Part shown: in pieces, positions 1 through 64,000 of the stretch
Numbering within the stretch: position 1 is the first letter of the stretch
Layout: the number at the start of each line of letters is the position of its first letter
Program-made: the position numbers and the translations under genes
Notes under the pieces: generated by a model
Seen by the model: the letters and a program-made list of their open reading frames with translations, nothing else
Told to the model about the DNA's origin: nothing
Databases searched by the model: none
Assembly (NCBI GenBank): GCA_021234155.1
Contig: JAJEKV010000083.1
Span: 186,001-250,000 of the forward strand
Length of the DNA stretch: 64,000 nucleotides
Reading direction: 5' to 3'
Source: Isoetes taiwanensis
Taxonomy: Eukaryota; Streptophyta; Lycopodiopsida; Isoetales; Isoetaceae

Positions 1-1972
<1,972 letters not shown>

Positions 1973-2756
1973 CTAAGCTCGTGCCTTCCTTAATTTGGAC
2001 AGCTCACGACGAATAACAGAAGCCCTCTGCAAAGGTTGTGGAACAATCATTCAGTAAACAGATATAAATACATTGATTATGTTAACAAGATATTCCTACC
2101 TTGACTTTTGCTACCATGAGCTTAAAACGGTCAAAATCATTTAGGGATGCCCTCTTCTTCTGAACAATGAGCTTACGGCCCCAAGAACTCTTTTCCCATC
2201 TGTTCTGAACATCTATAAATTTAAGAAACAAAACATTAAACTTAACAGAGTAAAAACCATCTATAGGTGTGCACATAACTAATTCTACACAAAAACGGCC
2301 TCAGCTCCTAAAAACAAACTAGGCACACAAACCTGCAGTTTCGATTGCTGCTTTAAGCTCCGACTTCTTTGGCGTTTTGGGAATGTCGATCTTAATATCA
2401 GTCAAGGAAAGCCGCTTAAAGTTGCAAGAGGTCCTTACAATGTCTGGGTAATCAATAAGTGCCTGTTCATGGCAAAAGATGTTATAAAATCAATACTTGC
2501 ATGATAACTTCGCGAACAAATTATGAGATCTGAATGAGAAGATTACCCTGTTCTGATCAATGACATCGACTATAACTACCAGCTTCCCATAATCTGGCCC
2601 ATAATTTACCAGGGCAACCCTTCCGATTTCAACAAACCTTTTGAAAGGCTACAAAAAAATAAAGAAGATTGAATCATATTGAAAGCGATCCTAATAGAAT
2701 GAAACCACACTGGCAGTCATAACCAGGAAATGAGAATGGAAGACGAAAAATACCAT
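1973..2756 (-). CDS. RPL14: 60S ribosomal protein eL14 (five exons)
   Basis: Component of the cytosolic large ribosomal subunit. Exons on the minus strand: 2754-2756 (only the ATG), 2547-2648, 2333-2462, 2100-2212 and 1973-2026. All introns are GT-AG. The spliced length is 402 nt, giving 133 residues plus TAG, close to the usual ~134 of plant eL14. Diagnostic stretches are [17 protein letters not shown] at the N-terminus (KOW-like fold), [20 protein letters not shown], then [34 protein letters not shown] and a basic C-terminus [12 protein letters not shown]. The start is fixed by family alignment, with the first intron falling directly after the initiator codon. No frameshift or stop interrupts it, so it appears functional. 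It is the only clearly intact conserved gene in the window. Confidence 0.96.
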
Positions 2757-2773
2757 CTTGGCTGGGTCCGGCG

Positions 2774-2850
2774 CTAGGGTTTTGCTCCGACGTCCGCCGA
2801 AACGAGGCTAAAATCCCACCCTAAATCCAAGCTTCCCGGGAAACCCTAAA
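2774..2850 (-). promoter_or_regulatory. RPL14 promoter/5' UTR with two telo-box motifs
   Basis: On the minus strand, upstream of the RPL14 ATG, lies an AAAACCCTAG motif (2774-2783). A second AAACCCTAA-type motif lies at 2841-2850 in the opposite orientation. Telo-boxes of this type are a known hallmark of plant translation-machinery gene promoters and support co-regulation with other ribosomal-protein genes. Confidence 0.7.
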
Positions 2851-2935
2851 ACAAAATATCAATCCTTCTTTTTATATTTTAATAATCTCAAAGTTGCATG
2901 TCCCTATAATGTACCTCAAACTAGCTCAAACTAAA

Positions 2936-3056
2936 GGGCAACCCTTTGTGCGCTAGCACTTGTTAGGTTGCCCTCTCGCACTATGTATAGATCCGTCCCA
3001 TAGCCCAGCTGGGTTCCCTTGGACATTAAAAATATATCTATCTATCTTAATGAAAA
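2936..3056 (+). mobile_element. Retroposon 3' end: stem-loop plus ATCT tail
   Basis: GGGCAACC (2936-2943) can pair with GGTTGCCC (2966-2973) to form an 8-bp stem. About 60 nt later comes a short (ATCT)n run (3031-3048). A terminal hairpin followed by a short microsatellite tail is typical of some LINE and SINE 3' ends. A similar arrangement occurs at 35098-35178. No coding part remains. Confidence 0.45.
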
Positions 3057-3499
3057 GCCTTCAATTATGTGGTGAATGGGAGCATATTTTTAAGAATATC
3101 TACATGGGCCAATAGAAACCTTTGTTTTTGCTGAATGTTCTGTGAATATCTCTTTTGACTTTTACCTATTGTATGCATATTCCAGCTCACCCAGAGAAAT
3201 GAGCGATCTAAAGGTTGTACATTTTTAAGCATGTATGTACATAATGGATAGCAATAAAATATAGTGGAATGACGTTTATTTCATAGCATTGTAGTGCTGG
3301 AAGTACAAGCAATCTCAGTGGTTCTCCCCATGGAATGTATAGGCACACAGGTGCGTGCAGGTACAGATGTAGAAGAATCACGATCAGTTGAAACAATACA
3401 GTGATGCTTGCTTCCTTAGCAGACTCTAGGATGCCCACACCACTACATGCGTACCCATTTGCCCATGAAGAAATGCAGACTGATAGCTTCTATTTGTAC

Positions 3500-3900
3500 G
3501 GGTGCATATCATCTCCTTATTGAGACATGCAGATGGACTTGGGAGGCACGCGAGGACACGATCTGTCAATGTTACTAACAGGGGGCCATTGAGGATGAAT
3601 GCCATGTCCTTCAGACCTGTCCAGCATTCCATCATATTCGGGCACGGTATGTCCAATAGTTTTGTCAGACCAGCTGTTGCATGTGCTATTGGACACGACC
3701 TCCTTGAGCTTGCTAACTTCATATCCTTAAGAGGTCATAGATATGCGTACTCAGTTGTGTCCTCAAGTATAGTATTGAATTGTGTTATATCATCTCATTG
3801 TACAGTTTACCAATATACTTATTACTGCCAAGCATTTTCCTCGAAAACCCTTCAGGAAAGGGGGGAAGGGGGCGGTAGAAGGGGGATGGATTAATCCCGA
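3500..3900 (+). pseudogene. LINE ORF2 C-terminal zinc-finger fossil with 3' UTR
   Basis: Read in its original frame, 3520-3660 gives an RW..E motif followed by CQCY, GAIEDECHVLQTCPAF and HHIRARYV. This matches the Cys-rich C-terminal domain of some non-LTR retrotransposons, with consensus RW...ERLC..C....EDE.H.L..C. An in-frame stop and the missing RT domain show it is a 5'-truncated fossil. The downstream segment at 3835-3900 (TTTTCCTCGAAAACCC then GGATTAATCCC) resembles the 3' UTRs at 9250-9300 and 34951-35010. That places all three in one LINE family or its SINE partner. Confidence 0.6.
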
Positions 3901-5905
3901 TAGTAGTATGCTTGGTGCTCTCTTTGTTTGGGTCACATAAACCAATTGATCTCTGTGGACGATCTATTATATGTTGTTCCCTTATGGGATGATGGTGGGA
4001 TTAACACAAAATGGAAAGTGGGTCGCTATTAATGCGAAAGATTATTTTTGTACCGCCACACATGGCGCTACCCAATAATGCATAATAGAAATAAGGTCAA
4101 GATTCATTAAATGATTGACAGCAGGTCGTAGAAGGGGCAATTTGACGGAACAACATGTTGATTTCTCGGCTCCCCACTTACCATTTTTTTTTTTTTTTTT
4201 TTTTTGCATGCTACATGTTGGAGTTTCTACATGTTGGCTTTTCCTACACGTTTGCTACATCATGCCTTAGTAGCTGCCTAGTGGCAATGACTGAAAGATA
4301 GACTGAAGCAGAGTTTTGATGCGTGTTGCCCAAGGTCTTCTGGCAGCTCAAAATTAATGTAAGGACTTTGCCATACGTATTTCTCCAGGGCAAATAGAGC
4401 ACGGCCTTTTGTGTTATATACCTTGATCACGCCATTTATGGTTTTTAAAGATTACATTCACAAATAGAAAGTATGGCCTTGAGGGAGTAAACCTTTGGAG
4501 CTATTTCACTCCATGAATAATACATGGGATGGTTCTTAGACTATCACTTTGCACAACGATTGGATATTTTAATATCCTAAATGTGTAACCAAGCTGGTGA
4601 GCTTCAAAATATTCCCGAATATCCTATAATGTGTTTAATTCTAAGGTCCATATTTCGATACATTTAACATGCTGGATGCTTTACTGAACCACTGGGGATT
4701 TTAAGTTGCTTATATGATTAAATACATCCTTCTGAATATGTATTACCAGTAGAGAAATGTATAACCTAATTCCAAAATTGCCCTTAGCGGCTACGATAGG
4801 AGGCCCTAATCTTGAAATTGCCCATAGCGGCTGGAGTTTTATGATAGGAGGCAGTAGAGATATCTAGCCGACCTGAGCATGGATTTTCTAGGTATTCTGG
4901 GCTCTTCTATATTCGTCATTTGAGAATGGCAACCGTGGAGCATACCCAAAGCGGATTCTGGTCAGAAGAGCATGTAGTATGGCAAAGCAAAGCTTGCATG
5001 TAGTATGGCAACATACCCAAAGCGGATTCTGGTCAGATGGCAAAGCAAACTTGCATGTAGTATGGCAAAGCATGGCTATAGCCAATGATGCTAGCATTTT
5101 GTCGATGGATCTTCACAAGAGCAGTACTGTTATTGAGAGCTTTAGCAAAAGGGGCAAACAGGGCTATGGTGGCCTGCCACAAAATCGGAGCTCAGATTTC
5201 CAATACAGTTTATCAGTTTTTCTCATTGAAAAATCATGGCATCATTGTCCATTTGCATGTGCAATCATCAAGATATATTTTCCACTTTGGAATCCAGTTA
5301 ACAGGCTTTGATATGACAAGTTTTTTTCGAGGCATAAATCGATGTGGTAATTTGCTTTTGATACAGATTTGACCATGTTTGTTGCGAGCAGGCTACAGAT
5401 AAGCAAAGTGATCTATATTTGCAAGAAATTGATCCAGAGTCTAGTTCCTGGACAGTTTTTCAGTGTCAAATTTAGTCTATAAACTTGTGGCAAGTGTACA
5501 TGAGTTACGGATCTTTTGTTGCAAGTTATTAAGCATGCTTCAAGAAAATATGGAGATCCCTTAGGCAAGGATAAGCTAACTGTTCCTATTCTGTTCCTGA
5601 TACTCAAGATGAGGATGGGCTTATGTTTTACATCGAATGAATACCAGGTATTACAGTGATAATTTGTGATGCTTAGACATTAGGGAACAACTAAGATCAA
5701 TATCTAGCATTATAACAAGGGGTTTTTTTTTCTGTTTTTGTACTATTTTCTCTAAGGTTTTCATATGATTTGGTGGCCGTATTCATCCAGGTGTACTAAA
5801 TAGTATTTCTAGAGTGCACCCTTTTCTTAGCCGTTCATTTTAAAAAGGAGGCAAATCCTGTGGTGGAGGCTTTTTGGTGGTGGGTGTGAATATCCTCCCA
5901 TTATT
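3901..5905. other. Unassigned intergenic DNA with local repeats
   Basis: It holds a poly-T run near 4184-4205 and a local direct repeat. The segment CATACCCAAAGCGGATTCTG occurs near 4938 and again about 75 bp later, interleaved with repeats of CATGTAGTATGGCAA (4970-5070). Open frames here are low-content products of these repeats. I recognise no gene. Confidence 0.4.
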
Positions 5906-5906
5906 T

Positions 5907-5938
5907 TTAGGGTTTTTTTAGGGTTTTTTAGGGTTTCT
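5907..5938 (+). promoter_or_regulatory. Cluster of three telo-box motifs
   Basis: Three successive TTTAGGGTTT motifs with variable T-runs lie about 130-160 bp upstream of the ATG at 6065. Clusters like this occur in plant promoters and 5' UTRs. The spacing is irregular and too short for a telomeric tract. It suggests a once-active promoter reading to the right. Confidence 0.4.
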
Positions 5939-6064
5939 TTTTAGCTTGGTAAGTTTGGAAAATGAGCTCGGGAGCAAGCATTTTTTGGAAAGCAACAGGG
6001 CAGATTGGCCCAACCATGGAGTGCCCTTAAGCCATTCCTGTTCGTATTAATTAAGTTTTGAACA

Positions 6065-6583
6065 ATGGCGTACTTCTTGGGACAAAAAGCTTTCGATTCC
6101 TTGCATTTTCTTCAAGCCAGCTTCGTGAAATCCGAAGACGAAGACCCACAGTTACTCCGGATTTGCAGTAGGGATTGGCTTCTGCAGGGTTTTTGCACTG
6201 CCGGATTTGCCACAGGATTGGCTTCTGCAAGGTTTTGCACTGCCGGATTTGAAACAGGATTTGCTTTCACATCTGGGGCAGGGATAACTGCAGTTGCACA
6301 ACACGTATGCTCTTTGACACTACCATTTCATTTTTGCTTTTCCCATAACTCGAAATGGTGCTCTGTTCTATCTGCAAATGTTGTATCAAGGTCTGATCAT
6401 AGGTCGTTATTTGCTTCTACAGGATTTGCTTTCACATCTGGGGCAGGGATAACAGCAGTTGCACAACATGTATGCTCTTTGACACTACCATTTCATTTTT
6501 GCTTTTCACATAACTCGAAATGGTGCTCTGTTCTATCTGCAAATGTTGTATCAAGGTCTGATCATAGGTCGTTATCAAGTTAA
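6065..6583 (+). CDS. Hypothetical ORF containing an in-frame tandem duplication
   Basis: The open frame of 172 codons starts MAYFLGQKAFDSLHF. It contains a short internal duplication (TAGFATG/TAGFETG) and then two 55-residue copies beginning FAFTSGAGITAVAQHV. The DNA repeat is 165 bp long: 6255-6419 and 6420-6575. Because 165 is divisible by three, the frame survives. Each copy also contains a good splice donor (CAC|GTATGC) and the junction carries an acceptor (TTCTACAG|G). The real unit may therefore be a duplicated exon plus intron rather than a long protein. I do not recognise a family. The telo-box cluster upstream supports a gene start near here. Confidence 0.35.
   Translation: MAYFLGQKAFDSLHFLQASFVKSEDEDPQLLRICSRDWLLQGFCTAGFATGLASARFCTAGFETGFAFTSGAGITAVAQHVCSLTLPFHFCFSHNSKWCSVLSANVVSRSDHRSLFASTGFAFTSGAGITAVAQHVCSLTLPFHFCFSHNSKWCSVLSANVVSRSDHRSLSS
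6255..6577 (+). repeat. 165-bp tandem duplication, two copies
   Basis: Copy one is 6255-6419 and copy two starts at 6420, with only a few differences (for example ACACG versus ACATG). Near-identity implies a recent duplication. A smaller duplication of about 44 bp (GGATTGGCTTCTGCA) lies immediately upstream near 6172-6240. Confidence 0.9.
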
Positions 6584-7625
6584 TCTAGCATGCCTGCACA
6601 TATTCTAGAAGAAGTAAAATCCATAGGGAAACTATTCTCAATGCGAAGGAGCCTGTCTTATCTCGGAGATACAAAATCAGAATTAGAATTGGAAGAAACC
6701 TAATAGTGAGCTCTGAGTCTCCTGGTAGATTCATGATCTTAGGCCACTGTATTTCATGATCTTGGTTAATAAAAAGATCCTTCCATTTCTGGTTGCATTT
6801 TCCCACGAAAAATCTCATTAGATTGTTTGTCTTAGAAAGAGGAACCACAAGGCAGAGCTGATAATTCTTTATAGTGAAGAGAAGAAGCATTTTCCTACCA
6901 ATTAACTTGAAATGTGAGTTTCAGAATAGCGATTTAAATCTTTTATTGTAGGAAGAGTTCAAACAATCATATGCAATTATAAATAGTTGTTTGCTCAAGA
7001 TGATCGAGTGTTATTATCTAGATGGATGCAGGAACATAGTGAAAGTGGGTGGCAGGTTACTTAGAGACAGCATGTTGGGATTCCTCAAGATATTTGTACT
7101 GCCACATGGTCTTTTGCTGGCTTAACAACATCATCGGCTACAAATAGTCAATTGATGGAGTGCAAAGACAATTTTCGAGATCCACTCTTTTCTGATTTCA
7201 GATAGAAAGAAAAAGAATGTGACAATTTGTTGCTGTGAGAATCATTTTGATGCTGCTCCTTGCATTTCATGTGCTTGTTGTTACAGGTTAGTCTGCAACT
7301 GCTTGGGATTTTACCATAAATGCTCTGCTGTTTTTTTTTTCCTTGTTCTAATTGTCAAGAACTAACTTTATTGATGTCTTCCTTTATACTCAACTTGCAG
7401 AGCTTGATTACATAACGGGCATATGTGTCTCTCCTTGTTCCATACAACGACTCCAATGATGCAGTAGCAAACACACAAGAACAATGTAGTTAAACATACA
7501 GTACAGACCTATGGCAGAATATAGTTGCCATGCTTAGGGCTTAACAAGAGATTTACATAGACGTAAGATACAAAGATGGTCCTGTTTGCTGATCTTTGTA
7601 AAACGCATGTCGATATGGAATTCAA

Positions 7626-7729
7626 ACTCCTATATTATAGTTCCCTTTATTAGTGGTTTATAATTCACCTATTGTTGACTCCTATATTATAGTTCCCTTT
7701 ATTAGTGGTTTATAATTCACCTATTGTTG
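7626..7729 (+). repeat. 52-bp perfect tandem duplication
   Basis: The sequence beginning ACTCCTATATTATAGTTCCC is present twice, at 7626-7677 and 7678-7729, head to tail and apparently identical. Confidence 0.9.
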
Positions 7730-8096
7730 ACTGTAATATATATGCGTACTTTATCTGTTCTTTATCTGCTTATCTTTATTCTAATACTGACAAATCACCA
7801 TATTTTTTTTTCAGTTGTTTATTTTTTGGCACTTATATACTTACATAAACAACCTCTATAGTGTATATTTCTTGGCACTTACATACTTACATAAACAGGC
7901 TAACTGGCCCATAAAGTTTACGTATGTTTGCTTTAGTTAGGGCCCGAAGGGCCCAAATTTTTTTTTAATAGAACAATCAACACACAACTACCATTAACAT
8001 CCTTAACACAAACCATTGCATTCAACACATTTAAATTAAAATCCCCCTTAAACCCCCTTTGGTTTGGGTGCATATTCACACGGGGGGTTACGTAGA

Positions 8097-8132
8097 TATA
8101 TACACACGGGGGTTACCCCCCGTGTGTATATA
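8097..8132. repeat. Perfect 16-bp hairpin
   Basis: TATACACACGGGGG-type left arm (8097-8112) pairs perfectly with the right arm (8117-8132) across a 4-nt loop. It is strong enough to form a cruciform or RNA hairpin. A partial third copy of the CACACGGGGGGTTAC motif precedes it near 8077. Confidence 0.8.
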
Positions 8133-8429
8133 GAATATTTCTGTTCTCAAACCTATACAGGTTAAGTGTGCCAACTGATCCTTATCTCCATTACGGTTTA
8201 TCCATTTTATTATGGTTAATTTATGAATGCACATGAGAGCTCGGATGACCTCAACATAAAGATAATGATCAGGGAAATGCATCTGAGTTTTTACTAAGGC
8301 ATACAACAGCTTATCCATCTTAGAATGGTAATTGTTAAGAAGTTATTTCTGATATGAACAGTTATAGCTGAAACTTTGGTATTGAATAAATTTGTCTTGA
8401 TTATTTAATTTATTCTCACATAGCTCACT

Positions 8430-9068
8430 ATGTCTATGGGCAAAAGGTCTACATTAGGTGATCGGTTGAAAATCGAGAAGCCTAAGGTACCTTTTGGCCC
8501 TTGCATCTTTACCCGTCTATCCTGGTATTGGATTCTAGTTCGCATGCCTGTCATAGGTCAATCTATGTAGATAGAGCTGAGTTACACACTTCGGGCATGT
8601 AGGAAATGTTTATCTGGGTTGTTATAGGCCCGACTCATATAAACAGATGTAAGAACTACTCAACTTCGGGCTGTCAAAGAATCAAAATATTTTTTATACT
8701 TGAGTTTGTTTCCTCTCTGAACGGTTTGACGATACAAATCTGATAAACTATAATGCTCGGAGAAGTAGATTTCTCTATTTGGCTATGTAGATTTGTTTGG
8801 GCTACTATTAATTTGTTCAGTCTTTTCCAGCAAGCTAAGTCCAGCAATTTTAGACGATGGAAGTGAAGGCAAGTAATCTTGTTGGGTTTTGCATTTGCAT
8901 TTCTGCCATTCTTCTGTGCCCTATGTGTCCTTACTTCTGTTAACTTTTTTTGCAGAACTAGCCCTTTTGCGCTTCAATCGATCTGAACTGAAGAAATGGA
9001 TGGGCAAGAAATTAAAAAATGATGCTCCTAAATTCGAGAAGCTAAAGCAGCCTCAGAAAACATCAAAG
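8430..9068 (+). CDS. Ulp1-like gene, 5' exons (basic N-terminus)
   Basis: Three phase-compatible exons. 8430-8486 encodes MSMGKRSTLGDRLKIEKPK. 8835-8868 encodes LSPAILDDGSE and ends phase 1 at a GC donor, AG|GCAAGT. 8956-9068 encodes ELALLRFNRSELKKWMGKKL and further Lys-rich sequence ending KTSK, phase 0, followed by GTACAT. The acceptor of exon 3 is TTTTTTTGCAG. Joined, these give about 68 residues, strongly basic and probably nuclear. Exon 3 joins in phase to the acceptor at 11841, across LINE fossils lodged in the intron. I take this as the start of the gene that ends at 20428. The first ATG is not supported by a 5' UTR signal, so more exons could lie upstream. Confidence 0.5.
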
Positions 9069-9142
9069 GTACATGTGGTATTTATTTTCTTGCTCCAATT
9101 TGAGATTTCAATCATGTTTTCACCATACTTTCTTTGTCAGGT

Positions 9143-10070
9143 TACAGAGAATAGAATAGAATAGAATAGTTTTTTTAACGTCCACGAAGACCAATAGGTC
9201 ATGGGACCCATACAATGGGCTAGTACAATCATTACTACTAGGATTAAAAAACCCCTGCCTCGAAAGGTTTTCAAGGGAAAAACCTTTGCAGTAATGATGA
9301 TACTAGACAAGCTTAGATAATGACTACTGAGGGCTCAGTAATTGCAGACGTTTATCTAGAACCTCAAGTATGTATAATGCCAAGTCATGCATGATGGTGA
9401 TACCGAGAAGTTGTGGGCGTGGAATGGAATGCTAAAGGTCGAAAAATGATTTGGGACTATCTCAAAAGCGGGGCAACTTCGGAAGAGTATGGCTTTCATC
9501 TTCAATAACACATGGCGGCAACTTGAGGCACAGTCTCGCTTCTCCCGGCAATTGCGGCCGCTCCCATCTACCCTGTCTCAATCCGTATTTGTGAGACCCC
9601 GTGCGAATTGATGCAATAGCTACAAGCTTGTTCCTGGACAATGAAGCAAGCAAATAAGCTTGGGGCCCTGGTGCCAAAGTGGGATTTATGTGTGCATGAT
9701 AATGACCAGTTTTCACTTGGGCCAAAGTAACTGCGTCCCATATCTTTTGAGAAAAACGACCATTAAGATATTGTTGCAAAAGCTCAGGATCAGAACTGGC
9801 AAGCATCAGGCAGTGCTCTGGTTGCACAGCCCAACGTGCAAACCATGTAGTGCAATGCTCTTTCCAACATCGTTTCAAACGCTGAGAAGAACAATGTTGC
9901 AGTAATACTATTGCATGGCGGCACAAATCATGTAAAATCAGATGCTCACAAGCAATTTCGTGGAGTTTGTCATATAATAGGCAAACCATCAAGATTTGTA
10001 AACTTACTAAGCCACTGCAATAAAAGTCTTTATAGAATTTTAATGTTTTGAAGAATGCATCCATTGACAT
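9143..10070 (-). pseudogene. LINE fossil: C-terminal domain, 3' UTR and (TATTC)n tail
   Basis: On the minus strand, 9462-10070 is an open frame of 202 codons. Its end reads ASIRTGSHKYGLRQGRWERP, then EARLC and IEDESHTL. This is the C-terminal RT-associated Cys/His module of some non-LTR retrotransposons. Several expected Cys are replaced by Leu (LCLKLPP, TLPKLPRF). A 3' UTR follows with CCTTTCGAGGCAGGGG and TTTTTTAATCC, and the element ends in a pentamer tail (TATTC)n at about 9143-9165. The RT and endonuclease are missing, so the copy is dead on arrival or internally deleted. It lies in antisense within an intron of the Ulp1-like gene. Confidence 0.65.
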
Positions 10071-10892
10071 TGTTATTTTGACTCAGTATTATGAATTTTC
10101 TCACAAAACAAATTCACTTAAAATCCAAAAGATATTAACAAGCCTCATCTTCTCCATTATCTTATAATCAGTGATAGAATCTTAAAACTTGGATTACGAA
10201 TAAATAATTGGGACTTGTTTGGGTTTGATTCTAAAAGGCTTTTTTATTTTAAATTAAACAATTCATGATATATTGGTACATAGTAACTTTTTTAATGTGC
10301 CACATGTCGATATTTCATTGGTAATTCTGTTTTTTGAAGGATGACAATCTATTATCAAGGAACATCAAGATACATACAAGGGACCTGTGACATGGGACTC
10401 AAAACCTAGAGGACGAGATAGTCCACTAAGCAAAACCACCCATACACAATATATAATCACACCCCTTGCGCCACCTTGAGGCGTTTAATGGCCTCGTCAC
10501 AATCAACATGTTCTGCAACATCGAGATGATCATCAACAGACATCAAGTTATCATGCCACTGAATAGTGCGAGGCATGATAGCCTTGTGAGATGACATAAC
10601 AGACTTCTTCCTTGCTGCCTTCTTCTAGTTGACCTGTTGCCATGATTCTTTAGCAGACTGAAGATTAGGACCATCAGCCATAACAACCTTAGAAGCATGA
10701 GAAGCAGAAGCAACAACGGGGAGTAGTAGGAACTATAGCGGCAGCTGACGGTGCTAAGGACGATACCATTGGAACTGTATGTAGAGCATCTTCCATAGCC
10801 GAGGAATGCAAAGCAACTGGCAAAGGTTGATCATGAATAGATGAAGAAATAACAATAGGAGCTTGAAGCTGAGAAGAATGTTGAACAGATGT

Positions 10893-11640
10893 CTAAGACG
10901 CACGAGTACCTCGACAAAAGCTAGCAAAAGCCTCCTTATCAGGAAACAAACAGGCTAATTCTGGGCCATTCAGAAGCTTAAGATCCAACTTCTTATACCA
11001 AGGACCGCTCTTCACAACTATACAATCTGGTAAAGGCGAGTCCATAGGCATAGAAACACAAATCCTTGGACCATTCATGATGGAGTGTGAGATATGAACC
11101 CCAAGTCCCATTGCAATTGCAACTAGAAATTGATGAGCCATTAGATCAGGAGGAAGATTAGGTAACGAGAACCAGCAAGGCATCTTTAAATCACGAACTG
11201 TATCTGGTGTAAAGCCAGAAGAGTAATATTGGTACATTATATATTCCCCACCAAGTGGATCAATCCCTCTTGATACCAAAGAGTCCACTGCATCACTACT
11301 TTCAAACATAATGAGAACAAAGTTTTTTGCCAACAACTTGATGAACTAAAAAGGAGGAAGTTGAAGGCATCTTAAAAGGAGAGATAACCAAACACGGAAC
11401 CATGAAAAATCTAAATAGCCACAAGTAAAATACCCAAGAACTGCACAGGAAGATAAGTTCTCAGCACACTTAATATGAGCTTGATGGTCCACCTCAGGGT
11501 AAAAGAAAGCTAGGGTGTCCAAAAAAAATGACTTTACATTATGTATAATGTAGGGCAATGTAGGCACCCGTTTTTGTTTTTTTTTTTGAATTTTAGTTAG
11601 TTGGGATATGTAATCATTAGGATATGCCACATCATCAATT
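10893..11640 (-). pseudogene. LINE ORF1 fossil with DUF4283-like domain
   Basis: One minus-strand frame runs from about 11630 to 10893 with an in-frame stop at 11346-11348. The conserved part is KNFVLIMFESSDAVDSLVSR, then a Tyr/Phe-rich strand, CWFSLPNLPPDLMAHQFLVA and AMGLGVHISHSI. That is the pattern of the DUF4283 domain, which forms the N-terminal RNA-binding part of ORF1 in plant L1-type LINEs. Remnants of a Ser/Pro-rich tail continue to about 10440. It may belong to the same insertion as 9143-10070 with EN-RT deleted, or be a separate older element. I cannot decide. Confidence 0.55.
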
Positions 11641-11841
11641 CAAAATTATGAGAGGCAGTGGCAACCAGGAAGGACGTTCATTGCGATTTTTCAGAGGGAG
11701 ATTGCAACGTGTTTCTTCTTTGGGAAAAAATTTGCCGCCCTTCCAAGTTCTGGTGTTCTGTGCGATCAGAGAAGCAATTGGACAACATTTTGTTATTTTT
11801 CCTTGAAATCCTTCCAAGCAATGGACGCCTTTGCCTCCCAG

Positions 11842-12749
11842 AAGTCACCCAGATTAAATAAGAATTTGAAAACAGTCGATTCTAGCAAGAAAGCCGAAAA
11901 AAACAAGGTTCAAGCATTTGAAGAACCAGGGCCAAAAAGAAGACTTATTTGTGAAGAACCCGCTGTTGTGGAAGCAAAGCATGTAAGATGTGTCAATGCA
12001 GAAGAAATTTTCCAGATTTACAGGAGGTCATGGACGAGCAGTGGGGTTCTAAAGACATTAAGGGGTTCAAAGAATCTAGCGTGAAGCCAGAGTGGGCTGA
12101 CAGCTTCTACAAGCATTATGAAATTGTTTTTGGTAAGCTAGAGGTCACCAATCGCCATGTACCTGAGTACTTTGCTCGTGCCTTTGCCCTTCAATTAACA
12201 GGTAAAAAAGTAGATTGGGATACATTTAAAGTTTTGGCCAAAGATTTGGCAAAGGGAGGAGCAAAAGAATCTGCTATCACAGAAGAAATTGGGACCTCTA
12301 AATCCACATCCAAGGTTCTTAAATTGCAGCAAGGATTTTACCCTAAGAAAGACCTTGAATTTGCAGAAACTCTATTGCAGCAGTGCCATGGACAGTTAAT
12401 TAGCAGCTCTTCCAAGGTTGAAGAACTGAAAAATCAGCAAGCAGAGAACTACATGACAACATAAATAAGATTTCAGGAAGAAAAGATGCACATGAAGAGG
12501 ACCTAGCACAGATTCAACAAGACATTGACAGTGTTCTTGATGACGCTAAGCAGAACAAGAGGGACATCAAGAATGTGCAGCAAGAGGTTGACCTTTTGAT
12601 GAGGGATCGAAGCAGGAAGGAAGAAATGTTGAAGAGAATTCAGGAGCCTTTGGAGAAAGCCATTCGGGAAACGGAGTTATGTGAAAAGAGGATTGCAGAA
12701 CTTGAGGAGGCTCATAAAGTTCAGTTTGAGTGCTGCAGATGGCTCGATG
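11842..12749 (+). pseudogene. Ulp1-like gene, central exons (coiled coil)
   Basis: Exon 11842-11982 follows the acceptor TTTGCCTCCCAG and encodes KSPRLNKNLKTVDSSKKAEK and on to VEAKH, phase 0. Exon 12024-12749 begins EVMDEQWGSKDIKGFKESS. It continues through a globular part (PEWADSFYKHYEIVFGKLEV, VPEYFARAFALQLTGKKVDW) into a long heptad-rich coiled coil (QIQQDIDSVLDDAKQNK, EEMLKRIQEPLEKAIRETEL). It ends phase 1 at GATG|GTATGC. Two blemishes are visible. The gap 11983-12023 is either a 41-nt intron or a frameshift, and a one-base shift near 12440 puts TAA after ENYMTT. The coiled coil resumes in the new frame, so the copy is probably a pseudogene. I do not recognise the N-terminal globular family. 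Confidence 0.5.
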
Positions 12750-12910
12750 GTATGCATAAGTACATGATGCATTCTACAGCGATTCTCCTTCAGCCCAAAA
12801 CAAGCTTAGTGATCTCTCCAGCTCAAGAAAAATTCATATCTGTGCATGGATGTGTGTTTTGTACTAATGGCTTTGCTAATAATGAACCTATCCTAGTCGC
12901 CCACTTTATT

Positions 12911-13413
12911 GGCTCCCTAAATTGACTAGAGGAGCCAAGAGGATTTGCTTGAGCGAATCCTCTGGATTCGCTCAAGCGAACCAGGAGGATTCACTCAAGC
13001 GAATCCTCCTGATGACGTGGTGTCCACGTCCGCTCTAGAGAGGATTCGCTTAAGCGAATCCTCTACCCTAGTTAACCAAAAGCATGTGAAAAAATCCAAC
13101 TTTAATGCACTGATTTCACATGCTTGAGAGAAACTTAAGTGAATCCTCTTGTGAGGATTCGCTTGAGTGAATCCTCACAAGCATTTATTTGTAATAAATG
13201 TCCTTGGTTCGCATGCTTGGGAGCATCCTTGGGGGGATTCACTTTTTTTTCGCTTAAGTGAATCCCCCAAAGCACGAAGCCCAATGCAGCATGCTTACAA
13301 ATTGCTTGGTGCAAATCGCGCACCTTATTTTGCACACTGGAGGATTCACATAAGCGAATCCTCGAATATGCACGTAAATCTATAGGGGCAGGAATCTTCT
13401 TTGCCCAAGATGC
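12911..13413 (+). repeat. Left TIR with palindromic repeats
   Basis: Contains about seven copies of an imperfect palindrome built on GGATTCGCTTRAGCGAATCC. One perfect 26-bp copy is at 13039-13064. The copies differ mainly in the central TTAA/TTGA and in the left half-site. Confidence 0.85.
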
Positions 13414-13943
13414 ATCTTCTTCCCCTTGCGTAGTCTCTGTCAGCTTCTGGCAATAGTAGAACGATTCGCTTAAGCGAACCGTTCTACTAGGAGGGCAAGG
13501 CCAAAGATGTTATATATAGAAGAGCTTCGGCCTGTACACATTCATATTCATTGCTCGGCTTTCAGGAAGTGCCTTTCAAGAACACAAAGGTGCTCGCTCT
13601 CCCTCCCCTCCCTCCTCCCTCCCCTCCCCCCATTGATCTCCTTTCTCACGGTAAGTTGCATCGACCCCTTGCTTTTTCGCTATTGTAGGGGTTTTTTTGT
13701 AAATATCTCCCTTTCTTGAGTTGGGGCTCCCTTTAGTTCTCGTGTCGAAGAGCATCATAGCATCGTGTTCCATTACGTCAATGTATTTAATGTACTCGTT
13801 GTCTTGTAGGTTCACTCAAACAGGCAAGTGTCCGAACACTAGTACGTTAAAGTATCAGGTTCATGCTTCTTCCATTTATTTTACTCATGAACTCGCCCAT
13901 TGTGCATTAGTTTTTATTTGCCTTCCAAATAGAGTGCAAGACC

Positions 13944-14419
13944 ATGGCAGAGGCAGACATCGATGATTCAATTAGTGAGATTTCAGATGCTTGTTTCCGT
14001 TGCGGACTGTGAAACCACATGGAAACAATGCATCATCTGCTGCTGCACGAATATACATACGCACGGAACATACAGAACATGACCTTTTCACAAATGCAGA
14101 GGACTGGTCAATGCCCGTGCATCCTAAACTACTAGGGGCTGCTGCACAAGAGCTTCGGAGTATCGGGATGACTCGTGCAGTGTGGGACTTTGCAAGAGCA
14201 CGAGGACTAGAAATACGTATGACAGTAAGTCCAATTGAGCGCATCATTTACCGCTTCATGATGGCACAGGAGGATGTTTGGCAACTAGCATATCGGCAGA
14301 GGATTCTCATCCATGCCTCTTCTCCTTGGGCACTACAATCAGGCGGAAATGGTGAGGTCAAGGTATGTGCCATGCCAGTGCCAGCCATGCCAATGCTCAC
14401 AATGTCATCAAAGACCTGA
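13944..14419 (+). CDS. Unknown gene inside the TIR transposon, plus strand
   Basis: An ATG at 13944 (ACCATGGCAGAGG) opens MAEADIDDSISEISDACFRC. A frame change near 14010 then leads into PHGNNASSAAARIYIRTEHT, EDWSMPVHPKLLGAAAQELR and IERIIYRFMMAQEDVWQLAY. The good reading ends at a splice-donor-like GTCAAG|GTATGT at 14362, so a downstream exon may be missing or removed. I recognise no domain. The codon content and Ala/Arg composition look like genuine coding. It converges with the minus-strand gene at 14441, with 22 bp between their stops. It could be a transposase relic or captured host sequence. Confidence 0.4.
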
Positions 14420-14440
14420 CGCCCCCTGGGAGGGTCAACC

Positions 14441-15606
14441 CTATCTCCGCGGAGACGACGTATAGAAGGAGGGGTGGCCAATTATAGGTCTGATGGAGTC
14501 GGATCCACCCCCGGGAGACCAGATGCGAATGGGGGGAGGAGACTCTGGATCTATCGGAGTTGCACCATTCATCTGAGGCCTAGATTCAGATATTACTATC
14601 TCTTCGGATTGTAACCTAGTGTTCCTACTGCTCGCACCAAATTCGGCCATGTCGGCATGCAGTCTATCCTGCTCTGCTGCAAAAGAGGGATCAGATGGAG
14701 TGGGGATCATAGTAGTCCTTGAAGCTGAACGTGAAGACGGGTCTGGACTCTCCTCCCAGTGAGAACCCCGTATTCGGATGAGCTCAGCTAGTAACCCCTG
14801 CTCTGTTGGCATATGGCCTGCCAATCTCTGCGCAATGGCCCAATCATTGAGAAGCTGATGTGCTTCCCAATCATCGGGCCCAACCATATCTGTGGTACCT
14901 AACCGCACTCTGATGCGTCCTTCATGAAATGGTTGCAGCCTTTGGCGCTCCAGCCTGTGTTGGGTGCTGACATCGTGCAACAAAGCATCTGGCCCCTCTG
15001 GAAAGACTTCCAATGCCGCCTCGGGTGTCAGGATATGTTGCAAACGCATTATAGTCGCGCCTTGCCTCGCAGCATCTCTGTGTCTGGCTGAGGCCGCCAA
15101 CATGCGGGCGGCCATCTGTGGATCTTGTCGTCGTCGCGTTGCCCTCTCGCGCTCAGCTGTGATTCTGGCTGTATTTCTCGGTGCCTGGGCTCGAGGACCG
15201 GAGTGCCTGTCAACGGGCCACCAGTGATCTCGATGGTGGCTCTGGTGGTGTCCCCAAGCCCCATCTCGTGTGAGACCAGGGAATCCAGGATCCCAGCGCA
15301 CTCTGTCAACAAAGTGTGTGCACCCCTCTGCAGTGCAGATCCATCTCTATGCAACCGAAGGGGCACGACTAGTTTCCACTTGAATCACCCTTCTGACGAG
15401 GCACCAAATGCCGTGGTACTCCCTGCGATAAAACAAGTTGGATAAATTAGTGCAAACAACGTATTGTCGTGCAAAAGATAAGTGGTTTTGGGCATACCAT
15501 TCTACGATGCTTCCAATGCGAGCTGGATGCTGGGCCCCGCTTTCTAAGTTAAAAGGCAACGGTCGCTCGTCCATGTGTACAACCGCCACTGGCTCCGAAG
15601 AAGACA
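14441..15606 (-). CDS. Unknown Arg-rich gene inside the TIR transposon, minus strand
   Basis: Exon 1 (15606-15498) encodes MSSSEPVAVVHMDERPLPFN and on to RIGSIVE, and ends at TG|GTATGC. An intron of 75 nt closes with TATCGCAG. Exon 2 starts at 15422 with EYHGIWCLVRRVIQVE. After one or two frame changes (15350-15300) a long open frame (15301-14441, 286 codons) follows. It includes RITAERERATRRRQ, AARMLAASARHRDAARQG, DDWEAHQLLNDWAIAQRLAG and a Ser/Pro-rich tail. The composition is GC-richer than the surroundings. I recognise no family. It may be the element's own protein or a transduplicated host gene. Confidence 0.4.
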
Positions 15607-16238
15607 TTCGCAACAAACTGCAACCACAAACAGGAAAAAAATTCTAGAAAAAAAAGCCCAAGAAACACATCATTTTGTACTATAACACATTACATAGTAA
15701 TATTATGCGCATCTGCCACCCAAATTGCAAGCATTAAATTGCAAGGAAATAAAAAAACGTTAGCCTAGTTTCTGTTGTAGATATATGAAAAACTTATCAA
15801 CTAAAATGTCAAATGGATGTGACAAGCAATGTATTGCAAGGAATCCCAAAACATAGCTTAATTTATATGTTAGGATGTATAGAATGAAGGTTATTCTACA
15901 TTTACTTGATCACTTCACGGCCATATCAAAATCTTTAGATTGCTACATCGATAAACATAATAGCTTTATGATATTAACTTGGTTATTCTGCTGCCAAGGA
16001 TTCGCTTGAGCAAATCCTAAAAGATCATAGCACAATCGAAAAATAGTGAGCAAAGAAAACTATTTCATAGAACTTACTCCAAAATCCATGTGCAAGAAGA
16101 AAAAAACTTACTCTAGATCTTTCTTCGTCTCGCTCTTCAAATATATCATCACCAAGGATTCACATGGGTTTTAAATAAAGAAGCCAAGGATTCGCTTAAG
16201 CGAATCCTTAAAGCCTCAAAAAAATCTATGCTAAATCT

Positions 16239-16766
16239 ATGCATATTTGGGGCAGAGATGATTCCTGACCCATGTTGATTTACGTGCATATTGGAGGATT
16301 CACATAAGTGAATCCTCCATGTGCAAAAAGTACATGCACGATTTGCACCAAGCAAATTGCACCAAGCAACTTGCAAGCATGCTGCATTGGGCTTCGTGCT
16401 TTGGGGGATTCACTTAAGCGAATCCCCCTTTGAATCCCCCCCAAGGATGCTCCCAAGCATGCGAAGCAAGGATATTTATTACAAATAAATGCTTGTGAGG
16501 ATTCACTCAAGCGAATCCTCACAAGAGGATTAACTTAAGTGAATCCTCTCAAGCATGCGAAATCAGTGCATTAAATGCTGGATTTTTTCACATGCTTTTG
16601 GTTAACTAGGGTAGAGGATTCGCTGAAGCGAATCCTCTCTAGAGCGGACGTGGACGCCGCGTCATCAGGAGGATTTGCTTGAGTGAATCCTCCTGATTCG
16701 CTTCAGCGAATCCAGAGGATTCGCTCAAGCGAATCCTCTTGGCTCCTCTAGTCAATCTAGGGAGCC
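16239..16766 (-). repeat. Right TIR with palindromic repeats
   Basis: Inverted copy of 12911-13413. It carries the same series of GGATTCGCTTRAGCGAATCC palindromes, for example at 16616-16640 and 16715-16740. An additional perfect 24-bp copy lies just inside the arm at 16186-16209, and further copies lie at about 15996 and 13457. Confidence 0.85.
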
Positions 16767-16989
16767 GATAGCAACATCGTATCCTAGTTGCTCCATGTGT
16801 TCTGTTTCTCATATTCTATTTCTGCTGGACTATCCTGCCCAAAAGCATGCAAATACTGCAATGTAGAATCCATTTACATGTGCATTGCTGCACTTAAGGT
16901 TTTGCTACAGCATGTAGGAGTGTACTGGTTATTTATACTTATAGTTCCATAGCTTGCATGTCATATCTAACATATATATAATATTCTTA

Positions 16990-17370
16990 TGTTTGTCCTC
17001 TTGAATCCGACCGTTGATCCGAGATCCTACGGCTCACGTGGCTTTGGGACGTATCGTGCAGCCCAAATGGCTTGGGAGTTTGTGTATAGACTATATGTAA
17101 GCGATCCTACGGTCCAGGTTGATTCGATCCTGATCGTCGTTCCGAGATCCTACGGCTCACGTTGGTTTGAGACACATCCTACGGTGCACATGGCTTGAGA
17201 ATTATATGTAATCGATCTAGCGGCCCAGGTTGCTCTTGATCCTGATCGTCGATCCGAGATCCTACGGCTCAGGTGGCTTTGGGAATTATATGTAATAAAT
17301 CCTACGGCTCATATTGCTTTTATATGGTGAGATCTTGATCGGTGATCGAGTCTAAGATCCTAAGGCTCAT
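16990..17370 (+). repeat. Degenerate tandem repeat of GATCCTACGGCTCA
   Basis: The motif GATCCTACGGYYCA recurs about seven times, interleaved with CCTGATCGTCGATCCGAG and TTATATGTAATCGATC. Unit length varies from roughly 60 to 120 bp. Open frames across it are repeat products. Confidence 0.65.
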
Positions 17371-17415
17371 GTTGAATGCTCGTCCCTTAAGGAAAAGCTT
17401 TTAAATTTTTTTATG

Positions 17416-17475
17416 TTATTGGGGGGATTCGGACCCTGGCACCCCCCACTCTAACCACTAGACCAAGCATTAATT
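17416..17475 (-). mobile_element. tRNA-related SINE head
   Basis: On the minus strand, box A-like TGGTCTAGTGG (17465-17455) is followed about 20 nt later by box B-like GGTCCGAATCC (17435-17425). These are internal RNA polymerase III promoter elements of tRNA genes and tRNA-derived SINEs. No cloverleaf with a convincing anticodon stem and acceptor stem is preserved, so I call a SINE remnant rather than a tRNA gene. Confidence 0.5.
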
Positions 17476-17499
17476 GTATGAATAATTTATGTTTCAAAT

Positions 17500-18500
17500 A
17501 TACTTAAGGGGAATATTCTAATCAAGATAAAATCGAATATAACATTCTAGATTGTTCAAGAATGGGAATCTTCGGAAATGTAAGGGAATAGGGAAATACT
17601 TCCAAAAAGTTCTAGGATGTTTTGAAAGTTTCAGAATGTTCCAGAAAGTTCTAGAAATTTCTAGAATGTAAGGGAATCGAGGAGAATTAAAGGGAATATA
17701 AGGAAATCTCATAAATTGTAAGAGAATGTAGGAAAATATTTACAAGTCTAACGGAATCGCTTAAAATCTAGTTGAATCTAAGGGGATCTTCATAATATCT
17801 AAGGGAATCTAAGAAAATCTTGATGAAATCTTAGAGTTTTTTTTAAGATTTTGCAAAGAGCCACAATAGAATGTTCTAAAATGTTTCATAATAAAGGTGT
17901 ACAATATAAATGTTGAAAAAAAAATGTTCTAGAAGCTCAGGGCAAGCGTCTCAGTCTAAAAATAGAAAAGTGTTTTAGAAATGTTGCACAGATCCAAAAT
18001 AGATTATTTTGGAAGGTTCTAAATGCTCATGGGTAAGCGACTCAATCAAAATAGAAAATTCTAAGAGAATCTAGGGGAATCTTCATGAATGCTAAATATA
18101 GTACATAGAATGTTGAAGAATATAGAGGAATCACAAGAGAATCTCAGTAGAATCGTTGGTTATCTAGAGCACGACAGGGCCTTGCACCGTAAGAATATGC
18201 TAAAACTGGAACAATGTGCCGTAGGACGCATTAAATTTACGCATATATATATATGTATTTCTTACATACATGTTGTATATTCACACTGTAGGGTCATAGA
18301 TGTAGAACATTAATATATACAATTAGGAGTTGTGTACTGAGTTTTGTGGCAGAATATATAGAGGTCTGTTATGTAATAGAATTGTCTCGGTGTGTATATG
18401 TGCATACATTGGAGCATATTTTATATACATTACATGTACATTCCATCTAGATAAATAGCTGTTTACATGTATATGTACTCATAGTACTTCAATGTAGATC
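17500..18500. other. AT-rich intronic region with GGAATCT-type degenerate repeats
   Basis: Short motifs such as GAATCTAAGGGAATC and AGAATGTTCTAGAA recur irregularly to about 18160. No coding evidence. It lies between the TIR transposon and the 3' exons of the Ulp1-like gene, so it is probably intronic. Confidence 0.4.
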
Positions 18501-18582
18501 AATTCTAATAATATGTACTGATTTTTTTCAACAGAATAGTTAGAGACTGATATCTGACTGTTATGTGCCTATTTATTTTCAG

Positions 18583-20428
18583 AGCTTCAAAGTGCCAAAA
18601 AAACATCTGAGCAAAAGCTACACCACAGATCAGGTGCGCTTGTTTTGAAATTGTTTTGCATTGTGTTGGAAGAAGCAATTTCTGATTCTTGGTTCGGTTT
18701 ACAGTTTTGGAGCTTCTAAAAAAAATTGAGGTGCAAGAAGATGTAGCCGAGGGAAAGAAAGCAGTGATTGAAGGAAAAAGCAAACACAATATTCCTATCG
18801 TGATACAGGTTGAGGAAGCTGGTACTTCAGGTGCGCATGGTGACATTCCAGACTATGACGAGGAACTCGAGAGATTGAGAGAACAGGCAAAGGCCACATC
18901 TGGAAAAGTTAAGGCAACAGCAAAAAATGTGACTCCAAAGAAGAAGTCCACGCCTAAGAAGGCACAGAAGAAGAAAATAAAACCAGTAGAAACAGGTAAG
19001 AAAGCATTTTATTTCAGGGTACATCATTTGAGAAGTCCACATGACATCCATGTTTACAGGTCCTAATCAAGAGGAATCTTTCGAGCGTGAAAATATAGAG
19101 CAGGATACTCTTGACTATGTGACAAATCTTGCTTCTAACATAGTAAAGGAAGTTGAAGTCTATGACCAGGAGAAATCCGGAGAGGTTGAAGACGAGGATT
19201 CAGGACCTAAGAAGAGTCTGAAAAGTGAGGAAACCGAAGAAGAAGGGAAGGAAATGAATACTGACTCCGAGAAAACAGTATCAGAACATCATAGAAATGA
19301 TCTCTACAGGTAAATTGATCTACATATCTTACTTTTTTATCTACATCTAGTATATAAGTTAAAAACTATAAAATATGGTGGATAATAGTAGACGAATGTA
19401 GATGAATTTGTGTGAAATGTACTGGTCATTGAACCCAGACTGTAGTTCTAAATATAGGCCATATGATGTTTTGCTCAACCGAATGATGAAGCTGAAGAAG
19501 GCAAGGATCTTTCCGGGATCTTTGCCTGAAATGGAGTGTTGTCTATTTGAACAGGATGTGCTGGACTTAGATGTCGGAAAATTTTCCAACCGCCATGTGG
19601 ATATGTATGCCAAGTGCTGAATTTTGAACTTATGCATTTGTTTGTGTAAGTCATGTTAGTAATTTCATCTTTTCCAACTTGTACCTGCAGCTCTGTGTTC
19701 CTGCAGATAAGAAGGCCGACGTCTGGTTCTTCCCACCGGACAGCTTCATGGAATTTGCAGCACATTGCAAGGCAAGCGAGAAAGATAAATCGATGGCAGC
19801 CTCCGAGCGTGGAGAGACATTGTAAAGGGAGCTCTTACAGAGATAAATTGGCTCGTGCAGATGGATTATGATTCCAATGCTATGTGCTGTTACTGAACAT
19901 CACACTTTGGTGGCCATCTTCAACATGACCCTTACTAAGAGTAAGAACACCATTAATATTCAGATCTTCAATTCTGCCGAGGACATTGACGTTGACATGG
20001 TTATACTTAAGAGGTATTTTGTATTTCACATCTTCTTTTATTAAAGCATATTGACTAGATTGGAGACCATGTTAGCAGTTTTTTTCATTCATTTGCTACA
20101 GAGTTGATCTGGTCTTTTGCAGGCTCCACATCCTCACTATGGCACGCGGTTGTGTCGAGTGTCCCACTTTCTTGAAGCATGGACAAAACCCTTCACCAGT
20201 TGTGAAGATTCATAAGTGTCCACAACAGAAAGATGGGGATTCATGTGGCCTCAATGTTACAGCTTACATGCAGAAGTTTGTAGACACCATCGTGTGTGGC
20301 AAAACTACCAATGTGAGTGTCTCATGCCTTTTGTATTGCAAAAAACTAGTTTCCAATATCTAGTGTGGTTGTCACATTTGCAGATTACCCGAAACTGGTT
20401 CTTGCCAAAGGGTGAAAGCATGTTGTAG
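18583..20428 (+). pseudogene. Ulp1-like gene, 3' exons with C48 cysteine protease domain
   Basis: Exons: 18583-18633, 18705-18995, 19060-19309, 19446-19596, 19691-20013, 20123-20312 and 20384-20428, all GT-AG with agreeing phases. First comes a Lys/Glu-rich linker (LELLKKIEVQEDVAEGKK, TPKKKSTPKKAQKKKIK). The C48 (Ulp1/SENP-type de-SUMOylase) fold follows: LNRMMKLKKARIF, QDVLDLDVGKFSNRH, ADVWFFPPDSFMEF, IPMLCAVTEHHTLVAIFNM, VKIHKCPQQKDGDSCGLNV and stop TAG at 20428. The presumed catalytic Cys is TGT at 20244-20246 in DSCG and the His is in EHHTLV near 19901. The usual Asp is Asn (IFNSAED). Two one-base shifts in the exon 19691-20013 (near 19807 and 19872) indicate decay. The donor at 19596 is the least certain boundary. 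Confidence 0.65.
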
Positions 20429-21188
20429 TGGAACACCCTGGGTGTCCCCCCTGTCCCCCCTAAAAATGTGGTGGGAGATATCAAATTTGTGGTGCGATTT
20501 GAAATGTTTGTTTGGCGCCTAGTGCATGTCTTTGCCCGGATTCAATCATTTCTTGAACCGCAACAACCCGATTCCTACGCCACCCGTCCCATTCAATTTC
20601 CCTCGCCACCCGTCCCATTCCAATCTCCTTAGAACCGATTTCTAAACCCCGACCCACCCGGCGCCTTTCACGAAGCACCGCGGCTATGGCGCTTAATCCG
20701 GTTCGGATCAATCCGGTTCATACCTTCAATCATTTAATTTGGAAGCAAATCTGCCTAAAATCTCAAACCGAACACTGTAAGAGAAAGAGAACTCCAGAAC
20801 AAGAACGGGATCATAAAAAGGCGCCAAAGGAAAAGACAAAGGGAAGCTAAAGAAGAATTAGCAAAAATTGCATCAGCAGAGGGAGGATCCACGAGGCGGC
20901 CTCTACTAGGCGTCGGATGGTATTAAAATTGTTATCTTCATTTCATAGCACCACTAAAGGCTTGTCTAACAGCGATAAGAAAAGAGGTTTTACTAGATTT
21001 TCTGCGGGGATGACACAATGGACAACGTACTTGGCGAAGAGCTGAAAGATTTGCAAGCCAAGAGCATTGTGATCAGCAACCTCGGGGGCTTCCATTCAAC
21101 TTGTGAAGAAGTCTAACAGCAATGACAGTTTAGCGACCAAGAGTAGTTGCCTTGCTATGGCCAGTAAGAGGAAGCATTATACCAGAAA

Positions 21189-24015
21189 GTGCTAATCCCT
21201 GGGTGGTTTCGGGGTTTTGGTAAACTGGCGGGTGTTCATCCTAGGAATCTTACCAAAGCAAAATTGAAGAGGGAAGAGATAGATTGCAAAGGGGAAATGG
21301 GTTTTGTACAAAAAGAGTTAGAAGAGCAGATGCAATTCCCAATACGTCATAGAACTTGTGCAGCAATTTTGGACCTAAAAGCAGTGAGGGTCTCTCCAAA
21401 TGCAAAGGATGTTAAGTTGAGTAAGATTGGAATGAAATGTAAGAGAGGATCATGCCACTCACTATCTGGAAGAATCACAGGTTATTTCATTTCTTCATCT
21501 TCACCACATTTTTTATTGTTAATGTGGTATGTGGTATGTGGTTATTGTGATATGTGGTTGCTGTGGTGAGGCACGTGGTGTGAAATAAATGCTGTCAATA
21601 TATGCTTTGTGGTGTCTAGTGTGGTGAATAACATGGTGTAAAATACATGCTGTAATATATGCTATGTGGTGCCTAGTGTGGTGAAAATATGGTGTAAAAT
21701 AAATGCTCTAAATATACGCTTTGTGGCCTAGTGTGGTGAATAACATGGTATAAAATAAATCTTTGTAATATATGCTATGTGGTCCCTAGTGTGGTGAATA
21801 ACATGGTGTGGTGCCTAGTGTGGTGCCTAGTGTGGTGCCAGTGTGGTGAAAAATATGATGTAAAGTAAATCTTTGTAATATATTCTATGTGGTGTCTAGT
21901 GTGGTGAATAACGAGGTGTAAGATGAATATGCGTAATATATGCTATGTGGTGCCTAGTGTGGTGAAAAATATGGTGTACAATAAATTATGTAATATATGC
22001 GTTGTGGTGCCTAGTGTGGTGAATAAGGAGGTGTAAGATGAATGTCTGTAATATATGCTATGTGGTGCCTAGTGTGGTGGAAAATGTAGTGTGCAATAAA
22101 TATGCTGATCACCTTGTTATCTTCCTTGCGATTGCAATTGTTCAGAAATTCAAGCGGAACATCCTAGTGTTATGATCAAACAGAGGATGTTTGAAAAAGC
22201 TGAAACCATGGTTTGTTGTAAAATTAAAGGACTTCAATAGTTGCCGCCAGATATACCATGTTAGAATGCGGATGCTAATAGATGGCTTCAATAGTATGAG
22301 AACTAAGCACCCAAAAGTCTTGTTTGCACTTGTCGACTTCTTGGTCGGACATATATGGTGAATGCGCCCGAATACAAAATAAGTAGCACAAGAAGTCTGT
22401 GGCAGGGAATTTTATGTGAGAAAACTAGCTTCCAACCTTACCATAAGAGGGAATGCATTCTGGGTGAGTGTAAAGAGTGTGGGATTAAGAAGTTCCCTAT
22501 CTGCCCACATGAACAATCTAGTGATAGTGGCATGGTGAAGTGGGAATACCTAGACTATGAAAAAACTGTATTCAGAGATGGCAGCAAGAAGTCTAAGCTC
22601 GTTCACCAACACAATGAAACCGCAAGTCTTCCACCGGTGAACAAAATGTTGGAGAAGCTTCCAAAATTTCCTTTACACAACTTCGGATATAAGTGGCGGC
22701 CGGGCCCGATTACAAAGAACTCCTTGATAACCCCTTTTGGAGATGCTTACCTATCCGTGGTTGACTTATGCAGAGAATTATACTTTTAAGAAGCGAGAAT
22801 GAAGTTGGTCCATGCTTATTTGGGTCAACAACCGGATAACTATATTTGTTCAAATAACCTATCGGTTGATCCACGAGACGACACACCATTGAGAAGGAAA
22901 CACACTACTATGTGTGGGATGATAGGGAACATGACACACTTTTTGTTCAACATTGTTTTATGAAACATTTTGAGTACTTAAAGCAGAAAAGGCAATGTCC
23001 CCAAAAACACTATGTATTTTTCAGATGGTCTTTGCATCACAATTCAAAGCGATGATCATTTTTTTTTGTTGGAAGGTACGGGGCCAGGATGAGAGGTCAA
23101 CATGATGTGGAACTTTTGGATCAAACCATGGAAAAGGTGAACATGATGGGAAGGCAGAGAATTGAAAAAAGATGGATCACGAGGTCTACGGCTTAAACAT
23201 CCCCGACATTAAACTAGATAATGCCCATGATGTGGTGAAAATTGCGAGAGAAACAATTTCAATGTGGTACATCGAAAGTGGACTGAAAATGGAAGAAAAG
23301 TTCGAGGATATACGGGAAATAAAACCGAGGATATCAACAGGAAAAAGGCTTGGGGTGCGAGAGACAATTCCGGAAACCAGGCAAATTCATTCAGTCCATG
23401 GATTCAAGACACGGAAATCCAACACGACTACATACCGAGAAAAGCTATCATGTTTTTAAAAAGCAATTGTTTGGATGGAAAATGGGACATGTGTGAGAAC
23501 AAATGTATGTAGATGAATGGGACCTTGTAGTCGTTGAACCATCCTCCAATGTTCATGCGGATGTGGAAGAGACCCGCAAGTCTACCAGGCCACTATACTC
23601 AACTCTGGCAAATGTACTTGCAGAAGCACTTAGAGAAGGAGGCAGCTTTGCAGTTGCTGCACCTAAAGGAGGGAACGAGGAGGATTCTGTATTTTGGATG
23701 TTGCTATGCACCAAGCCAAAATTTGAAGTTAACAATGACTTCAAGCAGAACGGAAACTTGTTTATGAGAGGTGAAACCGTTGAGGGCATTTACTATAGAA
23801 AGAAGCCTCGGTCAAAGGTGATGTATGAGTTGTTGACAAACGAGCCAAAGTCACTTGTATTCTCTACTCAAATTTGTGCTATTCGAGTTCCCATGCAGCA
23901 GATCAAGAAAGGTGCTCGAACTGTTTACAGGCTAGACCAGGCAGATGAGGAAAAGATTCTAGAAAACTTGCCCGAGGTTTTATCTGATGAAGATAGCATG
24001 TCTGATGAAGAATAG
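21189..24015 (+). pseudogene. DDE-like transposase, DFAENY/SDG family, plus copy
   Basis: N-terminal exon 21189-21480 (NLTKAKLKREEIDCKGEMGF and VRVSPNAKDVKLSKIG) ends at CACAG|GTTATT. An intron of 665 bp follows. The second exon starts at 22146 with EIQAEHPSVMIKQRMFE. A Cys-rich module (ECILGECKECGIKKFPICPH) is at 22430-22510. The first acidic motif V-DYAENYTF, broken by a one-base shift, is near 22762, and the second (FSDG, then SQFK) is near 23022. The acidic C-terminus (23503-24012) includes VFWMLLCTKPKFEV and DEDSMSDEE. At least four frame changes are visible, so it is inactive. The family is recognised by these paired motifs; I do not assign a superfamily name. A second copy on the other strand lies at 32796-43180. 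Confidence 0.7.
21590..22110 (+). repeat. Minisatellite of GTGGTGCCTAGTGTGGTG units in the transposase intron
   Basis: About nine irregular units of 55-65 bp contain TATGCTATGTGGTGCCTAGT, GTGGTGAATAACATGGTG and AAATAAATGCTGTAATATA. It fills most of the 21481-22145 intron. Every unit carries two or three TGTGGTG words on the plus strand. Confidence 0.9.
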
Positions 24016-24092
24016 CTGAACACATTCTTACATGTTAGGAAATGATTCAGAAATTTTGAATATGTTGTTGTGTCTTGCCTTGTTTGGGAATA

Positions 24093-24113
24093 ATAGATAG
24101 ATAGATAGATAGT
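24093..24113 (+). repeat. (GATA)n microsatellite
   Basis: Five uninterrupted GATA units just downstream of the transposase stop. Confidence 0.9.
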
Positions 24114-24229
24114 ATAATATAAGAAACTCAATTCCATGCTCAATTGTATTTTGATGTCCCTTGTTTCAATGTAATATGTTTGCTTCTGATGTAATATGTA
24201 ATTGTATATTGATGTCCCTGATGTAACAT

Positions 24230-24296
24230 GCCCCAGGTTCACCACATGTTTCACCACATGTGTTTCACGACATGTTTCACCACGTGTTTCACTTTC
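24230..24296 (+). repeat. TTTCACCACATG tandem array
   Basis: Five to six copies of TTCACCACATG with one-base variants. The CACCACA word is the reverse complement of TGTGGTG in the left array of the same element. Confidence 0.8.
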
Positions 24297-24299
24297 TGT

Positions 24300-25840
24300 C
24301 TCTTCTCCGAATACGGATAGATCATACGAACAGCTTTTTTCTCTTGAAATGCTTTCCTTTTCCTTAAATTCTCGATCCCATCAATTCCTCTCATCATCCT
24401 TTATCGACGGCCCGTGCGAAAATCATTATGGGATGGCAAAATTAATGACCTCGGGCAACCCAAAAGGCCCGAGATGCCATTCTTCTTGCTCCCGGACCGA
24501 GTTTACGATTTTTATTACAATTAGGGGAGCGTAGAGCGGTTCGCCAGCGAGTCCTTAGGAAGCGGTTTGGTTCTGATTTCTACGGTTGGGTGGGAAGCGG
24601 TTTACGATTTCTGACTTATAGCAGCTACTTCAGCAGAGACATGGCCAACTTCACCTCTTGGATCTTTGCAAAATGATGGAGTGCCGAATGGGACAATGTG
24701 ACCCGAGAGAAGAAGAGCCCATAATACCTAGGCGTCTTGTGTCGATTTTCAGCCATGCAGAATGGATGGACATGCTCAGTAACAGAAATTACTCTATTCA
24801 CCGGATGAGAATATGACCACAGAAATGCACCGGATGAGGTTGAATAGTACACCACAGCTCCCAGACCTCTCAACTTACTCTGCCTCCATCGAAAATTTAT
24901 ACACACCGGTATCTTTGGCCCGTTCCTCATACTATTGACCGGGATGCGCAAAGGTTGAGACCTTTTACGCTTAATGGCTACCAAGCCTTTACGCTAAACG
25001 AGGTTCCTCTTTTGTTATGATAGGTTGTTTACGAGAGGACCAATTCCTTCACTTGAGGGGGATATGTTCTATCATCACGGACATGGAGAAGCGCTATTAC
25101 GTTTGGTAACACTCCACCATTATAGTTTTTGCTTTCCCTCCGAATGGAAGCAAATAGGGTGGGAAGCTGACCGGTGGCCACCGATCCGGTGATCATAGAA
25201 GATGACGAGGAGGATTTGGACCGGATCTCTTTTGATAGACCCACGGGAATGAAAACAAGTGTATATAATCTGAAATGTAACCTTATGTAATCATTTTATA
25301 TGTTTAATATAAATCTTCACTCTTCAATCTTCTTGTTTAAATTGACTGTGGTGATAGTGACAATACTGAGAAAAATTACATTAAGGATGAACGGAATGGG
25401 ACAGAGAAACACATGATGAAACCCACCATGGAAATTTGTCACATCAAATGCAAGGTCAATCATTCAAAAAGTCGGTCGTGCGGGGAAAGATTGGAGGGAA
25501 ACCCTAAATCTAGTTTTGCATGCAGACATTGGCTTATCCCGATCCAGCTATGGCGGAAGAAAACAGAAGGAGAACACGGGCACAAACAATTTTGCGGTTC
25601 AAATCAAATCGCATCTGGTAGGACCTATATCGGAGCAAATAAATAAACCGAGGCGAGATATTAGAGGAGCGGAGGACCCATGAATTCCGAGGTATTCTAG
25701 GCTTAAAACATAGGTTAATTCTGATGGGCTTAAAGAATTAGAAGCCAAAGGCGGTGATAGGCGGTTGCCTTTCTTTGTAGTAGATGTTGTTTTACATGAG
25801 ATGATGTTGTTTACCTGATGCGGTCGGGGAGACTTAACAG
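24300..25840. other. Element interior without a supported gene
   Basis: Open frames of 70-120 codons occur on both strands but show no recognisable domain or splice-consistent structure. The motif AAGCGGTTTGG/GGGAAGCGGTTTACGA is repeated near 24560-24610. Confidence 0.4.
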
Positions 25841-25846
25841 GAGCTG

Positions 25847-26218
25847 GTGCGGCCGGAGGGGTTCGGGGTGGTGTATGATTCCGAGGATGAGTTCTCAGCT
25901 CTCCCCATGCTTGAGGAAGAGGATATGTTCATCCAACTAAAGCAGGAAATGATCCATGCTTCAGCCATTAAAAAAGTGCTCAACAGGCCAGATGCATGGA
26001 GACACAACAACCTGAGACAATACTTTATGAATCTGTATCATAAGTGGGAGCAGAAACGAGAAGCTCATGTTTTAGTGTTGCTGGATTACACCAACTATTC
26101 AGCAGAAACACTTGATGAAATCTTGAACGCATACTTGGAAGAAGAAGAGTTTGAGATCTCACAATGCGGGGATCCGATTGAGGCCCAAGAATCGTATGTC
26201 ATCTCTAATGCATTTTGA
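25847..26218 (+). CDS. Hypothetical acidic protein in the transposon
   Basis: An open frame of 123 codons begins MRPEGFGVVYDSEDEFSALP and includes MLEEEDMFIQLKQEMIHASA, DAWRHNNLRQYFMNLYHKWE and LDEILNAYLEEEEFEISQ. The amphipathic, Glu-rich composition and sensible codon use suggest real coding. No homologous family is recognised. Sequence upstream of the first ATG is in poor context, so this may be the last exon of a longer accessory gene of the 20.5-31.3 kb element. Confidence 0.4.
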   Translation: MRPEGFGVVYDSEDEFSALPMLEEEDMFIQLKQEMIHASAIKKVLNRPDAWRHNNLRQYFMNLYHKWEQKREAHVLVLLDYTNYSAETLDEILNAYLEEEEFEISQCGDPIEAQESYVISNAF

Positions 26219-26354
26219 TAATACTAGAAGCTTAGGGTTATAGTTTTCCCCGATTTTTTTTGCATACTTCATTTCATAAGAAGTATGAACTATTCTACTG
26301 GGGCATGGTAGATTTCCATATGTATTTTTCTCCCTTTGAAATATAAAAACAACG

Positions 26355-26415
26355 TTTGCATCACCACAGATTCACCACAGTTTTCACCACGGCTTTCACC
26401 ACAGATTTCACCATA
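26355..26415 (+). repeat. TTCACCACAG array
   Basis: Five copies of TTCACCAC(A/G)G with spacers of 2-4 nt. This is the second right-hand array of CACCACA words in the element. Confidence 0.75.
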
Positions 26416-26419
26416 ATCA

Positions 26420-28545
26420 GCCAGGGGCATTGACCATTTTTTGACCCGGTCAGAAAATGGAATGGCTCTCAGATTCCTGATAGTATCTTGACTGATTTTG
26501 GTGACAAAGAATATATGGATCCCAAATTAGGTCCCTGAAATGATATGAGGCCAAAATTCATTAAGCTCGCTTTGTGCAAAGATTCTTGCAAGGCCACTAA
26601 CTTTTGCTTTGAGGGAATTTCGTGGTTTTCTTTTCGGTTTTCTTTTGAACTCTATTTCTTTTGAACCCAAGCCACCCATCTCATATTTTTCTATTTGCTG
26701 AGCTAGTTACCATATTTTGTTAGTGTGCAGATCATAGATTCTGCACCTTCAAATTCCTTGTTTGCATTTTATAATTAATGACAAAAGTTATTAAACCAAT
26801 GAGCATCAAACTAACTAAAAAGAACGATGGAAACTTCGAGAGAACGCTTAAAGCAAAACAAGTTACATTTGCAAAACAAGTTCGTCATTAATGAAAAGCC
26901 TTTACAAAGAATAGTCACAAGGACTATTGCCAAAAAAATTGAAACCGGGGATTACAATACAAATCTAAAACTAATCAAAGGGGCCATCTTGAGCTCTATA
27001 TGGAGGTCGCCCTCGCAGCATACATCTTCATTTCGAGGAGTCGCCTCCCGTCATCATAACCCGCATGCACCCACTCGAGCACCGCAACAAAGCGACATCT
27101 TGATGATCCATGATGAGCTTCACCTCTGGTGGAGTGAACTTGGCCACCATCAGAATCGGCGGCCTCCTCCGGTGGAGGAAGACCTGTGGGATCCTCCCGC
27201 AGGAAGACACGGATTCCGATCGACCGGGTCAAGGAGGCGAGCAGCACAATGGTGGGATAGTGTTCTGGAGTGTAGTCTTGAACTTGGCCATGGCGGAAGT
27301 GAAGGATATGGACGGAATGGGGAAGGAGTGAAGGAGATGGAATAGACGATGGGGGACGGAATGAAGTGCGAGTAGGCAGAATTTTGGGAATAAAGGGATG
27401 CAAATCGTAGGGAATTCATACGATTTTGGGAATGAGGCAGAAGAGGAAAGGGACGTTTGCATGCATGCCACCTAGGTTCCAACATGCCATAGTAAAGGGT
27501 TCTGTTTTGCATTCTCATTTTTTATGCTTCAGTTTGAGAAATTTGTACTTGAATGTTGAATGAATTCCAAGGTATAACTGGATTAAACCGAATTAAATCA
27601 ATTAAACTTGCACAAGGCCTGGATTAAATCAAGGCATAATAAAAGGTATTACAAAACCAATTGATTAAAATAGAAAACGAATACCCGTAACAGAATACCG
27701 AAATTACAAACACGAAAACTTGAAAAGGCACAAGGCCTGTATATATATTGAAAAAGGCACTAAGGCCATCATATATTACAAGGCACTAAGGATGTTTCAA
27801 GTTTAAGGCACTAAGGCACGGACATATGGGTGAGATCAAAGAAAGGCACTAAGGCACAGCGGGTATCTGTTTTTCAAAAATAACAAAGGCACAAAAGGCC
27901 CGTGGGTTGAACTTGATCATAACTAAAAAAACAAGGGGCTTCCCTCCTCAGGGACTTCAAGCTTCATCCGTAAGAAAAGTAAAAAGAAAGTTAGAAAGCT
28001 GTGAAAAAAGATTGCAAAAATTGAATTGCATGCTACTTTGTACTTACTCGAAGCGACTCTTGGAGGGTATACTGACGATGATCCCACGGCGTGGAACCTC
28101 TCATGTACCCTTTGGAGCTTGACTTGATGCACCTACCGATTTGTTGACATCTACCGATTTGTCCGGACTTCGTAACCCGATGCATCTTCGATTTGCCAGA
28201 GTTTCTATCGTGTCTAATGCTTTCGAAGGGGTGTGAGTGTCTTGTCCCCCACCCGACCACATTGTACCTCTATATCTACAAAGTAGGGATGAAGAAGTAA
28301 GCTACATATCCCAATTGCATCAAACAAGACTTGGTTACCTTTGAGGGTAGAAAATAATTCCCTTTTGGTGTGCTAGATGGACTCACATAGTCATTGCCAT
28401 CGGTATGAACGAGTATACACGAATTAGTAAAAGCGGCACCATGCTCGCAAACCGGAATTGAATCACAATTGATTGTAACTATGCTTTGGTTTTTAACTAA
28501 GCTCCGGACTTTTTACTCTCTTTTACGATGTTCCTATTTTTATAT
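26420..28545. other. Element interior, no supported gene
   Basis: Overlapping frames on both strands at 26827-27518 arise from a GC-richer stretch. Neither strand shows a domain or a clear advantage, so I make no call. An AGGCACTAAGGC motif recurs about seven times between 27720 and 27900. Confidence 0.4.
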
Positions 28546-28547
28546 AT

Positions 28548-28865
28548 GTAAAGTGTCCCCTAAAATGGCCGGCGATCTCATCCGAGGGGCACTTTAGATA
28601 CACAAAACAGAGAGAAGCAAAAGAGACTAAGCCAGCCAGGATCTTGTTTTATGAGGGCTTACTCCCTTTGAAGTTTCTGCTTGATGTATCTGACCGCCCA
28701 CCGAGTGGCTGGCGATGTCATCCTAGGGGGCAAATTAGATACAACAAACAGAAAACTAAGGGCTTACTCTTTTCGAGTTTTCCTTGATGTATCTAATTAG
28801 CCACCTAAAATGAGTGGCGACCTCATCCTAGGGGGCAAATTAGACACATCAAACAGGACAAACTA
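28548..28865 (+). repeat. ~115-bp degenerate tandem repeat, about 2.5 units
   Basis: Each unit contains a block like GCGAYCTCATCCKAGGGG, GCAAATTAGATACA and a lead-in ACTYTTTCGAGTTTTCCTTG with TGATGTATCT. Units begin near 28555, 28700 and 28815. Confidence 0.75.
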
Positions 28866-29734
28866 AAGAGACTAAGCAGTGGTGAAAGATTAGGAAGTCC
28901 ACTAATCCTAATTGGCATCGTCCCTTACATGGGGCCCTTAGCATGTAAACTAAGCTACCTATAAGTGCTCACGTAAGTGCCTCGGTAGCTTGAAGTTGCT
29001 TTTGATCCTCCCTACTCACACCTAAGGCTTGTACCCATGTTTGTAGAAAATTCATGACGGCAATTCTCAATGCAACAGTGATTACAAATCCCGCAAAGTG
29101 AACATAAATTTGTCAATGAAAATACAATTATACTAAGCACTTCGTGAATTTTGTTATGAAGTACCTCAAGAGGTGGAGGAGACATGGAAGATGGTATTGG
29201 TGATTTGCATTCAAGAATCAAAGTTGGTAGTGGTTTCCCCATCCATCGGAGGATCTTGCCACGAATGGGCCGACCACTACCATAATCTTCAGCCTTATCA
29301 AGGTCGGAAGTAGTGGATCCAAGACAAATAAAGGAAGGCGGTCCTTGCAAGGCGAAACCTCTCTAACCTTGGTTCCGGCACTTTCAATCTTTGTTGTGTC
29401 TGCTTCCACAGCCGATGCTTGATTAAGCTCCTCGATTTTTATGCGCTCAAGTTCGGTAATAGTTCCTTTAGCTCGACCTCGTATCTTGGCATATAGCCAG
29501 AATCGTCCGATGACGCGACTTGTTTTATCCTTAATCATTCCTTCCCATTTTTTTAAATCTTTATTCATCTTCTCGGTCGGAACTCAAGTTCTTTGAACCT
29601 TCATTTGTAGCACCCTGCAGGCTTTGATCACAAGTTTGCAACCTTGCCTTACACCGAATCGCCGATCTTGTAGAGTTGATCCATTCTCGATTAATCTGTT
29701 GAATTCAAGCGGAAAGTAATCAAGGTTAGTACCA

Positions 29735-30115
29735 CATGACACAACAGAGGCACCACTTTACACACCACAAATTCCATCATGACAAACTTTGCACCACAAA
29801 TGGCGTCATATTCTGGCCCGGTGCCACATGCCACACCACATATGGCACCACAATGCACCCAAGGCACCACATATGGCAATCCATTGCCCGGCACCACAAA
29901 TGGCGTCAAAGACACCACATGTGGTGCAAAATGTGGATCCATAGTGGTGCCACATTAGACACCACATGTGGCACCACAATGCCTGAAGGCACCACATCCG
30001 GCGGGGCATCCACCACCCCATATTTGGCGGATAGCGTGGTGCAATATTTAAGCAGCTAGTTGGCACCACATATGGCGGACAATCCACCATTCACAAGTAT
30101 CACCATATCTAACAT
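29735..30115 (+). repeat. GCACCACATATGGC minisatellite
   Basis: At least fifteen copies of GCACCACAWATGGC-like words, some inverted, with spacing of 15-30 bp. All major copies read CACCACA on the plus strand, opposite to the 21.6-22.1 kb array. Translated frames across this array are His/Thr- or Cys/Trp-rich artefacts. Confidence 0.85.
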
Positions 30116-30119
30116 CACA

Positions 30120-31620
30120 TGACACTAAGTATAGAAACATATGGAAGCCAATTCACTATTCGAGAAAAAGGTACCACGTTTGGTACTATATGTGACACTA
30201 CATATGCTACAAACTATATTATTAACATATAATTGGCACCATATGACTGACTGTCTGAACACATTTGGAGCTACATACTCTTTGTGAACTGAAATTATCC
30301 ACCACAACTTCGAAACTAGCAAAGACAAATTTCCTACACATAACTTACAACACACCCAAATGAAGAAGTAAGTGGTGTGCCGATTGTTCAAGCTTGCTAG
30401 ACCTTGTTGGAAAATAACCAGTTCAATATTAAATTGCATCATATGGTGGTTCGTAGAAGAAGAGGGTTGAAAAATACCTATTTTTTCGGTGATTTTCCCA
30501 GAGATTCTTCTTACGACTTGAGGAGGCTTGAATTGTGGCCTAGTCATTTCAAGAGAGGAAGCATCATCGTGGCATGTTGCTCTGCTTCCTCACTATTTGA
30601 AATGCTTGCATTCTTCCTCTTACGTTGGGACGGAGGGCTTGGACTCTTTTTCTCTTAAGCGTTGCGAAACTCAACCGGTTTATTTCTTTTTCCTTTTGTG
30701 TGAAGGTATGCGCTTGACCATAGTCCGTGAGGCCATGCCTCCCCGTGCACACTTCGCACTGTGATTTTTTTGTAAAGGCACATATATTCATTATACCTCT
30801 CCTTGCTCGATTCTTCTTTGCATGATGAAACAAAATAATATTCTAAACAACAGAGAATCATGGGCATCCCCGAATCTAGAATGCAACCTACACCGTAAGT
30901 GGATTTTCCTAATACTTTGGGTCCCCAAGCGTGATTCGATTTCTTCTTGTGTGGCGTAATGCTTTTCTTGCACGTACATTTCCTTGTAGGTGTATCCCGT
31001 GGCATTCAAGTCCGGTATGATCCGAGCCATTCGTGATCGATCTTCTTGCGGAAATCAGAAATGGTCTTGCCAAATTAAGGGGAAGCGTGTCCGAGTTTTT
31101 GAGGGAAAATGAAAATTGAGAATCGAAATGGTCTTGCCGGATTAAGGGGCGTGATCAGAGTTTTTAAGGGAAAATGACCGTGTACATTGCTGAATAAGCC
31201 TGAATAAGACTGAAAGGACAAAATTTTGAATAAGTAATCATGTGTATTTTTGAAAAAATAACTGCCTCTCCCGCTACAAATTCGGTAGTTCCCACCACAC
31301 TTAGCACCCAAAAATGTGGTGCTAAAATGCACGTTTTTGTTCCACTACAACATGCTTTCACCCCAAAGTATGCGGAGGATCGTCGTGATGTTCTCATCCG
31401 AGCACTACTTCAGGAGTTAGACCACATTCACATCGCACCCAAAATTATTAGAGCAGCTGGTACTAGTAACTGAGGCTGAGAAAGCCTATCCCCATTGTCA
31501 CTGCTAAACACTATTCGATTGTAAACATATATTTTTTCATTGAATTTTAATTAATGAATAAATTTCTTTTTATTCAACTCCACCATACTTTATTGATAAA
31601 TTGCATGTTATTTCATAGCA
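30120..31620. other. Right end of transposon and flank, no supported gene
   Basis: Several overlapping frames exist on both strands without domains. The subterminal inverted repeat at 31269-31299 lies here. An acceptor-like TTATTTCATAG directly precedes the FCP1-like sequence at about 31619. Confidence 0.4.
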
Positions 31621-31621
31621 A

Positions 31622-32311
31622 GTGTACAAAAAAAGGTTGATAGTGTTTGATATCAATAATGTTTTGGCAAAACAATTACATAGGACATTGGTAGCAGGTG
31701 ATCAGCTAGTTGGAAACTATGACATAATAGGCAAGAAAGTGTTGTTTTTAAGGCCCCACCTAGACGAATTCCTTGAATTTGTATTTGAACACTTTGAAGT
31801 AGGAATATGGTCATCAATAGCTCCATGGAACCTATCAAGAATATTGGATAGAATCTTCATAATGGCGCAGATAAGGGACTTGAGATTCACCTTTGATGGA
31901 AGCAACTGTTTGGAGCTGCCTTTCTGAATTGCACCTTTTGAAGATAAACCTTTGTATCTGACACCAATTGAGTTTATATACGAGAAGTATCCGGACAGGA
32001 ATGAGAGTAACACACTAATAGTAGATGACTCCGAGTACAAGATGCTTTTCAATCCCTCCGAAAACTGCATATGCCCACCTTCATGGTCAGAAAAGGATGT
32101 GGAAGACACAGGTCTCTTGGCAATTTTGAAACCATGGCTAGAGGGTCTGTTGTTAGCACCAGACCTGCGACAGTGTGTGAAGCAGAACCCTTTACTCAAT
32201 CCACTCGACGTACAAACAACGGCTGTATGGAGGCAAATGATTTCAGATGGCTATAGGGACAGAGATGGCATGTCCAGGCTATGGAAAAGCTGCAAGAAAG
32301 TAACATACTGA
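31622..32311 (+). pseudogene. FCP1/NIF-type HAD phosphatase-like pseudogene
   Basis: One frame encodes an FCP1 homology domain: LIVFDINNVLA (motif I), FLRPHLDEFLEFVFEHFEVG, IWSSIAPWNL, then NTLIVDDSEYKMLFNP with the motif III DD and CICPP. Active FCP1/SCP phosphatases, which act on the RNA polymerase II CTD, have DxDxT in motif I. Here the second Asp is Asn, so catalysis is doubtful. A single in-frame TGA (31925-31927) splits the domain after CLELPF; the remainder continues in the same frame to TGA near 32311. There are no introns inside. A splice-acceptor-like site precedes it, so a 5' exon may be missing. It is convergent with the minus-strand transposase, whose C-terminus is at 32796. Whether it belonged to an element or is a host relic is open. 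Confidence 0.7.
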
Positions 32312-32795
32312 AACAATAGAAAAGTATATACTGACTTCACATCGACTGTGACCAGATTTTGAATGTAATTTAATGTTAAGTTAAAACATGAACAATAGAC
32401 TTGTGTATATTGGCTTTATATCTCCTGTGAACAGGTTGTATATCTTGTAATGATATGTAATACAAGAGTTTTTATCTCCATACATTGATCTACATGTTGC
32501 ACTTTCTGCTTTGTTTCATAAATCAAAAGAAAAGCTATTCACAGAACAAAGCTATTGATATCCTTTATAACAGAACAAGTTCACAGAATAATTTAACTTC
32601 TTCATGCAACAGTTGATGAATATTTTATACTTTCTGAATACATTTTGCCTGGAAACAGAAGACATTGTGTGACACTGAAATTGAAGTATCAAAATGTACT
32701 TCAGAGTAAAAAAGAAGTAAGAAAGAACTTGCAGAAATCGACTTCTGAACTTAACAGAAGATGATGGCAAATATGAAAGTTCCTTTGTACAGAAC

Positions 32796-34093
32796 TTAGT
32801 CATATACACTCAAGAATCTCAGGTAGGCTTGATATAAGCATGTCATGCACCTCTCGTGTGTCATATATGTTGTATGTGCCCCCTTCAAATAATGCTTGAC
32901 CTGCTGCATGGTGAACTTTGCTCCAATTACAGATTCAGCTGGTACCAATACTATTTTGTCATCCAACAACTTGTACTTGTAGTTTATGCCTTGTAGCATT
33001 TGATAATAATGACCAGCTATAACCCTGTCACCAGCAAGCATTCTATTTCCATAGTCGTCAATCACATCTTCCTGAAGAGTATGCATCTCCTTCACGCATA
33101 GGAGGACGAAGTATGGAGCATTTTCATGATTCCCTGGAGCAGCAAAAGATGCAAATGTCTCCAATTTGGAGTACTTCGGATAGTTCTTGCTCATCAGCTG
33201 CATAAAAACCAACTAGCTCTTCTTGTTCATCAACCTGGGCCGAACTAGGCTCCAGTTTGTGCAGCTTCCACGCACCACAATGCTGGAGATTCTCACATTC
33301 TCTCCATCTGAAATTCAAGCAACCATTGCAAAAACATGACAGCATGACAAGTGTTGGGTCAACTGGATTAATAGCAGATACACAATCTATAGCTAGAGTA
33401 CCAGACAATGTCTCACAATCTGAACGAGGGTCCCTGTTAATGTCTTCTGCCATGACCTCCCATATGACTCTGTCCATTTTGCACTTCTTTTGTCTGAGCA
33501 AACTGCAAGCAGAGTTGGCACCCAAAATCGGAATACCATTCTCTTTCCTTTGCTCGTCTGCAAGAACCTTTTCTCCAAAGCAGCCTGCCCGTCCTTTCCC
33601 ATGGCCTGAGCCAAAATAATTCCACTGCATCCTAATTCTATACCTGTTATAATACTGGACCACATTCAAATAAAATGCACGAGAACACTTAAACTGAGCA
33701 GCACATCCATCAGACCACATGACATGGTATTTGATGTGGCCAAAACCTTTTTGCATCATCCAAGTATGGTGTTTCTTGAGTGCAGCCTGAACAAAGAAAG
33801 CATCATGCTTCATAACATCGGAAACATACAAATGAACAGTTTTTTTTCAGCTTGCCATTGACTTTCATCATGGTTATGTACACCAAAATAGTTATCTGGT
33901 CATTGTTCTAATGCTCGGACTGAACCTCCCTGAGTGGCTGCAAAGTATAATTCTCTGCAAAGTCCATTACTGACAAAATAGAATCATCCCTCAAATTTTG
34001 CACTGATTTCTTGAATTGTTTGCTCTGCCAACTTGCTGAAAAGTTGTGAATAGTAAACTTTGAAAGGTGATGAAACATCTTGTCAAGCAATGT
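32796..34093 (-). pseudogene. DDE-like transposase, minus copy, catalytic and C-terminal part
   Basis: Reading leftward, KFTIHNFSASWQSKQFKKSV leads to SILSVMDFAENYTLQPLREV (first Asp at 33964-33962). DQITILVYITMMKVNGKLKK follows, then a shift at a poly-A run near 33845. Next come HVMWSDGCAAQFKCSRAFYL (second Asp at 33711-33709) and WNYFGSGHGKGRAGC. The C-terminal domain (33212-32796) includes YFVLLCVKEMHTL and VLVPAESVIGAKFTMQQVKH. It aligns in order with the plus copy (VFWMLLCTKPKF, AIRVPMQQIKKG). These paired DFAENY and SDG..AQFK..HGKG motifs define a widespread but poorly named DDE-like family. Several frameshifts make it non-functional. Confidence 0.72.
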
Positions 34094-35209
34094 CATCGAT
34101 TCGCGTAGCGAATCGGCATTCTTGCTCAAGACGAGCATGCATGCATTGCATGCGTCGCATGCATGCATGGCATGCGTTTTAGGTCGTTCATCATGTTGGG
34201 CGTTTGCTACTTATTGCAGAGTTCTTCATCGATGTTTCATCGGCGCTTTCTCATCTCTCAGCAGTATCCATGGCTTCTATTCTTTGATCTCATGCGGAGG
34301 AGGGGCTTCTTCTTGCATGAGCTTCTCTTTCTTGGCCATTCATATCCTTTCTAACCTCTTCTATCTTTGCCCCTTTGTCCGACTTTAGACAATCTTCAAC
34401 CTTTCTCCTGGGATCTAGTATTTGAAGTTCTCTGGTATCGGGATGTTGTTGGTTTCATGCGAGTCGCAGTGCAAGAATGTCATCGATTCGGCGTGTGAAA
34501 TCCGGCATTCTTGCTCAAGGCAAGCATGCATGCATTGCATGCATCGCATGCATGCATGGCATGCGTTTTAGGTCGTTCATCATGTTGGGCGTTTGCTACT
34601 TATTGCAGAGTTCTTCATCGATGTTTCATCGGCGCTTTCTCATCTCTCAGCAGTATCCATGGCTCCCACCCTTCCCCCCCTTAAAATTGTTATTGATATG
34701 TTCATATCATTGTTATAATTGTCGCGTGCGCGGCGTGACCAGCCCTCGCTTTTCGAGGTGTAAATGTTGTTTTTATCGCGTGGCACGGCGTGACCAGCCC
34801 CAGCGCCGAGGTTTTTTTTCTCTATTGGTTTTTCGTTGGTGATGTGCAGGTCCGGGGTGATGCGGCGACTTGATTTCTCGTGGGCGTGGGATTTTTTGTG
34901 GGAACGTTTAGCAGCCTGCGTTGTCCAAGCCCCCTTGCCGAATTTATCGCTAGGGTTTTCCTCGAAACCCGAAAGGGCGGGGTTTTTTAATCCCGGCGAT
35001 AAGCTCTCGGCAGGTACACTAGCCAACATCTGTAGCACACAATTTTATTTTGGGGTCCAGGTGTTATAACTGGATATTCCCTATGTTTTCATTTTTTGGG
35101 TAGCCTGCGATGTGTAGCTACCCACCCTTTACCATTGTAGAAAAACTGCTGAGATGAATGAAAAGCCTATCTATCTCGGGATGTTGTTGGTTTCATGCGA
35201 GTCGCAGTG
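34094..35209. mobile_element. Composite insertion inside the transposase, with 10-bp target duplication
   Basis: CAAGCAATGT occurs immediately on both sides (34084-34093 and 35210-35219). Removing the insert rejoins the transposase frame exactly (SPCTLL then DKMFHHL). The insert is a direct dimer. Unit 1 (34094-34475) begins CATCGATTCG and ends GCGAGTCGCAGTG. A CAAGAATGT spacer follows at 34472-34480. Unit 2 starts with the same CATCGATTCG. In unit 2 about 165 bp are replaced by a nested retroposon (about 34665-35177). Both units carry a GCATGC-rich palindromic block (CATGCATGCATTGCATGC). No coding capacity is evident. Confidence 0.75.
34665..35177 (+). mobile_element. Nested retroposon with LINE-type 3' end
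   Basis: Contains a ~60-bp internal duplication (GCGGCGTGACCAGCCC, twice near 34725-34805). A LINE 3' UTR module follows (GGTTTTCCTCGAAACCCGAA then TTTTTTAATCCC, 34951-35010). GGGTAGC (35098-35104) pairs with GCTACCC (35117-35123), and a short CTATCTATCT tail ends at about 35177. It lacks protein-coding sequence, so it is a SINE-like or severely truncated copy that probably used the LINE machinery represented by the fossils at 3.5 and 9.1 kb. Confidence 0.6.
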
Positions 35210-35720
35210 CAAGCAATGTACATGGACTCCCGCTTTCAGTAACAAGCTTCAGCCTCCTTGAAGTGCCAGTTTTGGAAGGTTCATTCACGTACTTGTAAAC
35301 TTGCCATTCAATGTTTTCAATCTGTGACTCTTTCTCCTTAGGACAGATTTGAATACTTTCAGTGCCACAGCTCTGGCACTCTCCCTTGACACAGTCCAAA
35401 CTATGCCACTCTTCACCTTCCTTGTCACAGACCGTAGCTCTCCACATAGCGCTAACATTTTGAGATGTTTTAGAAGGAGCTTGGCAGACGCCATTGTTCT
35501 CATCTGCTGCACAAACACCGCAAGAACACGTACAATTGGCATGAAATTTGCTCCTTAAGACGCTAAATGCTTTTCTGTATAGGTCAGCTTGTTCATGCTT
35601 CACGTAACAGCATGTGTTCCTCTCTTTCAACCTTCTCACACACGTAGGCTTAAGCAGCTCGAACATTCTGACGCTAATCTTCACTTCGATGTTCATCTTT
35701 GAACATGTCATATAATTCAC
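35210..35720 (-). pseudogene. DDE-like transposase, minus copy, Cys-rich part
   Basis: The second exon starts after the acceptor CTTGCAG (about 35726) with SELYDMFKDEH. A one-base shift follows, then EVKISVRMFELLKPTCVRRL, ANCTCSCGVCAADENNG, EWHSLDCVKGECQSCG and IQICPKEKESQIENIEW. The Cys spacing matches the plus copy (GECKECG, PICPHE), suggesting a zinc-binding module between the N-terminal and catalytic regions. The intron preceding it received the large LINE. It rejoins the catalytic part at 34093 once the 34094-35209 insert is removed. Confidence 0.7.
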
Positions 35721-36513
35721 TCTGCAAGGAAAAAAGAAGCATGTATAAGTAAAATATAAGTTAAAACTACTTACGAATTCAAAGATGTTGCATACATTGC
35801 ATTAGTTCTATGCCAGTCAGGCCATGATTTGATATACATTCAAATACTAGAACACATCAGCGTACATAATATGTACATGATATATATAAATATGTAGAAA
35901 ATGTACTCCAAAGCATTCCAGATGTACATACAAAACTCAATATGTAACCAGGTCACACACAGTGCCACTGTGTTACAGATGTATGTATTCATACTTTTCT
36001 TAAAAAGGGAAGTACATGTAAATACTTTTATATATAACCCTATCTTTCAACAGTACCTCGAGTTAAAAAAAGCTCAGAATGTACTAGGATGTACTTGGGA
36101 ACTACAGAAACCGAGACTATAAAAACACAGCCTGACTTTCAGCACATTTTCTGCCTTCTGCCACATTGGATGTGATTTTTTTTTTTTTTTTTTTAAGGGA
36201 ATGAAGCTTTTAATCATTAATTATAGAGAATAAGTACAAAAATAGATAATTGCATGACAAAGTAGTCAGCAATCCTGCAGAAATAGTTTTTGGACTTAGA
36301 AAGTCCCAAATATAACATAACAGCAATATGTAAATCAGTTAATATGATTGAGAACATGGAATTCTCATCAAAGGAGAATGTTACTGTTAATGGCAACATC
36401 CTTTCTATTAAGAACAAAATTCCGAAGCATATGCTGATGAAGCTCACTACATTTCGTGTAGATTTCTTAAGCCAACAATCTGCAAAACAGTAGTATAGAA
36501 ATTGAGGCAGATA

Positions 36514-37591
36514 TCAGAAATTATAGGTGTCAAGAAAGTGAAAGTGATCTCGGAAATGTGGATATAGGATTGGTATGAAGTTCTTCCCCCAATCTACAAT
36601 CTCAATCAGCCTGTTGGAGTTACAAGTGGAATATAAGTGGATGAGAGTACCATAGCAATCCGCTCTGCCTCTATGGTAATAGTAGCACTCTCTGTAGAAT
36701 TCGAATTGTCTATCTGTCATGTCCATGCTATTGGCATGCATGAACCACCAGAGCACATACATTAAATGAGTCTCCCTGCTGAATTCTTTAGCCCACTCAA
36801 TCTCTCTTTTGGGGATCTCATCTATGCTTTCATATAACTTTCCTCTAACATGCCCTGTCCAGAAACTATAATCCATCTGAGTTTGCACCTGAGTCTGTAT
36901 CTCTTGCTATTCTGATAGAGGTTGACCAGTATATTTTGAGGCTTCAACTTCATCAAATTGAAGATCTAGCTTATATTTGTAGTTCCAGAGGTATTCTAGG
37001 AGAAATAGAATCAGAATTAGTATTATATTCATGACAATTCAATTTAAAAAGATTATAAGCTCCAACAAAATGCCCAATAGTATTCCAAAGCAGATCATAA
37101 TGAGCATCAACATATTTATTTTTTTGTGCTGTTGCAGTTAGCTCTAAGTCATAAATAACCTGCAGTTTAATCCAATAAGTAGATAAATTGTGACCTCCAT
37201 ATAAACATCTGTTCCTATGTTTCCAGATATTCCATAAAATGATAAAGCAAATAGTATTCTTGAAAGTATTATTATTCATCAAAAAGACGAGAATTGAAGC
37301 AGGTTTCTGAATATTGAAATTCACCTCCAGCCAGGACCATAAGCTATTTAACTTAGGACAGTTAAAAATATGTTCCATAGATTCCACAATGTGGCAACCC
37401 AAAGGGCATAAGGGGGAAAGCATTTGTTGAGTACCAGCTCCTGAGTGAATATTTTGATGACTTTGGTGCTTACAAAAATCTTGGAGGTTAGGAACACTTT
37501 TATTTGCAACAAGCCAGCTGAAATAAGAGATTTTTGGGGCACTATTAAGAATTCCAAATATTTTGAAATAGATCCTTTTGAACTTGCTCAT
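36514..37591 (-). pseudogene. LINE ORF2 C-terminus: zf-RVT domain and tail
   Basis: 37591-36971 encodes SAPKISYFSWLVANKSVPN, MLSPLCPLGCHIVESMEHIF and NCPKLNSLWSWLE. This is the zf-RVT (zinc-binding in reverse transcriptase) module, with its C..C...H.F..C spacing, found at the end of plant L1 ORF2. A further frame (36888-36514, including HANSMDMTDRQFEFYRECYY) continues to near the 3' end after a stop and is probably the terminal part of the same protein. Confidence 0.7.
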
Positions 37592-38100
37592 TGATATGCC
37601 AATAATTACCCGCTTTGGATGACAGATTGGAAGTAGTTAAATAGGCATAGACATAAGATACTTTATACCAGGAATAGGATTAGCATCTATATTTGTATTG
37701 GCTACAATTCTGATAATGTGTTTATAGAGCAGCCTATCAGAGCTAGTTCCCCTGATCTTGACCTTAAGCCTAGTCCAAGAGATCCAGTTACCATTCGTCC
37801 AGAGGTCACCTAGCTTACAAACATTGTTGTGCAACCATTTCCTATATATCTTTGGATGGATAATGGCCAAGGGGATGTTGTCTCTTTTTGAGAGATTAAA
37901 TTCCAAAAGATACTCATGTCATGATGAGCCTGATGAATATTAGAATAGGAAAAGGCTTTTGATGCATAGTTCCAGGCCACCAATAAATTTCTCATCAGGG
38001 GTGAGGTGTTTGCAGCAGGCTTGATGTCATTAAAAGCTGAGTGAGGAAGCTGATGGTCAATTGTAGAATGTCCTCTAATAACACTCTTAGAAATCCAGTA

Positions 38101-39836
38101 CTAAAGAAATTCAGTAGCTGCATTTCTTCTTTGAAAGAGAGATTTCCATATATACTTTCCACCTAGGGCATAAGCTTGGAGCCTAAAGTTTTTACATCCC
38201 AGGCCACCTGCAGATTTCTTCTTAGTGTCATAGCTCAAGTTAACAAGATGCTTTTTACCCCAAATAAAGTTTCTAATTATCCTTTCTAGCTGCTGATAAA
38301 TGCATTTAGGTGCAATAAGAGCTGAGGAAAAATAGACATGTGAGCTGGCAATTACTGAATTTGCAATAATGGTCCTGCCAGCTAGAGAGAGGCAGCTGCC
38401 ATAATTATTGAGTTTCCTTTTGATCTTGTCAACTATAGGGCTCCAAAGTGTCTTGATGTTGATATCTAGACCTAAAGGCATGCCTAGCAATTTAGTGGAT
38501 TGAGTGGCTGCAACACATTTAATCCCAGCAATATAAGAGTAATTTGTGGCACCAATAATTACTGATTTTTGAAAATTTAATTGGATACCAGAAGCCTGAC
38601 TGAAATTTTGAATGACTCTCAAGAAGAATTCAATGTTATTAACTTCATTTTGCAGGAATAAGAAGGAGTCATCTGCATATTGTAATAGAGTCAGCTGATT
38701 TAGAGAATTTGGCATGACTAGACCTTTTATATTTCCCAAATTTTGATGATACATTATGGCTCTGGTTACTTGGTCAGCAGCAATAATGAAGAGATAAGGA
38801 GCTAAGGGACAGCCTTGTCTGACACCTTTTTGCAGGGGGAAGAATTTAGTAGGTGAACCATTAATTAGAATAACAGATTGAGCACGAGAATTCAATCCCA
38901 TAATTAAGTGGATCAATTTTTGAGGTAGGCCAATTTTTTCCAAAGCAAGCTCCAAAAAATCCCATCTGATGGAATCAAAAGCCTTAGAAAAATCTAACTT
39001 TAGAAGAATGCAATTTTGATTTGAATGCTTGGCCCAATGCAATCCTTCCATAGCTGCAATGTAATTATCAAGGATGCATCTGTTAGGGAGAAATGCAGAC
39101 TGATTCAAAGAGATAGAGTTCTGCAGATAGCCCTTAATTCTATTGGCAATAATTTTAGCACAGACCTTGTATGAGGTATTAGTGAGGGAGATAGGTCTCC
39201 AGTCACTGAAATTTTTTGGATTATCAGTCTTAGGCACTAGGGTGACAAAGCCTGAAGCAATGGCAGGATGTAAGTGATTAGTCCTCCAAAAACCTTGAAT
39301 CATATGAATGAAATCATAGCTAATAGAATCCCAGAATTTTAAGTAGAACTCAGGTGACTTTTCCCTTTAGCAAGATACAAAAGGGTGGATTTAATCTCAT
39401 TTTCATTTGGAATGTCAACAACTGTATCAGAGATTGGAGAAGTGTTATAGCCAGGGAGAGAATTTAGAAGATCAATAAAATTTTTGGCTTGAGATGTACT
39501 CCAGGAGATATTCCCATCATTAGAAAAAATTCCAGCATATTTAGAATAGAAGAATTCACTTATATCTTTTGCATCTACCAAACTAACATCATGATCATTT
39601 TTTACAGCCTGAATCTGGTTCTTTAAGACTCTATTTTTGGCAACTCTGAAGAAAATCTTCGAGTTATTGCTATCCATATTGGAGAGATATTTAATCTTGC
39701 ACTTGACAGCTGCACCCTTAGCCTCATATTCCTCCATAGATTTTATAGCCTGCTCAAGATTGGATTCTTGCAAATGAAGATCAATGTTATGAGGATCTTG
39801 CTGGATCTGTAGCCTGATATTTATCATGTTTAACAA
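38101..39836 (-). pseudogene. LINE ORF2 reverse transcriptase domain
   Basis: Linker frame 39836-39339 (KIKYLSNMDSNNSKIFFRVA) passes through a frameshift near 39360 into 39303-38101. RT motifs follow in order: VTLVPKTDNPKNFSDWRPIS, NRIKGYLQNSISLNQSAFLP, LLKLDFSKAFDSIRWDFLEL, GVRQGCPLAPYLFIIAADQV and the catalytic YADD (LLQYADDSFLF), then QASGIQLNFQKS. It copies LINE RNA at the nicked target. The active-site residues are intact, but the frame is broken on both sides. Confidence 0.9.
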
Positions 39837-39894
39837 ACACCTTTTTTTTTTCCTCTTTTCTTATATTGAAGTTATTCTTAGACCATTGCTTGAT

Positions 39895-40776
39895 CTAATT
39901 TTTTGTGGCCTTTAGATTAAAGTAGAAATCTCTCATAGACTGAAAAGGATTAACTCTTGGGAGATTTGAGTAGAATGCTTTGAATTGATCACAGAAGTTG
40001 TCATTACTTAGCAGACTGCAGTTGAACTTATAAGGACAGTTGGATCCCTTTTTGAAGCTAAGAAGATGCTTGGTTTCCATAAATTGGGGCTGATGATCTG
40101 AAGTGGAGGTAGCCTCATCACTAAAAACCACACAGCCATCCCAGAAAGAGTTATCTGAGTTGTTGATGTAAAATCTACCAAGAGCACAGAAGACTCGTTT
40201 GTTCCCTTTTTGTTTGTTTGACCAAGTATATTTGGCTGTGGCAGAGGGGATATAAGTGAATAGAAAGTTATCTATAAAGTAATCCCAATTGATCTTTTCA
40301 GATCTGGTCATGTTTATATCATTCCCTAGCTTTAGATCCCTGGTAGGAGTATTGTTAAAATCTCCTCCAATAATCCAAGAAATGGATCTTTGATTTTCAA
40401 GCCAATTCCCAATATTTGGCCAAAGGTGTTCTCTTTCCTTAGAAGAGGTAGAGGCATAAATATTGATAACTCCAAAGCAGAGGTCCTTATTTTTGAAAAT
40501 TACAGCCTGCCAGTTCTTTTCTGGACTATTATAGATTAGAGAATGGGAGATGTTTTTCCAAATTATACAAATTCCACCAGCAGTACCAGTAGCTTCAATC
40601 CAACAAGAGGAATAGCCAGGTGCAATCCAATTGGCCAAATTTGAACACTCGAAATTGGGGAGTCTCAATTCTTGAAGCAAAAGAATATCAACATTCTATT
40701 CTCTAAGCTGAGCAATAACTCTTCTCCTTTTCAAGGGACCTTTTATCTCCCTTAGATTCCATGATAAAATCTTCAT
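39895..40776 (-). pseudogene. LINE ORF2 start and APE-type endonuclease
   Basis: ORF2 probably begins at 40776 with MKILSWNLREIKGPLKRRRV, the standard plant L1 start. A TAG at 40698-40696 interrupts it just before NVDILLLQELRLPN, which carries the catalytic Glu of the LQE motif. The domain continues with GGICIIWKN, SWIIGGDFNNTPTRDLKLG and TSDHQPQF. GDFN and SDH are the nuclease active-site motifs. A stop at 39897-39895 and a shift in an A-run near 39842 separate it from the RT. Confidence 0.88.
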
Positions 40777-40819
40777 TGAAAAGGCTTAGAAGATTGAAGA
40801 AATTGGGAATTAATGGGAA

Positions 40820-42185
40820 TTAATAGGAGTTCTTCTTCCTGCTTCTAGTATTTTTCTTGGACTGAAGTCTAGTATTTAGAGCAGGAGAAGCATAATTGCT
40901 ATTACTTTGCTTTCTAGACTTGCCTATAGCAGCAGAGTTTTTAGTTATCTCATCACTAGAAGAAGGATTGGAGAGGAATATGTCATCTTCCCATAATTGA
41001 GCAGAGGAGGTATTTTCCTTGTCAGGGATATCATGCTCGGATTCATAATCATGATCACAAGCCCAGAACTTGGTATTGCAGCAAGATTTCTTTGACTCAA
41101 TCAATTTTTCACACATCATAGAATTAGAAGCCAAAGTAATTAGGTCAACATTATTAGGCTTATTCAAATTGCTATCATTAATAATGGAAAGAACTTGCCT
41201 GATAGGGGGAGATTCACTTAATCCATTGTCCTTGTTTTGAGCTGTTGAACCTTCAGCAACTGTATCCTTTAAATTCTCCAAAGGTGCATATATTACATTC
41301 CCCTGATTGTGGTTGTAAAACAATTTCCCCTGGCTCAATCCTCTTACTCATGTCCTCCTGATGTATTCTATTTTCCTGTGTATCTGTCACTTTATCTGTC
41401 ACTGTAATCTGATTCTCCTTAAATTCCACTTGTAACTCTTGTAATTGCATAGCAACAAACTGATCAACATTGATCAATTGGTTTGGAAACTGAGGTAGGT
41501 CATTGTCCCCTGAGTCTGATAGATCAATTAGATCCCCATAGTAGGTATGGGAATTAACAATATAGGAATTAAGTTCAGGGTTTGGGGGTGGATTAATATG
41601 ATTTTCAGGCAACAAACTAGGAGTGGAGGCAATAGGGCTGCATATGTGATTGGCTTGTGAAGGAAGGGAGTCTGGCACAATTGATGGCTCAAGAGGATCT
41701 GCACAAAACTCGTTAGCAAGATCAGCAAGTACTTGAAATTTATTTTGGCAAATTATTTCAGTGTCTGAATCACTGGAATTATTTGCTATGTCTTCATCAT
41801 GATTGTGTTGATGTAGAAATTCTTGTGAAGATCTATATGTATCCATAGGAGGAGAGGATTCCCCCTTTTCCTGTTGTTGAAGGTCTTTGCTTTTCTCCTT
41901 TGAGGAGATTATTTTTTCTGTATCTGCATAACAGTCCTTATTCTCTATAATTAATAATTCTTTATTCCCTGAATTATCAGCTATCATGGCTTTGTTGTTT
42001 GAAGTATTCTTGTTTGTCTCAGATGTAGAAGCCCTGGAATTATTGAGATTGATTCTATCTGCTGAATATATTTTCAAAGGTCTTGTTTGCTGAACCCTCA
42101 GATCTGCCAACTGAGAATTTATGTTGAGCTTTAATTGATTTGCAGCAGCTTTCCTAAAAGATCCAACTCTTTTAGAATGGTCCAT
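40820..42185 (-). pseudogene. LINE ORF1, putative
   Basis: From MDHSKRVGSFRKAAANQLKL (42185) the frame runs to 41253, then shifts in the overlap 41338-41253 and continues to a stop at 40820 (TRSRKKNSY). It is rich in Asn, Ser and acidic residues, with basic ends. I see no zinc knuckle or DUF4283. Position upstream of the endonuclease is the main reason to call it ORF1. The nucleic-acid-binding role is inferred from the family. Confidence 0.6.
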
Positions 42186-42427
42186 TATTCCTTGTAAGGT
42201 GGTTGTAAGATGATTGGAAGTACATCCAAGTACTTTTCCTGTTAAGAATAGCTCAGTCAGTGCCTCTAAGTGAAAAAATATGATTACAGTAATTGGATGT
42301 ACTTCAATGTACATCAGATACATCCCTTGCATGGAATGCAAATAGGATTACTAAACTTATCCAGGGTACTTAGAAGCTAGCTTCTATCGAGCTTGCAACA
42401 AAGAGAATTAAAAAGCTTAAAACTGAC

Positions 42428-43180
42428 CTAGGGCATGTCCAAAAACTGGATTGGAAGTGTCCTTTTCTTTCTGACATCCCCGTACTTGGGAGAAGTTTTG
42501 GTGTGGGTTAACCAAAAATCATTTACCAAGTGTTTGGTTGATTCCGGAAGCATGTCTGCCCTGGGTTGCCTTCCTGCCAGTGCCCACATGTTAGCACCTG
42601 ATAATGACATGCGCTTTCTTCTAATTGCAGCTTTTGTAAGGTTTCTTGCTTGCACTTGAAGAATTCTGGAGGCTACTCCTTTTTGCTTGAGTTTTCCATT
42701 CTCACCGACAATCATTGATAACAGGGATGCTTAGCTGCTAATTTATCATTGCTATTTGCTTGTTTCACTTCCTGCAGACCTTCCCGGATATTTTGTAGCA
42801 TGGTATCCTTCACAATTGCTTGCGTTCGATTTTCAATGGCAGGTTCAAAAAAGAAGTGCAGCCTTTCATCCCGAACAGTTTTCACTGCTAAAGCCCTCGT
42901 TTGCACAGGACGTAAATCTTGAACCTGATCATATATAAATTTAACAATTTCATCAATCTTACGCTTCATTCTCTTTGTCACATTCCCGATATTGCAATCT
43001 TCTTGCACCATTTCTGTTTTTTCGTTGTTCATCATGATTCTTACGTGGTTTAAGGTTAGCTAGAGGAATTCTGGCAAGAAGGAGGGAAATCCTGGAGCTG
43101 GCCAAAGTGTTAGCCAGAAAGTGGGAAATTCGCCTAACGTTCAGGCGTTTCTTGGAGCGGTTAGAGCGGCGGGAATGCAA
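42428..43180 (-). pseudogene. DDE-like transposase, minus copy, N-terminal exon
   Basis: Frames from 43180/43035 to 42428 include MNNEKTEMVQEDCNIGNVTK, then after a shift near 42714 VQARNLTKAAIRRKRMSLSG, ADMLPESTKHLVNDFWLTHT and KTSPKYGDVRKKR. NLTKA and SPKYGDV match NLTKA and SPNAKDV of the plus copy. The exon ends near 42430 and the intron that follows is the one entered by the LINE. N-terminal Arg/Lys-rich sequence (HSRRSNRSKKRLNVRR) may be DNA-binding or a nuclear signal. Confidence 0.6.
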
Positions 43181-43189
43181 TCTGCTTCA

Positions 43190-43965
43190 TGATTGCGTTT
43201 TACTTGACGTTGCAAGTAATTCCGAAAAAAAATCTTCCTTAATATAGCTATTATGTACATACTGAAAAAACGGTTATGTATTTGAAATGTGATACATCTC
43301 TTACTCTACATTTGGCCAAATGTAAGACACCCTAGTTTTCTTTTACCCCTCAACCACAGGAATACCAGAAGCTTGAACCACATTCTGACAGTCAGACTGG
43401 TAAAATATATCATCGGAGGCAATTGTTGTTTCATTGGTAATTATTCAAAAATCATGCCATGTGTTAATATTTCATTGGTTAAAAAGCACTTCAGAAACAA
43501 CACCTCGCTTTTCTATGTGTCATAATAATGTTTTTTACATGTCCTTATTTTTGAAAAACAATAGTTGGTAGCATTAAAAACAATAGCAAGATTTAAATAG
43601 CGCATGTAGTATTTTATTATCGATTTTGATGTCGTAATATTATTTTTAACGTGTAGGAGTACCTAAACCTACGCATGTTATTTAGAAGACAAACAACATG
43701 TAGCTCCTCCAAAAACTAATGTCAAGAAAAAACCATATGTTGACAAAAAATTGCTAAAAACAACAGTGAAAAAAAAAAAGACACGTTGACCAAAAAAAAA
43801 AATGCCGAAAAAACCACGATGGAACTTTTATGCCAAAAAACCACTGTCTCTTTGTGTAAATCTGGATAAAGGGAGCACATAGACTTTTAGGGCTATTTTA
43901 GTGTTGTTTTTGACATAAAACAATACTATAAATCAACTGTGGACCAAAAATTGGGGTCAGTATGT
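43190..43965. other. AT-rich spacer, no gene
   Basis: A-rich tracts and AAAACCA-type simple sequence near 43720-43850 occur. I see no coding or element boundary I can support. Confidence 0.4.
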
Positions 43966-45600
43966 ATCCAAGGCTGTATCCGTGGTTCGACATGGCAAAA
44001 AGTGAGCCATCTTTGATAGCTTGTCGACCACAACCATTAAGGTATCATGGCATGTTGCTGTTCTTGGAGTCCAGTTATAAAATCCATGCTCACAACCTCC
44101 CATTTCGCATTTGGTACTGCCAAGGGTTCCAAAGTTCTCGGAATTCGGAGTTGCTCCGCTTTAGTTTGCTGACATAACTGACACTGCTGAATGTAATTGG
44201 CTATGTCCTTCTTCATGCCAGGCCAATACTTATCTTGAAGTAAGTTTTTATGAACCCTGCGTGGCCAGCTATTGGGCTATTGTGAGTATCATGAAGAATT
44301 AACTTCCTTACTCCTGATGCCTCAGGGATGCAAAGTTTGTCCTTCTTCCTTCTTATATCTTTTATAAGCTTCTCTTCCTTTATCTGTCCTTGCTTCTTTG
44401 CAAAGGCTAGCCCATACTTCCTTGAATTTTTTGCTTGAAGGCAACACCTCTTCAATCTTTTTGCCGAATTCACTGGACATGGTGGAGATGGCGTTTTAAT
44501 GCACTCGAGATTCCAAAGGTCGCTGAGAGAGAGCTCCGGCAACCACATTTAATTTTCTTGGCTTATAGACTATCTCGAAGTCATACTCTTTGAGGAATTC
44601 CATCCATCGTCTTTGCCTCAAATTGAGGAGTGGTTACGTGAAAATGTGTTGGAGGCTTTGGTGGTCTTTGCTCTGAAATATGTTGAATAACGTTGTTCGG
44701 CGCCATTCATCTTCTTAGAATCATAGGCTACTACCCTTTCTTTTTGCATGAGAAGTCCACCTGTTGCTAGTTTATTAGCATCGATTGCTACAAGCTTATC
44801 CTTGTTTGAATCTAGTAGGGTGAGCACTGGTGCTGTTGTTAAGGCTTCTTTGAGCTTTTCGAATGAAGCTTGAACATTCTCTAGCCAATGCGCTACCTAA
44901 TCGTTTGCCTTGTTATTCGTAGTGAGGTCCGACAAAGGGGATGCCCACTTAGCAAAATCTTTTACAAATTTCTGGTAGTAGCCTGCTAAGCCAAGATAGC
45001 TTCTCACTTCGGAGACCTTCTTTGGTGTTGGCCAATCTACTATAGCTTCTATCTTTAACGGACCCATCACTATACCTTCGGCTGATACAATATGACCTAG
45101 GTATTCTACTTTTGTTGTAGCAAAATGGCACTTAGAAAGTTTGCTGAACAAATGGTGTCATCTTAGCTTCTCCAAGACTTTTCTTAAATGTGCCACATGT
45201 TCCTTCACTGACTTGCTATAGATCAGGATGTCATCAAAGAAGATGATGACGAACTCTTTTAAGACTGCCTGAAGATGAAGTTCATTAGTCTTATGAGCAT
45301 TGTTGAGGTATTTGATAGTCCGAAAGGCATGACTACAAATTTATAATGCCCATACAACGTTCTAAAGGCAGTCTTATGAATGTCTTCTTCCTTGATTCTT
45401 ATCTGATGGTACCCTGATCTCAAGTTTATCTTGAAAAAGACTTTCGCTCATTGGAGTTGATCTATCAAGTCATCTGCCCTAGGCAAAGCATATTTGTCCT
45501 TTATCGTCTGCTAGCTATCTGCCTTGGACTACTCGGGATAAACCACTAGCCAAATCGAATTGGCATTCTAAGTTGTATTGGTGCTTGAAACTGAAATATT
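43966..45600 (-). pseudogene. Ty3/gypsy retrotransposon pol fossil
   Basis: Minus-strand order fits Ty3/gypsy pol. [46 protein letters not shown] and [20 protein letters not shown], then KVEYLGHIVSAEGIVMGPLK and VRSYLGLAGYYQKFVKDFAK (44900-45560). RNase H: LVAIDANKLATGGLLMQKER (44618-44827). Integrase zinc finger: GHAGFIKTYFKI with HDTHNSPIAGH (44213-44400). Integrase core start: [20 protein letters not shown] and [11 protein letters not shown] (43990-44210). Many stops and shifts interrupt it. No LTRs were found around it, and gag is not recognisable. Confidence 0.85.
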
Positions 45601-46840
45601 TAGCTATATTAATTTTGTAACTGATGAACCTCATCATGAGTATTTGGCATCCAATTTATCTTCAAAAGGATGATATTCATTGACAATTGGTTAAGAAGAT
45701 ATTGTCTAGATAATTCAGTGGGAAATTTGTGTGGGAACTTGATATGTATGAGTTTTGTTCAGACCTTGAATATCTATATAACTTACAAGTTCAATAAAGG
45801 AAAGTTGCAACAATCCCTTAACTTAGGAGAGGATCAAATCAGTTGAATCGTATTACAAGCTTTATAAAGGCATGAAGTTGTTGTGTTACTCTTACAACAT
45901 TCAGAAGCCTCAGTATTGAAATTTGAATGATGTAGCTACTCACGTCATGAAGGCCTCTAGGTTCCTTGCCATTATACATATGCGGTAAGTAGAGCCCAAG
46001 TTCAGTAGCATGGACATTCTAAGAAATAAGTTTGTATAGAATGGATAAAGCAATTGGCTTTATTTGGGAATGTGTGGTACGTGAGCTTACATATCTTTTT
46101 AGAATATTGGTGATGGATCTAAGATCTGTCTTCTTGTTGGACTAAGGAGTAACCATCATCATTATTTATAGGCATCTTTTCAGATTTATCTGATAGATGG
46201 TTCTGTTGACATTTGTAGATGTGGATATTGAAAGCAAGCCTTGCTGCAGTAAATTTTTTGATGCAATTTAAGAAATATGGTAGTGGGAATCTAACATGTG
46301 CTTGCACAATTATCAACTTGATACTTATGTATTAGGGGGTTCATAAACATGTGATAGCCACTCCATGGTCTTATTTAGTACATCTTATTACTGTTGCATC
46401 TTTTCTCCCATAGCAAGCTTGAGTTGGTTGCATCTATGAAAACGGTGACTTTTGTGTGACCAATGTTTCATAGGGAAAATTGGTTTTGGAGTTGTACACT
46501 ATCCTTTATACCAACATTGGTAGATAAGTATCCTTTAGGGACAATTTCTAAATTTTAATTCAATTGTAATTCTTGATAGCTAAGCTAAGAAAAGGTATCT
46601 TGTATCTATTTTGATATAAATTCTTGGGTGGAATGGCCTTGGAAATGCTAGAGTGACTTTATTTTGGGATACATTCCCATGTTGCAGCAACAGACTGGCC
46701 AGCTGGTCAAAGTGCTTATAACTATTGCTCAGAGATGCTTTCGCAAAAGCCGTCCACGGAAAACCTTGAGGGCTACAACCTTTCCTCATAATCAGTAGAT
46801 TGATCGAGCTCAAACGCTGACTTCGACTTCATATTGGTCC
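45601..46840. other. Unassigned AT-rich DNA
   Basis: No convincing coding signal. It probably contains further decayed retrotransposon sequence upstream of the gypsy RT (protease/gag side), but no motif survives. Confidence 0.3.
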
Positions 46841-46849
46841 TGCAACAAT

Positions 46850-47590
46850 ACATATAATAATATGCCACCATGATGGGTGGTCCATCAATCATCAATACGA
46901 ACATCAACGTAACACCAATGTAACATATATAATGCATCATAAATGAGGGTTCTACCCCAGGCTCAGACTCAAAGGGGATCGACTTACGGTCAAGATCTCT
47001 AGATAACAACAGACAGAGTCATGACAATGGCATTGACTGATATAGAATATTGGCTTGGGTAGTCCACTACATCTGCCCCTCTAGTGCACACTTTGCAGAT
47101 AGGCTGAAACATGATGTGGCATGATTGTAGCCTTTCGGAGACGTAATCTCATGGATTCACCCTATGAGACTACTCCAGGTTGTATCTCCTTGCCCAATAA
47201 GTCAAGAATAGGACAAGTCCCTTCAGGAACGAATGATTCCATGAGTAGCTAGAGGATTGTGGCAACACACTTCTGTACCCTATTTAACCCCCCAAAATCC
47301 ATAGGTCGAGATCACCCGCAGCTATCGAGCTCAGGAATACCTTACTGATTGACACGTGTGAACCAGGGGGGTGTCATACCCATACCCGGCCCAAACACAG
47401 TGACTGACTATGAGCCTAACATGCTATAGGGGCCCCAGTAGCCACACTTAGCAAGGCCCCACCTCCACTTCACCATTGTGTCCGTTATCTGGTGTTCAAT
47501 CAGAACATAACATCTATAGCCAGGTGGGCTCTTGTGCACATGCCGCATTTATTTTGATTTACGGGGTTCCACTCAGCCTTGATCCTCAGA
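46850..47590 (+). mobile_element. LTR fragment of the 56.5-kb family
   Basis: Segments TGAGGGTTCTACCCCAGGCT, GTGCACACTTTGCAGAT, GTAGCCTTTCGGAGACG and GGGCTCTTGTGCACA match the LTRs at 56536 and 61090 in order and orientation, at clearly lower identity. The outer LTR start is missing. It joins head-on to an inverted copy of its own right half at about 47593. Confidence 0.65.
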
Positions 47591-47975
47591 CAAATATAAA
47601 GGGTCAAGGCTGAGTGGAAACCCATAAATCCCAATAAATGTGGCATGTGCACAACAGCCCACTTGGTTGTAGATGTTATGTTGTGATTGAGCACCAGATA
47701 ACGAGCATAATGGTGAAGTGGAAGTGGGGCCTTGCTGAGCATGGCTACTAGGGCCTATAGTGTGTTAGACTTATAGTCGGCCACTGCATGCAGGTCGGGT
47801 ATGGGTCTGACATCCCCTCTAGTTCACAGGTGTCAACCCAAAAGGTATTCCTTAGCTCGATAGTCATGGATAATCTCAATCTATAGATTTTGTGGGGAAC
47901 GTGTCGCCACAATCCTCAAAAAACATTATGCTTCGGGAAGGGACTTGTCCCTCCTGCCTCATCGGACAGAGAAGA
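47170..47975. repeat. Large imperfect palindrome of LTR sequence
   Basis: Arms of about 330-400 bp meet near 47593. CCACTCAGCCTTGA (47569-47582) mirrors TCAAGGCTGAGTGG (47604-47617). GAGGATTGTGGC near 47252 mirrors GCCACAATCCTC ending at 47918. The match extends weakly to about 47975. Confidence 0.8.
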
Positions 47976-47989
47976 TTCAATCTTGAGTG

Positions 47990-48461
47990 ATTAGAAGAGC
48001 TTTCTTTCTAGCTAGCTGGAAACAATTTTGCAAATACATTCCCTACTAGAATGGTCTGATAGTTTTTCACATCATCTTTGCAACCAGCCTTGTGCATAGG
48101 AACAACCTAGTTCAAGCACCAGTCTCCTGGAAACTTACCCTGAGTGACTGCTTCATTGCAAAAGCCAGCTAGTAGCCTATGAAGTTGCTGCCCACCCCAT
48201 TATAAAGAGTTCTACATGCATACCATTTGAGTCACAGGCTCTCTCATTTGCCATGTTTCTTAGCACATTATACACATCTTCTTCATAAAAAATGGGAGAT
48301 GCATCTCCTTCAAATCTGAAACATCCATGCCTGCTGTGTGATATAATGATATGACCTATTGCATCTCTTATAGTTTTCATATCCTCCTTCATCGATCTGA
48401 TCTCTTCTCTGGCTGCTTGTAATTCGATGGTCAAGGAGCAGATCATTTGGATCAAATCCAT
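47990..48461 (-). pseudogene. Non-LTR reverse transcriptase fragment
   Basis: Minus-strand residues EEDVYNVLRNMANERACDSN, then GFCNEAVTQGKFPGDWCLN and VVPMHKAGCKDDVKNYQTIL match the segment before and at the start of a LINE RT (A-x-G...W....vvPi.Kkg...d..NYR.I). A helical segment (QAAREEIRSMKEDMKTIRD) precedes it. Only about 150 codons remain and frames change. It differs from the 38-kb L1 (VPKTDNPKNFSDWRPIS), so it is another LINE lineage. Confidence 0.6.
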
Positions 48462-48479
48462 TTGGCCGTTGGGTTCTTC

Positions 48480-51400
48480 ATCTGTGCCCTCCGCTTTTGA
48501 AGGGGATCATTTGGTGCTCATTACCTGTGATCTACGAAAAGAAATAAGCCGATTACGCCCTAGGCGCCTAGATTACGCGCTATAGAGTAAAGTAAACTAA
48601 AGTAAAGTAAAGTACAAAAACTCGGAACTAGGCTTTGAATGCGTATTTGGAGAAATGTAAGAAAATAGGAGTTGGTTTTGCAGCACTTTTTAAGAATGAC
48701 TATCAGCAAGCATCCACTTCATGATATCCTTCCGTCATCAAGAATACCACAGTATCCACTTCGTGATATCCTTCTGTCATCAAGAATACCGCAATAAAAT
48801 GTAACCTATATCCGATTTAGGAATACTCATCTTTTAAGTTCTAGCTTCTCTCATCTCTTATTGTACTATGTTTGTTTGCATGTATTGGCATCAAGTCAAA
48901 GGGGCAAAACCGTGTGCTTGAGGATGAACAAGCCTCGTCAGGATATTGTAAGATGTAACCCTATTGGGCCACGACTTCTGTGTAGACGCAGTTATGGGAT
49001 CAGGTGAATGCAATTGCGCTAAGAGGACTATCAAGAGCTTATGGGGGCTTGGTGAACGTGGTGGTAACATGGAGCATTGTTAGCATTATATAATAAGTAG
49101 AAAATAAACTTGAGAATACTGAAAGGGGAGTATCATAGCTAGTAGATGTTTTGGCAGTGTATTCCTTATGAAAGTGATTGCCTTAGAGTAAGCTTTGAGT
49201 TTTGGAAAAATGCTAAGTATTGAACCTACTTCGATGTCATTTTAAGGAGCATTGGATAAGCTATTTCAATATAGGCAACCTCAGTAAGGGGCAAAGTATG
49301 ATCTAGGCATCTGTAATCATAAATAATCTAAGGAATATCACATGTCTCAGTCTTTGCATTGTTTGGTATTTGATATCTATTCTCCTGGTTGGGCTTCCAA
49401 GTTCGGTGGCCTGGGTGCATTGAGTGCATGTGCATGTGAATAAGCAAGGATATGGCAGCAGTGCAGCTGAGGATCTGGTTGAGCGAAGCTTCTGGGTTGA
49501 ATTGTTCATAGTTAAATGTTGTATCTGTTGAACATCTTTTTGAATGTTAACATTACATAATTACGTGGAATTCATAAGCATTTGCCCGTTGAGTTTTGAG
49601 TATGTAAATTCAAAAGGAAGGTTCAATTCTTCACCTATACTATCAACCTAGAATTGGTGCAAATATTGACAAGATCCCGAGTTGCTAGGGGGCTCAACTC
49701 GGCAGGCTCGTCACAAGTGTGGATAGGTTAAATCCATATGCCAATCTATGTGATGACATGAAACAATATAGACAACTAGTAATGGTGCCCAGCGTTGCTG
49801 GGCATAAGTTGGGAGTCATTTGTAAACCCAAGAAGGAAGAAGGTTGCGGAACTATAGGCAGTTGTTGATCATTGCAATACCTAGGAAGGAAGAAAATTGC
49901 AGAGCTATAAGCAGTTTTGATCATTGCAATATCTAAAATTTGGTTCTATATTAGCGATGACCATGTCCTAAGAAGCATAATATTGTTTTGAGAAACTAAC
50001 ACTATCGATGTTAGTGTATGTCTTATTGGCCAATCTTTTTGGCAATCTTGATGAAGAATAACATTGGCAAAGATTTTATTGCGGCAAGAAATCCCAAAAT
50101 AAAGGCAACTTCAACCTCAGCTCAACTTTTGTTTAAATAACATTTTTGCGATCAACATTTTCTTTTTCTAGGGCATAAAAACATAGTGAGGTGATTGCAA
50201 AACTCATATAAAAAGCAAAAAATTATTATGTTTGGTGTGCAATGGGTTTGCAATATATTCATTTTGTCATTACTCTTTAATCCCTTGTGTTCTTTGTAAT
50301 TTATTTATTGACATAAAGCTAAAGCTAGGTTAAAGAGGTATCAAAGTTGAATGCGCTTCTATTTTATGGTGCATTCCTTCCTCCAAGAAAACTATTGTTA
50401 GAGTGCACGCCTAAAAATTTTGCTAAGACAATTCCTGCATAATGTCTTATTGGATGCTACATTCTTGCTAGAAAAAAGAGTTCAAAGCAAGCATTTGCCA
50501 TATGGTAAGATCATGTGTTATAGGCGAGTTTCATATATGAAAGTGGTTGTATTAGTGTCGAATAGTTAAATGTATGCATAAACCAATGGTTGCATTAGGT
50601 ATAACTTTGAACTACGCACATATTTTTGTATTTTATAGTTGATCTCAGCATCAATAATGTTGTGTTGTACTCAAGTTCAATAATGTTGTGTTGTGCTCAA
50701 GTTCAAAATTTGTTAATTTTCTGTTGTTTGCAAATCAGAAGAACCTGACACTGAATGCAAGATGATTCATTGCTTCTGTTATCTGAAGTTTTCTCCTCGC
50801 ATTCCTACAATAACCATGCTCAAAGATAAATGATTAATCATCTGGGATTATTAACAACGTTTACCAAACTTAATGATCTAAACGAACGAACACCAAATTC
50901 TTTGTGAAGATGTAATGTAATAGTTTAGCTGGATAATAAAATGTCAAAGAACATGGAAATGCCTGATGTATATGGACATGGCTATAGATGTGTCTGTGTT
51001 AGAAGAAAAAGACCATGTATACCATTTGCATGTAGCATTTGAAGGCATTTGGTTTATTACATTATTAGTGTGATCTTTATGACATTAGTGTGATCTTTAT
51101 GACAGGTTATTGTGTGTTATTACCACTAATGATGGCTACATTTGTACATTTGTGGTCATTGATATTATGTTGCAAATACAATATGAAAGCTCTATTCAAG
51201 ACTGCGCAAATTAAATTTGAAACCTATATTTAATTGTCAATATCTAATTGTTTCTTTCTCATGTGTGCCGACTACAATAACTACAATTGCAACAATTGAG
51301 TGTGTTAAAGCAACGCTATAGAACTTACAGCACAGCAATTACCATGTCAGATAACAAAAGAGCTATTGCATGCATGCAAGCTTCTCAAGTAACCATTGAA
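48480..51400. other. AT-rich region with small tandem duplications, no gene
   Basis: Visible structure: an AAAGTA run near 48590-48613, a 42-bp tandem duplication at 48712-48795 (ATCCACTTCRTGATATCCTT), a ~27-bp duplication near 50655-50705 and a 20-bp duplication at 51064-51103 (ATTAGTGTGATCTTTATGAC). No domain is recognised in any frame. Confidence 0.45.
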
Positions 51401-51405
51401 CCGTC

Positions 51406-51549
51406 CAACCATTGAATCCACTGGAAGTGGAACCTGCATCTTCTGTACTCAATAATCAAGCCTTCAATTTTTTGCAACAACCATTGAATCCACCGGAAGT
51501 GGAACCTGCATCTTCTGTATTCAATAATCAAGCCTTCAATTTTTTGAAC
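51406..51549 (+). repeat. 72-bp tandem duplication
   Basis: CAACCATTGAATCCACYGGA begins both copies (51406-51477 and 51478-51549), which differ at a few positions. The period is 24 codons, so open frames pass through on both strands, but I see no other sign of coding. Confidence 0.88.
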
Positions 51550-52291
51550 GACATTTACATGATCTGCCTCAACCATGAGAATTTCTCTGTTTACTCATTC
51601 TGCTTCTCCATATCAGGACTTCAAAATCTTGCTCCTTGCTCTATGATTATTTCTTTCTGTAGGCAACAAAGTAATATAGTGATGGTCATACTCTAGGCAT
51701 TGATCTAGAACCGGTAGCCTTATAAATTCATTCCTTGCTCTTAACTGGATATAGACTTCAAATATGCTTTGTCATCATGCACAGGTCTAAAACAATACAT
51801 AAGTGATTCCCAGCCCTTGTCATCCATTGCTCTTAACTATATAACAATTTCAAATACGTAACAATGCAAGGCAAGTAACATCGCAATATTTCTCCTGCAT
51901 ATCACACAACATCTACATTTACCGCAATTGAAGAAAAAATTCATGCTCTGAATAGAACACTGATAAACCAGGTACAGTGCTGCCTTCAATTGCTATGGCG
52001 GTCACAAAACCCAAAACCCAGCATGGTCATTCTTTTGATGCAAAGAAACTTGAAATTTTTTCTTCATGATATGTGTAAAACTAAAATGTAGACTTAAATT
52101 TTTTTCCTTTGTTTGACATGGACAACAGCCACATTATTAGTCCTTCAACTTGTTGGAGATAACACATTAAAGCAATTGTTCTTCATCATGTCAATAACTC
52201 AACACACATGATACTCTGATACGTGGTTCTAATTCTATATGCCTATGGCCAAGTGCATTCTAATTCTATATGCTTATGGCAAAGTTCTTAC

Positions 52292-52970
52292 CCCACGAGC
52301 TCGCTTTTAGTAAACAGAACTTGAGCTTGAGAATTTGAAATCTTTGCGGATGTCGTGGAGACTCTTTTTGGCGCATTCTCGGCAGATGCATTCTACAAAG
52401 TAGAGAAAGGAAATATACATTAAAACAATTGTTACCATTCAAATATCCATCATATCATTTATTTATATATCCTGTAATAGCAGTGGATTTGAAGCTTTAC
52501 CTCTGCTATACATCTCACAGTGGCCCTAGATAGTGGCTGCCTGGGAGATTATCCATTGTTGCTCGCTAACTGGGAATCCAAAAGTCTGCCGTTTTGACGG
52601 AGCAGAGGGCCACTCGATGCATGTGAAGCTTGAGAATGCATGTGAAAGAGGAAATGTAGCTTATAGGAAGATCCAGAAGTATCGAGAAGAAGAGAGCAAT
52701 ACCGGCAGCTAGAAAGCTACGTTTTCCATGGAAGCAGAGGTTGGCGTTGAAGCAGAAAGCCACTGCACTTCCGTTGCTCAAGAATGTGGTGGCACAATCT
52801 TTCTGGAACAATCCATCTGTTTCTTTTGTATTTCTGTTGTTCTGAGGCTCCAGCTATTGTATCTGATGGGTTCCTTCTTACGCCAGACTTGTCCCAGGTT
52901 CCCATGAAAGAATAGAATGGCCTCCCCTAGACGGGACAGCCATGGCCCGATATCTCAGCCTAACCCTAAA
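52292..52970 (-). CDS. Candidate gene 5' end with telo-box (uncertain)
   Basis: On the minus strand a TTTAGGGTTA telo-box (52970-52961) precedes ATG at 52943. The short exon 52943-52882 encodes MAVPSRGGHSILSWEPGTSL and stops at a good donor (GC|GTAAGAAGG). A second exon-like segment, 52392-52292, has an acceptor TACTTTGTAG and a donor GG|GTAAGA. It is open in two frames (one begins NASAENAPKRVSTTSAKISN). I could not connect them securely or find later exons, and I recognise no family. It may be a real gene of which only the start is readable, or a non-coding transcript. Confidence 0.3.
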
Positions 52971-52999
52971 CGTGCCATTATCTTGGCCTTTGGATGCGA

Positions 53000-55790
53000 T
53001 GCGATGGAGAACTTAGGCCGTCGATTAGGGCTAGGGTTTCATTCACGACATACAATATAACTTTATAATATATATAGGAGGATATAGGTTTGGACAGAAC
53101 TATCAACATTAAAATGCAGGGGGTGGAATATTTAGGGGTGGAATGTTTTGGCATTCTTTGGACCTCCTTTACCACGCATTGATCCTTTCTTCCATGGCAG
53201 CTGGGCCTCCTGCATTAAGCATACATAATATGAGATCTCTAAATCCACTCATGCCTAGCTAGACAACAACAATGCAATTCCTTAATAAATCGTAGAAGAA
53301 AAAAGAAATCAAATAGTGCAAATAGACAATGGTACCCATCACAATCTGCACCTAAGAAGCACGATTTGAGTATTGCATTCTCTTAGACATAAAATGACAG
53401 ATCTGAAAAGCACTCCAACTTAGCTACACAACACCTTATCTAAGCAATTATGCATGCCCACTAATCTAAATGCCAGCACCTACTGCACTCTCTTCTGCAA
53501 TTCCATATGCAAGCTATCAACCTATTGTCACTCTACCCAACACCCAAAACATACACACAAATCTATCTGTAGCACCTATTACATGCAGATGCTTAGAACT
53601 TCCCTTATCAATTAAATATCACTTTCAGTACTTTCCTGTTATAGACAAAAAGAGAAGCATTTCAAACCTGGTAGAAATCGCTCATGTAATGAATCCAGTT
53701 GTGTTTACTCCATGCTCCATTGCTCAGTTCTGGATTTTGAAGTTCCATATACTGCATTTAGCTCCACATACCAGCATTTAGCATGAGGCTTAGCCAAGTA
53801 GATACCAGATGCAAAACTATAACTCTGGTAAGGAAAAGAGCGGGTCTACACTATCCAAATAAGGATGGAACAATTCACATAAGCCCAGCATCTGTGGAAA
53901 AATAGATAATATTTTAGGCAGAAGTTACAGATGTCTTTTAATGCAACAGGCAACCATTTTTTTTTCTTGCCTACGGAATCAAGCAGAATCCGTTGCTCCA
54001 CGATACCAATGGCAGGGAATAGGCAATCAGAAACTAACAAAGGTTCGTATCTGTATAAAATCACCAGAATCACAAGCTCTGCACCCTCAATATTCTTGCC
54101 ACAGGGAAATATCATTTCGGCCTAGCTAGAACGCTTGCAGGGTGAGGTTTGGACCATATGTCAGCTGATTAGCACTGCAAAAGCACTCTTGCTTCCTCTC
54201 ATGCCAAGAGTCATACTTCCATATTGCATTTATACCAGATAGAATCTCCAGAATCCAAAAGGTTACCTAGAGGTTCTGGTAAATAAGTCCTTTGCAAATT
54301 TGTACTGGTGTGGATGTTGTTTGTTTGCAAAAATGGTGGAGTCGTTATTGAGCTCGTTATTGAGCTCCTGTGGGGCATAACGATGGCAAATTCTGCAACC
54401 TTGGCATTTTGAGTAATGCTCCATTCCTACGTATGCATACGATATTTAGGGGTTATTATGCCTCACTCCCACTGCTGAGACAATCTGCATTGAAACCATC
54501 TTCACCTCCTAAACTCACATTAATGAATAGAAGCCAAATACGAATTGCTACAAACAAAATTGAATCAAGATCAACGATGAATTTGAAACCCTACACAGCA
54601 AAACATACAGGAAGCAGTAGCGTTGTAACTTCTAGGCCCATTAGAAATGATGGCTCGTTGCAGAAAAGGGTTTGCCCACCAATGAAGCTTCTCCAGCATG
54701 GTAATAGGTGCAATTCCAGATAGCGATTCAATACCTGTCTGTTCTAGGATGAAGAACAAAAAAAGGTTAGAAAGAGAACTCTGGAGAATACAGTGGTCGT
54801 ACCCTAATGGAAAAAATCACCATAGAATTCGTAACCTTCCAATGGGTAGCAAACAAATTTAACCGGATTTGAGCTATAAAGGCCTGCCAGTCTCCTTGGT
54901 GGACTGCGTTGCAGAATAACCTGCATACTTCTAAGGCCTCATTGAGAGGAAGAACAAACACCTTACAGCTTTGAAAAATAGAAGGCAATAGAGCAATCTG
55001 ACACAGATCAAAGATTGGAACGGCAATAGAAAATGCATTTTGGCAAGGTCTAAACTCCTTGTTCATGCCAACGCACTTATCCCTAATCAACAAAACAAAT
55101 CCCAGTAGAAGGAATCATCACCAAAAGCCAGAATGGGTCCGGTAGAAAGGAAAAATATGGATCATGTGTCCCCTTCAAGCTGCTCTCCAAAGGCTATTAT
55201 TGGAATGTATGATTTATCGAAAGCCAGAATGGATCTGGTAGAAAGGAAAAATATGGTGCAAGGCTGCCGCTGTGGCTATCCGGAACACCTAAAGAGCACA
55301 CCCATCAAATTTCAAATGGATAATGTGTCGCTGGTGTGCCTGCCTGCTGTAACAGATGAGCCCTCGGAACCCTAATCGAACCCAAATCGAGATAGCCAGC
55401 CAACCACATCAAATCTCAACCATTAAATGAAATGATCAAATCTCAGCCGTTAGATCTAGGGCTGGGTCCAACACTTACGCAATAACATTATAATATATAG
55501 GATTGGGGCATGTGATGCTAGTTGGAAACCTCAACTTGCATATTTGGTTGTACTCTCTCTGCAAGGTTTCGATGGATTGCATGCAGTTGCAGCAATGTAG
55601 GACTTTTTGGTACTAATATCAGTAACAGAACTTGTTCCTTCACCTTCATCATGAGAGATTATGTCCCATAGCCCTTCACTTTCTGGAATTTCATTTATTC
55701 TTTTATTCCAAACTTGAAAATCTGACACACACGCTTCCCTCCCGGGTAAAATATTGGCTCCCTAACTAAACATTCGAAACCATGCATATA
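53000..55790. other. Unassigned region, no supported gene
   Basis: CTAGGGTTTCAT near 53030 and GGAACCCTAATCG near 55367 are further telo-box-like words. The stretches CATTATAATATATAGGA near 55480 and ACTTTATAATATATATAGGA near 53060 are similar and may mark ends of one repeat family. A partial duplication of CCAGAATGGRTCYGGTAGAA lies at about 55128 and 55226. Open frames show no domains. Confidence 0.35.
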
Positions 55791-55794
55791 TCGA

Positions 55795-55977
55795 GTTTGA
55801 TATACGGCGTATATCGAGTTCGATATACGTATATCCGGCAGGGTGCCGAAAATGACGTATAAAAAAGTGTATAAAATTGATATACATTAGTATATCGAGT
55901 TAGATATACAATAGTATATCAAACTCGATATACTATAGTATATCTAACTCGATATACTACTGTATATCAATTTTTAT
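55795..55977. repeat. AT-rich palindromic repeat of TATATCGAGTTNGATATA
   Basis: The 18-bp near-palindrome recurs about six times. The core forms a 48-bp near-perfect inverted repeat, 55873-55920 against 55927-55975, with a 6-nt centre. It resembles a MITE or a fragile cruciform-prone site. Confidence 0.85.
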
Positions 55978-56535
55978 AGCAATAATAGCCCTGTTCTTGT
56001 CATTATCCGGTCTGTAAGCATTTTCGTCCCCAAGAATCTATCTCTGATGTGTTACTATGATGTTTTTCGGCTCCAAAAATCCTTTATAAATTGTTGCTTC
56101 TCTTGAAATCAGCTCGTTTCATTCATCTTTTTGGCCGCATTTTGAATTTTAGCTCACAGTCTGTTGGAATAGGGCATCGTACCCATGAAATCCGGCTTCA
56201 TTTTGAATTTGGCAGAGTATTTGTAACTGGAACCTGCATAAGTAGCGCATTTTCCTCAGATTTTCTAATCAGATTAAGTGTGATTTAATATACCAAAGTT
56301 CTTTGCAAAAATCGGCAGCAACAGAGTTGTTGGCTTGGATTTTGTGTTTATAAGCTATCCATCAAGGTTTTTCTCATTTGCTAAGTGTATTAGCTTTAAA
56401 GCTGTGCTAGAATGGCAGGGAAAACGTGGTTATTCTTCATGATTTGTCTTGCTTTGTTTCTAGCGAATGGAGAAGGCAGCATAACATGCGAAGCCACCGA
56501 CAGATAGGCCCTGTTGGGTTTCAAAGCTGGCATTC

Positions 56536-58050
56536 TGTGACGCTCCCTGAATATATACGGCGCTCCGGATGTATACATACAGGGACTTCCCCCTCCCATG
56601 GCAATCAGCTCACCATGAGCAGGGCCCTCCGTCTAACTCGGACCATCCATAGGAAGATGCCCGGGTGAAGGACACGGAGGTGTCGGCCCACGCCTTCAAT
56701 GGGACTCCTAAGTCACGAAAACGTGAATACATGTTAGCATACAGCATAAATCATAAATAACCACCACGAAGGGTGGCACATCCATCTAAGTACTAACGAC
56801 AAAGAAGATGCATCTAATCCTAAGGAAAACGCCCCAAACCCCAAGTTCTACCCCGACTCAGACTCCTGTGAGGATGGACTGACGGCTCGGTCTCAAGAGA
56901 TCAGCAGACAGAGGTATAACCTGGCGTTGGCTGGCATAGAACAGTGGCTAGGGTAGTCCACTCCATCCATCCCTCCTGTGCACACTTTGCAGATGAGCTG
57001 AATCAAGCTATGGCGCCATTGTAGCCTTCCGAAGACGCAATCCCAAGGAGTCACCCTTCGAAACTACTCCGGGTTACATCTCCCCGGTCCGATGAGGCAG
57101 GTCAGAGAGGCGTCTCCTCCCAGAGTCGCAGTGAATCCATGGGTGAGCTAGAGGACACGTGCCACATCAGCGACCCCCGCATCCGTACCCGACTTACTCC
57201 CCTAACTTTATCTTCAAAGTACAAGATGATCACACATACCCGGCCCTCTGCGTGACCGACTATCAGGCCTAGCTCACTATAGGAGTCCCCGTAGCCTTTT
57301 ATGCTCAGGCGAGACCCCACCCCACACTTCATCACTACGGCCCCTTATCTGGTGCTTCAATGATGCCATAGATTCCACAGCTCGGTGGGATCTTGTGCAC
57401 AGGCCGCATCTAATGGGAATAATACAGGGCTCTATCTAGGAGCATACTATAATACATGGGCTCGGAGGTCTCTATTCCCCCGTAATCCGCCATCTCCGGA
57501 GTGCTAACTAAGCAAAGAACTACTAAACCATCAACCAAAGCACATACAAAGACTAGAGATAAAAATACTCACCATATCAATCAAGGGTTAGCCTAGCAGG
57601 TAAACCACAGAGAAAAACAGAGAGAGAACACACCACAGAGAGGCGCTATGCTATAGATCAACAAAGTAACCTACTGACTAACCGTCAAATGGGTCTTGGG
57701 CTGCTCCATCTCGACTAGCTGAAGGGTGCCTGGCTGCTGCTTCTCCTCCTCCATCTCCAACTGCTCCTAATTCGAATTGGGGCCCAAAAGCCCTAATTTG
57801 GGTGTCCCAATTGGAAACCCTGCCTTGCCCAATCGATTTGGGCCAGGTGGCATGCCATTAATTAACTAATTAACTAATTAGGTTAATTAAGACAAAAATA
57901 CCCTTAATTAGGTTTTATTAATTTAGCATAGCTAAATTAATCCCTTTTAGGTCAACCCCCTAGGTTAACATACCCCATGGTGGCGTATGCCTACTACGTG
58001 ACGTGTCCGTATATTTATACGTATACTATATAAATACGTGGAACGTCACA
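56536..58050 (-). mobile_element. LTR of a Ty3-type retrotransposon (3' LTR on minus strand)
   Basis: Runs from TGTGACGCTCCCTGAA to GAACGTCACA, so the ends are TG..CA on either strand. On the minus strand a polypurine tract AAGGTGGGGAGAA (58063-58051) lies directly upstream, as expected next to a 3' LTR. Length is 1.5 kb. The second copy at 61090 shares GGACTTCCCCCTCCC, CGGAGGTGTC, GTGCACACTTTGCAGATGAG and CGAGACCCCACCCCACACTT in order. Confidence 0.8.
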
Positions 58051-61000
58051 TTCTCCCCACCTTAGAAATGATGCTGTCCTCAGCATCAAGACTACTCTTG
58101 TTGTAGGGCAACACATGGTACATTGGAAGGAAGTCTCGCCTCCTTAAAGAGATACCGTGAGATTATAAGTCACACAGACGTCGTCATATTCAAAGTGATT
58201 AAGTTTGAAATGACTTGTAATGTGCACTTTATAACTCTGGGATATAAAAGGTAGAGCTATAGGTCAGACATGACCATCTTTTACAACCGCCAAAGGTCAG
58301 CAGTCAAGGTTTGTGGAAGTCTCGCTGTTTTATTCGTGGTGATAAGTTCACAGTTTATCTAATTTAGAAATCATTCTTTTTATACATACGTGTAACTGAT
58401 TATATATTAGACGGGTATAGATATAAGCAAGTTCTATTTGTTCTTTTAATATAATACAGACTTATTACTCTTGCACTGTTTAGTAGAAAGTCATCCCAAT
58501 CATATTAACTTGTGTGTATATGTCTGTTATATTATCCCTTCACTTTGCAATTCATTTTATTACAGCTAGCCTTAATTTAATTTTTGTATGTAAATTTCGT
58601 TTTCCTATTTTGTGACAGTTTTAACAACTCGAATATTGCCATCGTCAGTGTTTTACATGCCCCTCACATTTATACTTACCCTTTAATAGAATTATAGATT
58701 GTACTTTTTTTTTTTTTTTTGCCATTTTTGCCTGTATACGTTAATGTTAATTACAGACAGACGTTCTTCATCATTTATTATTCATAAGCTTGCTATAACA
58801 TTTTCTAAGCCTCGTTATTCCCTTAGGAGTTTGTGTCCTTCTATTATAGTTGACTATGTGGTTAAATAGCGTTCTCCTTTTGAATATCTTTAATGTTTCC
58901 ACACGCACACTCTCGATCCATAATTGACACGTAGCTGTAACTGATAGCCAGCCCCTGAGACGCGAAGGGTAAAGACCCTTAGAAAAATGAGTCTACATTG
59001 TTGATATAAATGTTGGCTTGATTTCAAATAAAGTTCTAAGGTGCGGGACGCCAATTGTTGGCTTTAAATAGCCATGGTTAAAAACCTTTGTGGAGCTAAA
59101 TCTAAAGTCATGGATCTAAGGCTTGTATCTGATAATGCTCCAAAATAGAAAGTAATAGATGGTTTTTCAGGTTAATTGACCAAAGGGATTTCGAGGTGAA
59201 CTATGATTAAAACGAGCTTTACCTCACATGAGCACACATATTAATTCATTAGTTATATCTATACATTTATTAGAGATACGGAAGCATCAAAAGCATGCCC
59301 GGTGCTTCTTGAGGGTATTATATAACGAAGGTTAAGCAGATCCTGGGTTCTTGCTTGAAGTAGAATAAGGAGTTGTAAGGTATCCTTATTTTGGATGGAT
59401 ACTCGAGAAAATTGGTATGATGATGTTTGTTATCGGATTGAAACAATGGACCTAGTAATTACGAGGATTGATTTATTATGCGGCATATATATTGCCATTC
59501 AACGTAGAAGGAGACTGGATATAGCACCATATATCCGAGGGAGAAGTGGTTTATGATTATCTACCATAGACCACGTTAGAGAGGTACTATACTAAGGTGG
59601 AAACTGGATTATGAGTACCCAGCTCCTGAGAGGGAAACCACTTTAGAAGTGTAGGTTTCGACCATGATAGTGCAGGCATAGAATGTCGAGCCAACATTTT
59701 ATAGCTATTGCTACTTGAATGGAGGTATGATTCGCGGAAAGGTAGAGAATAATGTTGTATGAGGATGCGGATCCATAAACTACGGATTATAAAATTACGC
59801 ATACGTTGCGTTTCGTAAGGAGATTGATGTTCCTGAGGTGTGCAATAACGATGTAAGCGTGTGCATGATTAAGATGACGACATAGTCACGTGGATACGCT
59901 TAATGACGTTGGTCAAATGCACGACCATTATGCATGGTATAACTTAAGGAAATGGACACATCTTATGTCGGCTGGAGCATCGAGATGCCGAATAACAGAC
60001 TGGACAATAGTGTGAAACGTAGTTTGCACATAAGGTCAAGAGAAGACGACAATTGGTAGGAGCAGGCGCAACCATCGAAAGTAATATACCCACATGGCAA
60101 GTAATATACCCACACGACAAGTGGTAGACAAGAGGTGCTTGAAAGTTGTTGTAAACATCGTTTCAAATATAGAGAGTTTGGAATGACACGTTGAATATAC
60201 CAAAGTCTGGAGTATGAACAAGGTAGGCGCCCAATGAACATCTCACCAAGGAGGATGTGCTCTGGACTTGGTATCATGTGTGTATCCCGAGGAGTAACTC
60301 TGCGTTGGTATATGTGTACTAGGACCATTTAATAGTAAAACATAACTAAAAGAAGATAGGATATATACTAGAACTTTTAGTTCACATTCCATATGAATAC
60401 GGAAGTAATGAAGATAAGAGTTCGTATACTAGAGGTCAAACATGTCCACTAGGAACTTAGGGTGGCATTTGTCCCTGTGGAAGTTATGACTAGAGCTTGA
60501 GGACCAAGGCAAACTAAGGCTAGTGGTGTCGAAACCACAACATGTCTATGGTACTAGATAACCAAGTTGAGGAAATAAGTTGGCCGCAAGTATGAATATA
60601 GCTAGATGCCTATGTCAACGAATTACATATGAGTCTAGACTTAGGGTTGGTGCAGACATGTTACTATATCATATAATAATAACGTAGCAGTCTTGGATGT
60701 AGGAAGGATTTAGTAGTATCAAATACTATAGTGGTGAGCATATCGAGGATGTCGATTGTGATATTCAGATGTATATCATATTAAAAGATAGTAGAATATT
60801 CGTACAAGGCGAGTGAAATATTAGTTGACAAGGTTTAAAGAATGAGCGTAATGATATGCTTATATACGAAGATATTGGGTTAGGTATGCTCCACGAGAGA
60901 TAAGCATTCAAGCTATCCCAATGGTTGGAGTTGACTGTCTTAGATACGTCGTACTAAGGGATATGGAAAGAGTTTAAAGCAGTGAAAATAGCTAGAGTAA

Positions 61001-61089
61001 GTCTAGCATATACGATGATGTTACATTCAAAAACATCCCGAGGATAGTTGGAACGGTGTTGAAATAATCGATAATGAGAGCTTAACTAC
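58051..61089 (-). mobile_element. Coding-poor interior of the LTR retrotransposon
   Basis: About 3 kb between the two LTRs. The PPT-adjacent sequence reads CTTGATGCTGAGGACAGCAT on the minus strand, similar to the end of gypsy pol. I find no gag, RT or integrase motif and no frame above ~120 codons. It is either a heavily mutated or a non-autonomous (LARD-like) interior. No tRNA-Met-type primer binding site was recognisable next to 61090. Confidence 0.45.
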
Positions 61090-62475
61090 TGTGACGCTCC
61101 CTGAACGTATACGGCACTCCGGACGTATACATATGGGGACTTCCCCCTCCCGTGGCAATCAACTCACCATAAGCAGGGCCCTCCGTCTAACTCGGACCAT
61201 CTATAGAAAGATGCTCGGGTGAAGGACACGGAGGTGTCATTCGGCCCACGCCTTCAATGGGACTCCTATGTCGCGGAAGCGTGAATACAAGGTTAGCATA
61301 CAGCATAATCATATCATAAATAACCACCACGAGGGGTGGCACATCCATCCAACTGACGATAACAGAGAAGATACATCTAATGCTAAGGAAAACATCCCAA
61401 AACCCATGGTTCTACCCCGGCTCAGACTCCAATGAGGATCGACTGACGGCTAGGTCTCAGGAGATCAGCAGACAGAATCTTGACATGGCGTTGGCTGGCA
61501 TAGAACATCGGCTAGGCTTGTCCACTCTATCCGCCCCTCCTGTGCACACTTTGCAGATGAGCTGAATCAAGCTATGGCGTCATTATAGCCTTCCGGAGAC
61601 GCAATCCCAAGGCATCACCCTTTGGGACTGCTCCGGGTTACATCTCTCCGGTCCGTTGAGGCAGGTCAGGGAAGTGTCCCTTTCCAGAGTCGCAGTGATT
61701 CCATGGGTGAGCTAGAGAATACGTGCCGCATCAGCGACCCCCGCATCCGTACCCGACCTACTCCCCTAACTTTATCTTCAAAGTACAGGGTGATCACACT
61801 GCTGTACCCAGGGAGTGTCAGACCCATACCCGGCCTAGTTCACTGACCGGCTATTAGGCCTAGCTCACTGAAGGAGTCCCCGTAACCTTTTATGCTCAGG
61901 CGAGACCCCACCCCACACTTCATCACTACGGCCCCTTATCTGGTGCTTCAATCATGCCATAGATTCCACAGCTCGGTGGGATCTAGTGCACAGGCCGCAA
62001 CTACTGGGTACTACGGGAGCTGCTAGGAGCATACTAATGAACACAGGTCACAGAGGTCTCTACCCCCTTAATCCCTGTTTCCTGGAAGAACTAACAGAGA
62101 TACTACCAAAGATACATCCATCCATCCATCCATCCATCACAAAGCATAATCAATAGTTGAGAACAGTTCTAACTATCAAACAAGGGTTAATCATCATCAG
62201 AGACAAGCAAAGAAGCCTGACAGAGGCGCTGGCCCTAGAAATACCAAATTAATCTATCTACTAACCCGAATTCCGGCTGGAACCATTATCATGTGGGATC
62301 TCCATCTTCAAGCAGCCTGGACGTCCAACAGCTCCTCTCCCTGTATTTGATTTGGGCCAAATTAGGGTTGGGATCCAATTTGCTGCCCCAAGTTAGCAGT
62401 CTCCTACTGGCCAATCGAGTTTGGCCAGGTGTCCTATTCCTAATTAATTAATTAGCCTAACTTAATTAGCTTAAC
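61090..62475 (-). mobile_element. Second LTR copy (5' LTR on minus strand), outer end truncated
   Basis: Starts TGTGACGCTCCCTGAACGTA and is collinear with the LTR at 56536. Similarity ends in the TTAATTAATTAGCCTAACTT region near 62475, where the first copy continues for another ~150 bp. A (CATC)n run at 62127-62147 is specific to this copy. Divergence between the LTRs implies an old insertion. Confidence 0.75.
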
Positions 62476-63236
62476 TAGAAACGTGTGCCCGGCAATGCCG
62501 GGCATTATTCAAGGACGTGTGGGATGCTGATGTTGGTGGTTTTAGTTGTTGGCAATGTCGATAATTCACACGGTGTGTTTAAGTTTGTAAAATCGGTATA
62601 TCTAGATTGATAATAATAATAATTGTACTATAATTTAATCATGGATGCATAGAAATACACCCGTCACATTAATTCAAATTTATAAAATTGGTATATCTAC
62701 TTTGATAGTATGTGTCATTAGTCATGACCTAGTCATATTAGTTCACGCAGTCATAAATTGGGGTCATTTCAAGACCCAAGTTAAAATAGTTAGAAAATTC
62801 CCTTTTTCTAGAGTTGTCTTTTAGAATGTTTATGGTTATTTCCAAACCCAAGCTAAAAAGTTTGAGAATTGTTCTAGAGTGGTCTTGTAGAATGTTTAGA
62901 ATGGGAACATGCAAGACCTTTATATTGATAAATACAAATGATATTATGTTCGTCTTTGTACTTAGGGATGCATTTGTGACAAACGCATGCAACCCAAAAA
63001 CAACTTACAACTTACAGTACATAACGAGGTGCACCCTGGACTACCACAGTCGTCGGATATGTCAATCCGATGGCCCAGACTGTATGTTGGAGCTTCTGGA
63101 CACCTCTCGTTTCGATTATGCTCAATTATGATTGGGGACGCCTATGATTTTAAGATGTCGAATACGAGTTTGCCTAAGGTTTTGATGGTATATCGAGCCT
63201 CTATACGGTTTCGCTTAAGCTTTTAGAATATGAAAT

Positions 63237-63320
63237 ACGGGGATTCGAACCTCTACCAAAATAACTCAATGTCCTAATAAGACGACTTTAACCAATCTAA
63301 CCAGTGAGCTAATGTGACTA
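63237..63320 (-). ncRNA. tRNA-like Pol III promoter / SINE head, array unit 1
   Basis: On the minus strand, box A TAGCTCACTGG (63311-63301) and box B GGTTCGAATCC (63251-63241) stand 50 nt apart. The T-arm GAGGTTCGAATCCCCG is well formed, but the acceptor stem (GTCACAT against TATTTCA) does not pair. It is tRNA-derived rather than a functional tRNA. Confidence 0.6.
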
Positions 63321-63659
63321 TTTTTTATCTTAAATCTATGTTTTTTTTTATAATAACCCATTGAATTGTTTTAGGGATATGGTCTATGGCTTCAAGAATT
63401 ATATCTATATGAAATCCCCCTGGAACCCCCTGTTATTTTGCTACATATTCTAAACGAGGTGCACCCTGGACTACCACATCAATCCGATGGCCCGTGATCG
63501 TATGTTGGAGCTTCGGACACCTCTCGTTTCGATTATGCTCAATTATGATTGGGGACGCCTATGATTTTAAGATGTCGAATAATGAAGTTTGCCTAAGGTT
63601 TTGATGGTATATCGAGCCTCTATACTGGTTTTCGCTTTTAAGCTTTTAGAATATGAAAT

Positions 63660-63743
63660 ACGGGGATTCGAACCTCTACCAAAATAACTCAATGTCCTAA
63701 TAAGACGACTTTAACCAATCTAACCAGTGAGCTAATGTGACTA
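63660..63743 (-). ncRNA. tRNA-like Pol III promoter / SINE head, array unit 2
   Basis: Same sequence as in unit 1, with box A at 63734-63724 and box B at 63674-63664. Its repetition inside a tandem unit suggests the SINE head was captured before the array expanded. Confidence 0.6.
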
Positions 63744-64000
63744 TTTTTTATCTTAAATCTATGTTTTTTTTTATAATAACCCATTGAATTGTTTTAGGGA
63801 TATGGTCTATGGCTTCAAGAATTATATCTATATGAAATCCCCCTGGAACCCCCTGTTATTTTGCTACATATTCTAAACGAGGTGCACCCTGGACTACCAC
63901 ATCAATCCGATGGCCCAGACTGTATGTTGGAGCTTCTGGACACCTCTCGTTTCGATTATGCTCAATTATGATTGGGGACGCCTATGATTTTAAGATGTCG

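Follow-up and report, generated by a model that had tools for sequence, protein, structure and literature searches.

An internally deleted Mutator-like element of Isoetes taiwanensis with arrays of palindromic sites that may dock a dimeric protein

The transposon at positions 12898-16779 of the window (the whole stretch of 64,000 nucleotides of Isoetes taiwanensis DNA that was analysed) is a Mutator-like element (MULE): it has a 9-bp target site duplication (TSD), and its longer relatives encode a MULE-type transposase. The window copy is a non-autonomous, internally deleted form of a two-gene MULE transposon. Its ends carry arrays of 20-bp palindromic sites, and the reading that we favour, with some reserve, is that these probably dock a DNA-binding protein of C2 symmetry (a dimer) that the element itself encodes and that acts on its ends and promoters. 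This protein could be either the transposase or the product of the second gene. At both ends the arrays would gather it so that the ends can synapse, and through the sites near the promoters it would control the inward-facing promoters close to both ends. The first-pass annotation had remarked that such sites would suit a dimeric transposase, hairpin RNA formation or methylation targeting; the first of these is still a good hypothesis. The window copy has the sites and no working protein, and could therefore be mobilised only in trans.

The element and its ends

The limits of the element are defined by a perfect 9-bp duplication on both sides, which places the termini 13 bp further out than the limits first proposed (12911-16766).

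12889-12897, no strand: left TSD copy, 9 bp, TATCCTAGT, same letters as 16780-16788
12898-12917, plus strand: transposase-side terminus CGCCCACTTTATTGGCTCCC, with 0-1 mismatches in L009-L012, L058, L059, L061 and L062
12898-13388, plus strand: left terminal inverted repeat (TIR), from an inverted-repeat search and comparison of ends and TSDs
16269-16779, minus strand: right TIR, with eight palindromic sites (16296, 16406, 16499, 16527, 16616, 16671, 16694, 16717)
16760-16779, minus strand: gene-2-side terminus, reverse complement CGATGTTGCTATCGGCTCCC, abutting the right TSD copy
16780-16788, no strand: right TSD copy, 9 bp, TATCCTAGT, same letters as the left copy

The inverted arms (12907-13388 and 16269-16770) consist of blocks I1-I4 and I8 with a complementarity of 79-97%, and the two extreme ends differ (CGCCCACTTTATTGG vs CGGTGCTGCTATCGG). 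Inverted terminal repeats are also present in L009-L013 and L018; in L015 and L017 the search gave no such repeat of 40 nt or more, nor in L021 one of 45 nt or more. MULEs have TSDs of 8-11 bp, most often 9 bp. Perfect 9-bp TSDs were found in six of the 11 elements tried, namely the window element, L009, L010, L013, L020 and L026, where for the last three the pair was chosen among several identical 9-mers near approximate ends, as the one adjoining the family end sequence. Seven of nine letters match in L011, one end was not found in L012, and there was no clean pair in L018+L019, L024 or L025. Other genomic copies have the same ends and 9-bp TSDs, so that the arms did not arise as two separate, unrelated insertions; the arms and duplications bear out the original proposal of a single transposon with TIRs of about 0.5 kb that are rich in symmetric sites. 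An Rfam scan of 12500-17500 at gathering thresholds gave no match, and a tRNA scan found none.

Genes of the element and its relatives

Longer relatives in the same genome carry a ZSWIM/MULE-type transposase (gene 1) and a convergent second gene (gene 2). Remnants of both are present in the window copy.

13911-14308, plus strand: gene 1 remnant, N-terminal MULE transposase pieces (26 aa at 96%, 107 aa at 93%; tblastn)
14293-15436, minus strand: gene 2 remnant, convergent, the N-terminal C-x4-C...HH segment and the part following it (comparison with gene 2 of the relatives)

There is one in-frame stop within the C-x4-C...HH segment. By tblastn, neither the RNase H/DDE nor the SWIM segments are matched in the gene 1 remnant, and the gene 2 remnant has no match to the C-terminal segments. 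Four internal ORFs of the window copy gave nothing in Pfam. The two internal genes, for which no family had been recognised at first, are what is left of a MULE transposase gene and its companion after truncation, and it takes the longer copies to recognise them.

Among the relatives, PF21056 (ZSWIM RNase H-like) scored 30.6 bits in L023 and 27.8 bits in L025 against a cutoff of 27.2, and was below cutoff in L026. MULE PF10551 was below cutoff in six relatives, the match in L018 having an E of 3e-5, below cutoff, and L009, which belongs to the window's own family, gave a sub-threshold MULE/ZSWIM RNase H-like match only (E 0.015). SWIM PF04434, the zinc finger that follows the catalytic domain in MULEs, reached 17.8 bits in L023 (cutoff 19.6) and had no match in L013 and L018, in whose transposases a CxC...CxH motif can be read. 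None of the gene 2 segments scanned had a Pfam match at cutoff. Searches of PDB sequence profiles gave none for gene 1 and a single, non-credible match for the N terminus of gene 2 (E 0.69). The predicted structures had mean pLDDT values of 45.1 (gene 2 N-terminal segment) and 40.2 (gene 1 N-terminal part), and because the models were poor no fold search was made.

The C terminus of gene 2 has the order HW...FDN...Q.DNN.CG, which we take to be like that of Ulp1 cysteine proteases, and which suggests a Ulp1 identity at the level of the motif. In Kaonashi/ULP-carrying MULEs the second gene contains a Ulp1/C48 protease domain; gene 2 here resembles it in motif order only, and its exon-joined C-terminal segment matched no Pfam family at E ≤ 1 and no PDB sequence at E ≤ 5.

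Palindromic sites in the window and the genome

The window contains 17 matches to GGATTCGCTTAAGCGAATCC at up to 3 mismatches, all at 12941-16736, and the largest count in 100 dinucleotide shuffles of the window was 0, in agreement with the at least 14 copies noted at first in and near the TIRs. The sites outside the right arm, all without strand, and the adjacent TATA-like sequence are as follows.

12941-13006: terminal array of three palindromic sites (12941, 12964, 12987) with a 23-bp period; same triplet in L013 and L018
13042-13061: GGATTCGCTTAAGCGAATCC, a perfect palindrome whose symmetry holds over 26 bp in all (13039-13064)
13155-13174: palindromic site with arms symmetric 7 bp further out (motif match and flank symmetry)
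13342-13361: palindromic site (motif match)
13454-13489: TAGTAGAACG...CGTTCTACTA, a 36-bp palindrome in which one pair is mismatched; its end is 21 nt ahead of TATATATAG
13511-13519, plus strand: TATA-like sequence TATATATAG before gene 1, a putative promoter element
15998-16017: palindromic site, inward of the right arm (motif match)
16188-16207: perfect palindrome, inward of the right arm (motif match)

When up to 4 mismatches to the degenerate motif are allowed, 18 sites are listed. The description of the repeated unit as a perfect palindrome holds over 20 bp for two of them (13042 and 16188); the others have an imperfect centre or arm.

The exact 20-mer occurs at 29 places in the genome, and the pattern read backwards at none. 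Twenty-five of the 29 fall within a TIR match of the family, the window element or a stretch holding further sites (the end match, checked except for L014, is weak in L057 and L060), three are no more than about 1.1 kb away from a TIR or gene match of the family, and one, at C1034:25476671, was set in neither group. Genome-wide, the exact palindrome is thus not found mostly outside the family, an outcome named at the outset as one that would refute the proposal. The same counts argue against an ordinary transposon into which an independent palindromic repeat was inserted many times, as do the sister families described below, whose differently lettered sites occupy the same noncoding flanks; such insertions would fit the differing number of sites between copies, and we regard them as extremely unlikely.

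Sister families

What was not expected is that related MULE families in the same genome (relatedness being taken from tabulated catalytic-domain identities) keep one geometry, with arrays of sites that have 8-bp symmetric arms around a 4-bp spacer and frequent 23-bp phasing, while their letters differ by symmetric substitutions.

P1 (window family): consensus arm GGATTCGC and complementary partner arm
P2: consensus arm GGGTTCGC and complementary partner arm
P3: consensus arm AAATTCGC and complementary partner arm
P4: consensus arm AAAATCGC and complementary partner arm
P5: consensus arm GTATATCG and complementary partner arm
P6: consensus arm AGGGTTTC and complementary partner arm
P7, thinly supported: GAGGTTTC, a single good site in each of L046, L051 and L053
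P8, thinly supported: GGAATCGC, two sites in L035

A low-complexity filter was applied in both palindrome surveys of the relatives. Expected counts came from 5 Markov simulations for the first family set, in which L017 was not enriched by number of sites (6 vs 4.2 expected), and from 40 for the further upstream stretches, of which 20 out of 30 were not above their simulations.

The sequences suggest that each family may have a protein-docking code of its own that marks its ends and promoters. If the sites do bind such a protein, the families form a natural series of protein-DNA recognition switches, and would tell which of the two proteins of two-gene MULEs, transposase or companion, determines how ends are recognised and promoters controlled, a matter that to our knowledge has been unsettled since MuDR.

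Between L023 (P3) and L025 (P4), transposase segments are 92-96% identical (one 69%) and gene 2 is 42-45% identical, the gene 2 percentages being rough because several gene 2 copies are frameshifted. Similar transposases with different palindromes and a diverged gene 2 would point to gene 2 as the reader. But a link between the divergence of gene 2 and the palindrome was not consistently upheld: the open part of the gene 2 finger is 76% identical over 54 residues between L023 and L025, the transposase segments of L024 (P4) and L023 differ too (51-96%), and the P2 copies have one common palindrome though their gene 2 identity to L015 drops to 36-54%.

Placement, constraint and symmetry of the sites

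Sites with up to 3 mismatches were used for the spacing, constraint (40-mer table), flank and coding counts, and sites with up to 4 mismatches in the 16 arm positions for the compensatory-change count. Repeated 20-mers or 40-mers were collapsed to distinct ones for the compensatory and constraint counts, and similar flanks were collapsed for the flank test.

In nine elements, several with approximate bounds, none of 126 sites lies in the 32,091 bp matched as coding, and all 126 lie in the other 37,320 bp. A spacing of 23 bp recurs between neighbours (25 pairs in P1, 14 in P2, 2 in P3 and 9 in P5, inherited copies included), so that successive half-sites are separated by 12 and 11 bp, or roughly a turn of the helix; 28-bp spacing of the 20-bp sites is also found. 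In each of the 10 window-family copies that matched (the window and nine further), a TATA-like sequence follows a palindrome at a distance of 21 nt; an eleventh match, in L023 with 6 mismatches, is without TATA. Within the P1 left arm, T4 and T5 are each kept in 94 of 96 distinct sites and G1 in 74, shared ancestry being ignored. The absence from coding DNA, the fixed distance to the TATA-like sequence, the uneven constraint, and the same architecture and 23-bp spacing across families with different letters all count against sites without function, in which template switching or gene conversion perfects quasi-palindromes and TIR homogenisation then spreads them. We consider this very unlikely, even with the site-specific extended arms of P1 and the many one-sided changes that are tolerated, both of which it would accommodate.

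Symmetry in P1 extends beyond the 20-mer. Flank positions 11-16 are paired in 81 of 150 cells against 50.2 (sd 5.3), a value reached in 0 of 5000 permutations. This goes past any plausible half-site and so counts against a dimer site, which needs no such flank. With its site-specific letters, it favours palindromes that act by structure, as hairpins or cruciforms in DNA (in synapsis, nicking or replication) or in read-through RNA that leads to small-RNA silencing; the perfect or near-perfect palindromes of 34-36 bp and a 4-nt centre that suits a loop agree with this. However, there is no flank symmetry in P3, P4 or P5 (884, 3279 and 2590 of 5000 permutations reached the observed value) and it is marginal in P2 (234 of 5000); the test covered P1-P5, P6 and P7 having too few sites. 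Complementary double changes are also weak or absent within families, with observed against expected numbers of 28 vs 17.9 (P1), 5 vs 5.2 (P2), 0 vs 0.15 (P3), 0 vs 0 (P4), 4 vs 2.3 (P5), 0 vs 2.6 (P6) and 0 vs 4.7 (P7). In the window the TATA-like sequence at 13511 comes after all of the left-arm sites, so that hairpins in the transcript of that promoter are less likely; in the relatives a few sites lie downstream (L013:2422, L014:3643). The compensatory-change result lowered the hairpin reading, which we judge rather unlikely overall, and the flank test kept it alive for the window family, where the extended symmetric flanks may reflect a contribution of hairpins or template switching.

The sites had also been said to have no direction. 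This is true of the arms, which are symmetric, but at the central base pair symmetry is lower than would be expected from the composition of the columns (0.41 vs 0.57 in P1, 0.21 vs 0.44 in P2, 0.05 vs 0.50 in P5). Many site centres are asymmetric, and in P5 the asymmetric centres occur in both orientations (AGTT and AACT, 7 distinct sites each).

Comparison with known systems

In the cited descriptions, as far as they extend to the point, the subterminal repeats of MULEs are tandem or same-orientation motifs (PMC5225508, PMC5735166, PMC3169594). The MuDR/MUDRAVI groups with an antisense second ORF share with the element here a 9-bp TSD, long TIRs, an antisense or convergent second gene and possibly a SWIM-type transposase. 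In the part of the account cited, a plant mobile domain is listed for most of these groups (PMC6446971), whereas in the gene 2 segments scanned here nothing in Pfam reached the cutoff, and the TIRs here are arrays of symmetric sites. Muta1 of Aedes aegypti is likewise a MULE with an 8-9-bp TSD and a composite TIR, in which a short terminal motif forms an imperfect palindrome and a subterminal motif is repeated. In the passages cited, however, the 10-bp terminal motif alone is called palindromic, the subterminal repeats of 12 bp being tandem, and no second gene is mentioned (PMC5225508). The Mutator/Foldback element Tm1 also has a 9-bp TSD, internally redundant TIRs and differing short end motifs, but its repeats, in the portion cited, are 13-15-bp tandem ones (PMC3169594). 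Long TIRs built of internal repeats, as in Foldback-type elements, are present here, with palindromic 20-bp sites instead of direct repeats.

VANDAL elements and their VANC proteins share with the families here short family-specific motifs arrayed in noncoding DNA, and extra genes. Their YAGTATTAY motifs are in one orientation, and the cited sections make no mention of palindromic TIRs (PMC5735166, PMC10398659). Same-orientation arrays of this type were not seen here, the arms being symmetric and the asymmetric centres pointing both ways. An anti-silencing role of the VANC kind, in which the gene 2 product would read the family palindrome and demethylate its own copies, with palindrome change as an arms race, is distinctly unlikely in our view. 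It is consistent with the noncoding arrays of a family-specific motif, VANC21 motifs being likewise in noncoding repeats in the parts cited (PMC5735166, PMC10398659), and with a convergent, fast-changing second gene that has a C-x4-C...HH segment. The VANC21 motifs, however, are described there in one orientation whereas the sites here are symmetric (PMC5735166), the divergence of gene 2 goes with that of the palindrome in some comparisons and not in others, and the likeness to VANC is by description only. We hold the fuller version of this idea to be just as doubtful: a family-specific palindromic password, in which a fast-evolving second protein would read its lineage's array and free promoters and ends from silencing by the host, palindrome and reader changing together to evade it, as an independent counterpart of VANC with symmetric sites in a lycophyte. 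The reader so proposed would have a zinc-finger-like N terminus joined to a possibly protease-like C terminus.

The window element and its copies

The genome (1,658,258,908 bases in 1110 contigs, with the window at G000:C1093:186001-250000) was searched with the left arm of the Mutator-like (MULE) transposon of the window, giving at least 133 matches (40 of 244 candidates were scored). The window copy comprises:

12898-16779: element, 3882 bp, bounded by identical 9-bp flanks TATCCTAGT
within 12907-13388 and 16269-16770: inverted repeats formed by the arms
13911-14308: match to gene 1
14293-15436: match to gene 2

With up to 3 mismatches, GGATTCGCTTAAGCGAATCC matches at 17 sites, all within the element; the rest of the window and 100 shuffles gave none. 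The first-pass annotation described a repeated perfect palindrome and close variants here. Repeated symmetric sites are indeed present, but only those at 13042 and 16188 are perfect over 20 bp. A short way to the right of the element, 17009-17315 holds three diverged 72-bp direct repeats (GATCCGAGATCCTACGGCTCA...).

Longer copies, taken from the same genome in numbered stretches (L009 onwards), share both ends; the one nearer the transposase gene reads CGCCCACTTTATTGGCTCCC and the opposite one CGGTGCTGCTATCGGCTCCC. These are unlike, and so the element has a polarity despite its symmetric arms. Perfect 9-bp target site duplications flank six of the 11 elements tried; L011 matches at 7 of 9 letters, one end of L012 was not located, and L018+L019, L024 and L025 gave no clean pair. 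At L009:6711-6872, a 54% match to MULE transposase starts where the L009 element ends on its right and continues beyond it, and this copy may thus have landed in another MULE gene or next to one.

Genes 1 and 2

L009 (6.5 kb) and L013 (7.5 kb) contain two convergent genes, and both are also matched convergently in all four more distant relatives (L023-L026), with gene 2 at about 30-42% and short in three. Gene 1 is identified by its domain matches as the transposase: the ZSWIM RNase H-like domain PF21056 exceeds its cutoff of 27.2 bits in L023 (30.6) and L025 (27.8). A SWIM finger in L023 stays below its cutoff (17.8 against 19.6). The window family itself gives only a match below threshold (PF10551 in L009, E 0.015), but between this family and those of L023 and L025 the domain keeps 57-60% identity. 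Both internal genes had been said to match no family; in a Pfam scan of four internal ORFs this holds for the window copy, but gene 1 is placed among MULE transposases through its longer relatives. The gene 2 segments scanned still have no Pfam match at cutoff. The gene 2 N-terminus has C-x4-C followed about 23 residues further by HH, which may resemble WRKY/GCM-type fingers, and we take the C-terminal motif order to be Ulp1-like, a resemblance that Pfam and PDB sequence searches did not support.

The window copy is, judged from its matches, a deletion derivative, since these are confined to 13911-14308 and 14293-15436 and the catalytic parts are unmatched. Before gene 1, L009 has a long CT/GA microsatellite (1142-1482), whose window counterpart is a C/T-rich tract near 13595-13630.

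Layout of the sites

Across nine elements, none of 126 sites falls in matched coding DNA (32,091 bp), the other 37,320 bp holding all of them (element bounds are approximate for L018, L021 and L023-L025). In P1 (the palindrome type of the window family), P2 and P5 the commonest neighbour spacing is 23 bp, with 25 pairs in P1, 14 in P2 (plus five at 22 bp) and nine in P5; many of the pairs descend as copies from a single TIR. P1 also has 24 pairs at 28 bp, while the 23-bp spacing is absent from P4 (mixed; 21 bp twice) and P6 (43 bp twice). The two half-sites of a palindrome are separated by 12 bp; at a 23-bp period, steps of 12 and 11 bp from half-site to half-site would alternate, each near one helical turn.

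A 36-bp palindrome stops 21 nt short of a TATA-like sequence in each of the 10 distinct copies of the window family in which it was matched; L011 and L013 have a variant TATA, and in L014 the arrangement is found next to gene 2. L023 gives one more match, with 6 mismatches, and there the TATA-like sequence is missing. Near both ends of L013 (1732-1767 and 7982-8017), a TATA-like sequence lies within a 36-bp near-palindrome (AGGCCGAAG...TATA...CTTCGGCCT).

Palindromes of related families

Related families bear arrays of palindromes with different letters.

Palindrome types of related families
P2: GGGTTCGC-N4-GCGAACCC; L015, L018, L020, L021, L022
P3: AAATTCGC-TTAA-GCGAATTT; L023
P4: AAAATCGC-TTAA-GCGATTTT; L024, L025
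P5: GTATATCG-AGTT-CGATATAC; L026
P6: AGGGTTTC-CATG-GAAACCCT; L040:1952-2112, L044:2019-2173, upstream of more distant transposase matches

A further survey covered 30 stretches of 2.4 kb upstream of transposase matches, with the largest of 40 Markov simulations as the bar. Ten exceeded it, eight with known types (P5 in L027, L033 and L043; P2 in L030, L031 and L045; P3 in L039; P1 in L042) and two, L040 and L044, with P6. The other 20 did not, their arrays being absent, decayed or beyond the stretch. L017 showed no enrichment by count (6 against 4.2).

In the consensus sequences, wherever families differ at an arm position they differ at its partner as well. The catalytic domain of P1 is 83-91% identical to four of six P2 copies and 68-76% to the other two, and that of P3 is 96% identical to P4, indicating that the letters can switch over short distances. 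In the literature on palindromic or composite MULE ends and on lycophyte MULEs, represented mainly by titles and abstract openings with few subscription papers, we found no account of symmetric arrays with family-switching letters, and within it such arrays are apparently undescribed.

The window itself holds a P5 fragment (55743-55957), which has a separate end sequence (CGGGTAAAATATTGGCTCCCTA) and five sites starting at 55786-55938. Nearby, at 55979, a sequence weakly resembles a right end (3 mismatches), but its flank is unlike the left one.

Binding site or hairpin

Among 96 distinct P1 20-mers, the left arm keeps T4 in 94, T5 in 94 and G1 in 74, and position 7 is divided between G and A (54/34). 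This uneven constraint, in figures that ignore shared ancestry, fits recognition of the letters. One-sided arm changes are frequent. Complementary double changes are in modest excess over shuffling in P1 (28 against 17.9) and P5 (4 against 2.3), and without excess in P2 (5 against 5.2) or in P3, P4, P6 and P7 (0 each). The central base pair is symmetric less often than expected in P1, P2 and P5, giving many sites a weak polarity.

In P1, symmetry continues beyond the 20-mer into the flanks: 81 of 150 cells are paired, against 50.2 expected (0 of 5000 permutations), and the letters vary by site. This counts against a pure binding-site reading. Flank symmetry is marginal in P2 and absent from P3-P5; P6 and P7 have too few sites. 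The window family therefore bears an additional structural signal; template-switch perfection of palindromes could produce it, as could selection for hairpins.

Candidate reader protein

On this sequence evidence we consider it rather probable that the palindromes are docking sites for a dimeric protein encoded by the element, which would bind them and act on the element ends and promoters. The reader may be either the transposase or the gene 2 product. The comparison of L023 (P3) with L025 (P4) leans towards gene 2: transposase segments are 92-96% identical (one 69%) and gene 2 is 42-45% identical, or 76% over 54 open residues of its finger. Two observations run counter to this: the transposase segments of L024, a further P4 copy, are also unlike those of L023, and P2 members have a common palindrome although their gene 2 identity to L015 is 36-54%.
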